Part shown: positions 1 through 64,000 of the stretch, in pieces
Numbering within the stretch: position 1 is the stretch's first letter
How the letters are laid out: each line of letters begins with the position of its first letter
Origin: Komagataeibacter medellinensis NBRC 3288
GTDB lineage: Bacteria; Pseudomonadota; Alphaproteobacteria; Acetobacterales; Acetobacteraceae
Assembly (NCBI RefSeq): GCF_000182745.2
Contig: NC_016027.1
Coordinates: 1,119,001-1,183,000, forward strand
DNA length: 64,000 bases
Direction: 5' to 3'
Program-made: the position numbers and the translations under genes
Notes under the pieces: model-generated
Told to the model about the DNA's origin: nothing
Database searches by the model: none
What the model saw: only the letters and a program-made list of their open reading frames with translations

Positions 1-286
1 CGCGCACCGCAATATCCAGTGGCGGTAGGCGGTGGGCATCGGCGGCAGCCCCCACAATCCTGGCACCATAACGTGCCTTCAGGGTCGCCGCCGCCGCTAT
101 ATGGTCGGCATGGTGATGGGTGAGCACGATCAGGTCCAGCCGTCCGCCAGCCGCATCGATGGCTGCCACAAGCGGGGCTTCCTGCGCCGGATCGACCATG
201 CCGGCCGTCCCGGTCGCGGCATCATGCACGAACCAGGCGTAATTGTCCGACAGGATGGGAATCGCCCTGATGGAAAGGGTATCCAT
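1..286 (-). CDS. gloB: Hydroxyacylglutathione hydrolase (glyoxalase II), 5' part
   Basis: Only the first 95 codons are inside the window; the gene continues past position 1. The protein begins MDTLSIRAIPILSDNYAWFV and carries the metallo-beta-lactamase metal-binding motif THHHADH near residues 56-62. Glyoxalase II hydrolyses S-lactoylglutathione to D-lactate and glutathione in the cytosol, the second step of methylglyoxal detoxification. The N-terminal SDNY segment and its distance to the HxHxDH motif are typical of GloB rather than of other beta-lactamase-fold enzymes. The ATG at 286 faces away from the methyltransferase gene starting near 367, so an 80-bp divergent promoter region lies between them. 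Family assignment is strong; completeness cannot be judged here. Confidence 0.9.
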   Translation of the reverse strand, partial: MDTLSIRAIPILSDNYAWFVHDAATGTAGMVDPAQEAPLVAAIDAAGGRLDLIVLTHHHADHIAAAATLKARYGARIVGAAADAHRLPPLDIAVR

Positions 287-366
287 GACTGTTCTCCCTG
301 CTGCACGACCATGCCCGGCCCACCTTACGTGATGGTCGGGGCTATGGGGTGTGCTAATGTGTACCA

Positions 367-1131
367 ATGCAAGCCAACATGCACACCGCCGCGCATTTCT
401 ATGCAAGCCAACGGGGACGCGTGGCCGCGCGCCTGCTGGGCCAGCGCATGACCACCTTCTGGCCCGAAGGGCCACACGGTCATACGCTGGGGCTTGGCTA
501 CGCCCTGCCGTTCCTGCCGCTGTGGGATGGGGTGGACGCGCCATGCATCTCCGCACGGCTGGACACGCATGTCACGCGCGGGGCACCGCCGTGGTTAGGG
601 CGCGACTGTATTGCAAGCGGGCTGCAACTGCCCTTCGATGACCTGAAATTCGACCGTATCCTGCTGATCCACGCGCTGGAAATCAGCGAGGACAAGAACA
701 GCCTGCTGCGCCAGGTGTGGAAGATACTGCGCGATGACGGGCGACTTCTGCTGGTGGTACCCAACCGGGCCGGGCTGTGGGCGCATACCGACAATTCTCC
801 CTTCGGGCAGGGCACGCCGTTTTCGCGCCGTCAGATCAACCGCTGGCTGGCCGATGCCTGCTTCCGCGCCGAGCGGCATGAGGATGCGCTCTATATTCCC
901 CCCGCCGGTCCCTGCCCCACGGCGGGTGCGGGCATGATGGAATTTACGGGGCGCGTCCTGTTCCCGCGCCTGGGCGGTGTATGCATGATCGAGGCGGTGA
1001 AAGACATCTATGCCGGCGTACCAAGCCGGCCTGCCATCGTGGTGCCGGGCGGCCTACGGCTGGGTGGGGCACGCGTCTTCTCGCGCCGCCAGATCAGCCG
1101 CAGGCCACCAACGGACACGCAGAATACTTGA
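367..1131 (+). CDS. Class I SAM-dependent methyltransferase
   Basis: A 254-residue cytoplasmic protein. Residues 1-60 contain FYASQRGRVAARLLGQR followed by a degenerate SAM-binding loop (GHTLGLGYALPFL). The region around 95-135 has the methyltransferase post-motif core (FDRILLIHALEISED, then LRDDGRLLLVVPN). Homologues next to glyoxalase II are common in alphaproteobacteria and are annotated only as methyltransferases, so the substrate is unknown. An ATG at 379 would give MHTAAHFYAS, which looks like the usual family start, and neither ATG has a clear Shine-Dalgarno, so the true start could be 379. The gene is divergent from gloB and is followed 34 bp later by psd. Confidence 0.75.
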   Translation: MQANMHTAAHFYASQRGRVAARLLGQRMTTFWPEGPHGHTLGLGYALPFLPLWDGVDAPCISARLDTHVTRGAPPWLGRDCIASGLQLPFDDLKFDRILLIHALEISEDKNSLLRQVWKILRDDGRLLLVVPNRAGLWAHTDNSPFGQGTPFSRRQINRWLADACFRAERHEDALYIPPAGPCPTAGAGMMEFTGRVLFPRLGGVCMIEAVKDIYAGVPSRPAIVVPGGLRLGGARVFSRRQISRRPPTDTQNT

Positions 1132-1165
1132 CCATTTTTACTGAAATCTTCATGAAGAGTGTCCC

Positions 1166-1843
1166 ATGTCACTAATTCAATCTCTCAAGCTCGTCATCGC
1201 CCCGCCGCACCCGGCCGCGCGCCCCTTCCTTCTCGGTTCGGGGGTGGTGGCCGTGCTTGGCCGGCTGCTGCCCTTCCGGGCGACAAAATTTCTGGGCACC
1301 GCCAGCGGGCTGTTCTTCGGCTTCTGCCTGTACTTCTTCCGTGACCCCGAGCGTGTCACGCCGGCGGAGGCAAACCTGGCCGTGGCACCAGCGGACGGGC
1401 ACGTCGTCTCGATCGAGAAGGTCGCCCCACCGCCGGAACTGGACATGGGCGATACACCGGTCTGGCGCGTGGCCACCTTCCTGTCCGTGCTGGATGTGCA
1501 TGTAAACCGCATGCCGGTAGCGGGCACGGTCACCCGCATTGCCTACCATGCCGGGCAGTTCCTCAATGCCAGCCTGGACAAGGCTTCCGAACTGAACGAG
1601 CGCAATGCGCTGCGCGTGACCCTGCGCGATGGCCGCCAGGTTGCGGTGGTGCAGATAGCGGGCCTGATCGCGCGCCGGATCCTGTGCGATGCGGAAGAGG
1701 GCATGCAGTATGAAGCGGGCGAACGCTTCGGCCTGATCCGCTTCGGTTCACGCACCGACCTGTACCTGCCCGCCGATGTCACCCCGCTTGTTGAAGTGGG
1801 CCAGACCATGATCGGTGGCGAAACCGTGATGGCGCGGCTTTAA
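1166..1843 (+). CDS. psd: Phosphatidylserine decarboxylase (short form)
   Basis: A 225-residue membrane-associated enzyme that decarboxylates phosphatidylserine to phosphatidylethanolamine. The self-cleavage site is visible as RFGSRTD: cleavage between Gly194 and Ser195 would turn Ser195 into the pyruvoyl cofactor and release a 31-residue alpha chain. Hydrophobic stretches near residues 18-55 fit a membrane anchor. The length matches the short psd form seen in alphaproteobacteria rather than the roughly 320-residue E. coli form. It is six bases upstream of pssA, which makes its substrate, so the two form one operon for PE synthesis. No obvious strong Shine-Dalgarno was seen. Confidence 0.93.
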
Positions 1844-1849
1844 ACCGGC

Positions 1850-2710
1850 ATGGCGCTTCCCCCTCCTGACCGACCGGCACGCCGGATCCGGCGGCTGAAA
1901 AAACGCCAGCGCCCCCGCGTGCGCGGCCTGTCGTTCAACCGCCTGATCCCCAACCTCATGACCATGCTCGGCCTGTGCGCGGGGCTGACCGGAATGCGCT
2001 TCGGGCTGGAAGGGCGTTTTGGCAGTGCGGCCACCGCACTGCTCATTGCTGCATGCATTGACGGGCTGGACGGGCGCATTGCCCGGCTGCTGCGCGGCAC
2101 CAGCCGCTTCGGGGCCGAGTTCGACAGTCTTTCGGACTTCCTGTGTTTCGGCGTGGCACCCGCCTTCGTGCTGTACCTGTGGGCGCTGCACGAAGGCGGG
2201 CGATTTGGCTACATTCCGTGCATCATGTTCACGGTGTGCATGGCGCTGCGGCTGGCGCGCTTCAACGCCAGCCTGGATGATGACGCCAACCAGCCCAAAT
2301 ACGCCAGCAACTTCTTTACCGGCGTACCGGCCCCCGCAGGCGCCGGGCTTGCGCTGTTCCCGCTTTTCCTGGGGCTGGAAGCCCAGCGCCTGCACATAGA
2401 CTGGCTATATGACCTGACACGCGACCCGCTGCTGCCAGCCCTTACACTCAGCGGCACGGCATTCCTGCTGGTCTCGACCCTGCCGGTGTGGTCGTTCAAG
2501 AACTTCAAGGTACCCTCCCCCCTGATCCTGCCCACCATGCTGGGCACCGGGGCGTATGCGGCGGTTCTGGTGGCAGAGCCATGGGGTGCGCTGGCGGCGG
2601 CGGGCATCCTGTACATCCTGCTGCTGCCCATAAGCCGCCGCAGTTTCCACCGCCTGCGCCGTGAGGCCGAATCCCTGCAGGAAACCGACGACAGCCCAAC
2701 CAACGCCTGA
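1850..2710 (+). CDS. pssA: CDP-diacylglycerol--serine O-phosphatidyltransferase
   Basis: A 286-residue integral membrane enzyme that joins CDP-diacylglycerol and serine to make phosphatidylserine, the substrate of the upstream psd product. The CDP-alcohol phosphatidyltransferase signature DGx2ARx8Gx3Dx3D is complete at residues 74-96 (Asp74, Gly75, Ala78, Arg79, Gly88, Asp92, Asp96). The N-terminus is very basic (residues 10-25 hold many Arg/Lys), typical of membrane-surface attachment. About eight hydrophobic segments follow. It ends ten bases before the stop of the convergent hydrogenase-like small subunit gene; a 6-bp stem hairpin (CAGGCC/GGCCTG, 2721-2738) lies at the junction. Confidence 0.93.
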   Translation: MALPPPDRPARRIRRLKKRQRPRVRGLSFNRLIPNLMTMLGLCAGLTGMRFGLEGRFGSAATALLIAACIDGLDGRIARLLRGTSRFGAEFDSLSDFLCFGVAPAFVLYLWALHEGGRFGYIPCIMFTVCMALRLARFNASLDDDANQPKYASNFFTGVPAPAGAGLALFPLFLGLEAQRLHIDWLYDLTRDPLLPALTLSGTAFLLVSTLPVWSFKNFKVPSPLILPTMLGTGAYAAVLVAEPWGALAAAGILYILLLPISRRSFHRLRREAESLQETDDSPTNA

Positions 2711-2719
2711 CCCTGCCGC

Positions 2720-3178
2720 TCAGGCCGGGTGCGGCCTGCTGTCTGCCTGCTCACCACACCAGCTTACCAAAGCCTGTACGATCATGGTGGGAGGGGGCGG
2801 GCAGCCCGGTAGCGACAGACTGGCCTGCGCCCGTGCGCCCACCCCGCCCAGCACGGCGTAATTGGGGGTGAACAGACCCCCATCCACAGCACAGTCGCCC
2901 ACAATGGCCAGCAACCGGGGGCCTGGCATGGCCTGCCAGGCCTGTTCCACTACCGGTGCCATGTCCACCCCCAGGCTACCGGTCAGCAGGAGCAGGGCCG
3001 CCTGGCGCGGTGTGGACACGAAACGGATGGGCGCGGTCGCCGCCTCCAGCGCGCGTGAGACCGCGCGCAGTTCCAGCCCGCAGCCCGTACAGCCACCGGT
3101 ATCCATATGGAAGATATCCAGTGCACGCATGCGCGGCAGGACTGCACCTTCCGGCCAGAACAGATGCAGATACGCCAT
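2720..3178 (-). CDS. Hydrogenase-4/complex I-like small subunit (HyfI/NuoB-like), Ehr complex
   Basis: A 152-residue peripheral subunit homologous to NuoB/HyfI, which holds the [4Fe-4S] N2-type cluster. All four candidate cluster ligands are present: Cys30 and Cys33 (GGCTGCGLE), Cys96 (GDCAVDGG) and Cys126 (PGCPPPP). The start at 3178 (MAYLHLFWPEG) is chosen because AAGGGG lies six bases upstream; an in-frame ATG at 3211 has no such site. It is the last gene of the reverse-strand Hyf-like operon, separated from the large subunit by 112 AT-rich bases, unlike the other junctions, which overlap or nearly touch. Intact Fe-S ligands with a cofactor-less large subunit suggest electron transfer without hydrogen chemistry (inference). 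Confidence 0.82.
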   Translation of the reverse strand: MAYLHLFWPEGAVLPRMRALDIFHMDTGGCTGCGLELRAVSRALEAATAPIRFVSTPRQAALLLLTGSLGVDMAPVVEQAWQAMPGPRLLAIVGDCAVDGGLFTPNYAVLGGVGARAQASLSLPGCPPPPTMIVQALVSWCGEQADSRPHPA

Positions 3179-3216
3179 TGTCCACCCCTTCAAGAGGCTG
3201 CCTGAACACAACCTGT

Positions 3217-3249
3217 AGAAAATAACAGAAGCCTCACCAAAAACTTTTA
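3217..3249. repeat. AT-rich extragenic repeat remnant (candidate)
   Basis: This stretch in the gap between the large- and small-subunit genes contains AGCCTCACCAAAAACTTTT. A near match (AGCTTCACCAAAACC) occurs at 46961-46990 downstream of upp. The shared core is short, so only a tentative family of dispersed extragenic repeats is claimed. Confidence 0.3.
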
Positions 3250-3290
3250 TAATTCCACTTTCTTACCAGGCCATCCTTTTCAAACAGCTA

Positions 3291-4748
3291 TTAAAGATCC
3301 GCCCCGGCTGCCGACAGGCCCAGTGATGTCAGTATGGGGGCAACATCTTCATACACCGCGCCGGACAGGATGGCGGGCAGCGCCTGAATGTGAGCCAGCG
3401 ATGGATCACCACACCACCATGCGGCAATCCGGCCATCGTGCACCCGCAGCCAATGCCAGACCGGGCCTGCCGGGCCTTCTGCCAGACCCAGCCCTTCGCC
3501 ACACATGCCTTCCGCAGGCGGTTGTGCCGGGAGGGCGGGAACAGCGGCAACGGTACGCAGGATCTGCATGCTTTCCCCCAATTCATGCAGGCGGGTGGCC
3601 AGGCGGGCGGTCATGTCCCCGTCAGTGCGGGGAGAATGGGCAAGCCAGCCGGGAGCATAAAGGGGGTCGTGGCGCCGCAGGTCCGCCTCACCCCCCGAAG
3701 CGCGTCCGGCACAGCCTGCAATTCCCCATTGCCGGGCCGTAGCGGCGGGCAGCACACCACGCCCCATCAACTGTGCCGCCAGCCCGCGTGGCCGCCAGAA
3801 CAGACGCCTGAGCGCCATACAATCCATTTGCAGTTCCTCCAGCACCTGCGGCGCCAGAACCGCAGTGCTACGGAGAGGAAGGACATCGAACAGAAGCCGG
3901 TGGCCATAAACCGCATGGCAGAGCTGGCGCACGTCTTCCAGCAGGGTCGCGGCCTGGCTGGCCAGCCGCCCGTCGCCCAGCATATCCGCCATCTGCGCCA
4001 GAACATCCAGATGGGTGGCCACCCGTTCCAGCTCAGCGGGAACAATGGCGCCGCCGCCGGGGCTATCCGTTTCACCCGCAGCCGCCACGGCACGTGCAAA
4101 GGCCAACTGATGGGCGACCGTAGCACCTGCGTCAATCCGGGCGACAAGGTGCCCGCCCTCCGCCAGTGTATTGCCGCGCATGCGCGCACACAGGCCACGA
4201 TGGGCATAACCCATGCGGGGATGTACCTGCAGTATCCCCTGCCCCGGCAGGCCCAACCGCAGGTGAAGGGGGGCATGGAAGCCGCCCTCTGCCGGACCAT
4301 AACCCAACATGGTACCCCCTGCCCGCTCCATGACCGGACCATCGGCAAACTCCACCCCATCCGGGGCCGGGGGGGCGGGGGGCGCCCGGTCACGCAGGGG
4401 CCATGTCACGCCCCACCGGCCTTGGTCCAGCCATGGTGCGGTGCCGCTGGCACCCATGGCCTCGATCCCCCACAGGTCATGGATTATGCGCTCATACGCT
4501 CCTGCCCCCGGGCACCAGGGGGAAAGGGCATGGTACCGCCCATCCGCCACGCCAACACTGGCCATGAACGGCCCCGTACCATCGTAAAAAAGGGCATGCA
4601 CCTGCGCCCCATCCGCCCACAGCCCGCACAGGCGCGCAGCCGCATGGGGCAGTGCCTCCACCATCGTTCCCCATCCCTCCAGCGTCAGTTCAGAACGCCC
4701 GGCGCAGGCAGTGGAGCGACCCTCGCCAACAAGGTCGCGCAGGGTCAT
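3291..4748 (-). CDS. Hydrogenase-4-like large subunit without [NiFe] ligands (HyfG/NuoCD-like), Ehr complex
   Basis: A 485-residue protein with an N-terminal 30-kDa-subunit-like domain (about 1-130) and a NuoD/HycE-like large-subunit domain. In group 4 hydrogenases the first metal motif is RxCGxCxxxH; here residues 204-213 read RIDAGATVAH, so Arg204 and His213 are kept but Asp206 and Ala209 replace both cysteines. The C-terminal DPCxxC motif is replaced by GLSAAG (Ser479 and Gly482 in the cysteine positions) within an otherwise recognisable tail (LPAILSGAVYEDVAPILTS). It therefore cannot hold a normal [NiFe] centre. The start at 4748 overlaps the upstream stop by ATGA. This loss of ligands defines Ehr-type complexes. 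Confidence 0.82.
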   Translation of the reverse strand: MTLRDLVGEGRSTACAGRSELTLEGWGTMVEALPHAAARLCGLWADGAQVHALFYDGTGPFMASVGVADGRYHALSPWCPGAGAYERIIHDLWGIEAMGASGTAPWLDQGRWGVTWPLRDRAPPAPPAPDGVEFADGPVMERAGGTMLGYGPAEGGFHAPLHLRLGLPGQGILQVHPRMGYAHRGLCARMRGNTLAEGGHLVARIDAGATVAHQLAFARAVAAAGETDSPGGGAIVPAELERVATHLDVLAQMADMLGDGRLASQAATLLEDVRQLCHAVYGHRLLFDVLPLRSTAVLAPQVLEELQMDCMALRRLFWRPRGLAAQLMGRGVLPAATARQWGIAGCAGRASGGEADLRRHDPLYAPGWLAHSPRTDGDMTARLATRLHELGESMQILRTVAAVPALPAQPPAEGMCGEGLGLAEGPAGPVWHWLRVHDGRIAAWWCGDPSLAHIQALPAILSGAVYEDVAPILTSLGLSAAGADL

Positions 4749-5821
4749 GGCCCGACCCCGCCATGGTGGATGATCGCAGCCAGCACCATGCAGCCCAGAC
4801 CCAGCGACAGGGCACCCCGCATGCCGATGGTCTGCCCCATCATTGCCGCCCGGCACCGGCGCATGACCGGCCACAGGCCAATGGCCGCCAGCACCGCCAC
4901 GACAGCCGAGTGTTCCATCAAACCTACAAACACAAGGACCAGCGCCACACCGGGCAGGAAGGGTGGCCACGGCGGAGCGGTTTCAGCAGGCATGGCGGTT
5001 GCACCGACCTGCATGCAAGCTACCGCCAGCAGACAGGCAGCCAGGGGAAGTGCTGCAACACCACCCGGCAGGCCTGCCGCCATTACCGCCCACGCGCCCC
5101 ATGCAATGACGGGTTCCCTGTCCCCCCCACGCGGCAGGGCGGACCATAACAGGCAGAGCAGCCCCAGAAATGTCAGGACCGGCTGGATGGTGGGCCACAT
5201 TCCAGCCGCGTGGGCAACAACCGGCAGGGCCGCCAGCGTGTTCATTTTCTGCGCCAGCGGAGCACCGGCCATGGGGACAGTCACCGGATCGGCCAGTATG
5301 CCGCAGGCCAGCAGCACACCCCCCACCAGCAGCACCGCCCCGGCCTGATCGGCCATGCTGCCCCACTGTACCTGAAGCACGGACAGCCCCCCCTGCGCCA
5401 TGACCAGTCCGCCAAGGCCGATCCGCAACGCCTGCCATCCTGCGCGGTCAAGCCCGCGCGGGCCGTGCGCCAGCCCCAGCCTTACCGCCAGGCCCGCCCC
5501 CATGGTCACGAACAGCAGATCACACCGCCCGAACGCCACTGCAAGTGCTGCGTTGCCCGCAAGGATGAACGCCAGCACCACACCCCGGATGTCGGCATCC
5601 CGCTCCGATGCAACATGCACGCACAGTGCCAGCGCCGGACCAAGATCCATAAAGGCCTGCGCGATGGTGGGCGCAAGGCTGCCCGCCACGCCACATAATG
5701 CAAGCAGCAGCCCCGCCAGCAGCGCGCGCAGCACAAGCGGCGCCCCTGTGGCCAGCAGCGCTATGACCGACACGCCCATCCACCCCGCCAGAAGGCTGGC
5801 ATAAAGCGGCAACCCCATCAT
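4745..5821 (-). CDS. HyfF/NuoN-like membrane subunit (antiporter-like), Ehr complex
   Basis: A 358-residue, highly hydrophobic protein with roughly ten predicted membrane helices from MMGLPLYASLLAGWMGVSVI onward. Its position between the HyfE-like and large-subunit genes matches hyfF in the hyf order, and helices around LAQKMNTLAALPVVAHAAGMWP recall the lysine helix of Mrp/NuoLMN antiporter subunits. It is clearly shorter than a standard HyfF of about 520 residues, so part of the antiporter module may be missing. The start at 5821 overlaps the upstream stop (ATGA) and its own stop overlaps the next ATG, indicating tight translational coupling. The subfamily call is from context plus hydrophobic pattern. 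Confidence 0.62.
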   Translation of the reverse strand: MMGLPLYASLLAGWMGVSVIALLATGAPLVLRALLAGLLLALCGVAGSLAPTIAQAFMDLGPALALCVHVASERDADIRGVVLAFILAGNAALAVAFGRCDLLFVTMGAGLAVRLGLAHGPRGLDRAGWQALRIGLGGLVMAQGGLSVLQVQWGSMADQAGAVLLVGGVLLACGILADPVTVPMAGAPLAQKMNTLAALPVVAHAAGMWPTIQPVLTFLGLLCLLWSALPRGGDREPVIAWGAWAVMAAGLPGGVAALPLAACLLAVACMQVGATAMPAETAPPWPPFLPGVALVLVFVGLMEHSAVVAVLAAIGLWPVMRRCRAAMMGQTIGMRGALSLGLGCMVLAAIIHHGGVGP

Positions 5822-6360
5822 GACAGGTCGCCCCCCATGCGCGGAATACGGGCCAGCACGGCGTTCAGACCCGCTACCGCCACGATTGCCTCCGCCATGA
5901 CCAGCATGCTGCCCGCCTGCGCCCCCAGCAGCATGACACCATCCAGCCCGCAGGCCAGCCCCGCGCACAACGCCGCCGGACCGCGCGCGATACATGCCCC
6001 CCATACGCCACACAGCACGGCACACAGGGCGGCCATGACCATGAAATGCTGCGTCATGTCCTCTGTCCCCTGCATCATCACCTGTGTCAGCACGACAACA
6101 CAGGCCAGCCCACCAGACAGGCGGAGGCCACCGCGCTCACGCCCGCTAGCGGGCACATGCAGCATCTGCACCCCCAACAGGCCCACGCCCCCCGCCATAA
6201 GCACGGCCAGCAGGCAGTCGGGGCCAATCTGCCCCGCCTTCCAGCCCGACAGGCACACACACCCCGCAGTCAGCCCCCCATGCCAGACAAGACCACCCCC
6301 GCGCCCGCCCGAACCCGAAAGCGAACAGATGACCAGCATGCCCAGTAACAGCACCAGCAT
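5818..6360 (-). CDS. HyfE-like small membrane subunit, Ehr complex
   Basis: A 180-residue hydrophobic protein starting MLVLLLGMLVICSLSGSGG with about five to six membrane helices, a size and profile like HyfE, the hydrogenase-4 subunit with a NuoK-like part. The start at 6360 lies two bases after the stop of the HyfC-like gene, and its stop overlaps the next gene. One conserved-looking acidic patch (GTEDMTQHF) is embedded in a hydrophobic context. Direct similarity to HyfE is weak by eye, so the name rests on gene order B-C-E-F-G-I and on topology. Confidence 0.58.
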   Translation of the reverse strand: MLVLLLGMLVICSLSGSGGRGGGLVWHGGLTAGCVCLSGWKAGQIGPDCLLAVLMAGGVGLLGVQMLHVPASGRERGGLRLSGGLACVVVLTQVMMQGTEDMTQHFMVMAALCAVLCGVWGACIARGPAALCAGLACGLDGVMLLGAQAGSMLVMAEAIVAVAGLNAVLARIPRMGGDLS

Positions 6361-6362
6361 GA

Positions 6363-7331
6363 TCAGCCTACTCCCCGCCCGGCAAACAGCAGCACCCCGG
6401 CCATGATCGCACACACCAGCCCCAGCCCGGCACGCCAGGCCCCGTGGCGCAGCCCCGACAGCACGAAAACCCGCATACCCGCCACACACCCGCACGCCAG
6501 CAGCATATGCACCCCCCATAACAGTACCGCCCCCGCCAGCGGCCCGATTACGCGCGCATGGGCCAGAATGTCGGGTTCCACAATGCTTTCGGGCCAGATC
6601 AGGTCGCGTGCCAGCATCATCCATACCACCGTCAGCAGATCACGCGCGTACTGGGCCACAGCGCGGTCGGGACCGGCCAGGTCTTCAAGCATGATGGAAA
6701 ACAGCCTTGTCCCCGTCCCGCTGCCTTCTTCCACCCCCGCCAGCACCAGCGCGCCGGCCACCAGCGCCAGCGGCACGCGGATCACGTTCATGTCCGCCAC
6801 ATGCGCCTGCCGCACCAGCCCCGCCAGCGTACCATCGGGCAGGCACATGCCCAGTATCGCACAGGCCAGCAGCAGCACCGGCTGGAGCATCAGCCCCCCC
6901 GCCGCAACCCGCAGCCCGGCATGGCCCGGCCGGGGCAGCCCTGCTGCAAAGGCCACGACCACAAGCGCAAGGAATGCCATTTCCAGCAGGCCTCCCACCA
7001 CAAGCAGGTCCGACAGATCACCACCGGGCATACCAAGGGAAAAGGACGGCACCAGCATGGCCGCCCCCATGGCCGCCGCCAGCGCAAGCCATGGGGCAAG
7101 GGCGGTTACATGCGCACCCGCTGCCGAACGCACGCCCGGCTGCCGCCATGCATGCCGCAATGCGTGCCAATGCGCGGTCATGTCCAATGGGCGGCGCTCG
7201 CCCTCCATCACCGTGGCCATCCAGCGCAGGAGCCCGATCCAGATCGGGGTTGTCAGCAAAACCAGCACCAGGTGGCAGGTCACCAGCAGGGCAGCCTGCA
7301 TCCGTGCGGCCAGCAGGACCGACTCCATCAT
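6363..7331 (-). CDS. HyfC/NuoH-like membrane subunit, Ehr complex
   Basis: A 322-residue integral membrane protein with about eight helices, matching the length of HyfC/HycD/NuoH, the subunit that docks the hydrophilic arm to the membrane arm. Cytoplasmic loops carry charged segments (RWMATVMEGERRPLDM, then VEEGSGTGTRLFSIMLEDLAGPDRAVAQ) where NuoH has its quinone-site loops. The Shine-Dalgarno GGAGGA stands three bases before the ATG at 7331 and six before a second ATG at 7328, so 7328 may be the actual start. Upstream, a MITE-like element now separates it from the HyfB-like gene. Confidence 0.68.
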   Translation of the reverse strand: MMESVLLAARMQAALLVTCHLVLVLLTTPIWIGLLRWMATVMEGERRPLDMTAHWHALRHAWRQPGVRSAAGAHVTALAPWLALAAAMGAAMLVPSFSLGMPGGDLSDLLVVGGLLEMAFLALVVVAFAAGLPRPGHAGLRVAAGGLMLQPVLLLACAILGMCLPDGTLAGLVRQAHVADMNVIRVPLALVAGALVLAGVEEGSGTGTRLFSIMLEDLAGPDRAVAQYARDLLTVVWMMLARDLIWPESIVEPDILAHARVIGPLAGAVLLWGVHMLLACGCVAGMRVFVLSGLRHGAWRAGLGLVCAIMAGVLLFAGRGVG

Positions 7332-7345
7332 CGCTCCTCCACGCT

Positions 7346-7451
7346 TAGAGCAGATCCTGTTTGAATGCGTGCATTCAAACAGGTGAGGATGCTCGTCAAA
7401 ACAATAAACTGGAGCATTTTCACCGAACTGGTTTTCGATAAAAATGCTCTA
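7346..7451. mobile_element. MITE-like palindromic element with TA duplication
   Basis: About 102 bp (7348-7449) flanked by TA on both sides (7346-7347 and 7450-7451). The ends are GAGCA and TGCTC. Inside are two hairpins: a perfect 13-bp stem CCTGTTTGAATGC/GCATTCAAACAGG around a 2-base loop (7356-7383), and GAGCATTTT/AAAATGCTC (7412-7420 with 7441-7449). No coding potential is seen. TA duplication and short terminal inverted repeats are the signature of non-autonomous elements mobilised by IS630/mariner-type transposases. It resembles, from memory, abundant extragenic repeats of acetic acid bacteria. It lies between the HyfB- and HyfC-like genes and supplies the HyfB-like stop codon. Confidence 0.7.
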
Positions 7452-9164
7452 GCCACGCCATGCAATAAACACGAGCGCCGCAACACAGGCCACAAGCATA
7501 ACGACAGGGGCCGACACCGCACGCCCCTGCCACAGCCAGCCCACGCGGTGCAGCAGGGCAGCCAGCATGGCCCCGACCCGCCCGGACCCGCGCACATACG
7601 CCCGCATCCACCGCCGCCGCTGTGGGGCCACTACCAGCATATCCAGCACCATACGGGCCGGGTTGCCGGGGCCGATCTGGGTCAACGGGTCGCCAAACAC
7701 CATCCATGGCGGAACCGGGGGCGCACCCTGCTGCCACCCGGCCACCTGCCGCGCTGGCGTTGGACAGGCCAGCCTGCGTAGCAGCATGACGGCACACCCT
7801 ACCGCCATCACCAGTAAGCACAGCCGCCCCGGATGCAGCGTGGCCGTGCCATCGGGGGAGGCAAGCGCCATATCGCGCATGACTGGATGGATGGCGCCCG
7901 ATGGCATATGGCTAGCACCTTCCATCAGCCCCAGCCACAGCCCCGGCCAGATGGAAACCACCAGCACCGGCACGACCGCCAGCACCACCGGCACCATGGC
8001 ACGGCCACGTGGGTCGGCAGCCCCTGCCCCGCGCGGCGTACGCGGCCGCCCGCACAGCATGACCGCCACCACCCGCACCAGCGCCAGCATGCGCACCGCC
8101 CATCCCACCCCAAGAGCAACAAGAGCAGCCAGCAATGGCATGTCTCCAACCAACCCGCCACCATGAGACATGTCAGCCAGAAGGCGCAGCAGCATCCAGA
8201 TAATGGAAAAACCCAGCAACGGCGGCAGCCCGCTTTCCGCCAGCAGCCCAAGCGCGAACAGGGTGGACAGGCGTGGCATAAGCACACCCATCCCCCCTAG
8301 CCGCAGCAGGGAAAGCGGCCCCGCCTCACGCTCCATTACATCAAGCGCACGAGCCATGAAGACCCATGTCAGCCACGTTGCCGCCACCAGCATGGTGGTG
8401 CGACTGGCCGCAGTCGCCATGGCGGGCAGGTCATCCGCACCCGCCAGCAGCCCAAGCCCCGCCAGCACGATCACCAGCGCGCCCGAGCCGCCCATCAGCC
8501 CGGCCATGCTACCGCGCGCGCCACCCGCGCACAGTGCACGCCACGACGCGGTCATGTAGAACACGCACCCCGCCACGATCAGTATCCAGCCCCAGCGCAT
8601 ATCCGCCACCATGCCCGCCTGCGGCAGTTGCCGCCACAACCCCATGGCGGCGACCATGCCAGCAATATCCGCCATATGGAACGGGCGCGCCGCACGCGGG
8701 GCTACGCGAGGGGAAAGGGAAAGGCCCAGCAGCCCCCGTGTGCCAAACCAGCACAGGCCGGGCAGAAGCCAGGCCACCGAGGCCGGGTGGGTCAGTGCTG
8801 CCGCCAGCAGCCCAAGTGCCATCAGGTCAGGCGCATGGCGCGCGCCCAGCCGCCGGGACGGGCACAGCACAAGCACAACCCACCCCGCCCCCATGCAGGA
8901 CAGGATGGCCCCACCCGCCACAGCAAGACCCGCTGCCGCACAGGCGGCAAGATCACGCGGGGTGGAAGCGGCAAGCCCTGCAAGGCCAAGGGGCACAAGC
9001 AGGGCCACCTCCCGCCGGTATGCGAAAAGCCCCCCGGCCATCATCGAGCCACCGGGCAGGCCTATGCCAAGGCATACCAGCACCGCCACGGCGCAGGCCA
9101 CAAGCCATCCACCCCGCAAGGCCACCACCAGTGCGCTGGCCGGGCGGGGCATGAGCGCCAGCAC
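7449..9164 (-). CDS. HyfB/NuoL-like membrane subunit (antiporter-like), Ehr complex
   Basis: A 571-residue protein with about fourteen hydrophobic segments, first gene of the Hyf-like operon. The segment LFALGLLAESGLPPLLGF resembles the helix-loop conserved in NuoL/M/HyfB proton-pumping subunits, and the C-terminal extension (GWQQGAPPVPPWMVFGDPL) resembles the HyfB tail. The start used is GTG at 9164, preceded by GGGGGGAG. However, the frame stays open upstream and encodes another hydrophobic helix (IIPVILVALVLLQVG) behind a GGGAGG at 9230-9225, so initiation at an ATC/ATT codon near 9218/9215 is possible. The TAG stop lies in the end of the MITE. Confidence 0.66.
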   Translation of the reverse strand: MLALMPRPASALVVALRGGWLVACAVAVLVCLGIGLPGGSMMAGGLFAYRREVALLVPLGLAGLAASTPRDLAACAAAGLAVAGGAILSCMGAGWVVLVLCPSRRLGARHAPDLMALGLLAAALTHPASVAWLLPGLCWFGTRGLLGLSLSPRVAPRAARPFHMADIAGMVAAMGLWRQLPQAGMVADMRWGWILIVAGCVFYMTASWRALCAGGARGSMAGLMGGSGALVIVLAGLGLLAGADDLPAMATAASRTTMLVAATWLTWVFMARALDVMEREAGPLSLLRLGGMGVLMPRLSTLFALGLLAESGLPPLLGFSIIWMLLRLLADMSHGGGLVGDMPLLAALVALGVGWAVRMLALVRVVAVMLCGRPRTPRGAGAADPRGRAMVPVVLAVVPVLVVSIWPGLWLGLMEGASHMPSGAIHPVMRDMALASPDGTATLHPGRLCLLVMAVGCAVMLLRRLACPTPARQVAGWQQGAPPVPPWMVFGDPLTQIGPGNPARMVLDMLVVAPQRRRWMRAYVRGSGRVGAMLAALLHRVGWLWQGRAVSAPVVMLVACVAALVFIAWRG

Positions 9165-9235
9165 GGCGCTCCCCCCGACCTGCAGTAGTACCAGCGCGAC
9201 AAGGATGACAGGAATGATGACGGCCCTCCCGGTTG

Positions 9236-9254
9236 CGCCCGGTCAGGCCGGGCG
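9236..9254 (-). terminator. GC-rich hairpin after aldo/keto reductase
   Basis: CGCCCGG and CCGGGCG form a 7-bp stem around a 5-base loop directly after the aldo/keto reductase stop and before the HyfB-like gene. There is no T-run, so intrinsic termination is doubtful; it may only attenuate read-through. Confidence 0.35.
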
Positions 9255-9256
9255 GT

Positions 9257-10108
9257 TCAGATCATGGCCAGCGGCTCCTTGCGGCGCGGCGGCGCGATGG
9301 ATTCATCAATCCGCGCCAGATCCTCGCGCGTCAAGGTGATCTCCTGTGCGGCGAAGTTTTCACCCTGGTGGCGCGGGGTGCCCGCCTTGGGAATGGCCAG
9401 CACGTTTTCCTGCCGCAGCACCCACGCCAATGCAATCTGTGCCGTAGTAGCCGGACCAAGCGAGGTCGTATGCCGCTGCGCAATCTGTCTGAGCACCGGG
9501 GCTTTCAGCAGATCACCGCCCTGCCCCAGCGGAGAATAGGCCATGGTCACGATCCCTTCCCTGCGGTCACGCGCCAGCAGGTCGAACTCCACACCGCGAT
9601 AGTCCAGGCTGTAAAGCACCTGGTTTGCGGCACAGGGCGTATCCGCCTTTATGCCCGCGATCTCGCGCATGCCATCGGTATCAAAATTGGAAACACCCCA
9701 ACTGCGGATCAGCCCTGCCGCCACCAGGTCCTCAAATCCGGCTATGGTCTCCTCCAGCGGCACGCTGCCCTGCCAATGCAGGAGGTAGAGATCAAGGTAG
9801 TCCGTGCCAAGGCGCCTGAGAGAAGCCTCGCACGCCTTGCGCACCCCGCTGCGCGAGGCATTGGAGGGCAGCACCTTGCTGACAAGGAACACGTCATCAC
9901 GCACGCCGCGTATCGCTTCGCCTACCAGTGTTTCTGACCGGCCGGAGCCGTACATTTCCGCCGTGTCCACCACGCGGATACCTGCGTCCAGACCTGCGCG
10001 TATGCTGCTGATCTCGTCCTTGCTGCGGCTGGCGCTGTCGCCCATGTTCCATGTGCCCATGCCCAGCGCCGGGACCATGGTGTCATTGGGAAAAGTGACC
10101 GTTTTCAT
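9257..10108 (-). CDS. Aldo/keto reductase (YeaE-like, AKR superfamily)
   Basis: A 283-residue NADPH-dependent carbonyl reductase of the TIM-barrel AKR superfamily. The catalytic tetrad is complete: Asp48 and Tyr53 (DTAEMYG), Lys78 (SKV) and His111 (LLHWQG). Segments DTAEMY, CEASLRRL, TDYLDLYLLHW, RSWGVSN, AANQVLY and MAYSPL closely follow E. coli YeaE, reported to act on methylglyoxal and similar aldehydes; the substrate here is inferred only. The start at 10108 (MKTVTFPNDTMVPALGMGTW) is preferred over a longer in-frame start because family members begin there. It is reverse-strand, downstream of holC and upstream of the Hyf-like operon. Confidence 0.85.
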   Translation of the reverse strand: MKTVTFPNDTMVPALGMGTWNMGDSASRSKDEISSIRAGLDAGIRVVDTAEMYGSGRSETLVGEAIRGVRDDVFLVSKVLPSNASRSGVRKACEASLRRLGTDYLDLYLLHWQGSVPLEETIAGFEDLVAAGLIRSWGVSNFDTDGMREIAGIKADTPCAANQVLYSLDYRGVEFDLLARDRREGIVTMAYSPLGQGGDLLKAPVLRQIAQRHTTSLGPATTAQIALAWVLRQENVLAIPKAGTPRHQGENFAAQEITLTREDLARIDESIAPPRRKEPLAMI

Positions 10109-10164
10109 CGCTAACCTGCCTTTTATCCAGTGCGTGGCATCACACTGCAATACCACGCAGATGA

Positions 10165-10611
10165 CTACCTGCGACGCGCCCAGCCCTTGGGCTGCTGCTG
10201 CCAGTAGCTCAGTTCATGCCCGCCCTCGCGCCCGGCTACCCAGCGGCGGCGGGCCGAGGCCACGGCTGCCTCGTCATGGCCATCGAACAGGTCGAACACC
10301 CGCTCGAAGGGGGAAAGGTCGGCAACCTCCGCCCCGTCGAGCGCGAAGAGGAAGGTCGCCCCGTTGGGGATATCCTCGCCCGCTGTCAGCCAGATCGGCT
10401 GCCACGGACCATGCCCCATGGCCTGTGTGCCATGGGGGAGCCATAGCGGATCGGTCGCCCGCCATAGCCCATCGTCGAGTTCCTGCACCTGTTCGGGGGT
10501 GGCACAGCGGATCACCGCCCGCTTTCCGGCCGCCAGCGTGCGGCCCAGCAACGCGGGCAGGACCGCCAGCGCCGGTGAGCGCGTCAGGTGATAGAAGCCG
10601 ATCTGCGCCAT
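10165..10611 (-). CDS. holC: DNA polymerase III chi subunit
   Basis: A 148-residue HolC family protein. It begins MAQIGFYHLTRSP, the usual family start, and contains the expected CATPEQVQELDDGLW and RVFDLFDGHDEAAV segments. Chi links the clamp loader to single-strand binding protein at the replication fork. The start at 10611 is chosen because GGGGAA lies five bases upstream; in-frame ATGs further up lack such a site. It follows pepA by 42 bases on the same strand, an arrangement widespread in proteobacteria. Confidence 0.9.
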   Translation of the reverse strand: MAQIGFYHLTRSPALAVLPALLGRTLAAGKRAVIRCATPEQVQELDDGLWRATDPLWLPHGTQAMGHGPWQPIWLTAGEDIPNGATFLFALDGAEVADLSPFERVFDLFDGHDEAAVASARRRWVAGREGGHELSYWQQQPKGWARRR

Positions 10612-10653
10612 GGAGTTCCCCATACTGTCCTGCCCCGCCACGCGGGGCAGGCA

Positions 10654-12150
10654 TCACCCCTCGTAATACGTGCCGACCAAGCGGTCGAGCAGGCGCACGC
10701 CAAAGCCGGTCGCCCCTTTGGGTGCATACGGTGTGGGCCGGGGGGTACAGGCCGTGCCTGCAATGTCCAGATGCGCCCATGGCACGCCCGCTACAAAGCA
10801 TTCAAGGAACTTGGCCGCCGTGATCGACCCGCCGGGACGGCCGCCGATGTTCTTGAAATCGGCGATGTCGGAACGCAGGAGGTCAAGATAGCAGGAATCA
10901 AGCGGCATGCGCCACAGCTTCTCGCCGGTGGCCTCGCCAGTCCGGGACAGGTTTCCGGCCAGTTCATCATTGTTGGAGAATAGGCCCGCACGCTCGATGC
11001 CAAGGCTGACCACGATCGCGCCGGTCAGGGTAGCAAGATTGACCATGAAGCGCGGCCTGAAACGGTCCTGCGTGTACCACAGCACGTCGGCCAGCACGAG
11101 ACGACCCTCGGCATCGGTATTGAGTACTTCCACCGTCTGGCCCGACGCGGTGCGCACCACGTCACCGGGGCGCTGGGCATTACCTGAGAGCATGTTTTCA
11201 ACCAGTCCCACAACACCCACGGCATTAACCTTCGCCTTGCGCCCCGCAAGGGCGGCCATGGTACCCACTACGGCGGCGGCGCCGGCCATGTCGGTTTTCA
11301 TCTCCTCCATACCGCCGGCGGGCTTGATCGAGATGCCGCCCGAATCAAACGTCACCCCCTTGCCCACGAACGCGACAGGGGCTTCGCCCTGCGTCCCGCC
11401 ATTCCAGCGCATGATGACGGTGCGCGGCGGGGCATCGCTGCCCTGTGCCACGCCCAGCAGGGCACCAAAGCCCAGCTTATGCATGGCATCGCGGTCCAGC
11501 ACCTCAATGTCCACGCCAAGGTCGCGCAGGGCCAGGATGCGCTGCTCGAACTGCGGCGGGCGCAGCATGTTGGCGGGTTCGGATACCAGGTCACGGCACA
11601 GGCAGACCCCGCGCGCCACCGCCAGCAGGGGTGCCCAATGCGCACGCGCCGCATCCGGCTGCGCCGTATGCACGCTCACACCCGTAAGGGTCGGGGCCAC
11701 CGCGGGGCGGGGGCGGTTCTGCCCGGCGCCGGGTGCCGTGCGGTACGAATCGAAGCGGTAGCTGGCCAGCACCATCCCAAGCGCCAGAGCTCCCAGTGCG
11801 CCTGGGCTGAGGGGAGCTGCCACAACGTGCACATCCGCCCCGCCCACCTTTTCGGCGGCCAGTGCGCGGGCGGCGGCCACACCGGCGCGCTCCATCTCGG
11901 CATCCTCGCCACCCGCAGCGCCCAGCCCCAGCAGGATCACCCGGTCATAATCCGCGCCGGGAGCAAGGACGACGCAGGTCTCACCCCGTTCAAAATGGAA
12001 GCTGGCCGCCTGCGCGGCGCGTGCCAGCACCTTGCCCGTCGCCTCATCAACCCCCTTGATAAGGCGTGTATTCCCATCGGATGCAAAGCTGGCAAGGACC
12101 AGCGTGCCGGAGGGCGGCACGGCGGCGTCGGAAAAGACAATATCGAGCAT
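10654..12150 (-). CDS. pepA: Leucyl aminopeptidase (cytosol aminopeptidase, M17)
   Basis: A 498-residue two-domain metallopeptidase that removes N-terminal residues from peptides in the cytosol. The M17 signature NTDAEGRL is present in the C-terminal domain, and the metal-binding segment GKGVTFDSGGISIKP followed by KTDMAGAAAV supplies the Lys and Asp ligands. The length is standard. Its first codon at 12150 faces cysQ at 12293 across a 142-bp divergent region that should hold both promoters. It is upstream of and co-directional with holC. Confidence 0.95.
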   Translation of the reverse strand: MLDIVFSDAAVPPSGTLVLASFASDGNTRLIKGVDEATGKVLARAAQAASFHFERGETCVVLAPGADYDRVILLGLGAAGGEDAEMERAGVAAARALAAEKVGGADVHVVAAPLSPGALGALALGMVLASYRFDSYRTAPGAGQNRPRPAVAPTLTGVSVHTAQPDAARAHWAPLLAVARGVCLCRDLVSEPANMLRPPQFEQRILALRDLGVDIEVLDRDAMHKLGFGALLGVAQGSDAPPRTVIMRWNGGTQGEAPVAFVGKGVTFDSGGISIKPAGGMEEMKTDMAGAAAVVGTMAALAGRKAKVNAVGVVGLVENMLSGNAQRPGDVVRTASGQTVEVLNTDAEGRLVLADVLWYTQDRFRPRFMVNLATLTGAIVVSLGIERAGLFSNNDELAGNLSRTGEATGEKLWRMPLDSCYLDLLRSDIADFKNIGGRPGGSITAAKFLECFVAGVPWAHLDIAGTACTPRPTPYAPKGATGFGVRLLDRLVGTYYEG

Positions 12151-12292
12151 GGGGATCTACGGTGCTCCGCTACAGAAATGGTGGACCGGCAGGACGAATT
12201 CCCGCCCGCCACAGGCAGGAAATGGCCTGTCCTGCGCCATCACCCCCGATAAAGGCATGACGGCGCGCGAGGAGTAAGCTAATGCCAACGGC

Positions 12293-13078
12293 ATGAATAC
12301 ACCATCCATCCCGGCATATGAGGACGGATTCCTTGTGGATCTGGCCCTACGCCTTGCCCGTGAGGCCGCCGAACTGATCCGCGCCATCCGCGCGCGCGGC
12401 TTTGCCACGCAGGTCAAGACCGACAGCTCTCCCGTGACCGAGGCCGACCACGCAGCCGAGGCCCATATCCTCAAGGGCCTGCGCGCGCAGGCCCCGGCCA
12501 TCCCGGTGGTGGCGGAAGAGGAAATGGCCGCCGGCATCCGCATCAATGCAGGGAGCGAGTTCTGGCTGGTGGACCCGCTGGACGGCACGCGGGAATTCGC
12601 GGCCGGGCGCGATGACTTTACCGTCAATATCGGCCTGGTCCGCAACGGCCGCCCGGTGCTGGGGGCCGTGGCGCTGCCCGCCTACCACCAGCTTTATGGC
12701 GCGGGTGCCGGGCGCGGAGCCTTCCGAATTGACGCCAGTGGCACGCAGCCGATCCATGTCCGCACCACCCCGGCGGAGGGGCTGACGGTGCTCGCCTCGC
12801 GCCATTATGCCGATGACCCACGCCTGAAGCAATTCCTGGGCGGCCATCGCGTCGCGCATCTGGGCAATATCGGCTCGGCGGCCAAGTTCATCCGCGTGGC
12901 GGAAGGGCTGGCGGACCTGTATCCCCGCCTTGGCACCACCATGGAATGGGATACCGCTGCCCCGCAGGCCATCGTGGAAGCCGCTGGCGGCACGGTTACG
13001 ACAACCGATGGCCAGCCGCTGGGCTATGGCAAGCCCACATGGCGCAATCCGCACTTCGTGTGTCGCGGCGCGGCATAG
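12293..13078 (+). CDS. cysQ: 3'(2'),5'-bisphosphate nucleotidase
   Basis: A 261-residue member of the inositol monophosphatase-like, lithium-sensitive phosphatase family. Metal-binding motifs VAEEE (about 65-69), DPLDGTREF (about 92-100) and WDTAAPQAI (near 218-226) are all intact, and the TREF ending of the second motif is typical of CysQ rather than of SuhB. CysQ removes PAP formed during sulfate assimilation. It stands ten bases upstream of the Sua5/TsaC gene and is probably co-transcribed with it. Exact substrate preference between PAP and inositol phosphates is inferred from the motif. Confidence 0.88.
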   Translation: MNTPSIPAYEDGFLVDLALRLAREAAELIRAIRARGFATQVKTDSSPVTEADHAAEAHILKGLRAQAPAIPVVAEEEMAAGIRINAGSEFWLVDPLDGTREFAAGRDDFTVNIGLVRNGRPVLGAVALPAYHQLYGAGAGRGAFRIDASGTQPIHVRTTPAEGLTVLASRHYADDPRLKQFLGGHRVAHLGNIGSAAKFIRVAEGLADLYPRLGTTMEWDTAAPQAIVEAAGGTVTTTDGQPLGYGKPTWRNPHFVCRGAA

Positions 13079-13087
13079 CGCGGGCCG

Positions 13088-14062
13088 ATGCACACGGAAC
13101 TACTGCCTGATACCCCCCATGGCCGCGAGAAGGCCGCCGCCATCCTGCGCGCGGGCGGGCTTGTGGCCTTCGGCACCGAGACGGTGTACGGTCTGGGCGC
13201 CGATGCGCGCAATGACCGCGCGGTAACCGCCATCTATGCCGCCAAGGGCCGGCCCGGCATCAACCCGCTGATCAGCCATTTCACCAGCGCCGAGGCAGCT
13301 TTCACGCAGGTCATGCCCACGCTGCTGGCCCGCAGGCTGGCCGCACGTTTCTGGCCCGGCCCGCTGACACTGGTGCTGCCACGCGGCGTGGACTGCGCCA
13401 TATCCCCCATCGCCACGGCGGGGTTGCCCACTGCCGCCGTGCGGGTGCCCGCGGGCGGGAATACCCGCGCACTGCTGGCCGCCTGCGGCTTTCCGGTCGT
13501 GGCCCCTTCCGCCAACCCTTCGGGGCGGGTCAGCCCATCGGATGCAGCGCATGTGTTGGCGGGGCTGGAGGGGCGGATTGATGCCGTGCTGGACTGCGGG
13601 GCATGCCGCGTGGGGGTAGAAAGCACCATCGTGGACCTGAGCGGCGCAACCCCGGTGTTGCTACGCCCCGGCGGCATTACACTCGAAGCGCTGGAGGCGG
13701 CCTGCGGCATGCCGGTTGCAGCACCACAGGCCCGCAATGACAGCCGCCCTTCCGCACCGGGCCAGCTGTCCTCCCACTACGCGCCGGGGCTTGCGGTGCG
13801 GCTGGATGCGGACACGGTTGGCGCGGATGAAGCCCTGCTGGCCTTCGGGCAGCCGCTGCCGGGCAGCACGCTGGTATGGAACCTGAGCGAGCGGGAAGAT
13901 TTGCACGAAGCGGCAGCGCGCCTCTTCGCGGGGCTGCGGTTTCTTGATATGGAGGGTCACCGCCGGGGACTGGTCAGGATTGCGGTGCAGCCCATACCCG
14001 GGCACGGGCTGGGGCGTGCGATCCGTGACCGGCTTGTCCGCGCGGCAAGCCCGCGTCCGTAA
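13088..14062 (+). CDS. tsaC: L-threonylcarbamoyladenylate synthase (Sua5/TsaC)
   Basis: A 324-residue long-form Sua5 protein. The N-terminal YrdC domain (about 1-200) shows GGLVAFGTETVYGLGADA, KGRPGINPL and APSANPSGRVSP, which bind ATP and threonine. The C-terminal SUA5 domain begins with the linker SAPGQLSSHYAP. It makes threonylcarbamoyl-AMP for the universal t6A37 modification of ANN-decoding tRNAs. The family is unambiguous; the symbol could equally be sua5 because the regulatory C-terminal domain is present. It is located between cysQ and an uncharacterised membrane protein gene. Confidence 0.93.
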   Translation: MHTELLPDTPHGREKAAAILRAGGLVAFGTETVYGLGADARNDRAVTAIYAAKGRPGINPLISHFTSAEAAFTQVMPTLLARRLAARFWPGPLTLVLPRGVDCAISPIATAGLPTAAVRVPAGGNTRALLAACGFPVVAPSANPSGRVSPSDAAHVLAGLEGRIDAVLDCGACRVGVESTIVDLSGATPVLLRPGGITLEALEAACGMPVAAPQARNDSRPSAPGQLSSHYAPGLAVRLDADTVGADEALLAFGQPLPGSTLVWNLSEREDLHEAAARLFAGLRFLDMEGHRRGLVRIAVQPIPGHGLGRAIRDRLVRAASPRP

Positions 14063-14100
14063 CGATTTCAACGATATGACCCGACCCCGGTGCCCCTGAA

Positions 14101-14724
14101 ATGAGCGATACAATCGACCCCAAGGAACTGAAGATCCTTTCGGATATCCTTGCACTCGTGCTGGAAGAGCATGCAGGCCAGTCGGAAAGCGCGCTGGCCA
14201 CCATCCGCTCGCGCGCCAGAAAGAATGGCGTGACAGGGGGGGCGCTGAAGAACCTGTTCACCGCCATCGCCCCCAACCCGCCACAAAAGCCGCCGCCAAA
14301 GCCGCGCGCGCCGCGCGCCACCAAGGCCAGCGCCGCCGCAGCCAAGGAAATTCAGGAACTGCACACCCGCATCGCGGAGATGGCCGGTAGCATCCGCAAG
14401 CTTGACCTGGAACTGCGCGACATGCGCACCAGCAACGAAGCCCTGTGCGTGGAACTGAACCAGACCCGCCAGGCCCGTGCCGAAACACAGGCCGCCCTTT
14501 CGGTCGTGCAGGCGCGCCCTGCCCCCACCAGCCGCTCGGGCCTGCTCGTGGCGGCCACCGTGGGCCTGCTGACGGGACTGGCGCTGATCGAAGCGTGGCA
14601 TTTCCTGGTCTCCCCCTCCGCAGCCCGGGCCAGTGCGGCCCATCCGCCAGCCATCCACCATACCGGGCAGGCCATGCTGCTGCCTCCCGCCACTCCCTTT
14701 CATTCAGAAAGCATGCCGTCATGA
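14101..14724 (+). CDS. Uncharacterised coiled-coil, single-pass membrane protein
   Basis: A 207-residue protein that I do not recognise. The N-terminus (1-55) looks helical (DILALVLEEHAGQSESALATIR). A Pro/Lys/Ala-rich linker spans 58-80, a probable coiled coil 80-135 (EIQELHTRIAEMAGSIRKL and following), one strong membrane helix about 147-170 (LLVAATVGLLTGLALIEAW), and a short polar tail. Its stop overlaps the start of the FAD-linked dehydrogenase by ATGA, so the two are translationally coupled. A role as membrane tether or partner of that dehydrogenase is possible but only inferred from coupling and topology. Confidence 0.7.
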   Translation: MSDTIDPKELKILSDILALVLEEHAGQSESALATIRSRARKNGVTGGALKNLFTAIAPNPPQKPPPKPRAPRATKASAAAAKEIQELHTRIAEMAGSIRKLDLELRDMRTSNEALCVELNQTRQARAETQAALSVVQARPAPTSRSGLLVAATVGLLTGLALIEAWHFLVSPSAARASAAHPPAIHHTGQAMLLPPATPFHSESMPS

Positions 14725-16178
14725 CCCAGACCCCCGATACCACAATGACGCCTGCCGAACTGATTACCCGCTTTACGGACCTGCTTGGCCCGGTGGGCGT
14801 ACTGACGGGCGAGGGCGACACCGCCGCCTACTGCACCGACTGGCGTGACCTTTACCACGGCCGGGCACTGGCGGTGCTGCGCCCGGCCAGCACGGGCGAA
14901 CTGGCCGCACTGGTCCGCCTGTGCGCCGAACACGGCGTGCCCATGGTGCCGCAGGGGGGCAATACCAGCATGGTGGGGGGAGCCACACCCGATGACAGCG
15001 GGCGTGAGGTAGTGGTCTGTCTGTCACGCATGAACCGCGTACGTGGCATCGACTCCCATGACCTGACCATGGAAGTCGAAGCCGGGGTCACGCTGAAAGC
15101 CGCACAGGACGCGGCGAAAGAGGCCGGGTTCATGCTGCCGCTGTCCATCTCGTCCGAAGGCTCGGCCCAGATCGGCGGCGTGCTGGCCACCAATGCGGGC
15201 GGCAACAACACGCTGCGCTACGGCAATGCGCGCGAACTGGTTCTGGGGCTGGAAGCAGTCATGCCTGATGGCGACGTGTTCCATGGCCTGCGCCGCCTTC
15301 GCAAGGACAATACGGGCTATGCGCTGCGCCAGTTGCTGATCGGTTCCGAAGGCACGCTTGGCTTCATCACCACCGCCATTTTGCAGCTCCACCCCCAACC
15401 CAAGGCCATCGAGGCCGTGCTGTGCGCGGTAGAGGACGCCACCGCCGCACTGAACCTGCTGGGCCTGCTGCGCGGGCGCGACCCGGCGCTGGTACAGGCG
15501 TTCGAGTTCATGTCCGGTCTGGGCATGGACCTTGTGACCAGCCTTATTCCCGGCACGAGCCTGCCACTGGGCGAACGCGCGCCCGCCTACGTGCTGGTTG
15601 AACTTGCCACCCCACGCCCGGATGCGGACCTACGTGAATATACCGAGGAAATACTGGGCGAGGCACTGGAAGATGGCATCATAACCGATGCTGTGATCGC
15701 CGAGAGCGAGGGCCAGCGCGCGGGCCTATGGAAACTGCGCGAGGAACATGCCGAAGCCCAGCGCCAGGCAGGCGCGAGTGTCAAGAACGACGTATCGGTA
15801 CCCGTAACCCATGTGCCCGAACTGATCGATCGCGCAACGGCGGCCTGCACGGCACTGATACCGGGCATCCGCCCTGCCCCATTCGGCCACATGGGGGATG
15901 GCAACATCCACTTCAACCTGGTCCAGCCCGAAGGCATGGCGCCCGAAGCCTTCCTGGCGCGCAGCCATGACATCATGGATGCGGTAGCAGGCATCGTAAA
16001 GGAACTGGACGGCTCCTTCTCCGCCGAACATGGCGTGGGCCAACTCAAGCCTTATATGATGCCACAGTGGCGCGGCGGGGCCGAACTGGCCGCCATGCGC
16101 CACATCAAGGCCGCCCTTGACCCGCAAAACATCATGAACCCCGGCAAGGTACTCCCCCCTGCCACACAGGGCACATGA
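14721..16178 (+). CDS. FAD-linked 2-hydroxyacid dehydrogenase (D-lactate/D-2-hydroxyglutarate type)
   Basis: A 485-residue flavoprotein of the GlcD/Dld/D2HGDH family. The FAD_binding_4 domain is about residues 40-220 (VPQGGNTSMVGGATP, SAQIGGVLATNAGGNN, GSEGTLGFIT). The FAD-oxidase C domain contains HMGDGNIHFN and EHGVGQLK, the metal- and substrate-binding motifs of D-2-hydroxyglutarate and D-lactate dehydrogenases. It oxidises a D-2-hydroxyacid to the 2-oxoacid; the electron acceptor is not evident. The start at 14721 is chosen because it overlaps the preceding stop (ATGA). Choosing between lactate, hydroxyglutarate and glycolate is not possible from motifs alone. Confidence 0.87.
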   Translation: MTQTPDTTMTPAELITRFTDLLGPVGVLTGEGDTAAYCTDWRDLYHGRALAVLRPASTGELAALVRLCAEHGVPMVPQGGNTSMVGGATPDDSGREVVVCLSRMNRVRGIDSHDLTMEVEAGVTLKAAQDAAKEAGFMLPLSISSEGSAQIGGVLATNAGGNNTLRYGNARELVLGLEAVMPDGDVFHGLRRLRKDNTGYALRQLLIGSEGTLGFITTAILQLHPQPKAIEAVLCAVEDATAALNLLGLLRGRDPALVQAFEFMSGLGMDLVTSLIPGTSLPLGERAPAYVLVELATPRPDADLREYTEEILGEALEDGIITDAVIAESEGQRAGLWKLREEHAEAQRQAGASVKNDVSVPVTHVPELIDRATAACTALIPGIRPAPFGHMGDGNIHFNLVQPEGMAPEAFLARSHDIMDAVAGIVKELDGSFSAEHGVGQLKPYMMPQWRGGAELAAMRHIKAALDPQNIMNPGKVLPPATQGT

Positions 16179-16278
16179 GGCCATACCAGCACAGGCCGCA
16201 CGTAACAGACTGTTCCTGCCTACCGGGCCTAAAGGGTTCACCCCTTTTGCCCCGGCGGGAACAGGGCTAGACAGGATC

Positions 16279-17448
16279 ATGCCTGTCGTACGCCCCACTC
16301 CCGGTCGCCTTGCACCGCACCTGTCGATTCTGGATGGCTACATGCTGCGCCAGCTGTTGCTGGCGCTGGTGGCAACCACGGGTGCGCTGGTCACGCTCAT
16401 CTGGCTTACGCAGTCGCTGCATTTTGTATCGCTGGTGGTGGGGCGCGGACTTTCGCTGCGCGTGTTCCTGGAACTGACCAGTCTGTTGGTCCCTTCTTTT
16501 GTTGCGGTCATCCTGCCCATTACCACGTTCGTGGTGGTGCAGTTCATCTACCAGCGCCTTGGCACCGACCGGGAACTGACGGTCATGCAGGCAGCGGGTC
16601 TTTCGCCCGCCCTGATGGCGCGGCCGGGACTGATGTGCGCCGCCATCGCCACCACCGTGTGTCTGGTGCTCAATGTCTGGATCGTGCCGGTTTCCTACCA
16701 TGCGTTCCGCCAGTACGAATTCCAGATCCGCAACCGCATGGCCGCCTTCCTGATCCAGGACGGGGTATTCACGCAGGTTTCGGACAACATGACGGTCTAT
16801 ATCCGCACACGCGACAAGGATGGCACGCTACACGGCATCATGGTGGAAGATGACCGCACCCCTGGCGCCGAGGCCACGATACTGGCCGAGGAGGGCAACC
16901 TGGTCATCATCAATGACCAGCCGCGCGTGGTCCTGTTCAATGGCTCGCGCCAGGAGATCGACAGCCATACCGGGCGGCTCAATGTCCTGACCTTCACGCG
17001 CAACACCATCGACCTGTCCAGCCCGCACACCGCCCATACCCGCCTACCCGATGCCAATGAGCTTTCGATCGCGCAACTGCTCCACCCGGACATGCACCAA
17101 TATTCACCCCGTGATGAAAGCAAGATGTTCATTGAAGCATGGCGGCGGCTCAGCACGCCGTTCTGCGCCTTCTCGTTCGCCATGATCGGGCTGGTGGGGG
17201 CCATGGGGGGGGGCAGCCATTCCCGCCAGGCCAGCATCCTGCGCCCGGTGCTGGCCATACTGGCGGTTGTGGCGGTGCAGGCGCTGACCCTGCTGGTGCA
17301 GAACCTCGCCTCGCGCAACCTGCAACTCATGCCGCTGATGTGGGTGTGCACGATCGGGCCGGGGATCGTGTGCGCGGTTATCCTGTTCTGGCCCGAACTG
17401 CGCAGCGAACGTGAAGCCCGCAGGCTGAGCGATGGCGCACAGCCATGA
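16279..17448 (+). CDS. lptF: LPS export ABC transporter permease LptF
   Basis: A 389-residue inner membrane permease of the YjgP/YjgQ family. An N-terminal amphipathic segment is followed by TM1 (LLLALVATTGALVTLIWL), two more helices, a periplasmic beta-jellyroll domain about 120-290, and three C-terminal helices. The conserved GTDRELTVMQAAGLSP coupling region contacts the LptB ATPase. With LptG it extracts LPS from the inner membrane for transfer to LptC/A/D. Its stop overlaps the lptG start (ATGA at 17445-17448). It is first in the lptF-lptG-lptD-surA-rsmA run. Confidence 0.92.
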   Translation: MPVVRPTPGRLAPHLSILDGYMLRQLLLALVATTGALVTLIWLTQSLHFVSLVVGRGLSLRVFLELTSLLVPSFVAVILPITTFVVVQFIYQRLGTDRELTVMQAAGLSPALMARPGLMCAAIATTVCLVLNVWIVPVSYHAFRQYEFQIRNRMAAFLIQDGVFTQVSDNMTVYIRTRDKDGTLHGIMVEDDRTPGAEATILAEEGNLVIINDQPRVVLFNGSRQEIDSHTGRLNVLTFTRNTIDLSSPHTAHTRLPDANELSIAQLLHPDMHQYSPRDESKMFIEAWRRLSTPFCAFSFAMIGLVGAMGGGSHSRQASILRPVLAILAVVAVQALTLLVQNLASRNLQLMPLMWVCTIGPGIVCAVILFWPELRSEREARRLSDGAQP

Positions 17449-18560
17449 ACCTTGCGCTGACGCTTTCACTCTACATCGCCCGACAGTTCACATGGGCCAC
17501 GCTGTCCGTGATCGCCTTCCTGACCGGGCTGATCACGATGTTCGACTTCATCGACCTTTTGCGCCGGGTCTCGACCCGGCCCAACGTGCCGACATCGCTG
17601 GTCAGCCAGATCGCTTTTCTGCACATCCCCTTCGCCTGCCTTGAAATCCTACCCTTTGGCGTGCTGCTGGGAGGAATCCTGTGTTTCTGGCGGCTGGCGC
17701 GGTCATCGGAACTGGTGGTGGCGCGGGCGGCCGGGATTTCGGCATGGCAGTTTCTGGCAGGGCCGGTCATCTGTGCTGTACTGATCGGGGCCACGGCCAC
17801 AACCTGCATCTCGCCGCTCTCCTCCATCATGTACCGCCGGGCGGAAGCGCTGGACCGGCAGTACCTGCGCGACAACAACGGCAAATCGCTGAACCTGAGC
17901 GGGGGCACCCTGTGGCTGCGCCAGGGCGATAACGGGCTGGTGGACCACGGGGTGGACATCATTCACGCCCGCAAGGTCAGGCTGGATGGTGGTGTACTGC
18001 ATATTGGCGGCATCACCATCTTCCGCCTTGGCTCAGATAACGGGCTGCTGACGCGGATCGAGGCGGACCGGGGCTATCTGGGTCACGGGCGGTGGATAAT
18101 GGAAGGCGCACGTCTGCTCCGCCCCGACGAAATGCCATCGGACATAGGGCACTTCACCCTGCATGCGGACCTGACGCTGGCGGGGGTGGAGGAAAGCTTT
18201 GCCTCCCCCGACACATTATCCGTCTGGACCCTGCCCAGCTTCATCCGCCAACTCAACCGCTCGGGCTTTTCCACCATCCGTCACCGCCTGCATTTCCAGA
18301 GCCTGCTCACGCTACCCGTCCTGTCGGGCACCATGGCGCTGGTGGCAGCCGGTTTTTCCATGCGCCCCGCCCGGCGCGGCGGCGTGATCCGCATGATCAG
18401 CTTTGGGGTGGCGGCCGGTTTCGCGCTGTTCGCGCTCTCCAAGATCGCGGCGCAGTTTGGTGAAACGGGTACCCTGCCCCCCATTCTTGCCGCATGGGCG
18501 CCTACGGGGGCGGGGCTTTGTCTTGCAGTCACGCTGCTTCTTCATCTAGAGGACGGTTAA
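17445..18560 (+). CDS. lptG: LPS export ABC transporter permease LptG
   Basis: A 371-residue partner permease with the same layout as LptF: three N-terminal helices, a periplasmic jellyroll domain, three C-terminal helices. The coupling segment SELVVARAAGISAWQF matches LptG/YjgQ proteins, and FDFIDLLRR near residues 28-36 is a common LptG feature. It is translationally coupled on both sides: ATGA overlap with lptF, and a TAATG junction with lptD at 18558-18562. It acts in the inner membrane as half of the LptFG channel. Confidence 0.92.
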   Translation: MNLALTLSLYIARQFTWATLSVIAFLTGLITMFDFIDLLRRVSTRPNVPTSLVSQIAFLHIPFACLEILPFGVLLGGILCFWRLARSSELVVARAAGISAWQFLAGPVICAVLIGATATTCISPLSSIMYRRAEALDRQYLRDNNGKSLNLSGGTLWLRQGDNGLVDHGVDIIHARKVRLDGGVLHIGGITIFRLGSDNGLLTRIEADRGYLGHGRWIMEGARLLRPDEMPSDIGHFTLHADLTLAGVEESFASPDTLSVWTLPSFIRQLNRSGFSTIRHRLHFQSLLTLPVLSGTMALVAAGFSMRPARRGGVIRMISFGVAAGFALFALSKIAAQFGETGTLPPILAAWAPTGAGLCLAVTLLLHLEDG

Positions 18561-20962
18561 TGTACCGCTCCGTCTCCTTTACACGCGCACTGCATCCGCT
18601 GCGACCCATGACGGTCCTGCGGCAGCTTCCGCGCGGGTTGCTGTTCTGCGCAACCATGCTGGGTGGAGTGATCGGGGGCATGGCCGTATGGAGTTCGGCA
18701 GCGCAGGCCGATGCGGTGGGTGCGCCCAGGCGCAGCATGCCCATCCATGCCCCCAAAAGCCAGCCACAAGCCCCGGCAAATTTTTCGGGCACGGTCTCCA
18801 ACACCGACCCCATGACCTTCCAAGCCGACCATGTGAGCTATGACAGTCGCAACGGCATCGCTACATGGACCGGTAACGTGCAGGTCTGGCAGAATGACCA
18901 GATCATGCGCGCCGACAGAATTATCTATGACCGCAATACCGGCATAGCCTCGGCGCGTGGCAATGTGGCCATGGTGGAACCCGACGGCACGGTGCTGTTT
19001 ACCGATTATGCCGAACTGAGCAACGGCATGCGCGACGGCATCATGACCCGCCTGTATGCCCAGATGGCCGATAATGCCCGCATGGCCGCCAATGGCATGC
19101 GGCGCTCGGGCAGCAAGATCAGTGACCTGACGCGCGTGGTCTATACAGCGTGCGAGATCTGCGCCAAGCACCCTGAACGCGCCCCGTTCTGGCAGATCCG
19201 CGCCTTTGACGCCACGCATGACATGCAGCACAAGCGGCTGGAGTTCCGTGATGCGTTCGTGGATTTCTTTGGCGTGCCAGTCTTCTACCTGCCAGCCTTT
19301 TCCATGACTGACCCATCGGTACGGCGGCAGAGCGGGTTCCTGACACCTGGCTTCACACCGCATGACCGCTACCTGGGCACCTATGTCACCATTCCCTATT
19401 ACTGGGTGATCGACCGCCAGTCCGATATTACGCTGCAGGGTCTGTTCTCGACCCGGACCGGGCCAGAGCTTACAGCAAATTACCGGCGTTATTTCTCCAA
19501 TGCACGCCTGAACCTGGTGGGGGGACTTGCCTACGATACCCATCGCGACCCCAATTACGTCAACACCTTCGGCCAGGATGTCAACACGTCCAACGACCAT
19601 GGGTTGCAGGGCTACATCTTTGCCAACGGCCAGATCTCCATCAACAAGACATGGCGCGCGGGGGCGAACATACGCTGGGCCAGTTCGCCCAACTACATGC
19701 GTGACTACCGCGTAAGCGGCTACGGGCAGGATACGCTCAATTCCAGCATCTATCTGGAAGGGTTTGGCACCGGTTCCTATTCCCGCCTTGATGCCGAAGG
19801 CTACGAAGGCATGAACCAGGGCATCATCCACAACCAGGACCTGCCGTGGGTGCTGCCACGCTATACCTACAGCTATTTTGGCCAGCCCGATGCGTGGGGC
19901 GGGCGCTTCAGCCTCGATACGACTGATTTCTATGTCTACCGTGAAAACGGCACATCGGACCAGCGCGGACAGCTTTCCCTCAACTGGGACCGGCCGTTCC
20001 ACAACTCACTGGGGCAGATATGGAACCTGACCCTACATGTTGAATCCGCTATCCACCGCGCGACCGAACTGAACCAGCAGCCCAACTACGCCCGCACCAC
20101 CACCGCACAGGTGCAGGGACAGGTCCTTCCCACGGTGGGGCTGAAAATGAACTGGCCGTTCCTGCGCAGCTTCAACCACAATACCGGCACCCAGGTGCTG
20201 GAGCCGATCGTGCAGTTCCTGGCTGCCCCCAATACCGGCAACAGCACATCAAGCAACATTCCCAATGAAGACAGCCTGACCTACGAGTTCACGGATTCCA
20301 CGCTGTTCGCGCTCAACCGCTACGCGGGCACCGACCGGCTGGATGGCGGCCTGCGCGCCAATGTGGGGCTGCACAACAACTGGACATGGAACGGTCACCA
20401 GATTGATGTGCTGATCGGCGAGAGCTTCCAGGAACATATCGACCACAACCGCATCCCCTATTCCGGCCTGAACCATCACCTGTCGGATGTGGTGATGGGC
20501 ACGCACATGGTGCCCAACAGGTATTTCGATTTCGATGGCAAGATGCGGCTGGACCCGTATGGCGGCAAAGTGGACTTTGCCGATGCGTTGGGCAGTGCGG
20601 GCGTCAGCCATTTCCGTGTAACGGGCGGCTACCTGTTCGAACCGGTCACGCCTTACTATTATTACGCCCAGCGCTCATACACCTCCGCAGCGCCTGACAT
20701 CTATTACAGGCCGGTCAGCGAACTGACGGTGGGCGCTGCATCCAACTGGGATAACTGGCACCTGGCAGCCTATCTGCGCCGCAGCCTCTCACGCAAGGAA
20801 AGTGTGGCCGTAGGTGGCGATGCCGGTTACCAGAACGACTGCTTCGGGCTGGATGTGATGTATCTCAAGCAGTACACCACGATTGGTGGTCAACAGAGCA
20901 ATTCGACCGTAATGTTTTCCCTTACGTTCAAAACCATCGGTACATTTGGTATAAATGGCTGA
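18560..20962 (+). CDS. lptD: LPS-assembly protein LptD
   Basis: An 800-residue outer membrane protein. The signal peptide ends around residue 50 (VWSSAAQADA). The OstA/LptA-like beta-taco domain follows (MTFQADHVSYDSRNGIATWT, then NVQVWQNDQIMRADRIIYD), then the C-terminal 26-stranded barrel rich in aromatic residues. Cys pair CEIC and the late Cys in GYQNDCFGLDV suit the disulfides that mature LptD. It inserts LPS into the outer leaflet together with LptE. The start at 18560 is chosen because it overlaps the lptG stop (TAATG), with GAGGACGG just upstream. The 3' end overlaps surA by 8 bases. Confidence 0.93.
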   Translation: MYRSVSFTRALHPLRPMTVLRQLPRGLLFCATMLGGVIGGMAVWSSAAQADAVGAPRRSMPIHAPKSQPQAPANFSGTVSNTDPMTFQADHVSYDSRNGIATWTGNVQVWQNDQIMRADRIIYDRNTGIASARGNVAMVEPDGTVLFTDYAELSNGMRDGIMTRLYAQMADNARMAANGMRRSGSKISDLTRVVYTACEICAKHPERAPFWQIRAFDATHDMQHKRLEFRDAFVDFFGVPVFYLPAFSMTDPSVRRQSGFLTPGFTPHDRYLGTYVTIPYYWVIDRQSDITLQGLFSTRTGPELTANYRRYFSNARLNLVGGLAYDTHRDPNYVNTFGQDVNTSNDHGLQGYIFANGQISINKTWRAGANIRWASSPNYMRDYRVSGYGQDTLNSSIYLEGFGTGSYSRLDAEGYEGMNQGIIHNQDLPWVLPRYTYSYFGQPDAWGGRFSLDTTDFYVYRENGTSDQRGQLSLNWDRPFHNSLGQIWNLTLHVESAIHRATELNQQPNYARTTTAQVQGQVLPTVGLKMNWPFLRSFNHNTGTQVLEPIVQFLAAPNTGNSTSSNIPNEDSLTYEFTDSTLFALNRYAGTDRLDGGLRANVGLHNNWTWNGHQIDVLIGESFQEHIDHNRIPYSGLNHHLSDVVMGTHMVPNRYFDFDGKMRLDPYGGKVDFADALGSAGVSHFRVTGGYLFEPVTPYYYYAQRSYTSAAPDIYYRPVSELTVGAASNWDNWHLAAYLRRSLSRKESVAVGGDAGYQNDCFGLDVMYLKQYTTIGGQQSNSTVMFSLTFKTIGTFGING

Positions 20963-22364
20963 CCTGATGCGCGAAAGACTGAGCCGGATGTCCATCTTCC
21001 CCGCCATGCGTGGCGCTGCTTCCCCTTCCGTACCGCACCATTACCGTGCGGGCCGCATGCTGGCCGCGGGACTGCTGGCCTGCACCACGCTACTGGGCCA
21101 CATGCACCCCGCTGGCGCACGCAGCGCACACGCCATTGCTCAGGCCGCCCAGGCGGCGGAAGACCAGGATGCCATCATCGCCACCGTTAATGGCGCGGTG
21201 CTGACCAAGCGCGATGTGGATACACGCGGGCGGCTGTTCGCACTCTCATCGGGACTGGATGTGAGCGATGACGTGATGGCGCGCCTGCGCCCGCAGATCG
21301 TGCGCCAGTTGATCGATGAAAAGCTGCGCATGCAGGAAATGCTCAACCGCCACATCAACGTCCCCATCCAGCAGATTGCCGCTGCCATTGCCGGAATCGA
21401 GCAGCGCAACGGCATGCCGCAGAACGCCCTGCGCAACAAGTTGGCGGAAGATGGCGTGTCGCTGACTACGCTGATCGACCAGATCCGCGTGCAGCTTGGC
21501 TGGACACAGGTGCTGCGGCAGGAGACGGGGGAACGTGGTCGCATTACCGCAGCCGAGATCGAACAGCGCACCGCAGCCCTCAAGCGCGAGGATGGCAAGC
21601 CGGAATATATGATCAGCGAGATCTTCGTACCCGTCGAAGATCCGCGTCATACGGAAAATGAGCTGAAATTTACAGAAACCATCATTCAGGAACTGCGCGA
21701 GGGCGCACCGTTCCCGGTTGTAGCCGCCCAGTTCTCGCAGGGGCAGAGCGCGCTTGACGGCGGGATGATGGGCTGGATGCAGGAAGACGGGCTGGACCCG
21801 CAGGTGGTAGACGTGGCGCGCAAGATGCCCGACGGCGCCATTTCCAACCCGATCCGCGTAGCAGGTGGCTACGTGATCGCCACCATTGCCGAACGGCGCA
21901 CCGTGGGACACCAGATGGCCACCATCATGACCATTCGCCAGGCGTTCTTCCCCTTTGACGCACCGCTGGACCCGGAAAATGCCACCGACCAGCAGAAGGC
22001 GACGCTGGATGCGGCGAATGCCTTTTCTTCCTCGGCCAAAAGCTGTGATCAGATGGAAGCACAGAACAAGAAACTGGGTGAAAAACACCCCACCGATCCC
22101 GGTGAACTGATGCTGAGCCACCTTAACCCCCAGATGCGCGAGATCCTTGAGCCGCTGCCCGTGGGCAAGCCAAGCCGCCCCCTGGTCTCGATAGATGGCA
22201 TCCTCGTCCTGATGGTCTGCTCGCGTGAAGAACGCAACATTGCCACCCAGACCCCCAGCCAGATTGCCGATCACCTGATGAACGAACGTGTCGAGCAGAC
22301 ATCACGCCAGCTCAACCGCGACCTGCAGCGCCGGGCCATCATCGATATGCGTTCAAAGACCTGA
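20955..22364 (+). CDS. surA: Periplasmic chaperone/peptidyl-prolyl isomerase SurA
   Basis: A 469-residue periplasmic protein. A long signal region (hydrophobic MLAAGLLACTTLLG near 35-48) precedes a SurA N-terminal chaperone domain (ATVNGAVLTKRDVDTRGRL). One clear parvulin domain lies around 215-320 (YMISEIFVPV, AAQFSQGQSALDGGMMGWM, VAGGYVIATI); the second is weak. SurA escorts barrel proteins such as LptD, encoded just upstream, across the periplasm to the BAM complex. In many alphaproteobacteria pdxA lies between surA and rsmA; here it does not. A shorter start inside the first 12 codons (MSIFPAM) would keep the signal peptide. Confidence 0.9.
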   Translation: MADLMRERLSRMSIFPAMRGAASPSVPHHYRAGRMLAAGLLACTTLLGHMHPAGARSAHAIAQAAQAAEDQDAIIATVNGAVLTKRDVDTRGRLFALSSGLDVSDDVMARLRPQIVRQLIDEKLRMQEMLNRHINVPIQQIAAAIAGIEQRNGMPQNALRNKLAEDGVSLTTLIDQIRVQLGWTQVLRQETGERGRITAAEIEQRTAALKREDGKPEYMISEIFVPVEDPRHTENELKFTETIIQELREGAPFPVVAAQFSQGQSALDGGMMGWMQEDGLDPQVVDVARKMPDGAISNPIRVAGGYVIATIAERRTVGHQMATIMTIRQAFFPFDAPLDPENATDQQKATLDAANAFSSSAKSCDQMEAQNKKLGEKHPTDPGELMLSHLNPQMREILEPLPVGKPSRPLVSIDGILVLMVCSREERNIATQTPSQIADHLMNERVEQTSRQLNRDLQRRAIIDMRSKT

Positions 22365-22371
22365 GCGGGAC

Positions 22372-23220
22372 ATGACCATTCCCTCCCCGTCACAGGGTCT
22401 TGAGCCGCTACGCGAGACCATTGCCCGCCATGGGCTGGATGCACGCAAGGCGCTGGGCCAGCACTTCCTGCTTGATCCCGGCATTACGGCGCGCATAGCC
22501 GCCCTGGCCGGTGACCTGTCGGGGCAGAACGTGGTGGAGGTCGGTCCCGGCCCCGGCGGCCTGACCCGTGCCCTGCTTGATACGGCGGCTGTCCGGGTAG
22601 TTGCGGTGGAAGTGGATACGCGCGCCGTGGCCATCATAGGTGAGTTGGCAGCACGGGCGGAAGGGCGGCTGGAGGTGGTCGAAGCCGACGCCATGCGTCT
22701 GGACCTGACAACGCTGTGCCCGGCGCCGCGGCAGGTGATTGCCAACCTGCCCTACAATGTAGGCACGCCCCTGCTGGTGGGCTGGCTGCGGCAGGCGGCG
22801 GCATGGACACGGCTGACCCTGATGTTTCAGCACGAAGTGGCCGAACGCATCTGTGCCGCCCCCGGTTCAGCCCATTACGGCAGGCTGGGCGTACTCGCAC
22901 AATGGACCTGCCGGTGTGGTATGCTGATGCATATCCCCCCCGGCGCGTTTTCCCCCCCGCCCAAGGTGCATTCCGCCGTGGTGGGCCTGATCCCGCACGC
23001 GGACCAGCCCGATGCCGCCTTGTTCCGCGCCATGGAACAGGTCACGGCGGCGGCCTTTGGCCAGAGGCGCAAGATGCTGCGCGGCGCGCTCAAAGCATTA
23101 GGAGGCGAAAGCCTGTTGGCCGAGGCGGGGATTGATGGCAGCCGACGTGCCGAGACACTCGATATTGCTGAATTCGACTGCCTTGCGCATCTTCATGTCC
23201 GCAGGGCGGCAGCGGCGTAA
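22372..23220 (+). CDS. rsmA: 16S rRNA (A1518/A1519-N6,N6)-dimethyltransferase
   Basis: A 282-residue KsgA/RsmA enzyme that dimethylates two adjacent adenines in helix 45 during small-subunit maturation. SAM-binding motif I is VEVGPGPGGLT (about 55-65), and the catalytic motif IV is NLPYN (125-129). The N-terminal KALGQHFLLD is diagnostic. The start at 22372 (MTIPSPSQGLEPLRE) lies seven bases after the surA stop; the longer in-frame extension overlaps surA and looks non-coding. It is the last gene of the lpt-surA cluster. Confidence 0.94.
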   Translation: MTIPSPSQGLEPLRETIARHGLDARKALGQHFLLDPGITARIAALAGDLSGQNVVEVGPGPGGLTRALLDTAAVRVVAVEVDTRAVAIIGELAARAEGRLEVVEADAMRLDLTTLCPAPRQVIANLPYNVGTPLLVGWLRQAAAWTRLTLMFQHEVAERICAAPGSAHYGRLGVLAQWTCRCGMLMHIPPGAFSPPPKVHSAVVGLIPHADQPDAALFRAMEQVTAAAFGQRRKMLRGALKALGGESLLAEAGIDGSRRAETLDIAEFDCLAHLHVRRAAAA

Positions 23221-23447
23221 CGCGGAACAGCAGGATGCAACCCCGTTGCATGGTCCGCAATCCGCATGGCGGCATAAGGGCCATCATGCCCCACATGCCA
23301 TCCGCCGCTCACCATCAGGGTAGTGAATTTCCAGCCGCCCCACAGTAATGAAGCGTGCAAATACCCGAGCCAGCAGTAAAAGACGCCATTGGCCCCCTCT
23401 CCTGCCTGCCCCGGGGGCTGGCAGAACGCACGGTGGCCACAAACGAC
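23221..23447. other. Intergenic region between rsmA and the rpsF operon terminator
   Basis: About 230 bases downstream of two convergent operons. Reverse-frame open reading is possible through most of it (23193-23498) but the predicted protein matches nothing I know, overlaps the rsmA 3' end and includes the terminator stem, so no gene is called. No repeat or promoter stands out. Confidence 0.5.
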
Positions 23448-23481
23448 AAAGGCCCGGAAGAGTTTCCTCTTCCGGGCCTTT
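23448..23481 (-). terminator. Strong bidirectional rho-independent terminator
   Basis: A perfect 15-bp stem AAAGGCCCGGAAGAG/CTCTTCCGGGCCTTT around a TTTC loop, flanked by A and T runs on either side. It sits 43 bases past the rplI stop, so it ends the ribosomal protein operon on the reverse strand and can also stop forward transcripts from rsmA. Confidence 0.9.
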
Positions 23482-23523
23482 GTAACCGGACCAGCCACCT
23501 GTGGGGTGGCTGGCTGCGGTCAA

Positions 23524-24123
23524 TCAGACGGCAGGCGTTTCCTCGACGGCGGTTTCTTCCGAAACCTCGCCTTCGGCTACAACATCTTCGCCAGTCAGTT
23601 CGGCCAGTGTGGGTTCATCGTCCTGTTCGGTGCCGATTTCCTCACCACGTGCCTGACGTTCCGCTTCCTCTTCGGAGCGGGCGACATTCACCGTCACCTG
23701 CATGGACACTTCCGGGTGCAGGGCAACGCTGACTTCATACAGGCCAAGCTGCTTGATCGGCTCGGGCAGGATGACCTGGTTACGAGTGATGGTCAGGCCA
23801 GCCTGGGTTGCCGCTTCCGCGATGTCACGGGTCGTGACCGAGCCATACAGGCTGCCGCTGTCACCAGCCTGACGGATCAGGATGACGGACAGGCCGTGCA
23901 TGCGCTCGGACAGGCGCTCGGCCTCCTCGCGGTTCTTGAGGTTCTGGGCCTCAAGCTGCACGCGCTCACGCTCAAAACGCTCGCGGTTGTGTGCGTTGGC
24001 GCGGATCGCCTTGCCCTGGGGCAGCAGGAAGTTACGGGCATAACCCGGCTTCACGCTAACGATCTCGCCCATCTGGCCCAGCTTCTCGACGCGCTGGAGC
24101 AGGATGAGTTCTACTGCGGACAT
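23524..24123 (-). CDS. rplI: 50S ribosomal protein L9
   Basis: A 199-residue L9 protein. The N-terminal RNA-binding domain has the family motif [21 protein letters not shown] (residues about 19-39), the long helix spans about 40-75, and the C-terminal domain includes [11 protein letters not shown] and [13 protein letters not shown]. It binds domain V of 23S rRNA at the L1 stalk base. The final 45 or so residues form an unusually acidic tail (many Glu/Asp, ending [11 protein letters not shown]), longer than the roughly 150-residue E. coli protein; such tails occur in alphaproteobacterial L9. It is the third gene of rpsF-rpsR-rplI. Confidence 0.96.
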
Positions 24124-24136
24124 GGTTAAGCCTCCC

Positions 24137-24412
24137 TCAGCTTACAATGTAGGGCAGCAGGGCCAGGAAACGCGCACGCTTGATGGCCTGAGCCAGTTCG
24201 CGCTGCTTCTTGGCGGACACTGCCGTGATGCGGCTGGGAACGATCTTGCCACGCTCGGACAGGAAGCGGCTCAGCAGACGCACGTCCTTGTAATCGATCT
24301 TCGGCGCATTCGGGCCGGAGAACGGGCAGGACTTGCGACGACGGTAGAACGGACGGCGCGCACCAACCGCAACGCGGCGGGCGGCGGGATTGATCTCGGT
24401 GGATTCGGACAT
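24137..24412 (-). CDS. rpsR: 30S ribosomal protein S18
   Basis: A 91-residue S18 protein with the family core [23 protein letters not shown] and [20 protein letters not shown]. It pairs with S6 on the platform of the small subunit. It lies six bases downstream of rpsF and thirteen upstream of rplI on the reverse strand, the standard operon order. Residues 30-33 retain the CPF segment that in many bacteria binds zinc partly; the full zinc set is absent. Confidence 0.97.
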
Positions 24413-24418
24413 CAGCTC

Positions 24419-24904
24419 TTACTCCGCTTCGGCGCCGGCTGTGGCGTTGGCGCGCTGCTGTTCTTCACGCTCGTTACGAGCGCGGAACTCTTCGCGGTCA
24501 TCAAAGTTACGGCGCGTGCCACGGCCGCTTTCAAACCGGCCGGCGGGCTTGGGCCCACGGAAGCCACGCTCGCGCTCATCGCCCTTGCGCGACAGGATGA
24601 CGGACGGTGCTTCGTCAATCTCATCCACACGCAGGGTCAGTACACGCAGAACGTCTTCGTTCAGGCTGAGCTGGCGCTCGATTTCCTTGATTGCATCGGA
24701 AGACGCGTCAAGACCCAGAAGCATGTAATGCCCCTTACGGTTCTTCTTGATACGGTAAGCCAGCGTGCGCAGGCCCCAGTATTCGCGCTTCTTGATGGAC
24801 CCGGATTCGGTTTCCAGGTAGGTGGCGATGCCATCAGCAATGGCTTCAACCTGCTGCTGCGACACGTCATTACGTGCGATCAGCACGGTTTCATACAACG
24901 GCAT
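24419..24904 (-). CDS. rpsF: 30S ribosomal protein S6
   Basis: A 161-residue S6 protein starting MPLYETVLIARNDVSQQQVE, with KKREYWGLRTLAYRIKKNRK as the central signature. The S6 fold ends near residue 100; the remainder is a charged, Arg/Glu-rich C-terminal tail (NFDDREEFRARNEREEQQR), longer than in E. coli. It is the first gene of the operon and is preceded by a structured leader that probably senses the S6:S18 pair. The stop lies six bases from rpsR. Confidence 0.96.
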   Translation of the reverse strand: MPLYETVLIARNDVSQQQVEAIADGIATYLETESGSIKKREYWGLRTLAYRIKKNRKGHYMLLGLDASSDAIKEIERQLSLNEDVLRVLTLRVDEIDEAPSVILSRKGDERERGFRGPKPAGRFESGRGTRRNFDDREEFRARNEREEQQRANATAGAEAE

Positions 24905-24919
24905 GGGTACTCCCTTCGG

Positions 24920-24966
24920 ATCGCTTCAACCCCGGCATGGCGGACACGGTCCGCCATGTTGCCCCA
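24920..24966 (-). promoter_or_regulatory. Candidate S6:S18-binding leader of rpsF
   Basis: Read on the reverse strand, a perfect 10-bp stem CATGGCGGAC/GTCCGCCATG with a 3-base loop (24936-24958) is followed on its 3' side by GCCGGG, and outer bases CAAC and GTTG can pair below it. The known S6:S18 autoregulatory leader has the same design: a P2 stem, a conserved CCG in a 3' bulge, and a lower P1 stem, just upstream of rpsF. Pairing was found by eye only. Confidence 0.55.
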
Positions 24967-25063
24967 GAGGGCACGGGTATAGCCGGGGGCGATGCCACGC
25001 ACCCGGCAGGGAAGGTGCGCCTTGAAACACAAACGCGCCCGACAGACAAGGAAAAAGTGGGGT

Positions 25064-25612
25064 TCAGGTCGTCTCGACCGGCTTGAGCCACCGAAAAACC
25101 GGTACGGGATGAACATCCTGCGGACGGTCATGGCGAAATCCCGTTACGGCCTTGATCAGTTCCAGTGGCACATCAAGCATGCTGTCCGGGCCGCGCGGGT
25201 CTGTCTCCTCACGCTCGGCGGTGACAAAGGCCTTCTGGCGCAGTGGCAGCAGTGCATCGGGCACATCGCCGCGTACATCCAGGTCCAACCGGTCACCGTT
25301 ACGACCGTCATGCAGCACGACCCAGCGTTCTTCGCCCTGCTCGTAACCAGCGGCTTGGCTCAGCGGGTCAATGGCCGCCACGTCGCATGTGATCAGCCTG
25401 CCCTCCCGGCACAGTGTCTTCCGGTCATAATTGATGATCAATCCCGTATCATTCTGGGTACGGATGACAAACCAGCCATTGGGCAGGTCCGCAATGGCGT
25501 AGGAAGCATCACCGTTGGGATCTGCAATATCCGTATCCTGCAGACCAAGGGCCGCCAGCAGGCCGACACGATCAACCCCATGAAATTTGTAATATGAAAC
25601 GTCGAAATCCAT
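25064..25612 (-). CDS. Uncharacterised 182-residue protein
   Basis: A soluble protein with no signal peptide or membrane segment that I do not recognise. It is mildly acidic, with segments ADLPNGWFVIRTQNDTGLI and GYEQGEERWVVLHDGRNGDR suggesting a beta-rich fold. Coding quality is good: balanced composition and no overlap with neighbours. The start at 25612 (MDFDVSYYKFHGVDRVGLL) follows AAAGGAG ten bases upstream and a weaker AAAAGGG close to the ATG. It stands alone between the rpsF operon and a GNAT gene. The Shine-Dalgarno can be sequestered in a hairpin. Confidence 0.65.
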   Translation of the reverse strand: MDFDVSYYKFHGVDRVGLLAALGLQDTDIADPNGDASYAIADLPNGWFVIRTQNDTGLIINYDRKTLCREGRLITCDVAAIDPLSQAAGYEQGEERWVVLHDGRNGDRLDLDVRGDVPDALLPLRQKAFVTAEREETDPRGPDSMLDVPLELIKAVTGFRHDRPQDVHPVPVFRWLKPVETT

Positions 25613-25622
25613 GCCCTTTTCT

Positions 25623-25644
25623 CTCCTTTAAACAGAAAAAGGAG
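25623..25644 (-). promoter_or_regulatory. Hairpin that can mask the Shine-Dalgarno of the 182-residue protein gene
   Basis: On the reverse strand CTCCTTT pairs with AAAGGAG across an 8-base loop. AAAGGAG is the best ribosome-binding site for the gene starting at 25612, so folding would hide it. The stem is short and A/U-rich, so it would melt easily. Confidence 0.4.
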
Positions 25645-25708
25645 ATGGGGACGAATTCATGCAATAACAATACCAGTTATAACACTTCCGTGTGGTATGC
25701 CGCGCGTG

Positions 25709-26297
25709 TCAGGCCACCTTTAGTCGCTCGGGCAGGGGCAGGCCTAGCGTTGTAGGAATCTGCCATATTTCACGGATGGTACGGAGCGTGTGAAAGCCTG
25801 CGCGCAGGTAGGTGGGCAGTGCACGCGGATGGTCGGCCGTGCAGGTATTGACCCGTACTGCCGCAGGCCGCATCTGCCACGCCCTGGCCACCATCTGGTG
25901 CAGGAACACACGACCCACCCCCCTGCCAACCCATGCAGGCAGCAGACCGAAATAAGCAATATTCACATCGGGCGCGTAACGACTGTCGAGTTCACAGAAA
26001 CCGGCGGGCACGTCACCATCATAAAGCACATGCACGCCAATGCCGGGACTGGACAGCAGCGCGGCAAGCTCGTGATCAGGCATGGCCCGGCGCAGCCACC
26101 AGCAGTAATCATGGCCCACAGCATCATACAGTGCGCGGTACCATGCCACACCGGGGCGGAAGGTCTGGCGGATGCTGTACCCTTCCGGCAGGGGCGGCGG
26201 AGCACCGGGGGGCGGCCTGTCCATGCACAGGAACGTCACATCCACCCCGATGCGCGTGCCGCCGCCGGTTTCCTTCGGGGTGGCGGCACAGGGAATT

Positions 26298-26308
<11 letters not shown>
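25709..26308 (-). CDS. GNAT family N-acetyltransferase
   Basis: A 199-residue protein beginning [17 protein letters not shown]. The GNAT fold is seen in the order [32 protein letters not shown] (beta4), [21 protein letters not shown] (acetyl-CoA motif A with the GRGVG loop) and [15 protein letters not shown] (motif B). The substrate is unknown. The ATG at 26308 lies 11 bases inside the 3' end of rpoD on the same strand, so it is probably expressed as part of the rpoD transcript. Longer in-frame starts would overlap rpoD much more and are not favoured. Confidence 0.78.
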
Positions 26309-28277
<1,969 letters not shown>

Positions 28278-28496
28278 GCCCGATCAATCCCTACCCAGCA
28301 AATCGTTTACGCGCGTGGGCACAAACCCACCCGCGCACAGTAATCCCGTCCCTTTTACCGCCCCCGCAGGCGGTGGAGCAGGATACGGCCAATCATACCG
28401 CTTTCATATGCATTTGTCTGGTGCAGGTGGTCGATAACATGGCCGAAGTCAAGGGCGGGCACGCCATCATTTGATGTGGGCAACCAATTTTTTGCC
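28278..28496. other. dnaG-rpoD intergenic region
   Basis: 219 bases between the dnaG stop and rpoD start on the reverse strand. It contains GC-rich inverted repeats (CCGCC/GGCGG near 28360, and a GCGCG-GGG/CCC-CGCGC pair near 28295-28330) and probably an internal promoter for rpoD, but no convincing -35/-10 pair was identified. Confidence 0.4.
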
Positions 28497-30290
28497 CTAT
28501 TCATCCACATCCTCACCACCCCGACGCAAGGTATCAAGGGCAAGCAGGCGGGTGCGCAGGCTCAGCCATGCCGCCTCATCCAACTCACCCGCGCACATGC
28601 GTTCGGTATCGCTGCGGATCTCGGCGGCAAACCGCCCGACATTGAGCAGTGCATAGAAATGCCACCACTCCTGACGCGGATCGGTGCCGAACAGGTCATC
28701 ATCTTCTCCCTTGCCATGCCGCCCACGCACGGCGCGCACGCGCTGGCAGACATCATTCAGGCCAGCGGCGGACAGACAGGCCGCGAGTTCGGCCGCAGGC
28801 GGCAGTCCGCCACGCGCGTCATTGAGGTCCAGCAGTTCCTCACGCAGGGCCGCGATGTCGGTGGGCAGTTCAAGGCGGCAATAGGCGTCCTGCACCTCTC
28901 CCATGACCTCGGGCTTTTCAAGGATGATGGCGGTCAGGATGCACTGGCGCTGCAGGTCCGCATCCATCAACGCCACGGGAGCGGTGGCGATGGCGGCCCG
29001 ACGCGCGCCCCCCTTGGGGTTGCGGCGGAAGGTCTCGAAAAAACTGTCCAGCAGGGTGGAGCGGTATTCCGCTGCCAGCGCCTTGTCCGGGATCAGGGCG
29101 GCCACTTCCACCAGCCTGCGGCGCAGGGCAGCGCGTTGTTCGGGGCCGGGATCGCGCACCCCCTCGCTCAGCAAGCCGAACAGGACCTCCCCCATCGGGC
29201 GTGCACTCGCGATCAGCGCGCTCATGGCGGCCACACCATCATGGCGCAGCAGGCTGTCCGGGTCTTCGCCTTCGGGCAGGGCGCAAAAACGCAGAGTACG
29301 CTCTACATTGAGTAGCGGCAGCGCGGTCTGCGCCGCCTTGACCGCCGCGCGCTGGCCCGCCGCATCGCCATCGAAACACAATACCGGAGCGGGGGCGACC
29401 TGCCACAGGGCTTCAAGCTGCTCAGTGGTCAGCGCCGTGCCAAGGGGGGCTACGGCACCATGAAAGCCAGCCTGATGCAGGGCGATCACATCCATGTAGC
29501 CTTCCACCACCAGCAGATCGGCACCAGCACCTGTGCCCCGCACGCCCTCACGCGCGCGATCGAGGCCAAACAGCACCCGGCGCTTGGAGAAAAGGGTGGT
29601 CTCCGGCCCGTTGAGGTATTTGGGCTGCCCATCGCCCAGAATGCGCCCACCGAAGGAGACCAGCCGCCCGCGCCGGTCGCGGATGGGAAAGGTCACGCGG
29701 TTGAAGAACAGTTCGCGCGATGGCGCACCATCCTCATCCGCCCGCATCACCCCTGCATCACGCAGCATGGCGGGTGTGATATCCAGCGCCGCCATTTCCG
29801 CCACCAGCCCGCCACGCCCCTCACCCGACCAGCCGAGGCCGAAGGCGGCTATGGTCTCGTCCGTCAGGCCACGGCCCTGCAGGTAGGCCAGACCCTCGCG
29901 CCCTTCAGGCTGGTACAGCCTGCGTTGCCAGGAAAGCTGCACGGCTTCGAGCACATCGCCCAGCGTGCGGGCCTCTTCGGCACGGGCGCGCTGGGCGCGA
30001 TCGGGCTTTGGCACCTCCATACCGGCAGCGGTGGCCAGTTCCTCCACCGTCTCGATGAAGGTGCGCCCCTCGCTTTCCATGACGAAGGTGATGACATCGC
30101 CATGCGCCTGACAACCAAAGCAGTGGTAGTGGTCATCATAGACATAGAACGATGGCGTCTTTTCCCCATGGAAGGGGCAGCACGCCTTCCAGTTCTTTCC
30201 CGAACGCACCAGCTTCGTCCGCCGCCCGATAATGGGGGCGATGGGCGTGCGGGCACGCAGTTCATCCAGGAATGCGGGGTCAAGTGCCAT
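28497..30290 (-). CDS. dnaG: DNA primase
   Basis: A 597-residue primase that makes RNA primers at the replication fork. The N-terminal CHC2 zinc finger is complete (Cys38, His41, Cys57, Cys60 in CPFHGEK...CFGC). The catalytic core has the Toprim elements LVVEGYMDVIALHQAGF and LCFDGDAAGQRA. The C-terminal helicase-binding domain (after about 430) is diverged, as usual. It is 23 bases downstream of the yqeY-like gene and upstream of rpoD, all reverse strand. Confidence 0.96.
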   Translation of the reverse strand: MALDPAFLDELRARTPIAPIIGRRTKLVRSGKNWKACCPFHGEKTPSFYVYDDHYHCFGCQAHGDVITFVMESEGRTFIETVEELATAAGMEVPKPDRAQRARAEEARTLGDVLEAVQLSWQRRLYQPEGREGLAYLQGRGLTDETIAAFGLGWSGEGRGGLVAEMAALDITPAMLRDAGVMRADEDGAPSRELFFNRVTFPIRDRRGRLVSFGGRILGDGQPKYLNGPETTLFSKRRVLFGLDRAREGVRGTGAGADLLVVEGYMDVIALHQAGFHGAVAPLGTALTTEQLEALWQVAPAPVLCFDGDAAGQRAAVKAAQTALPLLNVERTLRFCALPEGEDPDSLLRHDGVAAMSALIASARPMGEVLFGLLSEGVRDPGPEQRAALRRRLVEVAALIPDKALAAEYRSTLLDSFFETFRRNPKGGARRAAIATAPVALMDADLQRQCILTAIILEKPEVMGEVQDAYCRLELPTDIAALREELLDLNDARGGLPPAAELAACLSAAGLNDVCQRVRAVRGRHGKGEDDDLFGTDPRQEWWHFYALLNVGRFAAEIRSDTERMCAGELDEAAWLSLRTRLLALDTLRRGGEDVDE

Positions 30291-30313
30291 CGGGATTGTA
30301 CTATCCAGCCAGA

Positions 30314-30772
30314 TCAGGCAGACAGGCGCGCGCGCACCACGGCAGATGCGCGCGCGGGGTCCAGGGCCGCGCCAAACTGTTCCTTCAGCGCCGCCATGAC
30401 CTTGCCCATATCCTTCATGGATGTGGCGTCCGTGCGCGCGATGGCTTCGCGCACGGCGGCCTCGATGGTAGCGTCATCAAGGTCGGGCGGCAGGTAGTCA
30501 CGGATGATCGCGATTTCGGCATTTTCCTTGTCCGCCAGTTCGGGGCGGCCGCCCTGGGTGTACATGGCAGCCGATTCCGTGCGCGACTTGATCATGCCGC
30601 GCAGCATGGAAATCACGGCTTCATCACTGACCTGGTCTTCGCCCTTCGCGCGGCCGGCGATATCAATATCCTTCAGTTTTGCCGTAATCATGCGGATGGT
30701 GCCGACCTTTTCGCTCTGGCCTGCCTTCATGGCTGCTTTCAGGTCATCCATGAAACGTGCGCGCAAGGACAT
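30314..30772 (-). CDS. GatB/YqeY domain protein
   Basis: A 152-residue protein of the YqeY family, with the tRNA amidotransferase GatB C-terminal-like fold. Characteristic segments are MSLRARFMDDLKAAMKAGQ, LRGMIKSRTESAAMY, LPPDLDDATIEAAVREAI and DMGKVMAALKEQF. The start at 30772 is set by GAGGAG nine bases upstream. YqeY commonly precedes dnaG-rpoD, and its molecular role is not settled; weak tRNA or GatCAB association is assumed from the fold. It is divergent from carA across 153 bases that contain two inverted repeats. Confidence 0.88.
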   Translation of the reverse strand: MSLRARFMDDLKAAMKAGQSEKVGTIRMITAKLKDIDIAGRAKGEDQVSDEAVISMLRGMIKSRTESAAMYTQGGRPELADKENAEIAIIRDYLPPDLDDATIEAAVREAIARTDATSMKDMGKVMAALKEQFGAALDPARASAVVRARLSA

Positions 30773-30823
30773 GACTGTCAACTCCTCTGCCCGGCGGCGG
30801 GGCAGGATGCCCCGTATGGTGCC

Positions 30824-30895
30824 GGGAATAATTTTCCCACTGTCTCGTTGCGGGGGTATGTGGGAATTTTCTTCCCAATTACCAGAGACACTGGT
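30824..30895. promoter_or_regulatory. Paired inverted repeats in the yqeY/carA divergent region
   Basis: GGGAA-N5-TTCCC (30824-30838) and TGGGAA-N5-TTCCCA (30861-30877) share the same half-sites and are centred about 38 bp apart. A third palindrome, ACCAG-N5-CTGGT, lies at 30881-30895. Repeated dyads of equal spacing in a divergent intergenic region fit a repressor or activator binding array; the HTH domain encoded 30 bases downstream is an obvious candidate reader (inference). Confidence 0.5.
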
Positions 30896-30925
30896 AGGCA
30901 ATACTCCCGGAAGGGACATCATCCA

Positions 30926-32323
30926 ATGCCGATGACGATAGAAAGTATTATCGAACGCCTTGGCGGCGCCGAACAGGCCGCCCGACTGGCAGGCGTAAGC
31001 ACCGAGGCCATTCGCAAATGGCGGCAGGCCCGCGCCATTCCGCCCAAGCACTGGACAACGGTGCTGCGCGCAACAGGGCTGTCACTATCCGACCTGCAAC
31101 CCGACACAGAATCCGACCGACCGGAGCCCATGATGAGCACGTCAAACCCGATCGCACCGGCCAACAGGCCCAAAGCCGCGACAGCCGCCCTGATCCTGGC
31201 GGATGGCACCGTGATGTGGGGGCGCGGATTCGGCGCGCACAGCACCGAGCGCGCACTGGGCGAAATCTGCTTTTCCACCGGCATGACCGGGTACCAGGAA
31301 ACGCTGACCGACCCGTCATTCGCGGGGCAGATCATTACCTTCACCTTTCCCCATATCGGCAATACCGGCACCACGCCGGAGGATGATGAGGCAACCCGCA
31401 TCCATGCCCGCGCGCTGGTGGTCAAGGAAGACCTGACGGCACCGGCCAACTGGCGTGCGACCGAATCGCTGGACGCATGGCTCAAGGCGCAGGGTATTCC
31501 GGGCATCTGTGGTATCGACACCCGCGCCATCACGCGGCGCATCCGCGAAGACGGCCCGCAGACAGCCATCGTGGCCTATCCCGCCGACGGACAGTTCGAT
31601 ATCCCCGCCCTGCTTGCACAGGCCCGTGCGTGGCCGGGGCTGGAGGGCATGGACCTGGCTGGCGAAGTAACCTGCGCCACGCCCTATACATGGACGGAAG
31701 GTGTATGGCAGTGGCCACATGGCACAGCGCCCCTGCCCACAAAGCGCCGCAAGGTTGTAGCAGTTGATTACGGTGCCAAGCGTAACATCCTGCGCTGCCT
31801 TGCCAACGCGGGTTGTGACGTGACCGTAGTGCCCGCGACCGCGACGGCGGAGGACATCCTCGCCCTCGACCCCGCTGGCGTGTTCCTGTCCAACGGGCCG
31901 GGCGACCCGGCGGCGACGGCAAAATACGCGGTCCCCGCCATTCGCGGCGTGCTGGAAGCGGGCAAGCCGGTATTCGGCATCTGCCTTGGCCATCAGCTTC
32001 TGGCACTTACGCTGGGGGCAAGGACCTACAAGCTGGCGCGCGGTCACCGTGGGGCCAACCAGCCGGTCAAGGACCTGGCGACGGGCAAGGTGGAAATCAC
32101 CAGTCAGAACCACGGATTCGCGGTGGATGACAAATCCCTGCCCGCTGACGTGCGCGCCACCCATACCAGCCTGTTTGACGGATCGAACGAAGGCATCAAT
32201 ACCAGCCGTTACCCGGCCTTCTCGGTGCAGTACCACCCCGAAGCCAGCCCCGGCCCATCCGACAGCCATTACCTGTTCCGCCGTTTTGTCGATCTGATCG
32301 ACACCACAACCAAGACCGCGTGA
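30926..32323 (+). CDS. carA: Carbamoyl-phosphate synthase small subunit with in-frame N-terminal HTH domain
   Basis: Residues about 70-465 are CarA: an N-terminal domain followed by a class I glutamine amidotransferase with the nucleophile Cys in [10 protein letters not shown] and the His/Glu pair in YHPEASPGP. It hydrolyses glutamine and feeds ammonia to CarB for arginine and pyrimidine synthesis. The frame is open upstream to ATG 30926, giving a 68-residue helix-turn-helix module ([20 protein letters not shown], then IPPKHW) of the Cro/YdaS type. CarA alone could start at 31130 or 31133, where GGAG is suitably placed, so one gene may yield HTH-CarA, free CarA, or both. CarB begins 10 bases after the stop. 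Confidence 0.88.
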
Positions 32324-32333
32324 AAGCCGACCC

Positions 32334-35300
32334 ATGCCAAAACGGACAGATATCAGCTCCATCCTGATCATCGGCGCCGGCCCGATCGTTATCGGCCAGG
32401 CGTGCGAATTCGACTATTCCGGCGCGCAGGCCTGCAAGGCCCTGAAGGAAGAGGGCTACCGCGTCATCCTGGTCAACTCCAACCCCGCCACGATCATGAC
32501 CGATCCGGGGCTGGCGGATGCGACCTATATCGAGCCGATCACCCCGGAATTTGTCGAGCGCATCATACTGCGTGAAAAGCCCGATGCCGTGCTGCCCACC
32601 ATGGGCGGCCAGACCGCGCTGAACACGGCCATGGCGCTGGACAAGTCGGGCTTCCTCAAAAAGCACAATGTCGAACTGATCGGCGCCAATGCCGAAGTGA
32701 TCGACCGGGCCGAGGACCGGCAGAAATTCCGCGAGGCGATGGACGAGATCGGGATTGAAAGCCCACGCAGCCTGATTGCCCACACGCTGGAGGAAGCGCG
32801 TAGCGCGCTAGCCACCATCGGCCTGCCTGCGGTCATCCGCCCGTCCTTTACCATGGGTGGCTCCGGCGGCGGCATTGCCTACAACCGTGAAGAGTTCGAC
32901 CGCATCGTCTCCTCCGGGCTTGATGCCTCCCCCACCACGGAAGTCCTGATCGAGGAATCCGTGCTGGGCTGGAAGGAGTATGAGATGGAGGTCGTGCGCG
33001 ACACGGCGGACAACTGCATCATCATCTGCTCCATCGAGAACATCGACCCGATGGGCGTGCATACCGGCGATTCCATTACGGTTGCCCCGGCCCTTACGCT
33101 TACGGACAAGGAATACCAGCGCCTGCGTGACATGTCGCTGGCCTGCCTGCGCAAGATCGGGGTGGAAACCGGTGGGTCGAACGTGCAGTTCGGCATCAAC
33201 CCCGTTGATGGCCGCGTGGTCGTGATCGAGATGAACCCGCGCGTGTCACGCTCCTCCGCACTGGCATCGAAAGCCACGGGCTTCCCGATTGCCAAGGTCG
33301 CGGCCAAGCTTGCCGTCGGTTACACGCTGGATGAACTGACCAACGATATTACCGGCAGCACGCCGGCGTCGTTCGAGCCGACGATTGACTACGTCGTGGT
33401 CAAGATCCCCCGCTTCACATTCGAGAAGTTCCCCGGCACCCCGGCGCTGCTGTCCACCAGCATGAAGTCGGTTGGCGAGGCGATGGCCATTGGCCGCTCC
33501 TTCCCCGAGGCTCTGCAGAAGGGCCTGCGCTCGATGGAAATCGGGCTGGCTGGCCTTGATCCGGTGGAAGCCCCTGGTGATGGCGGCCCCGATGCCTTCC
33601 GCGCTGCCCTGTCGCAGCCGCGCCCCGAGCGTATCCTGATGGCGGCCCAGGCCCTGCGCGCCGGGCTGAGCGTGGACGACATCCACGACGCCTGCCGCTT
33701 CGAGCCATGGTTCCTACGCGAACTGGCCAAGATCGTCGCAGCCGAACATGCGGTCGTGCGTGACGGCCTGCCGGAAGATGCCGACAGCCTGCGCACGCTG
33801 AAAGCCATGGGCTTTTCCGACATCCAGCTGGCCCGCCTGTCCGGCACGCAGGAAGCCGAAGTGGCGAAACTGCGCGAAAGCCGCGCCGTGCTGCCGGTCT
33901 ATAAGCGCATCGACACCTGTGCGGGTGAGTTCGCCTCCCCCACGCCCTACATGTATTCGTCCTATGAAGGCGGGTACGGCGTGCCGGAATGTGAAAGCCG
34001 CCCGACCGACCGCAGGAAGATCGTCATCCTTGGCGGTGGGCCGAACCGCATCGGCCAGGGGATCGAGTTCGACTATTGCTGCGTCCATGCCGCCTATGCC
34101 CTGCGTGAGGCAGGCTTCGAGACGATCATGGTCAACTGCAACCCTGAAACCGTCTCGACCGACTACGACACGTCGGATCGCCTGTATTTTGAGCCGCTGA
34201 CGGCTGAAGACGTAATCGCCCTGATCCGCCGCGAACAGGCAAACGGCACCGTTCTGGGCTGCATCGTGCAGTATGGCGGGCAGACGCCGCTCAAGCTGTC
34301 GCATGCGCTGGAAGCCGCAGGCATTCCGCTACTGGGCACGCCGGCCGATGCGATCGACCGGGCCGAGGACCGCGAACGCTTCCAGGCCATGCTGCACAGG
34401 CTCGGTCTGCGCCAGCCCGATAACGGCATTGCCCGCAGCCCGGCGGAAGCCGAAGCCGTGGCCGAGAAGATTGGCTACCCTGTCGTGGTCCGCCCATCCT
34501 ACGTGCTGGGCGGCCGCGCGATGGAAATCGTGCATGACCGCGCCAGCCTGCAGCGTTATATGCGTGTGGCGCTGCAACTTGCCGGGGCCGAAGTCGCCAA
34601 CGGCCCCGTGCTGATCGACCACTACCTCAACGATGCGATCGAAGCGGACGTGGACTGCATTGCCGATGGTAATGAGGTTTATGTGGCAGGCGTGATGGAA
34701 CATATCGAGGAAGCTGGCATCCATTCCGGTGACAGCGCGTGTTCGCTCCCGCCCTATACCCTCTCGCCCGCCATCGTGACCGAACTCAAGGCCCAGACCG
34801 AAGCCATGGCGCGCGAGCTTGGCATTGTGGGGCTGATGAACGTGCAGTACGCGATCAAGGGCCACGACATTTTCGTGCTGGAAGTCAACCCGCGCGCCTC
34901 GCGCACCGTGCCGTTCGTGGCCAAGGCCACAGGCGTTCCGGTTGCCAAGATCGGCGCGCGCGTGATGGCGGGCGCCAAACTTGCGGAATTCCGGCTTGAT
35001 GACCGGGCCGTCGCCCCGCATGTGGCGGTGAAGGAGGCGGTGTTCCCCTTCAACCGCTTCCCCGATGTGGATACGATCCTCGGCCCGGAAATGCGCTCCA
35101 CCGGTGAGGTCATGGGGCTTGATGCCTCGTTCGAGCGCGCCTTTGCCAAATCGCAGCTGGCCGCTGGCGTCAAGCTGCCGCTCTCGGGCCGGGTGTTCCT
35201 GTCCGTACGTGACAGTGACAAGGCTGCCGTCAAATCCATCGGTCGCCTGCTGGCGGAAATGGGCTTTACCATCGTGGCCACGCGCGGCACGGCCAAATGC

Positions 35301-35588
35301 CTGCGCGAAGCAGGCGTGAGTGTGGATATAGTGAACAAGGTGCTTGAAGGCCGCCCCAACTGCGTGGACGCCATCCGCTCGGGTGACATCCAGATGGTCA
35401 TCAACACCGCACAGGGTGCGCAGGCGGTCAGTGACAGCTTTGACATCCGCCGTTCGGCACTGACACATGGCATTCCACACTACACCACCATTGCCGGTGC
35501 GCGGGCGGCAACGCATGCCATTTCGGCCATGCGCGAAGGGGTTCTTGAAGTCGCGCCCCTTCAATCCTATTTTAAAGGATCATTCTGA
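32334..35588 (+). CDS. carB: Carbamoyl-phosphate synthase large subunit
   Basis: A 1084-residue enzyme with two homologous ATP-grasp halves: the carboxyphosphate half (starts [20 protein letters not shown], with [13 protein letters not shown]) and the carbamoyl-phosphate half ([20 protein letters not shown], with [14 protein letters not shown]). The C-terminal MGS-like allosteric domain follows ([20 protein letters not shown]). It combines bicarbonate, ATP and ammonia from CarA. The length is standard. It is in an operon with carA; greA begins 134 bases later. Confidence 0.97.
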
Positions 35589-35722
35589 GCGTATCGCACA
35601 ACGCGGGTGGTCCTGCTGGTCCCAAGGCTGGCAGGTCGCCCGCGTCGTATTACAGGCGATAGGCCCGGGCACAGCAACCAACAGTCAGTTGCGGAAACTG
35701 ACCTTCACCTCGGGGACAAACC

Positions 35723-36196
35723 TTGCAGAAATTTCCGATGACAGGCCCCGGCCTGCAACGGCTTGAAGACGAACTGCGCAAGCTCAAGAGTGAAGAACGC
35801 CCCGCGATCATTCGCGCGATTGCCGAAGCGCGGAGCCATGGCGATCTTTCCGAAAACGCGGAATACCATGCCGCGCGTGAACGCCAGTCCTTTACCGAAG
35901 GCCGCATCCAGGAACTGGAGGAGATCGTCTCCTCCGCCGAAGTCATCGACCCGGCCGCCCTGTCGGGCGACCAGGTGAAATTCGGCGCCCGCGTCAAGCT
36001 GGTGGATGAGGAGACCGACAGGGAAGCCTCCTACCAGATCGTGGGGGTGTATGAAGCCGACATCAAACAGGGCCTTCTGTCCATTTCTTCGCCGCTGGCC
36101 AAGTCACTGATTGGCAAGAGCATTGGTGATACCGTATCCGTTCCCGCTCCCGGCGGCGACCGGACCTACGAAATCCTGGAAGTCACCTACGGCTAG
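35723..36196 (+). CDS. greA: Transcription elongation factor GreA
   Basis: A 157-residue protein with the N-terminal coiled coil (LEDELRKLKSEERPAIIRAI, GDLSENAEYHAARERQSF) carrying the acidic tip, and the C-terminal FKBP-like domain (SPLAKSLIGKSIGD, GGDRTYEILEV). GreA stimulates cleavage of backtracked transcripts by RNA polymerase. The start is the TTG at 35723, because it gives MQKFPMT, the normal alphaproteobacterial GreA N-terminus, with GGGGA upstream; an ATG at 35738 would remove it. It lies twelve bases upstream of the threonine dehydratase gene. Confidence 0.95.
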   Translation: MQKFPMTGPGLQRLEDELRKLKSEERPAIIRAIAEARSHGDLSENAEYHAARERQSFTEGRIQELEEIVSSAEVIDPAALSGDQVKFGARVKLVDEETDREASYQIVGVYEADIKQGLLSISSPLAKSLIGKSIGDTVSVPAPGGDRTYEILEVTYG

Positions 36197-36208
36197 GCGC
36201 ACCCCACC

Positions 36209-37405
36209 GTGATCACGCTTGAAGACATCACCGCCGCAGCACAGCGGATAAAGGGGCGCGTACTGCATACGCCAACCGTGCCCTGCCAGACCCTCTCACG
36301 CGCGACGGGCGCGGATATCGTGCTCAAGCTCGATAACCTCCAGGCCGTGGGCTCGTTCAAGGAGCGCGGTGCGGCCAACAAACTGGCCCTGCTAACCCCG
36401 CGTGAGCGTGAACGTGGGGTCATTACCGTCTCGGCAGGCAACCATGCGCAGGGTGTGGCCCGCCATGCTTCCCTGCTTGGCATTGACGCGGTCATTGTCA
36501 TGCCGCGCTTCACGCCTGCCGCCAAGGTCACGCGCACTGCGGCATGGGGCGCGCGCGTGGTGCTGGAAGGCGACAACTTTGCCGAGGCGACAGCGCATGC
36601 CAACATGCTGTGCCAGCGCGAGGGACGGGTTTTCGTCCATCCCTATGATGACCCGGAAGTCATGGCAGGCCAGGGCACCTTCGCGCTGGAACTGTTCGAG
36701 GATGCCGGGCCGCTTGATACGTTCGTCTGCCCCATTGGCGGCGGCGGCCTGCTTTCTGGCTGTGCCGTGGCCGGGCGCGCATTGCAGCCGGACATGGACA
36801 TCGTAGGGGTACAGGTGGAGAATTTCTCCTCCCTGTCAGGTTTCCCCGGTGATGAGGTGATGCCACCCGGTGGCGCCACCATTGCTGAAGGCATTGCGGT
36901 GCTCCAGATCGGGCGCCAGCCACTGGAAGTCATCCGCGAACTGGTATCAAACGTGCTGGTCGTCCCTGAAAGTGCGATCGAGACCGCAATCACCATGCTG
37001 GCGGAAGGGGCCAAGCAGGTCAGCGAGGGCGCGGGCGCCACGGCGCTGGCCGCCGTGCTGACCTATCCCGAACTGTTCCGGGGCAAGCGGGTGGCGCTGC
37101 CGGTCACGGGCGGCAATATCGACAGCCGCATCCTGGCCAATACCCTGCTGCGCTCGCTGCTGCGCGACGGGCGGCTTTTGTGCCTGAAGATGGAAATACC
37201 AGACCGCCCCGGCGTACTGGCCGACATTTCACGCAAGATCAGCGATGAAGGCGGCAACATCATCGAGGTCTCGCACCAGCGCCTGTTCACCACGCCCAGC
37301 GTGCAGGCCGCCGAGCTTGAGGTGATGATCGAGGCCCGTGACCCTGACCACGCTCGTGCTCTGGAAGCGGAACTGGCCAAAACCTATATCGTACGCCGCG
37401 CCTGA
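36209..37405 (+). CDS. ilvA: Threonine ammonia-lyase (threonine dehydratase) with ACT domain
   Basis: A 398-residue PLP enzyme that deaminates L-threonine to 2-oxobutyrate, the entry to isoleucine synthesis. The PLP lysine is Lys51 in VGSFKERGA; the glycine loop GGGGL (about 178-182) holds the phosphate. A C-terminal ACT domain (LKMEIPDRPGVLADISRKI) is present, the short form (about 400 residues) rather than the 514-residue E. coli IlvA with twin regulatory domains. The start is GTG at 36209. Catabolic TdcB-type use is possible; ilvA is chosen for the ACT domain. Confidence 0.88.
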   Translation: MITLEDITAAAQRIKGRVLHTPTVPCQTLSRATGADIVLKLDNLQAVGSFKERGAANKLALLTPRERERGVITVSAGNHAQGVARHASLLGIDAVIVMPRFTPAAKVTRTAAWGARVVLEGDNFAEATAHANMLCQREGRVFVHPYDDPEVMAGQGTFALELFEDAGPLDTFVCPIGGGGLLSGCAVAGRALQPDMDIVGVQVENFSSLSGFPGDEVMPPGGATIAEGIAVLQIGRQPLEVIRELVSNVLVVPESAIETAITMLAEGAKQVSEGAGATALAAVLTYPELFRGKRVALPVTGGNIDSRILANTLLRSLLRDGRLLCLKMEIPDRPGVLADISRKISDEGGNIIEVSHQRLFTTPSVQAAELEVMIEARDPDHARALEAELAKTYIVRRA

Positions 37406-37410
37406 ACTTT

Positions 37411-37850
37411 CACACGGCGGTATCTGAAAAACGGGCACCTGTTGTCGATGTGGTTCCTGCGCTGGGGAATGGCGACGCAGAAGGCCCTTGCGCGTATGGC
37501 GTCCACGATCCAGTGGACGTCAAACGCCCTGCCAGCAAGAATCCCCCTGAAATCCGCCACTCCGGGAAAGAGACATCCCCAAGCGTGTCGTCATTTTGAC
37601 TGGGATATGGGGGAAGCGAAGCCGTTGCCCTGAACGTGGATCATGGCGATGGCCTTGGGTGTCCAGTTCGTCACACCGCGTCTGATCGGCTGTTTTCGCC
37701 CCCTTCTGCCCCTGTAAAGCCGGAACACCGTGTCATCGCACCATGGCGTTTTCCATATTGGCTTTATCAGGGACAGCTTCGAAAAGTCGTTTGAAAATAC
37801 CGACTTTCATCCCGTCGCTATAGCGGGAATAACCCGAGTTCCAATAACCA
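37411..37850 (-). pseudogene. Decayed IS5-family transposase remnant
   Basis: Reverse-strand translation in shifting frames recovers transposase blocks in the correct order. N-terminal block: GYWNSGYSRYSDGMKVG then IFKRLFEAVPDKANMENAMV (about 37735-37850). A middle block GVTNWTPKAIAMIHVQGNGF recalls the GGLTTKIHALVD region. A C-terminal block is GILAGRAFDVHWIVDAIRAR, FCVAIPQRRNHIDNR, CPFFRYRR (about 37411-37560), where active enzymes have LLADKGYDAD and IP-x-RSNR. Several stops and frameshifts interrupt it and both element ends are missing. It separates ilvA from the convergent FUSC gene. Family by recall only. Confidence 0.7.
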
Positions 37851-37855
37851 AAACA

Positions 37856-37884
37856 CGCCTGTCATTGCCTGATGATGACAGGCG
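37856..37884 (-). terminator. Rho-independent terminator of the FUSC transporter gene
   Basis: A perfect 10-bp stem CGCCTGTCAT/ATGACAGGCG with a 9-base loop, followed on the reverse strand by TGTTTTGG. It lies 62 bases beyond the stop of the FUSC gene and marks the edge of the transposase remnant. Confidence 0.75.
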
Positions 37885-37945
37885 TCCATTGGGTACGCCC
37901 TGCCGCCACGGCATGAACCACGGCCCTGTTGCCGATGGAACCGGG

Positions 37946-40180
37946 TCAGAGCATGACCGGATCGAGATAGGGGCTGGAGGCGTCAAAGAACCTCTGGTTA
38001 TGGTCCAGTTCAAACGAAATCACATACAGGCAGCTCAGTGCACTGTCGATTTCAAGCCTGACCCCCAGATTGTCCTCATACCCCGCAATCTGCTGCAGAT
38101 GAGCGATGGCAAACTTGGCCGAGCGTGCGGTCCGGCCGTAATGCCCCCCGTAACGTCCGCTGAACTGCGCCATGCGACCCATCATCTCACCCAGCACGCG
38201 CTGGGCTTCCGCTGGCAGCATATGCCGCTCCAGGATAGCACGCAGGCGAATGACATTCAGCCCGATGGTCATGGCTGACAGGATACCCTGGAGATAGGCG
38301 TCAATGATCGTATCGGGCGTGTTTTCCGCATTGGTCAGCAGGCGGACAAAACGGTCCACATTATGCTCGACCACATACAGCGTAGTGGGCAGGGTACGGC
38401 TGCGCGCGACATAGCGCAGCCCGCGCAGGATGCTGGTACGCATCTGCCAGCGCATGTCATTCGTATCGAAGGGCAACACCAGCCGGAAGGCCCACATCGC
38501 GTACCACAGTGCCAGCACCAGCGGCATGGCGGTGTTGAAGAACGTCACCTCATCCAGCCGACTCTGGTTGCCCGGTCCCAGCAGGATGGGCAGGAACAGG
38601 TTGTAAGAAACCGCCCCCAGCACCAGCGCAGGGTAGGCAAAGGCCAGCCCACCCGCCAGCATGGGCAGGAACAGACAGACGGCCATGATTTCATACGTAG
38701 TGGGCTCGGCCAGCCGCCACAGCACCAGTATGCCCGCCACGAACGAGGCAATGATCGCCCCCCCCAGGAAGGCCCGCGTGGCCAGGGCCGGTTTTTCCAG
38801 CGTAGAAAACAGACTACACACGATGGAGACAAACATCATGAACGTCAGCCCCGCCGACCATGACGTGGTCACCCAGATGACGCCGGATCCGAAAATGGTG
38901 ACCGATGCCCGCAGGCTGTTGGTAAAAGCCTGCTGCCAGTCGCGGAATGTCTTGATGCGGTAATGGAAGTGATCGTGCAGCATGGGGTGGCGGCTGGCGT
39001 CGAACTGGATCAGCGCCTGTTCCAGTTCCTCCAGCATCTGCCCCATGGCGGTGTTGAGCATGCGCTGCTGCGCCAGCAGGGCCACCAGTTGCGCGTCGGC
39101 CTGTGGGCTGCCGGGGCTGCCCATTTCTTCATCCAGCGAGTCGACCACGCTCTGCCGGCATGCGGCCTGCAGTTCGGCCAGTTGCGCCAGCACGGGTGCT
39201 ATGTCGTCACTTGCCTCAAGGCGGGGGGCCATGTCCTGAAGGAAGGCCCGCACCCGTGCCGATAGCGCGCTGAAGGATGCATCCGGCACCATGTTGGCCC
39301 CATGCATCAGCGCCGCAAGGTCCAGCCCGCGTGAAAGCAGCATGGCCACACGCGCAAGGGCGGCACGGGCATGGTCGCCCTCATGCCCGCGATGGGCGCC
39401 CATCTCCACTTCCGCGAATTCGATCTGGTCACTCAGCGTAGTAATGTTGGAAAACACGCCCCGCGCCTGCCGCAGCACCTGCCCGTTACCCGCCAGAACG
39501 GCGGCCAGGGTCTGGGCCGCACCATTGATGGCGGTCATGAAATTGGCGGTCAGACGCTCCTGCGCACGGGTTCCCAGCTTGAACTGGAACAGCGAGGAGA
39601 CGGTACTCTCCAGCACAATGCCAAGCACGATATAGGTCGCGCGCGCCATGGCCGTCATGAAAATATGTTCAGGATCGGCAATCCCGTCCAGCGAGATGAT
39701 GGCGTAGGTAAAGCCGCTCGCCCGCATGCCATGGATACGGTAATTGGTCATGGTGGCGGGGCCGGGCAGCAGCGTGCCGATAAAGCAGAACATGCCGATC
39801 CCGGCCGATAACAGCAGGATAAACATGATCGGCGCCTGTGGAAAAGCTGCCACAAGCACGACCGCGCAGATGGTGCCCACCACCATGCCGAACAGGTGCC
39901 ACCGCGCCTTGGCCACGCTCTTGCCGCGCGTGCCCTGCGCCACCATCCACACCGTAAGCGCCGCCCATTGCGGGCTGCCCAATTCCCACCACAGGGCGAT
40001 GCCCAGCGCAATGAGGGAGGTAATGGTGGTGCGCAGCGCATAGCCGAAGGTAAACAGGCCGGGCGCATACAGCCAGCGCAGGTGGTCCTGCCGCAACGTG
40101 GCACCCGGTGGCCACAGACGCCGGAAGAACCCGCGGATCTGGTTCTGGAAACGGTTCAGGGAAAGTTCAAGCCCTCTCAT
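37946..40180 (-). CDS. FUSC family inner membrane protein (putative aromatic acid exporter)
   Basis: A 744-residue membrane protein with two hydrophobic blocks. The first is about residues 45-190 (YALRTTITSLIALGIALWW, PQWAALTVWMVAQGTRGKS), the second about 420-560, each followed by a large cytoplasmic region. This duplicated 5-6 helix layout and the segment resembling Px2A-x-LTVW are typical of FUSC/AaeB-like proteins, linked to export of p-hydroxybenzoate, fusaric acid or similar weak acids. No adjacent membrane fusion protein is present. It is reverse-strand, downstream of apt, and ends at a good terminator. Confidence 0.78.
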   Translation of the reverse strand: MRGLELSLNRFQNQIRGFFRRLWPPGATLRQDHLRWLYAPGLFTFGYALRTTITSLIALGIALWWELGSPQWAALTVWMVAQGTRGKSVAKARWHLFGMVVGTICAVVLVAAFPQAPIMFILLLSAGIGMFCFIGTLLPGPATMTNYRIHGMRASGFTYAIISLDGIADPEHIFMTAMARATYIVLGIVLESTVSSLFQFKLGTRAQERLTANFMTAINGAAQTLAAVLAGNGQVLRQARGVFSNITTLSDQIEFAEVEMGAHRGHEGDHARAALARVAMLLSRGLDLAALMHGANMVPDASFSALSARVRAFLQDMAPRLEASDDIAPVLAQLAELQAACRQSVVDSLDEEMGSPGSPQADAQLVALLAQQRMLNTAMGQMLEELEQALIQFDASRHPMLHDHFHYRIKTFRDWQQAFTNSLRASVTIFGSGVIWVTTSWSAGLTFMMFVSIVCSLFSTLEKPALATRAFLGGAIIASFVAGILVLWRLAEPTTYEIMAVCLFLPMLAGGLAFAYPALVLGAVSYNLFLPILLGPGNQSRLDEVTFFNTAMPLVLALWYAMWAFRLVLPFDTNDMRWQMRTSILRGLRYVARSRTLPTTLYVVEHNVDRFVRLLTNAENTPDTIIDAYLQGILSAMTIGLNVIRLRAILERHMLPAEAQRVLGEMMGRMAQFSGRYGGHYGRTARSAKFAIAHLQQIAGYEDNLGVRLEIDSALSCLYVISFELDHNQRFFDASSPYLDPVML

Positions 40181-40314
40181 CCCCGTACCCGGCCTCCCCC
40201 CTGCTTACACGATCCACATGCAGTGTACATCATACTACCGGCGCGAACAGGCGGGCAGCCGGGCAGCAGCATGCAAGGATGCGTGTGCCACATGCCCCGC
40301 GCCCTGCCTGCCGG

Positions 40315-40845
40315 TTACTCGTCGTAAGAAAGAAGGGTCTTGACCGGAATGTCCAGCCGCCCCCGGCCACCAAGACCCGTAAGCTCGATCAGGGTGGCAG
40401 CGCCCACCACATCCGCGCCAACCTTGCGCAGCAGGTGCACGGATGCGCTTAGCGTGCCGCCGGTAGCCAGCAGGTCATCCATCACCACCACGCGCTGGCC
40501 CGGCTCGATTGCATCGGCCTGGATGTGCAGCGAATCGGAACCGTATTCCAGATCATAGCTGTAGGATACAGTGCCACCGGGCAACTTGCCGGGCTTGCGC
40601 AGCATGACCAGGCCACAGCCCAGGCGGCTGGCAAGCGGTGCCGCCGTCAGGAACCCGCGCGATTCGATGGCGGCCAGCATGTCCGGCGCCCACGGTGCCA
40701 CGGCCGCAGCCAGACGACCCATGGCGATCTGCCAGGCATCGGCATTCCGCATCAGGGTCGAAATATCGTAGTACAGGATTCCCGGTTTGGGAAAATCCGG
40801 GATATTGCGGATATATTGTTTCAGGTCGATCTTGGCGGTCGTCAT
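40315..40845 (-). CDS. apt: Adenine phosphoribosyltransferase
   Basis: A 176-residue purine salvage enzyme that makes AMP from adenine and PRPP. The PRPP-binding motif [13 protein letters not shown] (about 117-129) is intact, and [17 protein letters not shown] near the N-terminus is a family signature. The protein ends LLSYDE, as in many APRTs. It is reverse-strand, isolated by 134 bases from the FUSC gene and 186 from the upstream Bcr/CflA exporter gene. Confidence 0.94.
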
Positions 40846-41031
40846 GATCGGTGCGCAGTCCCCGTTGCGTGGTCATACAGAATTTCGGGACATGCCAGCC
40901 CCGTTCACGAAAATGTCGCCCCTGCGGACGGCTCCCCGCTGTAGCCTCCACACGGCGGGGCGACAACCCCACCTATCGCAGCCATGCATGCTTTGGTGGC
41001 GTCGCCGGGGCGGACGGGACAGTGGAAGATT

Positions 41032-42321
41032 TTATTCCTCCGCCACGGTGCCACCGGGTGGACGAGCGGGGCGCAGCAGCACCATGAGCACCATGATCGC
41101 AGCCCCCAGCAGCATCACCCCCGCCATCGGAATAGGCGAATTGGCGGGCAGCATGCCCACGAAGGCACCGGCAACCGCACCCAGCACATATTGCAGCGTG
41201 CCGACAAAGGCCGAGGCACTGCCCGCAAAACGTGGATGGTCAGCCAGCGCGCCCACCGTGGCGTTGGGACCGATAATGCCCGTGGTGCCCAATGCCACCA
41301 TCATGGTCAGGATCAGACAACCCAGCATCCACAATGGCGGATGGCCACCATGCTGCGTGGCAAAGGTGATGACCGTGGCCATGGCGGTCATGGCAATGGT
41401 GCCGACCAGCGCGACCATGACCGATATGCCGAGAATGCGCGATGCATCAATGCGCCCCACCAGCACGCCATTGAGCTGTGACGCCCCGATCATGCATACC
41501 GCGAACACCCCGAACAGCATGCCGAAATGCGCCGCCGACAGGCCGAACTGGCCCCGGAACACCGAAGGAGCCGCCGACAGGTAGGTAAAGGACATGAAGC
41601 AGGAGAAGCCCGCAATCATGGCATGCGTGATGAAGCCCCGGTCGCGTGCCAGCATGACATACCGGCTGAACAGGGTGACGGGAGAGAACTCGCTGCGATT
41701 CTCCGGTCGCAGCGTCTCGGGCAGGACACGCCAGATCAGCACGATGCAGATCAGGCCGTACACCGCCGATGCCCAGAAGATCGACCGCCACGATGCAATG
41801 GACAGCACCATCCCCCCCAATGTGGGGGCAAGGATGGGAACGACCCCCATCACCAGCACCAGCCGTGACATGAGGCGCGCGGATTCATTGCCATGCGACA
41901 TGTCGCGCACGCAGGCGCTGGGAATGATCAGGCTGGCGGACGCACCGACCGACGCGATCAGCCGGAACAGCGAGAAGGTGGGAATGTCATGCGCCATGGC
42001 ACACCCGACCGAGGCCAGGGTATAGACCACCGTGCCCAGCAGCATGGGCCTGCGGCGGCCAAAGCGGTCGGAAAGTGGCCCCATGGTGATCTGACCTATG
42101 GCCAGTCCCACGAACCATACGGCCAGCGTCATCTGCGCCGAGCCGGCCCGGCCATGCAGCGTGGCTTCCAGCTCGGGGAAGGCAGGCAGGTAAATATCGG
42201 TGGAGACAGGGCCGACCGCGGTCAGAAACCCCAGCAGGATCGCGATCCAGCCCATCGGGCGGGCGGGCGTGCCCGGCATGGATGTTTCGGATGCTTGACC
42301 CGCCGTTGCGGATGAGCCCAT
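41032..42321 (-). CDS. Bcr/CflA family multidrug efflux MFS transporter
   Basis: A 429-residue, 12-helix major facilitator. After a short hydrophilic start, TM1 reads GWIAILLGFLTAVGPVSTDIYLPAFPEL, the Bcr/CflA hallmark, followed by motif A (GPLSDRFGRRRPML) between TM2 and TM3 and RLIASVGASASLIIPSA in TM4. Family members export bicyclomycin, chloramphenicol or sulfonamides by proton antiport; the substrate here is not predictable. The start at 42321 (MGSSATAG) is preferred because GGAG lies six bases upstream, rather than the in-frame TTG at 42333. Confidence 0.88.
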   Translation of the reverse strand: MGSSATAGQASETSMPGTPARPMGWIAILLGFLTAVGPVSTDIYLPAFPELEATLHGRAGSAQMTLAVWFVGLAIGQITMGPLSDRFGRRRPMLLGTVVYTLASVGCAMAHDIPTFSLFRLIASVGASASLIIPSACVRDMSHGNESARLMSRLVLVMGVVPILAPTLGGMVLSIASWRSIFWASAVYGLICIVLIWRVLPETLRPENRSEFSPVTLFSRYVMLARDRGFITHAMIAGFSCFMSFTYLSAAPSVFRGQFGLSAAHFGMLFGVFAVCMIGASQLNGVLVGRIDASRILGISVMVALVGTIAMTAMATVITFATQHGGHPPLWMLGCLILTMMVALGTTGIIGPNATVGALADHPRFAGSASAFVGTLQYVLGAVAGAFVGMLPANSPIPMAGVMLLGAAIMVLMVLLRPARPPGGTVAEE

Positions 42322-42410
42322 GAGGCACTCCAATATTAAAAGACTGTCGGGACTAGTAGACCAGCCGGATCCACTTTTTCACCATATAATTAAAACATTT
42401 CTGCAATTCG

Positions 42411-43142
42411 TTATGACCATACCCGCACTCGCGCGCCCTGCCCCGCCCGCACCCGCCGCATGAGCCACAACCCCACCAACGCGGACAGGCCGAACAGCAC
42501 GACGGCCGTGATGGTGCGCCACGGACCATCAAACCGCATGCCCGACCCCACCAGCACGAATACGACCGTCTGCGGCAGGCTGCCCAGCAGGGTAGCCAGC
42601 GCAAAGGGCACAACCCGTACCCCCAGCATGCCACAGGCCAGGTTCAGCACCAGCGCCGAGCCCACCGGCATGAGCCGCCATGTCAGCACGGCGGCAAAGG
42701 GTTCGCGCCGCACGAAATCACCCAGCCGCGCCATGACACTCCCCAACCGCGCGGGCAGGCGCACGCCAACGCCCCCCACCCACCGCCCCCAGCCATAGCC
42801 ACACAGGCACCCGGCCACGGTGGCAAGTGTTGCAAGCCCGCATCCCGCCCCGATTCCATAGGCGGCGCCTGCTGCAAAGCAGACCGCCTGCCGTGGCAGC
42901 CCGAAGGCACAGAACACGCTGGCCGCCAGCACGAACACCATGGCCCCCTGCGGCCCGGCATGCAGCCCTGGCCCCACCATGAGCATGTGGCGCACCCACG
43001 GCATACGGCCAGCAAGGGCCGCAAGGGCTGCGAATCCCGCCAGCATGGCAACCGGCCTTACCAGCACGCGCAGGCTGCCCGGTGGCGGGGGAAGGTGTGC
43101 CGTATGCGGTACTGTCATGCATGCATCCCGTGTTATCGGCAT
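42411..43142 (-). CDS. TVP38/TMEM64 (VTT/SNARE-associated) family membrane protein
   Basis: A 243-residue inner membrane protein with about six helices. The conserved VTT/DedA-like region runs from about residue 65 (VFVLAASVFCAFGLPRQAVC, AAGAAYGIGAGCGLAT) to LTWRLMPVGSALVLNLACGM, with the membrane re-entrant glycine pattern. Relatives of this superfamily include lipid scramblases; the function here is inferred only. The start at 43142 (MPITRDACMTVPH) has an ideal AAAGGAG six bases upstream. It is divergent from ctaA, with 63 bases between. Confidence 0.8.
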   Translation of the reverse strand: MPITRDACMTVPHTAHLPPPPGSLRVLVRPVAMLAGFAALAALAGRMPWVRHMLMVGPGLHAGPQGAMVFVLAASVFCAFGLPRQAVCFAAGAAYGIGAGCGLATLATVAGCLCGYGWGRWVGGVGVRLPARLGSVMARLGDFVRREPFAAVLTWRLMPVGSALVLNLACGMLGVRVVPFALATLLGSLPQTVVFVLVGSGMRFDGPWRTITAVVLFGLSALVGLWLMRRVRAGQGARVRVWS

Positions 43143-43205
43143 TATATCTCCTTTCGCGCCTAGCATCGCCTTGCAGGCGGCTGCAAGGGCGGTCTAAATC
43201 CGGTT

Positions 43206-44306
43206 ATGTCCGCATATTCCCGAACCGGCTCCCTGATGGGCCGCACGCCCCCGTCCGCGCAGGAGCTGCGCAACCGGCAGCGTATCTCAACGTGGCTGTT
43301 TGCAATCTGCTTCATGCTGGTTGGCATGATCGCCCTTGGCGGCTACACGCGCCTGACCGGATCGGGCCTGTCCATCATGGACTGGCGGCCCATTACCGGC
43401 ATGATCCCACCGCTAAGCCATGCGGAGTGGGAGCGGCAGTTCGCGCTGTACAAGACCATTCCGCAATACAAGATCCTGCATGACGGCTTTGGCCTGTCGG
43501 GGTTCCAGCAGATTTTCTGGGCAGAATGGACACACCGCTTCTGGGGGCGGCTGATGGGCATGGTACTGCTGGTGCCGCTGGTATGGTTTTCCATTACCGG
43601 GGCGCTGGACCGGCGGCTGGCGCTGCGGCTGGTCCTGTTCTTCGTGCTGGGGGGGCTGCAGGGTGCCATCGGGTGGTTCATGGTGGCATCGGGCTTCAAC
43701 CCGGACAGTACTGCCGTCGCCCCGGTGCGGCTGGTGCTGCACCTGTGCTGCGCCTTTGCGCTGTATATCGCCATTCTATGGACAGCGCTTTCGGTACGCA
43801 CGCCACAGCCCGCCTTCATTCCCGCAACGCCTGAAGCGGTGCGTATCCACCGCATGGTCTGGGCCATCTGCCTGCTGGTGGGCATTACAGTCATTGCTGG
43901 TGGCTTTACCGCCGGCACCCATGCGGGCTTTGCCTACAACACCTTCCCACTCATGGATGGCCACCTGGTCCCGGCGGGCTACGCGCGGCTGCACCCGTTC
44001 TGGCTCAACTGGTTCCAGAACATTCCGGCCATCCAGTTCGACCACCGCCTGCTGGCCACAACCACGATCATTGTGATTGGCCTGACCATCGTATTGGGGC
44101 TGCGCATGCCGCAACTGGGCAAGCCCGTGCATAATGCGCTGGTGGCGCTGGGCTGGCTGGTGCTGCTGCAATACGCGCTGGGCATTACCACGCTACTGCT
44201 GGTAGTGCCGGTATGGGCGGGCACCGTGCACCAGACCTGCGCGGCCATCGTACTGACGGCGGCCATCATCACCCTGCATCGTCTGCGCGGCGTGGGGCGG
44301 CCCTGA
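43206..44306 (+). CDS. ctaA: Heme A synthase (COX15/CtaA)
   Basis: A 366-residue, 8-helix membrane enzyme that oxidises the methyl group of heme O to make heme A for terminal oxidases. The four haem-binding histidines appear in their expected contexts: [35 protein letters not shown] and [26 protein letters not shown] is a family signature. It is a type without the cysteine pair of Bacillus CtaA. Presence of ctaA implies an a-type cytochrome oxidase elsewhere in the genome. It stands alone, divergent from the VTT gene and converging on the glycosyltransferase-like gene. Confidence 0.93.
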
Positions 44307-44333
44307 CCGACGGCAGGGCGGCAAGACCAGCCT

Positions 44334-45794
44334 TCAGGGTGTCACGATATAGGCGGCGCCCTGCTCGCGCACATGGGTATAGCGCGAGCCGATAATATGC
44401 CACAGGTTGGAAAACGCCCACACTTCCCCCAGCCGCCCGAAGCGCGAACTGCTTACGAAGGCTGCAATGGCCTGCCGGTCCACAGCCTGTTCAAGCGCCG
44501 TTGCTTCATGCGTGACCGCAACGTGCTGGGAATAATTGAAGAAGTCGATCACCGCAGGCTTGCCCGCCCAGTAGCACATGGCCAGCGTCTCGCACGCCAC
44601 ATCGCCATCAATATTGTGCACGGCGGCAATCGTGTCCTGCCATGCCCCTTCATGCGCCACGATATCCGCCGCAGTGATACGATAGAGATAGGGCAGGTAG
44701 GTCGGCATGCCGGCCACAACTGGCAGCAGGTTCAGCCCCGCCATGCCGACAAGCGTAACACGCGGAGGCAGGCGGCCAAGTGTACCCCCCTTCAGCAGGT
44801 ATGATACGGCCAGCCCCGCGCACATGGCTGCGGCAATCAGCGCCTCGAAACAGGCATTGTGCGTCACACCTGTGCCCATGCGCTGCACAATGGCAAAGGC
44901 CACCGCCAGCAGCAGATACAACCCCAGCAGCAGCCCGTACCCATGGGCCAGACGCATGCGGCGCAGGAACAGGCCCGCCACCATCATGCCACTCAATCCC
45001 ACCACGTTACTCATGCCCTTGAGTATGCGATGCCCGTAAAAGATACGCTTGTGGCCAAACACACCATGAACGAAATCCAGCCCGAAGCAGGCATAAAACA
45101 GCCCCCCCAGCACACACAAGGCCAGCAGGCAGCCCGATAGCCACACCATGGCGCGCCGCCAGTCGGTCAACACAAGCCACACCATTACCGCAGCAGGTAG
45201 CGCCAGGATGTTATGCTTGACGCTCAGTCCGGCCACCATCACGCAACCCGCGCCAAACGTGCGCCATGCCGTGCTTCGCCCTGATGCGGATGCCCTGTCC
45301 ACCAACAGCAGCAATCCCAGCATAACTATGCCCTGCCCCAACCATTGCGGGTCATCCATGCCGACATAATCACTATAAAAAACAGCGCTGTAGATGATCA
45401 CCAGCAACCCCGCGAACCACGAACCGGTCCGCGTGCCTCCCATGACGCATACAACACGCCCGGCTGCATAAGCACAGAACAGCAGGGCCACAAGCGCGAT
45501 GATGCGTCCCGCCACGATCATGTCACCTAGCAGCCAGCCCAGCAGGCCTACGACATAAAAGGAACTTGGAGGGTAATTGTTGAACACCATCTGCCCCGAT
45601 GGCGGATAGAGCGGGGCTGGATCCATCCCCATCGCGCGCTGGCTCAGGTAGGCGTTCCATCCTTCGTTACTGGATAGCGAGACATGGCTGGAAATGAACG
45701 CCAGATGGGGTGCAAGCAGAATAAGGGCAAAAAATATTCCGAATGAAATCCATATTGAATATCCGGTATCCAGCTTTATATTTTTGGATTTCAT
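44334..45794 (-). CDS. Polytopic membrane glycosyltransferase-like protein (GT39/ArnT-like)
   Basis: A 486-residue protein with about 10-12 membrane helices starting at residue 13. The first periplasmic loop contains SSNEGWNAYLSQRAMG, with an acidic residue where GT-C enzymes such as ArnT or PMT have their catalytic acid, followed by YPPSGQMVFNNYPPSSFYV. A soluble C-terminal part follows (ETLAMCYWAGKPAVIDFFNY). Such proteins transfer sugars from polyprenyl phosphate to lipids or proteins, but donor and acceptor are unknown. Neighbours give no help. It converges on ctaA and is divergent from a Gly/Trp-rich protein gene. Confidence 0.68.
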   Translation of the reverse strand: MKSKNIKLDTGYSIWISFGIFFALILLAPHLAFISSHVSLSSNEGWNAYLSQRAMGMDPAPLYPPSGQMVFNNYPPSSFYVVGLLGWLLGDMIVAGRIIALVALLFCAYAAGRVVCVMGGTRTGSWFAGLLVIIYSAVFYSDYVGMDDPQWLGQGIVMLGLLLLVDRASASGRSTAWRTFGAGCVMVAGLSVKHNILALPAAVMVWLVLTDWRRAMVWLSGCLLALCVLGGLFYACFGLDFVHGVFGHKRIFYGHRILKGMSNVVGLSGMMVAGLFLRRMRLAHGYGLLLGLYLLLAVAFAIVQRMGTGVTHNACFEALIAAAMCAGLAVSYLLKGGTLGRLPPRVTLVGMAGLNLLPVVAGMPTYLPYLYRITAADIVAHEGAWQDTIAAVHNIDGDVACETLAMCYWAGKPAVIDFFNYSQHVAVTHEATALEQAVDRQAIAAFVSSSRFGRLGEVWAFSNLWHIIGSRYTHVREQGAAYIVTP

Positions 45795-46190
45795 GGTTTA
45801 TATGTGACTTTTTCTCTTCCGAAATACTTTGGTGCATAACAGGCTGACGACAGCGCCGGGACGTGACGCATCTGGATATTCCGTTGCACCAACCCTGACA
45901 ATGACCCTTGCCTAACGGGCGGCTCATCCTGAGCTGATAGCGAAATGCATGGATACCTTTAAAATGTAGCGTAATAATTCCATATGTTACGCCATTCATT
46001 TTCCATGACATCGCATTGCCGTCTGTGCACAGGTGCAAACCGGATGGATAATGACCATATGGAATATCGGCAACCTGACGCTGGCCAGCGTCAGACTCAA
46101 GAAGAACGGTCAGGACGTATGAGACGTCAGATCTTTCCTCAATCAATGCTTTTCTGCGATACATCACACCCAGATATGCAGGAACGGAAT
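45795..46190. other. Long divergent intergenic region
   Basis: 396 bases of lower GC between the glycosyltransferase-like gene and the Gly/Trp-rich protein gene. It should contain both promoters and long 5' leaders. The only strong feature seen is a perfect 20-bp palindrome at 46075-46094. An in-frame extension of the downstream ORF to 45984 lacks a Shine-Dalgarno and is not taken as coding. Confidence 0.5.
46075..46094. promoter_or_regulatory. Perfect 20-bp palindrome
   Basis: CTGACGCTGGCCAGCGTCAG reads identically on both strands. It lies 97 bases upstream of the Gly/Trp-rich protein start and about 280 upstream of the divergent gene. The size fits a dimeric transcription factor site; a short RNA hairpin is the alternative. 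Confidence 0.5.
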
Positions 46191-46712
46191 ATGCACAAGC
46201 TGAAACATGTCGTGACAGGCGTGATGCTGGCGCTGGTGGCATGCGGGCCACTGGCCATGCAGGCTCATGCTGCCCCTCATGAAGGGAGCATGGGTCGTGA
46301 TGGAGGCTGGCATGGTGGTGACGGTTGGCGCGGTGACGGTGGCTGGCGCGGTGGATGGGGCTGGGGCGGATGGGGTGGTTACTATTTCCCCGCCTATGTC
46401 GGTTGGGGAGGATGGGGCTATCCTGGCTGGGGCTGGGGCTGGGGCTGGGGTGGTGGTGGATGGGGATGGGGATGGGGATGGGGTGGCTATTACGCTGGTG
46501 CCGCGATGGGGGCCGCAGCAGCCAGTGCCAGCTACCAGGCCGCACCCGAAATCTATAACGCCACCGGCAATAATGCGCCCGAGGATGATTCGATTTATGA
46601 TCGGGACCTGTCCACGCTGGTCAATACCCCTGCTGCCCCGGCAAAACCCCGCCCTACCTGCCAGGCGGGACAGGTTTACAATGACCTGACGGAAAGCTGC
46701 GACCGACCCTGA
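46191..46712 (+). CDS. Exported Gly/Trp-rich protein, function unknown
   Basis: A 173-residue protein. The signal sequence (MHKLKHVVTGVMLALVACG) contains LVAC, a possible lipobox at Cys18, but cleavage by signal peptidase I after AQAHA near residue 27 is also possible. Residues 30-100 are almost entirely Gly and Trp with Tyr (blocks such as GWGWGGWGGYYFPAYVGWGG), then a short Ala-rich stretch, and a polar tail with two Cys (TCQAGQVYNDLTESC) that could form a disulfide. The start at 46191 has GGAACGGA upstream. It is likely a surface or periplasmic structural protein. I cannot assign a function. Confidence 0.75.
   Translation: MHKLKHVVTGVMLALVACGPLAMQAHAAPHEGSMGRDGGWHGGDGWRGDGGWRGGWGWGGWGGYYFPAYVGWGGWGYPGWGWGWGWGGGGWGWGWGWGGYYAGAAMGAAAASASYQAAPEIYNATGNNAPEDDSIYDRDLSTLVNTPAAPAKPRPTCQAGQVYNDLTESCDRP
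46424..46486 (+). repeat. Hexanucleotide tandem repeats inside the Gly/Trp-rich gene
   Basis: Two adjacent arrays: about four copies of GGGCTG (46424-46450) and about four of GGGGAT (46458-46486). Each unit encodes Gly-Trp, so gain or loss of six-base units keeps the frame and changes the length of the Gly/Trp segment. Confidence 0.75.
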
Positions 46713-46999
46713 TACCGCATGGCGGCAGCTTCCGCCACGGGCTGCCTGTTCGCGCTACCCATAATACTACCGCGATGGACAGGCGGTTATCCTTTCCGCT
46801 GCGTCTCCAATCCGATTTTCTGCCAAGGCACAGCGGTTCCATTTTTTGCCCATTGGGCACCCGTCAGGACCAGGCGATCCATAAACCGCTTTAAATTACA
46901 TCAACGGACTTTAAAAAACTGAATACCTAACTGATCCCAAGATGGCGGCATTCTCAGAAATGTTTTGAAAAAAGCTTCACCAAAACCATCTTATCCTGA
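46713..46999. other. Intergenic region between convergent genes
   Basis: About 290 bases with no convincing gene. It holds a weak GGCGG/CCGCC hairpin just after the Gly/Trp-rich gene (46730-46745) and, at 46961-46990, an AT-rich stretch (GAAAAAAGCTTCACCAAAAC) that resembles the one in the Hyf-like operon at 3217-3249. Confidence 0.45.
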
Positions 47000-47031
47000 A
47001 AAACTGTGGGAGCAGCCTGTTGGCTACCCCC
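47000..47031 (-). terminator. Rho-independent terminator of upp
   Basis: On the reverse strand GGGGGTAGCC pairs with GGCTGCTCCC (one mismatch, one wobble) over an AACA loop, followed by ACAGTTTTTC. It starts seven bases past the upp stop. Confidence 0.75.
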
Positions 47032-47038
47032 ATATTTT

Positions 47039-47698
47039 TTATTTAGTGCCGAACAGGCGGTCACCCGCATCACCCAGACCGGGGCGGATATAGCCATGGC
47101 TATCCAGCCCCCGGTCAATCGCGCAGGTGACGATCCGCACATCGGGATGCGCCTTGCGCAGGCAGGCAACCCCTTCTGGCGAAGCCAGCAGGCAGACGAA
47201 AACCATGCGTGTGCAACCCGCCTGCTTAAGCCGGTCAATGGCGGCCACGGCGCTGTGGCCGGTTGCCAGCATCGGGTCCACCACCAGGCAGATGCGGTTG
47301 CCGACATCATCGGGCAGCTTCAGGTAGTATTCAACCGGCTCCAGCGTCTCGGGGTCACGGTACAGGCCGACATGGCCGATCCGGGCAGATGGCACAAGGT
47401 CGAGCAGCCCGTCCAGAATGCCATTGCCCGCGCGCAGGATGGAAATCAGACACAGCTTCTTGCCTGCAAGGCGCTTGGCCTGCATGGGTTCGAGTGGGGT
47501 TTCGATCTCCACCGTCTCAAGCGGCAGGTCACGCATGGCTTCGTAACCGATCAGCAGGCTGAGTTCACGCGCCAGGTGGCGGAAGGCGCCGGTTGACGTA
47601 TCGCGCTCACGCATGAGGGTAAGCTTGTGCTGGACCAGCGGGTGGTTGACGACAATCACGTCTTCATCATGCGGGGCGGCAGGTTCGGTCATATTCAT
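47039..47698 (-). CDS. upp: Uracil phosphoribosyltransferase
   Basis: A 219-residue pyrimidine salvage enzyme that forms UMP from uracil and PRPP. The PRPP motif [15 protein letters not shown] (about 138-152) and the C-terminal uracil-binding [21 protein letters not shown] are intact. The length is close to the usual 208-210 residues with a short N-terminal extension. It is 26 bases downstream of msrB on the reverse strand and has its own terminator. Confidence 0.96.
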
Positions 47699-47724
47699 TC
47701 CTTCAGGATCGTTAGGTAACCGTA

Positions 47725-48126
47725 TCAGGTTCCGCCATCACGCGGAACGAAAGTCAATGCCAGTCCGTTCATGCAGTAGCGCAGGCCGGTCGGCGGCGGC
47801 CCGTCAGGAAAGACATGACCAAGATGGCCGTTGCAGTGTGCGCAGTGCACCTCCGTGCGGGTCATGCCATGGGTGGTATCGGTCGTGGTGCCAAGGGCAC
47901 CGGGAATGGCATCATAGAACGAGGGCCAGCCGCTGCCACTCTCGTATTTCGTGCCGGAATAGAACAGCGGCGTGCCACAGCCCGCGCAACGATATTCACC
48001 GGCACGCTTTTCATTATTCAGCGGGCTGGAACCGGGGCGCTCGGTCCCATGTTCGCGCAGTATGCGCAGCTGTTCAGGGGTCAGGCAGCCACACTGCGCG
48101 CCCCCATTGTCTGTTTTACCGGACAT
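47725..48126 (-). CDS. msrB: Peptide-methionine (R)-S-oxide reductase
   Basis: A 133-residue MsrB that repairs methionine R-sulfoxide. The zinc cysteines Cys47/Cys50 (CAGC) and Cys95/Cys98 (CAHC) and the catalytic Cys118 (RYCMNG) are all present; GYRCAG-like and SGSGWPSFY segments complete the signature. The usual catalytic neighbourhood is RYCxNS; here Gly follows Asn, a minor deviation. The start at 48126 (MSGKTDNGG) has AAAGGAAAG upstream; a longer in-frame start would run into the gpmI promoter region. It is divergent from gpmI. Confidence 0.92.
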
Positions 48127-48218
48127 GGCTGTTTCTTTCCTTTGATCAGACGGGCATTTCACGCGCGCCGGTTTTAGGGCATCATGCACACAAAACAAAT
48201 ACAGGGAGATAATACCCA

Positions 48219-49775
48219 ATGAACGACCAGGTTGCAGCAAAGAAGCCTCCCCGCCCCGTTATGCTGGTAGTGCTCGACGGTTTTGGCTGGCGCGAGGACC
48301 CGGCGGACAATGCCGTAAGCGCCGCACATACGCCTGCGTTCGATGCGCTGTGGCAAACAGGGCCGCGCGCCTTCCTTAAAACCTGTGGTGAGGATGTGGG
48401 CCTGCCGCAGGGGCAGATGGGCAATTCCGAGGTCGGTCACCTCAATATTGGCGCGGGCCGGGTTGTAATGCAGGAACTGCCACGCATTTCCACCGGGCTT
48501 GCCGATGGTTCGGTGGCAAAAGGCGCGGTCATGCGCGATTTTATCGCCGCCTTGAAAAAAAGCGGTGGCACCTGCCACCTGATGGGCCTTGTCTCCCCCG
48601 GTGGCGTGCACGCCCACCAGGATCATGCCGCAGCCCTTGCCCGCATTGTGCGCGAGGCAGGCGTGCCCGTAACCTTCCATATCTTTACCGATGGGCGCGA
48701 CACCGCACCCCAGTCGGGGCATGACTATGTCAGCACCCTGCTGGCCAGCCTGCCCGCTGGCGTAAAGATCGGCACCGTGTCGGGCCGTTACTACGCCATG
48801 GACCGCGACCGCCGGTGGGACCGGGTGGAAAAGACCTACAACGCCATCGTGGCCGGACAGGGCGAGAAGGCGGGCGATGCATTGGAAGTGCTGGACCGCG
48901 CCTACGCCGCAGGCACCACGGATGAATTTGTGGTACCTACCGTGATCGGGGAATATGGCGGCATGCGCGACGGCGATGGGGTGCTGAGCTTCAACTTCCG
49001 TGCTGATCGCATCCGCCAGTTGCTCGATGCGCTGCTGGAGCCCGATTTCGAGGGGTTCAGGCGCATGAAAGTGGTCCATACCGCTGCCGTGGTGGGTATG
49101 ACACGCTACAGCGACCGGCTGGCGGAACTGATTACCGTGCTGTTCGCGCCGCAGGAACTGCATGACCTGCTGGGCGAGGTCGTGTCGGATGCCGGGCTGA
49201 AACAGGTCCGCATGGCCGAGACCGAGAAATACCCCCACGTCACCTACTTCCTCAATGGCGGGCGCGAGCACCAGCTCCCCGGCGAGGACCGGGTGATGGT
49301 CCCCTCCCCCAAGGTCGCGACCTATGACCTCCAGCCCGAAATGTCGGCACCCGAACTAACCGACCGCGCGGTGGAAGCCATCGACAGCGGCCGGTACGAC
49401 CTGATCGTGCTGAACTTCGCCAATGCCGACATGGTGGGCCATACCGGCGTGCTGTCTGCCGCGATCAGGGCGGTGGAAGCGGTAGATACCGGGCTGGGCC
49501 GGATTGTAGAGGCCATTCACCGTGCCGGTGGCGCCCTGCTGGTCACTGCCGACCATGGCAATGCGGAAACCATGTTCGACCCCGAGACCAATGGCCCGCA
49601 TACCGCCCATACCCTGAACGTGGTGCCGGTGGTGCTGACCGGTGGCGGGGCGGGTGCCACGCTGCATGATGGCCGCCTGGCCGATCTCGCACCCACGCTG
49701 CTGCAACTCATGGGCCTGCCTCAGCCCGCCGCCATGACCGGGCGCTCGCTACTGGACGGGTCCACGCCATCCTGA
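48219..49775 (+). CDS. gpmI: 2,3-bisphosphoglycerate-independent phosphoglycerate mutase
   Basis: A 518-residue Mn-dependent enzyme interconverting 3- and 2-phosphoglycerate. The metal-site motif VLDGFGWRED is at the N-terminus, the phosphoserine nucleophile is Ser70 (QMGNSEVGHLNIGAGR), and VTADHGNAETM carries late metal ligands. The length is standard. Its stop overlaps the probable CTG start of the EnvC-like gene (CTGA at 49772-49775), so glycolytic enzyme and cell-wall regulator share an operon. Confidence 0.96.
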   Translation: MNDQVAAKKPPRPVMLVVLDGFGWREDPADNAVSAAHTPAFDALWQTGPRAFLKTCGEDVGLPQGQMGNSEVGHLNIGAGRVVMQELPRISTGLADGSVAKGAVMRDFIAALKKSGGTCHLMGLVSPGGVHAHQDHAAALARIVREAGVPVTFHIFTDGRDTAPQSGHDYVSTLLASLPAGVKIGTVSGRYYAMDRDRRWDRVEKTYNAIVAGQGEKAGDALEVLDRAYAAGTTDEFVVPTVIGEYGGMRDGDGVLSFNFRADRIRQLLDALLEPDFEGFRRMKVVHTAAVVGMTRYSDRLAELITVLFAPQELHDLLGEVVSDAGLKQVRMAETEKYPHVTYFLNGGREHQLPGEDRVMVPSPKVATYDLQPEMSAPELTDRAVEAIDSGRYDLIVLNFANADMVGHTGVLSAAIRAVEAVDTGLGRIVEAIHRAGGALLVTADHGNAETMFDPETNGPHTAHTLNVVPVVLTGGGAGATLHDGRLADLAPTLLQLMGLPQPAAMTGRSLLDGSTPS

Positions 49776-51127
49776 CACCACACCCGAAGCCCTTCCCCCG
49801 CTGGCATGGCGTTCTTGCCAGCGGGATCGTATCCGCATGCTGCATGCTGGCCCCGGCATGGGGGGCCACGACCGGCCATTCCCCGCATACCAGCACGCAT
49901 GCGGGCCATGCCACGGCACGCCCCCCCACCGCCAGCGAAGAGAAAATCCGCCAGCAGATCGAAGCCGCGCGTACCGCGCACATGAGCCTGCTCGCCCGCC
50001 AGGCCCAGCAGACGCATGACCTAGACGAGCGGCGCAAGGCGGAGCAGGCCGCGCGCGAACAGGCCCAGGCCGATGCCCAGAAGGCGGCCAGCCTGTCGGC
50101 CGCCACGGTCGATGCCACGGCCCGCCTGCAGCATACCGAACAGCAGGCCGCCGACCTGGACAGCCGGATTACCGACCTGCATACCGAACAGGCTGCCCTG
50201 CGCCAGCAACTGGCATCGGAAACAGCACGTCTTTCCCCCCTGTTGCCACTGGCCGAGCGGCTTTCCCTCTACCCCGCCGATACATTGCTGGCAGTGCCCC
50301 TGCCCGCCGACCGCGCGGTTACCGGCCTGCTGGTCGTACGCGGCATGATGGCCGATATCGCCCGCCAGACCCGCGCCATCCATGACCGCCGCACCCGCCT
50401 TGCCCAGCTTGATACCGAACTGGCCGTGCAGCAGCAGCAGATGCACCGTGTGGTCAGCGAGCGCGAAAGCCAGCGCGATACGGTCAACCGCGCCGCCCGC
50501 GCTGCCCTTGAAGCCCAGCAGCGCTCCAATGCCGCAGCCATAAGCGCAACTCAGGCCGTGGCGGATGCCGCACGCCGCGCCTCCAGCGTGCAGGACGCCA
50601 TCGCCCGCATTGAAGCGACCGAGGAACAGGCGGAAAAGAACCTTGAACAGGTGGTCCGTGCGGCCGAGCGCGCCCATGACGTGCAGGCCGCCAACGCCGC
50701 GCGGCAGAAAGTACATGAAATGGAAACAGGCGCCGGGCCCGGCATCACCCCCGCTGCCGCCAGCGCGGGTGCCCCGGTTGCGGGCAGCGTACTAACCACG
50801 TGGGGCAGCCCGACCGAAAGCGGAGCGGCCACCGGCATTACCTATGCCCCGCCATCACGTGCCACCGTACGCGCGCCGTGCACGGGGCGGGTGGATTTTG
50901 CAGGTGCCTTCCGCACGTATGGACAGATGATGATCCTTGATTGCGGCAAGCACTACCGTTTTGTCATGGCAGGACTGGGCGAGATCGCGGTGGCGGCAGG
51001 CCAACAGGTCAGTCACGGGGCAGCTGTAGGCCAGATGCCGCAATGGAGCGGGAAGGACAGCAGACCCACCCTGTTCGTGCAGTTACGCCACGGGGGGGGC
51101 ACCATCAATCCGGCGCCGTATCTGTAA
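49772..51127 (+). CDS. EnvC-like murein hydrolase activator (degenerate LytM/M23 domain)
   Basis: About 451 residues if translation starts at the CTG at 49772, which overlaps the gpmI stop and supplies a signal peptide (basic PKPFPRWHG, then VLASGIVSACCMLAPAWGA). The first ATG, at 49844, would cut this signal in half. A long coiled coil (about 55-300) precedes a C-terminal LytM domain, which ends FVQLRHGGGTINPAPYL as in EnvC. The usual catalytic YAH and HLHFE motifs are replaced by VMAG and LFVQLR, so it should activate amidases rather than cut peptidoglycan. It acts in the periplasm at the division site. ctpA follows, as in many alphaproteobacteria. Confidence 0.85.
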   Translation: MTPHPKPFPRWHGVLASGIVSACCMLAPAWGATTGHSPHTSTHAGHATARPPTASEEKIRQQIEAARTAHMSLLARQAQQTHDLDERRKAEQAAREQAQADAQKAASLSAATVDATARLQHTEQQAADLDSRITDLHTEQAALRQQLASETARLSPLLPLAERLSLYPADTLLAVPLPADRAVTGLLVVRGMMADIARQTRAIHDRRTRLAQLDTELAVQQQQMHRVVSERESQRDTVNRAARAALEAQQRSNAAAISATQAVADAARRASSVQDAIARIEATEEQAEKNLEQVVRAAERAHDVQAANAARQKVHEMETGAGPGITPAAASAGAPVAGSVLTTWGSPTESGAATGITYAPPSRATVRAPCTGRVDFAGAFRTYGQMMILDCGKHYRFVMAGLGEIAVAAGQQVSHGAAVGQMPQWSGKDSRPTLFVQLRHGGGTINPAPYL

Positions 51128-51277
51128 TCAAGGTGTTTGATACGGTTTTATCCGCATGCAGGTTCGGTATATGCTGCCCACCCGTGACGGATGGGCCAGA
51201 TCACGTTACAACGCAACGCGAAGAGTACATGCAGGCCAGCCAGACCAAGGTGGCGGGCATCCAGGAGACAACGACGC

Positions 51278-52879
51278 ATGAAGTTCCGTAATGGCTTGCT
51301 GATCGGTTGCGCCTTTCTTGCAGGGATCGTGGCGGCCCCGCAGATTACCTATTATTCAGTCAGCAGGTGGGCCAGTCTGGCCCCCATGGCCCATGCGGCG
51401 GATACCGCCTCCAAGGATGACAACTCCCCGCACGAGATCGAACAGCTCATGTTCCTGTTCGGCTACGTGCTGGAAAAGGTGAAGGCCAATTATGTCGAGC
51501 CAGTCTCGACACGTGACCTGATCACCAACGCGCTCAACGGCATGCTCAGCGGGCTTGATCCGCACAGCTCCTACATGACGGAAAAGCAGTTCTCCGACCT
51601 GCAGGTGCAGACCAAGGGCTCCTTTGGCGGGCTGGGACTGGAAGTACAGGGCGAGGACGGGCATGTGCGCGTGGTCTCTCCCATTGATGACACGCCCGCT
51701 GCCCGCGCGGGCATCAAGCCCGGTGACTTCATCGTGGCCATTGATGGCAAGAACATAGATGGTCAGGCGCTGGACCAGGTCGTGACCCAGATGCGTGGCA
51801 AGCCCGATACCCGCATCACGCTCACCCTGATCCGTGAAAAGACGCCCAAGCCCATCATCGTAACGCTGACGCGCGCGATCATCCCGCTGCTGGTCATCAA
51901 ATCCGCGCTGTATGACAATGTGGGCTATATCCGAATCGCGCAGTTCAACGAGGAGACCCAGTCCGGCCTGCTGGCGGCCTACAAGAAGCTGCAGGCCCAG
52001 ACCCACAATAAGATGGCAGGGCTGGTCATTGACCTGCGCTCCGATCCCGGTGGACTGCTGACGCAGGCGATCGACGTGGGGGGCGACTTCATCCGTAGTG
52101 GCGAGATCGTGTCCACCCGCGCCCGCCATCCGCAAGACAGCCAGCGCTGGGATGCCCATAACACCGACATTACCAATGGCCTGCCCATTGTCGTGCTGAT
52201 TAACGGTGGGTCGGCTTCCGCATCCGAAATCGTGGCCGGCGCGCTGCAGGACCACCAGCGCGCCGTGCTGCTGGGTGAAAAGACTTTCGGCAAGGGATCG
52301 GTGCAGACCATCCTGCCCATTCCGGGCGAAGGGGCGATCCGCCTGACCACGGCGCGGTACTACACGCCATCGGGCCGGTCCATACAGGGGCTTGGCATCA
52401 TACCCGACATCGCCGTGCGTGAAGCGCATGATGATGCAGGCTACAGCATCCACGAAGCCGATCTGGCCCATATCATCAAAAACCGTGGCGGCAATACCGC
52501 CCAGCCCCCCGCACGCACCGACCTGCCCGCCATTGCCAAATCCATTCCCTCGCAGCCACCCGCCAACTGGCCCACGTTCGACCCGACCAAGCCCACCACC
52601 GATTTCCAGTTGCAGGAGGGCCTGCGGGTCGTGCGCGCCATGGCTGGCCTGCCGGTGGCGTCGGAACCTCCAATCCATGATGACAAGACACAGGCAACCC
52701 CTGTAACCACTCCGGCCACCCCGCCAAAGGCGGCAACACCGGCGGCACCTTCCACCACGCCCCCCGCCACCACAACGCCAGCCACGCCTGCTGCACCTGC
52801 CCTCCCGGCACCTGCGGAGAAAGAAGCGCCACCCGTCGTCCCGCCTACAGCAAAACCTGCAACACCCGCCCATCCCTGA
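51278..52879 (+). CDS. ctpA: C-terminal processing peptidase (S41)
   Basis: A 533-residue periplasmic protease with signal anchor (LLIGCAFLAGIVAAP), a PDZ domain (about 115-190, GLGLEVQGEDGHVRVVSPID) and the S41 domain. The catalytic pair is Ser314 (NGGSASASEI) and Lys339 (GEKTFGKGSVQ). After about residue 450 there is a low-complexity Pro/Ala/Thr tail of some 60 residues, probably disordered. CtpA trims C-termini of periplasmic and membrane proteins, including murein hydrolases, which suits its position after the EnvC-like gene. The start at 51278 follows GGAG eleven bases upstream. Confidence 0.92.
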   Translation: MKFRNGLLIGCAFLAGIVAAPQITYYSVSRWASLAPMAHAADTASKDDNSPHEIEQLMFLFGYVLEKVKANYVEPVSTRDLITNALNGMLSGLDPHSSYMTEKQFSDLQVQTKGSFGGLGLEVQGEDGHVRVVSPIDDTPAARAGIKPGDFIVAIDGKNIDGQALDQVVTQMRGKPDTRITLTLIREKTPKPIIVTLTRAIIPLLVIKSALYDNVGYIRIAQFNEETQSGLLAAYKKLQAQTHNKMAGLVIDLRSDPGGLLTQAIDVGGDFIRSGEIVSTRARHPQDSQRWDAHNTDITNGLPIVVLINGGSASASEIVAGALQDHQRAVLLGEKTFGKGSVQTILPIPGEGAIRLTTARYYTPSGRSIQGLGIIPDIAVREAHDDAGYSIHEADLAHIIKNRGGNTAQPPARTDLPAIAKSIPSQPPANWPTFDPTKPTTDFQLQEGLRVVRAMAGLPVASEPPIHDDKTQATPVTTPATPPKAATPAAPSTTPPATTTPATPAAPALPAPAEKEAPPVVPPTAKPATPAHP

Positions 52880-52881
52880 CC

Positions 52882-53403
52882 GTGCCGGAAACCCGCGTGA
52901 TGACCGACCCCGCCACCCTGCCCTACCGCCCCAACGTGGGCGCACTTGTGTTCAACCGGCGGGGCGAGGTGTTCGTTGCCCGCCGGACCGACATGCCGGG
53001 CGCGGGTGGCCCACCAGACCAGGGCGTATGGCAGTGCCCGCAGGGCGGCATTGACTCGGGCGAAACGCCGGAAGCCGCCGTATTGCGCGAACTGCATGAG
53101 GAAACCGGTACCACGGCGGCCAGCATCATCGCCGCCTATCCTGAATGGCTCAGCTACGACCTGCCCGCGCACCTGATCGGTAAGGCACTGGGTGGCCGGT
53201 ACCGTGGCCAGCGCCAGCGCTGGTTTGCCCTGCGCTATACTGGCGATGGTCAGGACATCCGGCTTGATATGCAGCAACCGGCCGAATTCGATTTATGGAA
53301 ATGGGTGCCGCTAACGCAGTTGCCCCTGCTCAACGTAGGCATAAAAAAAGACATCTATGCCCGTCTGGCGGCGTATTTCGCCCCTTACGCCACTGCTGCC
53401 TGA
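52882..53403 (+). CDS. rppH: RNA pyrophosphohydrolase (Nudix)
   Basis: A 173-residue Nudix protein of the RppH/NudH type, which removes pyrophosphate from mRNA 5' ends and triggers decay. The Nudix box Gx5Ex7REUxEExGU is complete at residues 55-77 (Gly55, Glu61, Arg69, Glu70, Glu73, Glu74, Gly76). YRPNVGALVFNRRGEVFVARR and QGGIDSGE are RppH signatures. The start is GTG at 52882, three bases after the ctpA stop; ATG 52900 is an alternative. Its 3' end overlaps the convergent Nudix gene by 19 bases. Confidence 0.92.
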   Translation: MPETRVMTDPATLPYRPNVGALVFNRRGEVFVARRTDMPGAGGPPDQGVWQCPQGGIDSGETPEAAVLRELHEETGTTAASIIAAYPEWLSYDLPAHLIGKALGGRYRGQRQRWFALRYTGDGQDIRLDMQQPAEFDLWKWVPLTQLPLLNVGIKKDIYARLAAYFAPYATAA

Positions 53404-53804
53404 GGCATAAGCCCCGCCTGCACAAGGGCTGCCAGTACGCTGCCATGCATCAGCGGGGCCAGCGGTAGCGCTGCCATTTCATTAGCATGTGCCCAGCGCA
53501 GTTCGGCAATTTCGGCCGCGGCGACTGGCGCGCCATCCAGCCTTGCGGGCCATATGCGCGCCTGCACGATATGGTCAGGCTCGTTCGCTGCGACATCCCT
53601 GAACGTACCGGGCAGTTCCGGTCCCGCCATCAGGCCACAGCCCAGTTCCTCGCGGATTTCACGGTGCAGGGCCGCAAGCGGGGCCTCTGCCGGTTCGGGC
53701 TTGCCGCCGGGTAGCATGAAAGCTGTCGTGCCGCGCTTGCGGACAAGCAGCAACCGCCCATCCTTGATGACCGCAGCACATACCACCCTGATCAGCCCCG
53801 CCAT
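53385..53804 (-). CDS. MutT-like Nudix hydrolase
   Basis: A 139-residue protein with a complete Nudix box at residues 34-56 (Gly34, Glu40, Arg48, Glu49, Glu52, Glu53, Gly55; PGGKPEPAEAPLAALHREI). IRVVCAAVIKDGRLLLVRK is the typical first strand. It hydrolyses a nucleoside diphosphate derivative that cannot be named. It is tail-to-tail with rppH (19-base overlap of coding ends) and 20 bases downstream of emrB on the reverse strand, so it may be part of the emrAB transcript. Confidence 0.85.
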   Translation of the reverse strand: MAGLIRVVCAAVIKDGRLLLVRKRGTTAFMLPGGKPEPAEAPLAALHREIREELGCGLMAGPELPGTFRDVAANEPDHIVQARIWPARLDGAPVAAAEIAELRWAHANEMAALPLAPLMHGSVLAALVQAGLMPQAAVA

Positions 53805-53824
53805 GCCCGCACCTTTCCGCCTGC

Positions 53825-55399
53825 TTACTTGTTGCCACCCTTAAGCGGTGACATGAGGAAGCAGAAAGGTACGACAAGCATGCAGCCTATGCCAAGGATC
53901 ATGAACACCTCGTTATAGGCCAGAATCGCAACCTGCTTCTGGAACTCCTTGTACAGCCGCCCCATGGCCACGCTATCCAACGCGCCCTGCGCGTAACCGC
54001 GCGCCGCCGCCACCACACGGGTATGGGCAAGGTATTCGTTATAGGGCTGGTGGTAAGGTGTCATCCAATGGACCATATCGCTCTGATGCGCCTGGCGCAG
54101 TTCCGTCACCAGTGCTGTAGCCCCGGAAATACTAAGCGAACCCAGAACGTTACGCGCCATGCTGAACAGGGCCGAGCCATCGGCGTTCAGCCTGCGCGGC
54201 AACGTGGCATAGGTAATGGTCGAGATCGGCACGAACAGGAAGGCCATCGTACCCGTCTGGCTCATACGGAAAAGCACCAGATGCTTGAAATCCAGCAATG
54301 GTACAAGCTGCGCCGACCAGAACATGGATACGCCCATGAGGAAGAAGCCCAGTGCGATGATGTAGCGCAATTGCACATACTTCATCGCAATGCCGACCAG
54401 CGGGATCAGCACGATCACCACCATACCACCAGGTGAGAGGATCAATCCCGAAAGCGTTGCAGTATAACCCATGATCTGCTGCGAGAACTGCGGCACGATA
54501 ATGGCCGAGGAGTACAGCAATGCCCCCACCGCCCCCATCAGGCCGGTGCCCACGGCAAAGTTGCGGTCCTTGAACACGCGCAGGTCCACCGCCGGGTTCT
54601 TGGCGCGCAGCAGCCAGAACACGGCCCCCCCAATGCCCAGAACGGCCAGAATGGCCATGATCACGATGATGCGCGAGCCGAACCAGTCCTCGTCCTCGCC
54701 CCGGTCAACGGCCACTTCAAGGCAGCCGAAACCTATGGTGATCAGCCCGATGCCGACAAAGTCCAGCGGGGCCTTCTGCTTGCGTGCCCATGGCGGGTCA
54801 TCGACCATGATCGAGACGGCAATGGTGGCCAGGATACCCACCGGCACGTTGATGAAGAACACCCACCGCCATGAATAGTTATCGGTAATCCACCCGCCCA
54901 GCGACGGACCGAGCACGGGGGCCACCACGGTGGCAATGGCGGTCAGGCCAAAGGCCGCCGCCCGCTTGTTGGGCGGGAATGTGTCAAGGATGATGGATTG
55001 CTGGTTGGGCTGTAGCCCGCCACCAAAGAAGCCCTGCATCAGCCGGAACATGATCAACTCGGGCAGGCTGGTGGAAATGCCGCACAGGAAGGACGACAGC
55101 GAGAACATGGAAATGCAGATGAGAAAGTAGTGCCTGCGCCCGAACAGCTTGCCCAGCCAGCCCGATATGGTCAGCACAATGCCGTTGGCCACCAGGTAGG
55201 ATGTCAGCGTCCATGTCGCGTCATCGTATGTGGAGGACAGGTTGCCCGCGATATGCGGCAACGCCACGTTGACGATGGTGGTGTCCAGGATCTCCATGAA
55301 CGCCGCCACCGTCACGACCACGGCAATCAGCCACGGGTTGTGTTTCGGTTTCCACTCCGTGCCATCCGTCGTGCCGGATGAAGCTGCGGCGGTGCTCAT
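53825..55399 (-). CDS. emrB: DHA2 family MFS drug exporter, EmrB-like
   Basis: A 524-residue, 14-helix transporter. The family signature in TM5 (LGPSLGGWITDNYSWRWVFF) and motif A-like loop SGWLGKLFGRRHYFL are present. TM1 contains LDTTIVNVALPHIAGNL, the conserved DHA2 opening. With EmrA and an outer membrane channel it exports hydrophobic toxins from the cytoplasm across both membranes. Its start overlaps the emrA stop by ATGA (55396-55399). The channel gene is not in the window. Confidence 0.92.
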   Translation of the reverse strand: MSTAAASSGTTDGTEWKPKHNPWLIAVVVTVAAFMEILDTTIVNVALPHIAGNLSSTYDDATWTLTSYLVANGIVLTISGWLGKLFGRRHYFLICISMFSLSSFLCGISTSLPELIMFRLMQGFFGGGLQPNQQSIILDTFPPNKRAAAFGLTAIATVVAPVLGPSLGGWITDNYSWRWVFFINVPVGILATIAVSIMVDDPPWARKQKAPLDFVGIGLITIGFGCLEVAVDRGEDEDWFGSRIIVIMAILAVLGIGGAVFWLLRAKNPAVDLRVFKDRNFAVGTGLMGAVGALLYSSAIIVPQFSQQIMGYTATLSGLILSPGGMVVIVLIPLVGIAMKYVQLRYIIALGFFLMGVSMFWSAQLVPLLDFKHLVLFRMSQTGTMAFLFVPISTITYATLPRRLNADGSALFSMARNVLGSLSISGATALVTELRQAHQSDMVHWMTPYHQPYNEYLAHTRVVAAARGYAQGALDSVAMGRLYKEFQKQVAILAYNEVFMILGIGCMLVVPFCFLMSPLKGGNK

Positions 55400-56502
55400 T
55401 CCGTATGGACCGTTGGTTCAACCGACAGGCCAAGCGCAAGCGGCAGATCCTGGCGCAGCCCCTCGTCGATCAGGATCTTGACCGGCACGCGCTGGACGAT
55501 CTTCACGTAGTTGCCGGTCGCGTTCTCTGGCGGGAAAGCACTGAAGGTAGCACCCGTGCCCAACTGGAGCGAATCCACATGTCCCTTCAGCTTCAGGAAC
55601 GGATAGGCATCGATTGCGATATCCACCTTCTGGCCGGGACGCATGTGGGTCAACTGTGTTTCCTTGTAATTGGCGACCACCCAGATCTCGGGTTCCACAA
55701 TGGAGAATACGGTCTGGCCGGCCGTAACAAGGGTACCGCGCTCGATGTTACGTTGTGAGATCCAGCCATCATGCGGGGCGCGGATCAGGGTCCATTCCAC
55801 ATTCAGATCCGCCTCGCGCAGCTTGGCCTCGGCCTGGTTCAGGGTAGCCTGCTGCTCGGTTACGCGCGCTTCGGTGCTGGCGATGTTGGGAATGACGGGC
55901 AGCGCGGTTTCAAGGTTGCCCTGTGCTTCGAGCACCTGCGCCTTGGCGGCATTGAGTGCCGCGGTGGCGTAATCAATGTTCTGCTGCGATGTCGCTTCAC
56001 GCGTGACACCATGCTGGCGGCGATAATCGGTTTCCGCCCTGAACTGCTGGGCCTGGGCGGACTGCAACTGCCCCTGCGCCACCATGAGATGACCGGGGAA
56101 GTTCTTTTTCGCCACCTCGGCAAGCAGGGTGTAGTTATTGACCTGCGCGCGGGCGATAGCGACCGCTGCCGCCGCCTGGTCACGCTGGGCGCGCCAGTTG
56201 CGGTCATCAATGCGGGCAAGGATGTCCCCTTGGTGGACGAACTGGTTGTCGTTCACCAGCAGTTCGGTCACGTAACCGCCCACATGCGGAGCCACGGCGA
56301 CCGCGCGACCGGTGGTAAAGGCATCATCGGTCTCGACCTCGTTACGGTGCAGGAACCAGTAAATCCCCCCGAGCACGATCACGGCCACGACAATGCCGAT
56401 CAGGATCAGCTTGCGGCGCGGCGAGGCCTCTTTCTTTGCTTCCGTCCCGGGGCCGGGTGCGACGTGTCCGTCTTCAGCTACCTTGCCTTCATCCGCGGCC
56501 AT
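55396..56502 (-). CDS. emrA: HlyD family membrane fusion protein, EmrA-like
   Basis: A 368-residue adaptor. A short cytoplasmic N-terminus rich in Lys/Arg, one membrane helix about residues 30-50 (LILIGIVVAVIVLGGIYWF), then the VETDDAFTTGRAVAVAPHVGG strand that is diagnostic for EmrA, a lipoyl half-motif, a long alpha hairpin and the beta-barrel (GTLVTAGQTVFSIVEPEIWV). It bridges EmrB to an outer membrane channel. It is first gene of emrAB. The upstream region carries a strong inverted repeat likely to be a TetR-type operator. Confidence 0.92.
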   Translation of the reverse strand: MAADEGKVAEDGHVAPGPGTEAKKEASPRRKLILIGIVVAVIVLGGIYWFLHRNEVETDDAFTTGRAVAVAPHVGGYVTELLVNDNQFVHQGDILARIDDRNWRAQRDQAAAAVAIARAQVNNYTLLAEVAKKNFPGHLMVAQGQLQSAQAQQFRAETDYRRQHGVTREATSQQNIDYATAALNAAKAQVLEAQGNLETALPVIPNIASTEARVTEQQATLNQAEAKLREADLNVEWTLIRAPHDGWISQRNIERGTLVTAGQTVFSIVEPEIWVVANYKETQLTHMRPGQKVDIAIDAYPFLKLKGHVDSLQLGTGATFSAFPPENATGNYVKIVQRVPVKILIDEGLRQDLPLALGLSVEPTVHTE

Positions 56503-56556
56503 CTGCTTCCCTCATCATCATTCTGGATTGCGGCCCTGATCGTGCCATGTCCTGTA

Positions 56557-56577
56557 TTGACCGAACCGGTCGGTCAA
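56557..56577. promoter_or_regulatory. TetR-type operator upstream of emrAB
   Basis: TTGACCGA-N5-TCGGTCAA, a perfect 8-bp dyad centred 65 bases before the emrA start. On the reverse strand its end provides TTGACC, a good -35 hexamer, so a bound repressor would block the promoter. The dyad form resembles operators of TetR/AcrR regulators of efflux pumps; no regulator gene is adjacent. Confidence 0.65.
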
Positions 56578-56644
56578 TCCATGGCACGAACCTTGCCACA
56601 CTTCAACCGCCATCACCGGTCCAGACGCATATTCGCCACGCGGT

Positions 56645-58420
56645 TTACAGGCTGAAGGCCTGGTTGCGTACCATACGGGCGTATAATCCGTTAGCGGCCA
56701 TCAGCACGTCATGCGTGCCGCATTCCACCGCCTGCCCCTGCGCCAGCACCACCACCAGGTCGGCCGAACGCACGGTGGAAAGCCGATGAGCCACCACGAT
56801 GGTCGTGCGTCCGTGGCGCAGGTGGACCAGCGCGTGCTGGACAATGGCCTCGCTCTCGCTGTCCAGCGCACTGGTCGCCTCATCAAGCAGTAGCACGCGC
56901 GGGTTGCGCAACAGCGCGCGCGCCAGCGCCACCCGCTGCCGCTGCCCGCCCGAAAGGCGCTGGCCGCCGGGACCGACCAGCGTGCCATAGCCCTGCGGCA
57001 GGGCCTCGATAAAATCATGCGCGGCTGCGGCTTTTGCCGCCGCGAACACCTGCGTGTCATCCGCCTGCGGGTTGCCCATGCGAATATTGTCCATGACCGA
57101 CAGATCGAACAGAAGCGTGTCCTGGCTGACATAGGCAATGGCATCGCGCAGTTCGGGCAGCACAAGACGCCTGAGGTCCACGCCATCGAGCGTGATCCGC
57201 CCGCCCGATACATCATGCAGGCGCGGGATAAGGGACAGTGCCGTGGACTTGCCCGCCCCCGATGGGCCGACAAGGGCTACGGTCAGGCCGGGGCTTGCCA
57301 CCATGTCCAACCCGTCCAGCCCCATACGCCCATCGGGGTAGCGGAAGGATACCTGTTCGAAACGCAGGTCGCCCCCACCTGGTGGCAGCGCCACCGCATC
57401 GGGCGCCTGGGCCACGGCCACGGGTTCGTCAATCACGTCAAACACGCGCTGCAGGCCGCCCAGCCCTTCCTGCAGAGCGATGTTGAGCGTCCCCAACGCG
57501 CGCAGCGGACGCGAAGCCAGCAGCAGGGCCGCGACAAACCCCGAAAAATCACCCAGCGTGGCACCGCCCTGCGTGGCCCGCCAGCCCGCAAAGCCCAGCA
57601 CGGCCGCCACCGCAATACCGCCCAGAACCTCCAGCATCGGGTCCACCCGCGCGCGCCCGTGCGCGATGCGCAGCAGGCCCGCATGCAACCCGTCCAGCAC
57701 GTGGGCGGCGCGCTTTTCCTCCGCCTGTTCCAGCCGGTAGACGCGGATAGTACGCGACTGGCTGAAACTTTCCGCCAGCATGGCGCTGGTCTCGCCTATC
57801 TGTTCGTGTACGCCACCGGATTCCCGGCGCAGCCGCCTGCCCAGCCTGCGCACTGGCATGGCGGCAATGGGGTACAGCACGGCGGCGATCAGGCTTAGCT
57901 CCCAGTCCATGTACAGCATGGAAGCGATCAACCCCACCACGGTCACCGCATCGCCCAACGCGTTGGTCGCGCGGATCATGGCTTCACGAATCGAGACGGC
58001 ATCGGTGGTGAAGCGAGCTGCGATCTGGGCCGGGGCCTCGGTTTCAAGGCGCGAGATGTCAGCGTGGACCAGGTGGTGGAACATGCGCCCCTGCAGGCCC
58101 CGGATCACCAGCAGCACAAGCGACTGCACCGCAATCGACTGCCCGTACTGCGAGATGGCCTTGGCCACGGTAATCACCACCACCAGAATCGGCACCTGGT
58201 ACAGGATGCGCGGGTCGTGATCTGCAAACATGTCCAACGCGCGCTGGATGACCAGCGGATAGAGCGCGCTGAAAATGGCCATGAGCGCGGTCAGCACCAT
58301 GACAGCCACGATGCGCAGCTTGTGACAGGCCAGTTCCTCATGCCACAACCGGCGCATGAGCGTGCGCGACGGGATCGTAGCCTTGGGTCTGGCCTGACTA
58401 GACTGAGGAATTGCGTTCAT
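56645..58420 (-). CDS. MsbA-like ABC exporter (fused permease-ATPase)
   Basis: A 591-residue half-transporter. Six helices occupy about residues 35-330. The ATPase domain follows: Walker A GPSGAGKST, Q-loop ISYVSQDT-like AYVSQDTLLFDLSV, signature LSGGQRQR, Walker B VLLLDEATSALD and the H-loop VVAHRLSTV. Homologues flip lipid A core or other lipids (MsbA), but several lipid and drug exporters share this form. The start at 58420 (MNAIPQSSQ) has AGG seven bases upstream; longer in-frame starts run toward cca. It lies 65 bases downstream of cca. Confidence 0.85.
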   Translation of the reverse strand: MNAIPQSSQARPKATIPSRTLMRRLWHEELACHKLRIVAVMVLTALMAIFSALYPLVIQRALDMFADHDPRILYQVPILVVVITVAKAISQYGQSIAVQSLVLLVIRGLQGRMFHHLVHADISRLETEAPAQIAARFTTDAVSIREAMIRATNALGDAVTVVGLIASMLYMDWELSLIAAVLYPIAAMPVRRLGRRLRRESGGVHEQIGETSAMLAESFSQSRTIRVYRLEQAEEKRAAHVLDGLHAGLLRIAHGRARVDPMLEVLGGIAVAAVLGFAGWRATQGGATLGDFSGFVAALLLASRPLRALGTLNIALQEGLGGLQRVFDVIDEPVAVAQAPDAVALPPGGGDLRFEQVSFRYPDGRMGLDGLDMVASPGLTVALVGPSGAGKSTALSLIPRLHDVSGGRITLDGVDLRRLVLPELRDAIAYVSQDTLLFDLSVMDNIRMGNPQADDTQVFAAAKAAAAHDFIEALPQGYGTLVGPGGQRLSGGQRQRVALARALLRNPRVLLLDEATSALDSESEAIVQHALVHLRHGRTTIVVAHRLSTVRSADLVVVLAQGQAVECGTHDVLMAANGLYARMVRNQAFSL

Positions 58421-58485
58421 CAATCGGCCTATAACCGCATGCCCCGACAAAACAAAGCGTCGCGACATGGGGTTACAAATTATGT

Positions 58486-59724
58486 CTACCCTGAGCCACC
58501 GCCAGCAGCCTCCGGCCCAGCAGGCAGCAGGCTGCGCATATGGGCCACGCAGGCAGCATGGCTGGCCGTGCAGCCGCCCGCAAGCCACCACTGGCGTACC
58601 TGCAACAGCACCTGCCCCATGCTCGCCCCCGGCACGCAGCCGGCTGCCAGAAGGTCACGCCCACCCAGCGGAAAAACCGGGCGAGGCGTCTGCGCCAGCA
58701 CGCGGCGCAACGCGTCCCATGTGAGATCGGGTGCGCCCAGTGTTTCCGCCTGTGCCAGCCAGGCGCGCCACAGCAGGTCGCGCGGCACATCATCCGCCAG
58801 CAGGCGGGCAATGGCTGCGCCATCCAATCCGGGCCGGGGCACCGGGGCCGCGCGTGCCTGCGCCAGCGCCGTGCCATCGGCGCGCGATAGCCTGAGATGG
58901 CGGGCCACCGTCTGCACATCGCCCTCCAGCAGGGCGGCAAGGCGCAGCACCGCCTCATCGGGCGCACCACAGGCCAGCAGGCGCTCCAGCCGCCCGATAT
59001 CCCATGGCGGCGGCAATACATGGACCAGCACGCCACACCCCGCCATCTGCCCCAGTGTCAGGACAACATGCGGGCCGACGAGGATACGTCGCAGTTCCGA
59101 CCACACCCGCTCGACCGAAAGGCGGTCGATCATGCCGGCAAGCGCCGTGACCGCCGCCATCGCCTCCGCATCGGGTGCGCCATGGCCATAGCGGGCCTGA
59201 AAGCGGAAAAAGCGCAGGATACGCAGCGCATCCTCGGCAATACGGGTGCGCGCGGCTCCCACAAAGCGCACGCGCCCGGCCGCAAGGTCCGCCTTGCCAC
59301 CAAAATAGTCATGCACCACACCCGCGCTGTCACACGACATGGCATTGATGGTGAAGTCACGCCTTGCCGCATCCTCACGCCAGTCATGGGTCCAGGCAAC
59401 GGTAGCGTGGCGACCATCGGTCTCCTCATCGCGCCGCAGGGTCGTGATCTCGAAAGGGCGACCATCCAGCACCGCCGTGACCGTGCCATGGGCAAGCCCG
59501 GTCGGCACCACTTTCACGCCCGCCGCCTTAAGTCGTGCCATCACCACATCAGGGGCGCAGGGGATGGCCAGGTCGATATCAGCCACCGCCCGCCCACACA
59601 GCAGATCACGCACCGCGCCACCCACAAGTCGGGCATCGGGCAGGATGGCCCATAGTCGGGCCAACTGCGCCCTTATACCGGGTATGGCGCGGTGCAGGCG
59701 CTCAAGGGGTGTGTGCTGGGTCAT
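58486..59724 (-). CDS. cca: CCA tRNA nucleotidyltransferase
   Basis: A 412-residue class II nucleotidyltransferase. The catalytic head has LVGGAVRDLLCGRAVADIDLA (Asp-x-Asp metal site), followed by RRDEETDGRHATVAWT and DFTINAMS, then RFVGAARTRIAEDALRILRF and an alpha-helical body that recognises tRNA. It adds or repairs the 3' CCA end; poly(A) polymerase activity cannot be excluded in this superfamily. The start overlaps the stop of the DUF1285 gene by ATGA (59721-59724). Confidence 0.92.
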   Translation of the reverse strand: MTQHTPLERLHRAIPGIRAQLARLWAILPDARLVGGAVRDLLCGRAVADIDLAIPCAPDVVMARLKAAGVKVVPTGLAHGTVTAVLDGRPFEITTLRRDEETDGRHATVAWTHDWREDAARRDFTINAMSCDSAGVVHDYFGGKADLAAGRVRFVGAARTRIAEDALRILRFFRFQARYGHGAPDAEAMAAVTALAGMIDRLSVERVWSELRRILVGPHVVLTLGQMAGCGVLVHVLPPPWDIGRLERLLACGAPDEAVLRLAALLEGDVQTVARHLRLSRADGTALAQARAAPVPRPGLDGAAIARLLADDVPRDLLWRAWLAQAETLGAPDLTWDALRRVLAQTPRPVFPLGGRDLLAAGCVPGASMGQVLLQVRQWWLAGGCTASHAACVAHMRSLLPAGPEAAGGGSG

Positions 59725-60290
59725 GTCTCATCAGGCATGTGGGAGAGCGGGAAGAAGACATGCTCGCTCCATACCCCAAGGCAGGGCACACCATGGCAAT
59801 GCCCCGCCACCGCAAGGGCCGCCAGTTCGTAATAGACCGGGCGGGTGATGCGGGCCTCGATCGGCAGGGCGCCGTCGCCATCGCGCACATGCACGTAGGG
59901 CACCGGACCTGTACCACAGTCCGCGCACGGAACATCCCACGCGCAGCGAATCGGGTGCGTGGCACCGGCACAGACCACCTGGTCCACATTGGTGCGGAAG
60001 GAAAGCACCTGCCCGCGCCCGCAACCGCGCCATTCCAGCCCGACAACCACAAAGGGGGCATCCTCCACCTCGATCGTGCCTTCCTCCACCGGGGTCTGCA
60101 GCCGGTAGCCACCCTGCGCGTCACGCCGCAGGGTGGAAGCGAACAGGCAGACCATCGGCTTGCGGCGTATGGGAGAGCCACGGTACAGCCATGTCCCGTC
60201 CCGCCTGATCAGGAACGGCAGGGTGCCACATCGGCCCGCCTGCGCGGTGGGGAAGGACGGCATGGCCTTTCCCGTCTCGAAATCGTCCAT
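59721..60290 (-). CDS. DUF1285 domain protein
   Basis: A 189-residue cytoplasmic protein of the DUF1285 family, seen in the series LPFLIRRDGTWLYRGSPIRR, VCLFASTLRRDAQGGYRLQT, GTIEVEDAPFVVVGLEW and ARITRPVYYELAAL. Function is unknown; a beta-rich fold is expected. The start at 60290 (MDDFETGKAMPSF) is preferred, since longer in-frame starts reach into the divergent moxR gene. It is immediately upstream of cca and translationally coupled to it, a linkage common in alphaproteobacteria. Confidence 0.82.
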   Translation of the reverse strand: MDDFETGKAMPSFPTAQAGRCGTLPFLIRRDGTWLYRGSPIRRKPMVCLFASTLRRDAQGGYRLQTPVEEGTIEVEDAPFVVVGLEWRGCGRGQVLSFRTNVDQVVCAGATHPIRCAWDVPCADCGTGPVPYVHVRDGDGALPIEARITRPVYYELAALAVAGHCHGVPCLGVWSEHVFFPLSHMPDET

Positions 60291-60385
60291 CAATTGCGTT
60301 AACCCGACACTATGGAAGCTGCTTGGGGTTGATATAGGGATCAACACCGGCTTGATGAAACCCCCGGACCTGTCAGACTGTTGGA

Positions 60386-61438
60386 ATGATGACCATGGAT
60401 GATACCCCTCCCCTCCATGCGACGCCACAGGCGGGCATGACATCCCCCACCGACCTGACCGGCGCGCAGATTGCCGAACAGGCCGAAGCCATCGGCCACC
60501 GCCTGCGCGACGTGCGCGCGGAAATCGGCCAGGTCATACTGGGGCAAGACCGGGTGGTGGAGCTTGCGCTCACATCCATCCTGGCCGGCGGGCATGCGCT
60601 GCTGGTGGGGGCGCCGGGACTAGGCAAGACGCTGCTGGTCACAACGCTGGGTCACGTACTGGGCATGGATGCGCGGCGCGTGCAGTTCACGCCCGACCTC
60701 ATGCCATCGGACATTCTGGGCAGCGAGATCCTGGATGAGGACGAGAGCGGCCGCCGCAGCTTCCGCTTTGTGGCGGGGCCGGTATTCTGCCAGTTGCTGA
60801 TGGCCGACGAAATCAACCGCGCCAGCCCGCGCACCCAGTCCGCCCTGCTGCAGGCCATGCAGGAGCGTGAGGTGGCGATTGCTGGCGCCAACCACCAACT
60901 CCCCCGCCCTTTCCATGTTCTGGCCACCCAGAACCCGATTGAGCAGGAAGGCACGTATCCCCTGCCCGAAGCCCAGCTTGACCGCTTCATGATGCAGGTG
61001 ATGCTGGACTTCCCCACTGCCGAGGCAGAACGCGCCATGCTGCTGGCCACCACTGGCACCACTACCGCCACCGCCCGCCCGGTCATGACGGCGACCGACG
61101 TGATACAGGCGCAGGCGCTTGTGCGCGCGCTGCCGGTGGGCGCGCAGGTGGTTGATGCCATTGTGCGCCTTGTGCGCGCCGCGCGCCCAGAAACCACCGA
61201 TGACCCCACCGTGCGTGAAGCCGTGGCCTGGGGTCCCGGTCCGCGTGCGGCCCAGGCGCTGATGCTGGCCACCCGGGCGCGCGCCCTGCTTGATGGCCGC
61301 CTTTCGCCGGGTATGGAAGACGTGCGCGCCTTGGCACAGCCCATTCTGGCACACCGCATGGCGCTATCCTTTACCGCGCGGGCAGAAAACATGCGCCTGC
61401 CCGCGCTGATCGACACACTGGTCGGACGGATCGGCTGA
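60386..61438 (+). CDS. MoxR family AAA+ ATPase
   Basis: A 350-residue chaperone-like ATPase. Walker A GAPGLGKT is at residues 75-82, Walker B LLMADEINR has Asp141-Glu142, and ATQNPIEQEGTYPLPEAQLD is the MoxR sensor region. MoxR proteins usually act on von Willebrand factor A domain partners encoded next door, here the DUF58 and BatA-like proteins. A later ATG (60389 is non-ATG; M18 at about 60437) could also serve as start. It is divergent from the DUF1285 gene, with 95 bases between. Confidence 0.9.
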   Translation: MMTMDDTPPLHATPQAGMTSPTDLTGAQIAEQAEAIGHRLRDVRAEIGQVILGQDRVVELALTSILAGGHALLVGAPGLGKTLLVTTLGHVLGMDARRVQFTPDLMPSDILGSEILDEDESGRRSFRFVAGPVFCQLLMADEINRASPRTQSALLQAMQEREVAIAGANHQLPRPFHVLATQNPIEQEGTYPLPEAQLDRFMMQVMLDFPTAEAERAMLLATTGTTTATARPVMTATDVIQAQALVRALPVGAQVVDAIVRLVRAARPETTDDPTVREAVAWGPGPRAAQALMLATRARALLDGRLSPGMEDVRALAQPILAHRMALSFTARAENMRLPALIDTLVGRIG

Positions 61439-61440
61439 CA

Positions 61441-62436
61441 TTGCCCGCACTCCCGCCCTTTTTCTCCCGCCTGAAAGCCCGGTTCCGGTCACACGGCACG
61501 GCGGTCTCCGCCCCCGGCAGCCCGGGCAGCGTTACCCTGCCACGCAATGCCGTGTCCGCCACGGCACTCGCCGATGCACTGGCCAGCAGGATGCCCGCGC
61601 TGATCGTGGCAGCACAGCAGATCGCGCGGAATGTGGGGGCGGGCACCCATCCGCGCCGCAGGGCGGGCCAGGGCGATGAATTCTGGCAGTACCGCCCAGC
61701 CATGGCAGGCGAGGCCGCAAGCCATATCGACTGGCGACAGTCCGCGCGTGGGGACCGGGCCTTCGTGCGTGAGCATGAAGCCCAGACCCCGCACACCATC
61801 TGCATATGGTGCGATAACAGCGCCTCCATGCGGTGGCATTCCGCTGACAGCCTGCCGCTCAAAGCAGAACGTGCCTTCCTCCTTGCCCTGGCCAGCGCGG
61901 CCATGCTGCTGCGGCAGGGTGAACAGTTACGCCTGCTGACCACCGATGGCATGCCGCCCCTGCGCCTGTCGGGCCATCGGGCGCTGGAACGCATGGCCCA
62001 TGCCCTGCTGGCGGCACTGCGTGTGGCGGCAGCGGCCCCCGCCCTGCCACAGCCCGCCAGCCTGCCCGCGCGCAGCCATGTTCTGCTGTTTGGCGACGGG
62101 CTTTACCCGACGGACGATCTGTCCGCCTTCCTGCGCGCGGCCCGGGCCCGGCAAGCCACCTGCACGCTGGTGGAAGTGATTGACCCGGCGGAAGCGCACC
62201 TGCCCTACGAAGGCCATACCCGCTTTACCGGGCTGGAGGACGATACGACCCTGCAACTCAACGCCAGCGCCGACCTGCGCCAGACCTATGCCACGCTGTG
62301 GGCGCGCCACCAGTCCACCCTGCGCGACCTGTGTCGGGCGGGCGGCGGCCCGATGATCCCGCATCTGACTGAACAGCCCCCCGAACAGGCGCTTCTTGCC
62401 CTACATGCCCTGCCCGGCATGGGGGGGCGGCCATGA
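61441..62436 (+). CDS. DUF58 domain protein
   Basis: A 331-residue protein beginning at TTG 61441, two bases after the moxR stop. The DUF58 core is DEFWQYRPAMAGEAASHIDW, SARGDRAFVREHEAQTP and the vWA-like segment ICIWCDNSASMRWHS, where DNSASM is the MIDAS-type DxSxS motif. It probably binds metal and serves as MoxR partner. The stop overlaps the BatA-like start by ATGA. No membrane helix is evident, unlike many DUF58 proteins. Confidence 0.85.
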   Translation: MPALPPFFSRLKARFRSHGTAVSAPGSPGSVTLPRNAVSATALADALASRMPALIVAAQQIARNVGAGTHPRRRAGQGDEFWQYRPAMAGEAASHIDWRQSARGDRAFVREHEAQTPHTICIWCDNSASMRWHSADSLPLKAERAFLLALASAAMLLRQGEQLRLLTTDGMPPLRLSGHRALERMAHALLAALRVAAAAPALPQPASLPARSHVLLFGDGLYPTDDLSAFLRAARARQATCTLVEVIDPAEAHLPYEGHTRFTGLEDDTTLQLNASADLRQTYATLWARHQSTLRDLCRAGGGPMIPHLTEQPPEQALLALHALPGMGGRP

Positions 62437-64000
62437 TGCTGCTCGCGCCATGGATGCTGCTGGGCCTGCTGGGCCTGCCGGTAGTATGGTGGCTGCTGCA
62501 CGCGCTACCGCCGGCAGCGCGCTCGCAACCCTTTCCGCCCACCACCCTGCTGCGCGCGCTTGATGCCCCCCCGCCAGATGCCACATCCGCCCCACTGTGG
62601 CGGCTGCTCCTGCGCTGCCTTGCCGTGGGGCTTGTGGTGCTGGGGCTGGCGCAGCCAGTATTTCCACGCGGGCAGGCCGGCATGGCGGATGCGGATTGCC
62701 TGATCGTGGTGGATAATGGCTGGGCCGCGGCCGCAACGTGGCCCGCGCGCGTGCATGCGCTGGACAGCCTGCTCGACCATCTTGCCCGCACCGGGCACAG
62801 CGCGCGCCTGCTGCTGACCGCGCGCGAGGATGCGCTGGCCTCCGTTACCGTCCAGCCCGCACGGCAGGCGCAGGTGCTGCGCGGCATGCTTGACCCGCTG
62901 CTGCCCCGCGCATGGCCGGTGGACCGGGCTGCCGCCACGCAGGCGCTGGACCAACTTGCCCGGCAGGGCTGGCACGGACCGGTGGTCTATATATCGGATG
63001 GGCTGGCAACACCTGCCGATGGAGGCTTTGCCACCGCGCTGGCCGCGATCGGCCCGGTGCACGAGATGCAGATGCCGGATTCAGACATTACTCTGCTTGC
63101 CCCCGCAACCAATGGCGGCAATGGCCTGACGACCCGCCTGCAGGCGGTGCCCCGCGCCCATCCACGCACCTGGCAGCTCCGCCTTGAAACCGCGACCGGC
63201 GGCACTCTGGGCCTACTGCCCATAACCCTGGCAGCAGGGCAGGCGCATGCGGATATCACCCCCAAACTGCCCGCCGAACTGCGCAACAAGATCGATCACC
63301 TGTCACTTGATGGCATGGTGGGACCCGCGGGCATCCGCCTGCTTGATGAGCGTGAGCGCCAGCACCCGGTGGGGCTGATTGCCAATGCCGCGTCCGACAC
63401 ACCCCTCATGGGCAGCCTGTTCTACCTGCGCCGGGCGCTGCAACCCGTGGCCGAACTGCGTGAGGGCGATCTGAACGCACTGCTGGCCCGCCCACTTTCG
63501 GTCATCATTGCCCCCGATGGCACGCTGGGCAACCCGGACAGCCGCCGCAAGGTGGAAACGTGGGTGCGCGCGGGTGGCACGCTCATCCGCTTTGCAGGCC
63601 CGCTGCTCATCCAGGGACCAGACGCACCGGGGCAGGACCAGGCACATACGGATACACTGCTACCGGTGGCGCTGATGGGAGGTGAACGGGTGCTGGGAGG
63701 CACCATGTCATGGAGCAAACCCGAACACCTGGCTCCCTTTCCTGCCGCCTCCCCTTTCCATGACCTTGACATCCCTGCCGATGTTACGGTCTCGCGGCAG
63801 GTTCTGGCCCAGCCTTCCACCGATCTGGACAGCCATAGCTGGGCCCGGCTGACCGATGGCACGCCACTGGTCACCCACACCATGCTGGGGGCGGGACAGG
63901 TCGTGCTGTTCCATGTCACCAGCACGGCGGAATGGTCGAACCTGCCGCTGTCGGGTCTGTTCGTGAGCATGCTGACGCACCTGATCGACCAGGCATCGGG
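62433..64000 (+). CDS. BatA-like membrane protein, 5' part (N-terminal double-TM domain)
   Basis: At least 522 residues, open to the end of the window. The start MMLLAPWMLLGLLGLPVVWW with a second helix around 60-80 (LLLRCLAVGLVVLGLAQP) forms the N-terminal double-transmembrane domain of Bat/aerotolerance proteins. A vWA-like region follows (ADCLIVVDNGWAAAA and GPVVYISDGL), though the DxSxS motif is altered to DNGWA. The later part (GTLIRFAGPLLI, LTDGTPLVTHTMLGAGQVVL) suits the alpha/beta domain of DUF4159-containing family members. It is third gene of the moxR operon; the remainder lies downstream. Confidence 0.8.
   Translation, partial: MMLLAPWMLLGLLGLPVVWWLLHALPPAARSQPFPPTTLLRALDAPPPDATSAPLWRLLLRCLAVGLVVLGLAQPVFPRGQAGMADADCLIVVDNGWAAAATWPARVHALDSLLDHLARTGHSARLLLTAREDALASVTVQPARQAQVLRGMLDPLLPRAWPVDRAAATQALDQLARQGWHGPVVYISDGLATPADGGFATALAAIGPVHEMQMPDSDITLLAPATNGGNGLTTRLQAVPRAHPRTWQLRLETATGGTLGLLPITLAAGQAHADITPKLPAELRNKIDHLSLDGMVGPAGIRLLDERERQHPVGLIANAASDTPLMGSLFYLRRALQPVAELREGDLNALLARPLSVIIAPDGTLGNPDSRRKVETWVRAGGTLIRFAGPLLIQGPDAPGQDQAHTDTLLPVALMGGERVLGGTMSWSKPEHLAPFPAASPFHDLDIPADVTVSRQVLAQPSTDLDSHSWARLTDGTPLVTHTMLGAGQVVLFHVTSTAEWSNLPLSGLFVSMLTHLIDQAS

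Follow-up and report, generated by a model that had tools for sequence, protein, structure and literature searches.

Gene content and layout of the operon

The window, the 64,000-nucleotide stretch of DNA that was analysed, carries a minus-strand operon at positions 2720-9215. According to the list of open reading frames and their translations, it comprises six genes in the order B-C-E-F-G-I (Table 1). This agrees with the original prediction, which had also pointed out the lack of HyfD and of the ferredoxin-like HyfA/HyfH; none of these was found among the operon ORFs, and no further ORF family is present at more than 20 of the 80 loci clustered. The predicted GTG start of HyfB at 9164 is internal, as conservation extends N-terminally to about 9215, where a conserved ATT codon may, judging from the sequence, be the start. 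Coupled ATGA junctions had been put forward as a sign that the operon is maintained; this argument applies to E-F and F-G, two of the five junctions, where such overlaps are present, and not to B-C, C-E (a 2-nt gap) or G-I. The repeat between B and C occurs at 24 chromosomal places including its own (at least 70 nt matched at 77-100% identity), and the B-C spacer is at most 16 nt long in all ten relatives measured. A terminator-like hairpin is located at 7449-7412, with six such sites observed in the scan vs 4.7 expected by chance. The G-I spacer measures 174 nt in K. rhaeticus (L031), while nine other relatives show 6-10 nt or a 1-nt overlap.

Table 1. Operon features, in positions of the window
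Feature	Position	Strand	Remark
hyfB-like gene	7449..9215	-	588 codons from putative ATT start at 9215
B-C spacer, 117 nt	7332..7448	-	dispersed repeat
hyfC-like gene, 322 aa	6363..7331	-	most residues invariant in canonical relatives changed or deleted
hyfE-like gene, 180 aa	5818..6360	-	assigned by position and weak collinear similarity
hyfF-like gene, 358 aa, shortened	4745..5821	-	canonical HyfF ion-path residues almost all missing
hyfG-like large subunit, 485 aa	3291..4748	-	NuoC-like plus NuoD/HycE-like
beta1-beta2 loop GPAEGGFHAPLHL, codons 151-163	4260..4298	-	canonical relatives GP[VI]HAG[IV]IEPGHF
RIDAGATVAH, codons 204-213	4110..4139	-	site of RxCGxCxxxH; canonical relatives RxSGDxTVA[HY]
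GLSAAG, codons 477-482	3303..3320	-	site of DPCxxC; canonical relatives N-x-x-Y-S-G
G-I spacer, 112 nt	3179..3290	-	length compared across relatives
hyfI-like small subunit, 152 aa	2720..3178	-	Cys30, 33, 96, 126 at N2-type cluster ligand places

None of the membrane subunits B, C, E and F has a Pfam match. HyfB matched the HyfB-like family NF005086 (7e-12, under the equivalog cut-off) and its AlphaFold model is most similar to HycC (7z0s_C, TM 0.73), with 6cfw_H and 6u8y_H also among the fold matches. F could be connected to HyfF only via intermediates. A genus-only profile gave a probability of 0.2 against canonical HyfF, suggesting an unrelated protein, but this reading was rejected once a wider profile joined the two (hhalign 98.5%, E 1.8e-15). 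The same reading was dropped for E, whose own link to HyfE is still weak (a collinear match with a probability of 1.0 for the genus-level profile).

Subunits of the redox module

HyfG matches PF00346 (3.8e-14), with PF00329 and PF00374 below the Pfam cut-off, and the closest solved structures to both HyfG and HyfI are E. coli FHL subunits (7z0s). As predicted, the large subunit has lost its [NiFe] ligands, both motif sites reading as originally stated (Table 1). No intact motif is present elsewhere in the protein, all nine of its cysteines (15, 41, 79, 187, 277, 310, 346, 416, 446) lying off the ligand positions; among relatives of the same type, each of these cysteine columns is occupied in at most 71%.

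Relatives of the operon were sorted into two types of this analysis's own making, canonical and stripped, Ehr (energy-converting hydrogenase-related) being a term from published descriptions. The 49 canonical relatives, mostly Alphaproteobacteria, also lack the Cys ligands and have in common one near-invariant replacement pocket. The window represents a second, stripped type, where this pocket and the HyfB ion-path set are lost together with most of the matching residues of C and F. RxCGxCxxxH and DPCxxC were not complete in any of 36 stripped or 49 canonical rows; the hydrogenase-like locus L225 reads RVCGIC and DPCYSC in the same pipeline. A first motif alignment, misaligned at L152, L162, L170, L192, L195 and others, was left uncounted and wide-fetched loci were re-read instead. 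In HyfG, 42 columns are near-invariant in canonical rows yet lost in stripped rows, none of them within residues 1-141 and 16 within four pocket stretches (151-163, 204-213, 426-427 and 473-482). The beta1-beta2 Glu, the canopy Arg and the Asp of DPCxxC are all gone. The canonical form of the beta1-beta2 loop includes the hydrogenase proton-donor Glu, and across the stripped set this loop is unconserved. Compared with Nqo4, HyfG has Ala207 at the place of the quinone Tyr and shares the Asp that stands at the first Cys position.

HyfI (PF01058, 5e-19) contains the four predicted cysteines at positions 30, 33, 96 and 126, plus one at 141. The first three ligands are present in all 34 stripped rows where HyfI was found; 33 of these also have the fourth, the remaining row showing a gap. 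In a second set of loci, CCCC was read in 25 of the 26 HyfI proteins found. Otherwise the protein varies, the two closest relatives of the window having HyfI proteins 76-81% identical to its own. Among stripped genomes, HyfI of Endobacter lies at another place and has Ser instead of the first Cys, the cluster ligands of L204 read GCGS, and HyfI is absent at L089 from the 1.1 kb up to the contig end. Within the second set, HyfI was not found at 6 of 32 degenerate-pocket loci, a total which includes L240, a duplicate of L117. Such damaged ligands and missing genes count against an essential redox role everywhere.

Ion path of the membrane subunits

The ion-path set of HyfB (E/K/K/HK/E) is kept in 37 of 37 canonical rows scored. 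No residue of the set is kept in the window, whose HyfB has 0 of 4 key residues, or in a further 31 rows (one genome appearing twice). In one additional column, adjoining the TM7 Lys, the window does have His, as do several stripped rows. In an alignment-free count, median Lys per protein falls from 6, 5 and 7 in canonical B, C and F to 1, 1 and 0 in the stripped type. In F and C, most residues matching the canonical ion path are gone. Of 33 stripped rows, 31-33 have a deletion of the Asn-Pro-His-Glu core in a HyfC segment, and 17 still carry the first Glu of the HyfC motif ENGRIP. Given these losses and that of the Ehr-type pocket, the earlier description of the complex as ion-translocating could not be upheld. 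E. coli FHL still produces H2 after mutation of several antiporter residues in HycC (PMC9474812), so that losing them need not end every proton function.

Joint loss of pocket and pump residues

The comparison comprised 124 distinct rows, HyfB being scored in 90 while 34 had no scorable HyfB; L048, which shares its genome with L070, and L240 were excluded before counting. Among the 90 loci, 44 keep 6/6 pocket and 4/4 pump residues, another 44 have lost both (at most 4/6 pocket and at most 1/4 pump residues) and two disagree, one of which is a true hydrogenase. Five of the 44 loci that lost both (L206, L209, L210, L230, L231) were scored on weak HyfB matches of 25-78 bits, which could represent another antiporter-like protein. 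Perfect coupling of pocket and pump, our first reading, was dropped on account of L220, where most of the pocket is lost and 3/4 pump residues are retained, and of the 11 stripped rows that do not belong to the acetic acid bacteria clade, which keep D208 in 10, R427 in 8, S206 in 7 and E159 in 6 cases. Coupling therefore appears strong, step-wise and imperfect.

Rhodovarius lipocyclicus (L117) has lost both sets within a canonical clade where L097 retains both. A quick tree (SH-aLRT only, no bootstrap) requires two changes, with L070, L117 and L079 on long branches, and a single origin of the stripped type is thus unsupported. The tree was midpoint-rooted for drawing, and counting two losses presumes that the canonical type is ancestral, in which case pocket and ion path were removed jointly at least twice.

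Maintenance and genomic context

HyfG was found in all 18 other genomes of the genus, and all six genes are present at 14 of 17 genus loci, the remaining three ending at contig edges. Across nine pairs, dN/dS ranged from 0.10 to 0.47 without internal stops, compared with 0.02-0.11 for the neighbouring housekeeping genes psd and pssA. Nearby pepA reached 0.24 and 0.26 in the two pairs that include the window and the operon's evolutionary rate is thus not extreme. A similar gene order is kept in family members with genomes of about 2 Mb. These data confirm that the operon is maintained and rule out a pseudogene; at the level of codon sequence, they show purifying selection on all six genes.

A genuine hydrogenase could likewise be ruled out, as the ligands are missing and neither a PF00374 match nor HypD was detected in the genome. 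Maturation genes in relatives, which would have spoken for hydrogenase activity, were represented by HypD in one of 19 genus genomes, with 4 of 14 control genomes positive. When the ORFs of 80 loci were clustered, no family besides the six genes exceeded 20 loci (the 45 largest clusters were judged by ORF heads). The families reaching 20 are pssA and psd, which reflect synteny among acetic acid bacteria and are convergent with the operon here. A co-occurring dehydrogenase, suggested as a possible partner in relatives, does not recur in these clusters. Taken together, the operon very probably encodes a maintained complex which is not a hydrogenase and has no canonical ion path.

Possible function of the stripped complex

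With the metal site and nearly all putative ion-pumping residues lost, the complex probably has another job for which one iron-sulphur cluster is kept. Our best explanation, held tentatively and with somewhat more doubt than confidence, is a maintained, stripped member of the complex I / group 4 hydrogenase superfamily acting as a one-cluster relay or sensor. It would still form a membrane complex, HyfI holding one N2-type [4Fe-4S] cluster, and would neither turn over H2 nor carry out canonical antiporter-type pumping. Where HyfG, HyfI and HyfC meet, the cluster would relay single electrons or act as a redox sensor. Since a ferredoxin-like subunit is not encoded in the operon, a soluble donor might dock straight onto HyfI/HyfG; the electron or a conformational change triggered by it could then be handed on to the membrane side, either to the quinone pool or to a partner protein. 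Within this scheme, it is the cluster ligands that the sequence backs. With Ala207 in place of the complex I quinone Tyr, HyfG gives no support for quinone reduction along the established route.

An unlikely alternative is a non-redox scaffold, in which the complex persists as a platform anchored in the membrane, with a structural, assembly or regulatory role, and the cluster does no more than shape HyfI. This role would fit the disappearance of the pocket, of the proton donor and canopy Arg and of most charge relays in the membrane, as it would the intact near-invariant columns of HyfG residues 1-141 and the persistence of HyfG in Endobacter and L204 with their broken cluster ligands. However, the four cysteines are present in nearly all other stripped loci with HyfI found, despite the variability of this protein, which argues against a scaffold. 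Clearly less probable is a working Ehr, i.e. a redox-linked ion pump using non-canonical ion-path residues. Subunits and gene order are those of canonical relatives, the modelled fold of HyfB resembles HycC, HycC residues are partly dispensable for FHL and about half of the stripped rows keep the ENGRIP Glu. This has to be set against the complete loss of the HyfB set, the near absence of Lys from B, C and F, the deleted HyfC core and the Ehr-type pocket lost alongside.

We give little credence to a slowly decaying Ehr remnant without present function. The dN/dS values above those of psd and pssA, the repeat inserted at the B-C junction and the loci without detectable HyfI would be expected of a remnant, but retention throughout the genus and in the ~2-Mb genomes, open frames and values below 0.5 for each pair, with pepA not far off, argue otherwise. 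Equally doubtful is a non-pumping respiratory quinone-site protein binding ubiquinone at the HyfC/HyfG cavity, e.g. a non-coupled oxidoreductase for high electron flux, which the superfamily architecture and the feeding of ubiquinone by periplasmic dehydrogenases in acetic acid bacteria would suit, but which the missing quinone Tyr, the unconserved beta1-beta2 loop and the lack of a recurring dehydrogenase partner speak against.

How a redox site drives distant membrane pumping in complex I-type machines is a long-standing question. It is nearly an even call whether the stripped operons, found in acetic acid bacteria and, separately, in one or more other lineages, constitute a new functional class: a membrane assembly with one N2-type [4Fe-4S] as its sole cofactor, being neither hydrogenase nor quinone reductase nor ion pump, where joint loss of the HyfG pocket (above all N477/Y480) and the HyfB path exposes coupling in ordinary Ehr. 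Apparent coupling can be mapped to N477 and Y480, then S206-G207-D208 and R427, with E/K/K/E of HyfB, and stripped complexes may be used as natural knock-outs for testing pocket-pump coupling. No literature on this complex in Komagataeibacter or acetic acid bacteria was found in open-access papers, subscription papers being mostly uncovered. It is thus a conserved and apparently unstudied membrane complex of industrially important bacteria.

Comparison with known systems

FHL/hydrogenase 4 (7z0s) provides the top solved relatives of G, I and B and a similar hyf-like gene order, but the operon lacks the [NiFe] ligands and HycB/HycF or HyfA/HyfH partners, and its genome lacks HypD. Complex I carries a quinone-site Tyr in NuoD and a tandem CC in NuoB. 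The operon shares with it a NuoD-like and NuoB-like core without Ni-Fe centre, the Asp at the first Cys position (Nqo4) and predicted N2-type [4Fe-4S] ligands in HyfI, as CxxC plus two; it differs by C30xxC33 instead of the tandem CC, the Tyr to Ala change and the lack of an NADH module. A separate chromosomal relative of HyfG, 26% identical, is presumably NuoD. MBH and MBS of Pyrococcus furiosus also belong to the complex I superfamily and appear among the HyfB fold matches (6cfw_H, 6u8y_H). MBS is reportedly also devoid of hydrogenase activity. The antiporter-like subunits of MBH/MBS are thought to be functional, whereas those encoded here are stripped.

Close resemblance also exists to Ehr, described in three reports as combining hydrogenase-like large and small subunits with antiporter-like membrane subunits and missing Ni-Fe ligands (PMC6349859, PMC6688271, PMC7894505). 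Given these antiporter-like subunits, Ehr is suspected to couple redox chemistry to charge translocation (PMC6349859). Ehr is not mentioned in PMC8076601. By its sequence, the operon here would not qualify as having antiporter-like subunits with an ion path, nor does it have the pocket common to the 49 canonical relatives. Assignment to Ehr, as originally proposed, stands in part: the ion path and Ehr-type pocket are lost, and descent from an Ehr-type complex is the best reading of the sequences.

Results

The operon, which lies in a Komagataeibacter genome, comprises six genes, with G encoding a 485-residue protein of NuoC-like plus NuoD/HycE-like architecture and I a 152-residue NuoB/HycG-like protein. 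HyfE was placed by position. The residue numbering of the original prediction was exact in the subunits, and the loss of [NiFe] ligands that it described in G could be confirmed, with zero ligands present. A search of the whole own genome for PF00374 at E 0.001 gave zero matches (the search control was positive in 5 of 14 genomes) and no HypD was found there, while 1 of 19 genus genomes was HypD-positive. With [NiFe] ligands, PF00374 and HypD all absent, the complex is, as judged from sequence, not a hydrogenase. The single HypD-bearing Komagataeibacter genome (G001, locus L163) may, given its HypD, encode a separate genuine [NiFe] hydrogenase. None of the four membrane genes (B, C, E, F) showed a Pfam match, a first hint of oddity beyond the [NiFe] site.

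Features of the operon, in window positions
Feature	Position	Strand	Remark
Operon B-C-E-F-G-I, six genes	about 9215 to 2720	minus	ORF order
Putative ATT start of HyfB	9215	minus	recurs in relatives' loci L031-L036, L038-L043, L045, L046
B-C junction, dispersed repeat	7332-7448		24 chromosome places over at least 70 nt
G-I spacer	3179-3290		112 nt in the window

The conserved N-terminus of HyfB is without ATG, GTG or TTG, and an ATT followed by CCx recurs in the genus, located in the loci printed 9 nt after a GGGAGG- or AAGG-like Shine-Dalgarno sequence. A conserved AUU start is likely; the ATT was reported in 14 of 14 loci, although the one in L046 could be an accidental match upstream, and three loci (L041, L043, L046) have an ordinary start codon in frame farther upstream. 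The repeat at the B-C junction is probably a recent insertion, since all ten relatives measured have at most 16 nt at this junction, and it could influence how C to I are expressed. K. rhaeticus (L031) has a G-I spacer of 174 nt; in the nine other relatives measured, the two genes lie 6-10 nt apart or overlap by 1 nt. Parts of the window spacer match 7 other genome places at 77-93%. In a more distant relative (L052, 2409-8310), we identified by eye a spermidine-synthase-like gene directly after HyfI and adjoining 2-oxoacid-dehydrogenase-like genes (E1, E2 and dihydrolipoyl dehydrogenase).

The claim that the operon is maintained and not decaying was borne out by gene presence, dN/dS and open frames. 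All 18 other genomes of the genus encode G, and 14 of 17 genus loci fetched wide hold all six genes, the remaining three being cut by contig ends; the eighteenth locus, on a 3-kb contig, lay outside this set. For nine species pairs, Nei-Gojobori dN/dS from our own script ranged as follows: G, 0.17-0.34; I, 0.13-0.29; C, 0.10-0.29; E, 0.14-0.33; B, 0.25-0.32; F, 0.30-0.47. None of the six genes had an internal stop in these pairs. Neighbouring genes gave 0.02-0.11 (psd and pssA) and 0.07-0.26 (pepA) for 8 pairs each. Together, these results indicate that the operon is under selection, weaker than that on its housekeeping neighbours. Four family members with 1.9-2.2 Mb genomes (L216, L217, L218, L221) carry four hydrophobic genes followed by G; these four genes were placed by position and a HyfB match was found in none of the loci.

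Genome contigs were scanned, yielding 534 stretches that encode a relative of G, of which the best 80 were retained and examined; the closest named relative among these best 80 was K. rhaeticus (76% identity in G). Together with four further loci and the window this resulted in 85 distinct rows of G, and the Cys ligand pattern was absent from all of them. We grouped 49 rows as canonical; in these the pocket is near-invariant (GP[VI]HAG[IV]IEPGHF, RxSGDxTVA[HY] and N-x-x-Y-S-G towards the C-terminus). In window numbering, E159, S206, G207, D208, R427 and N477 occur in all 49 of these rows and Y480 in 47. In our alignments E159 falls at HycE Glu193, and R427 at the canopy residue Arg478, of formate hydrogenlyase; the roles of both hydrogenlyase residues are described in PMC9474812. 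Asn at 477 occurs in 0 of the other 36 rows, termed stripped, the window included. Within the clade of acetic acid bacteria (25 stripped rows), no row retains E159, D208 or Y480, and S206 survives in 3, G207 in 2 and R427 in 2 (counts partly obtained by subtraction). Dismantling of the pocket was step-wise, since the 11 stripped rows outside this clade retain many of its residues (D208 in 10, R427 in 8, S206 in 7, E159 in 6). In HyfG, 42 columns that hardly vary among canonical rows are lost in the stripped ones; 16 of them lie in the four pocket stretches and none within residues 1-141.

The membrane arm follows the same division. HyfB was scored in 69 first-set rows, 37 canonical and 32 others (window included, one genome represented twice). 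The TM5 Glu, TM7 Lys, TM8 Lys, TM10-11 His/Lys and TM12 Glu were present in 37 of 37 canonical rows, and not one of these residues in the 32 others; the TM names follow an analogy with NuoL/M. Of a further two His columns, one still holds His in the window and in several of the stripped rows. For HyfF, 46 canonical rows carry the ion-path residues E (46), K (45), H/K (46/44) and E (44), while a tally of commonest residues in 19 stripped rows with HyfF detected gave the first Glu in 1 and His in 2. Of 13 positions examined in the HyfC motif ENGRIPxDNPATHLELTMVHEAMVLEYSG, 12 are identical in all 40 canonical rows. Among 33 stripped rows, 31-33 have a deletion of the Asn-Pro-His-Glu core of this motif, but its first Glu survives in 17 and its final Gly in all 33. 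These column-level claims come from alignments of very diverged membrane proteins and are supported by the all-or-none HyfB pattern and by an alignment-free check, where median Lys per protein for B, C and F was 6, 5 and 7 in canonical versus 1, 1 and 0 in stripped rows. On this sequence evidence, HyfB is without the canonical ion path. The AlphaFold model of the window HyfB (pLDDT 80, pTM 0.82; best PDB match 7z0s_C, TM 0.73, E 2.8e-12) predicts that it still folds like HycC; the HyfF model had a pLDDT of 77.

As a test of the pocket and pump pattern, 40 more loci of the same family were added as a second set, giving 124 distinct rows with HyfB scorable in 90 and not scorable in 34. All six pocket and four pump residues are kept in 44 of 90 rows, and 44 have lost both (pocket at most 4, pump at most 1), namely 31 first-set and 13 second-set rows, 5 of the latter resting on weak HyfB matches of 25-78 bits. 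Pocket and pump status were discordant in two rows. One (L225, from family member G063, whose genome is 1.9 Mb) encodes a large subunit resembling those of group 4 hydrogenases, with the motifs RVCGICGMTH and DPCYSC, and is a useful positive control. The other (L220, genome G092), the sole non-hydrogenase exception, has a degenerate pocket yet retains 3 of 4 HyfB pump residues. In a quick G tree with SH-aLRT support only, the stripped label needs two changes. Komagataeibacter, Novacetimonas, Acetobacter and Endobacter (25 rows) form one group (100% SH-aLRT). The long-branched stripped Rhodovarius lipocyclicus (L117) is nested among canonical rows beside R. crocodyli (L097), which keeps everything. 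Assuming a canonical ancestor, two is a lower bound for independent losses.

In the 34 stripped rows with HyfI found, its first three cysteines are always present; the fourth is present in 33 and falls in a gap in the other. HyfI was not found within the locus in L048 and L070 (one genome) or L089. In the second set, 32 loci have a degenerate pocket (one is a duplicate); 26 of them yielded HyfI, which reads CCCC in 25 and GCGS in L204, and in 6 no HyfI was found. On the counts from both sets, the cluster ligands are the most consistently kept functional feature, with real exceptions. In Endobacter (L070, genome G019), HyfI lies apart from HyfG on another contig (L164, contig 6) as one open frame with Ser replacing the first cluster Cys.

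Discussion

The window complex has no [NiFe] site, maturation, canonical HyfB ion path or Ehr-type pocket by sequence, and its cluster ligands are kept and its genes maintained. We tentatively propose that the complex would assemble in the membrane with a redox-active HyfI cluster, which may serve as a one-electron relay or redox sensor for a soluble donor docking on HyfI/HyfG. The main rival, a non-redox scaffold, seems rather unlikely. A working Ehr pump using unusual residues is a worse fit and improbable, and a remnant, also fitting worse, is less probable still.

Searches of open-access papers turned up no earlier study of this complex in acetic acid bacteria. Ehr complexes are presented in PMC6349859 as group 4-related complexes without Ni-Fe residues, suspected of coupling cytoplasmic redox reactions to charge translocation. 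According to PMC7894505, Ehr subunits are more abundant in Geobacter sulfurreducens on formate, and their role there is said never to have been investigated. The original prediction of an Ehr complex stands with regard to composition, which is common to both, but not with regard to the ion path, a feature of Ehr that is absent from the window complex. We therefore file the window complex apart from ordinary Ehr.
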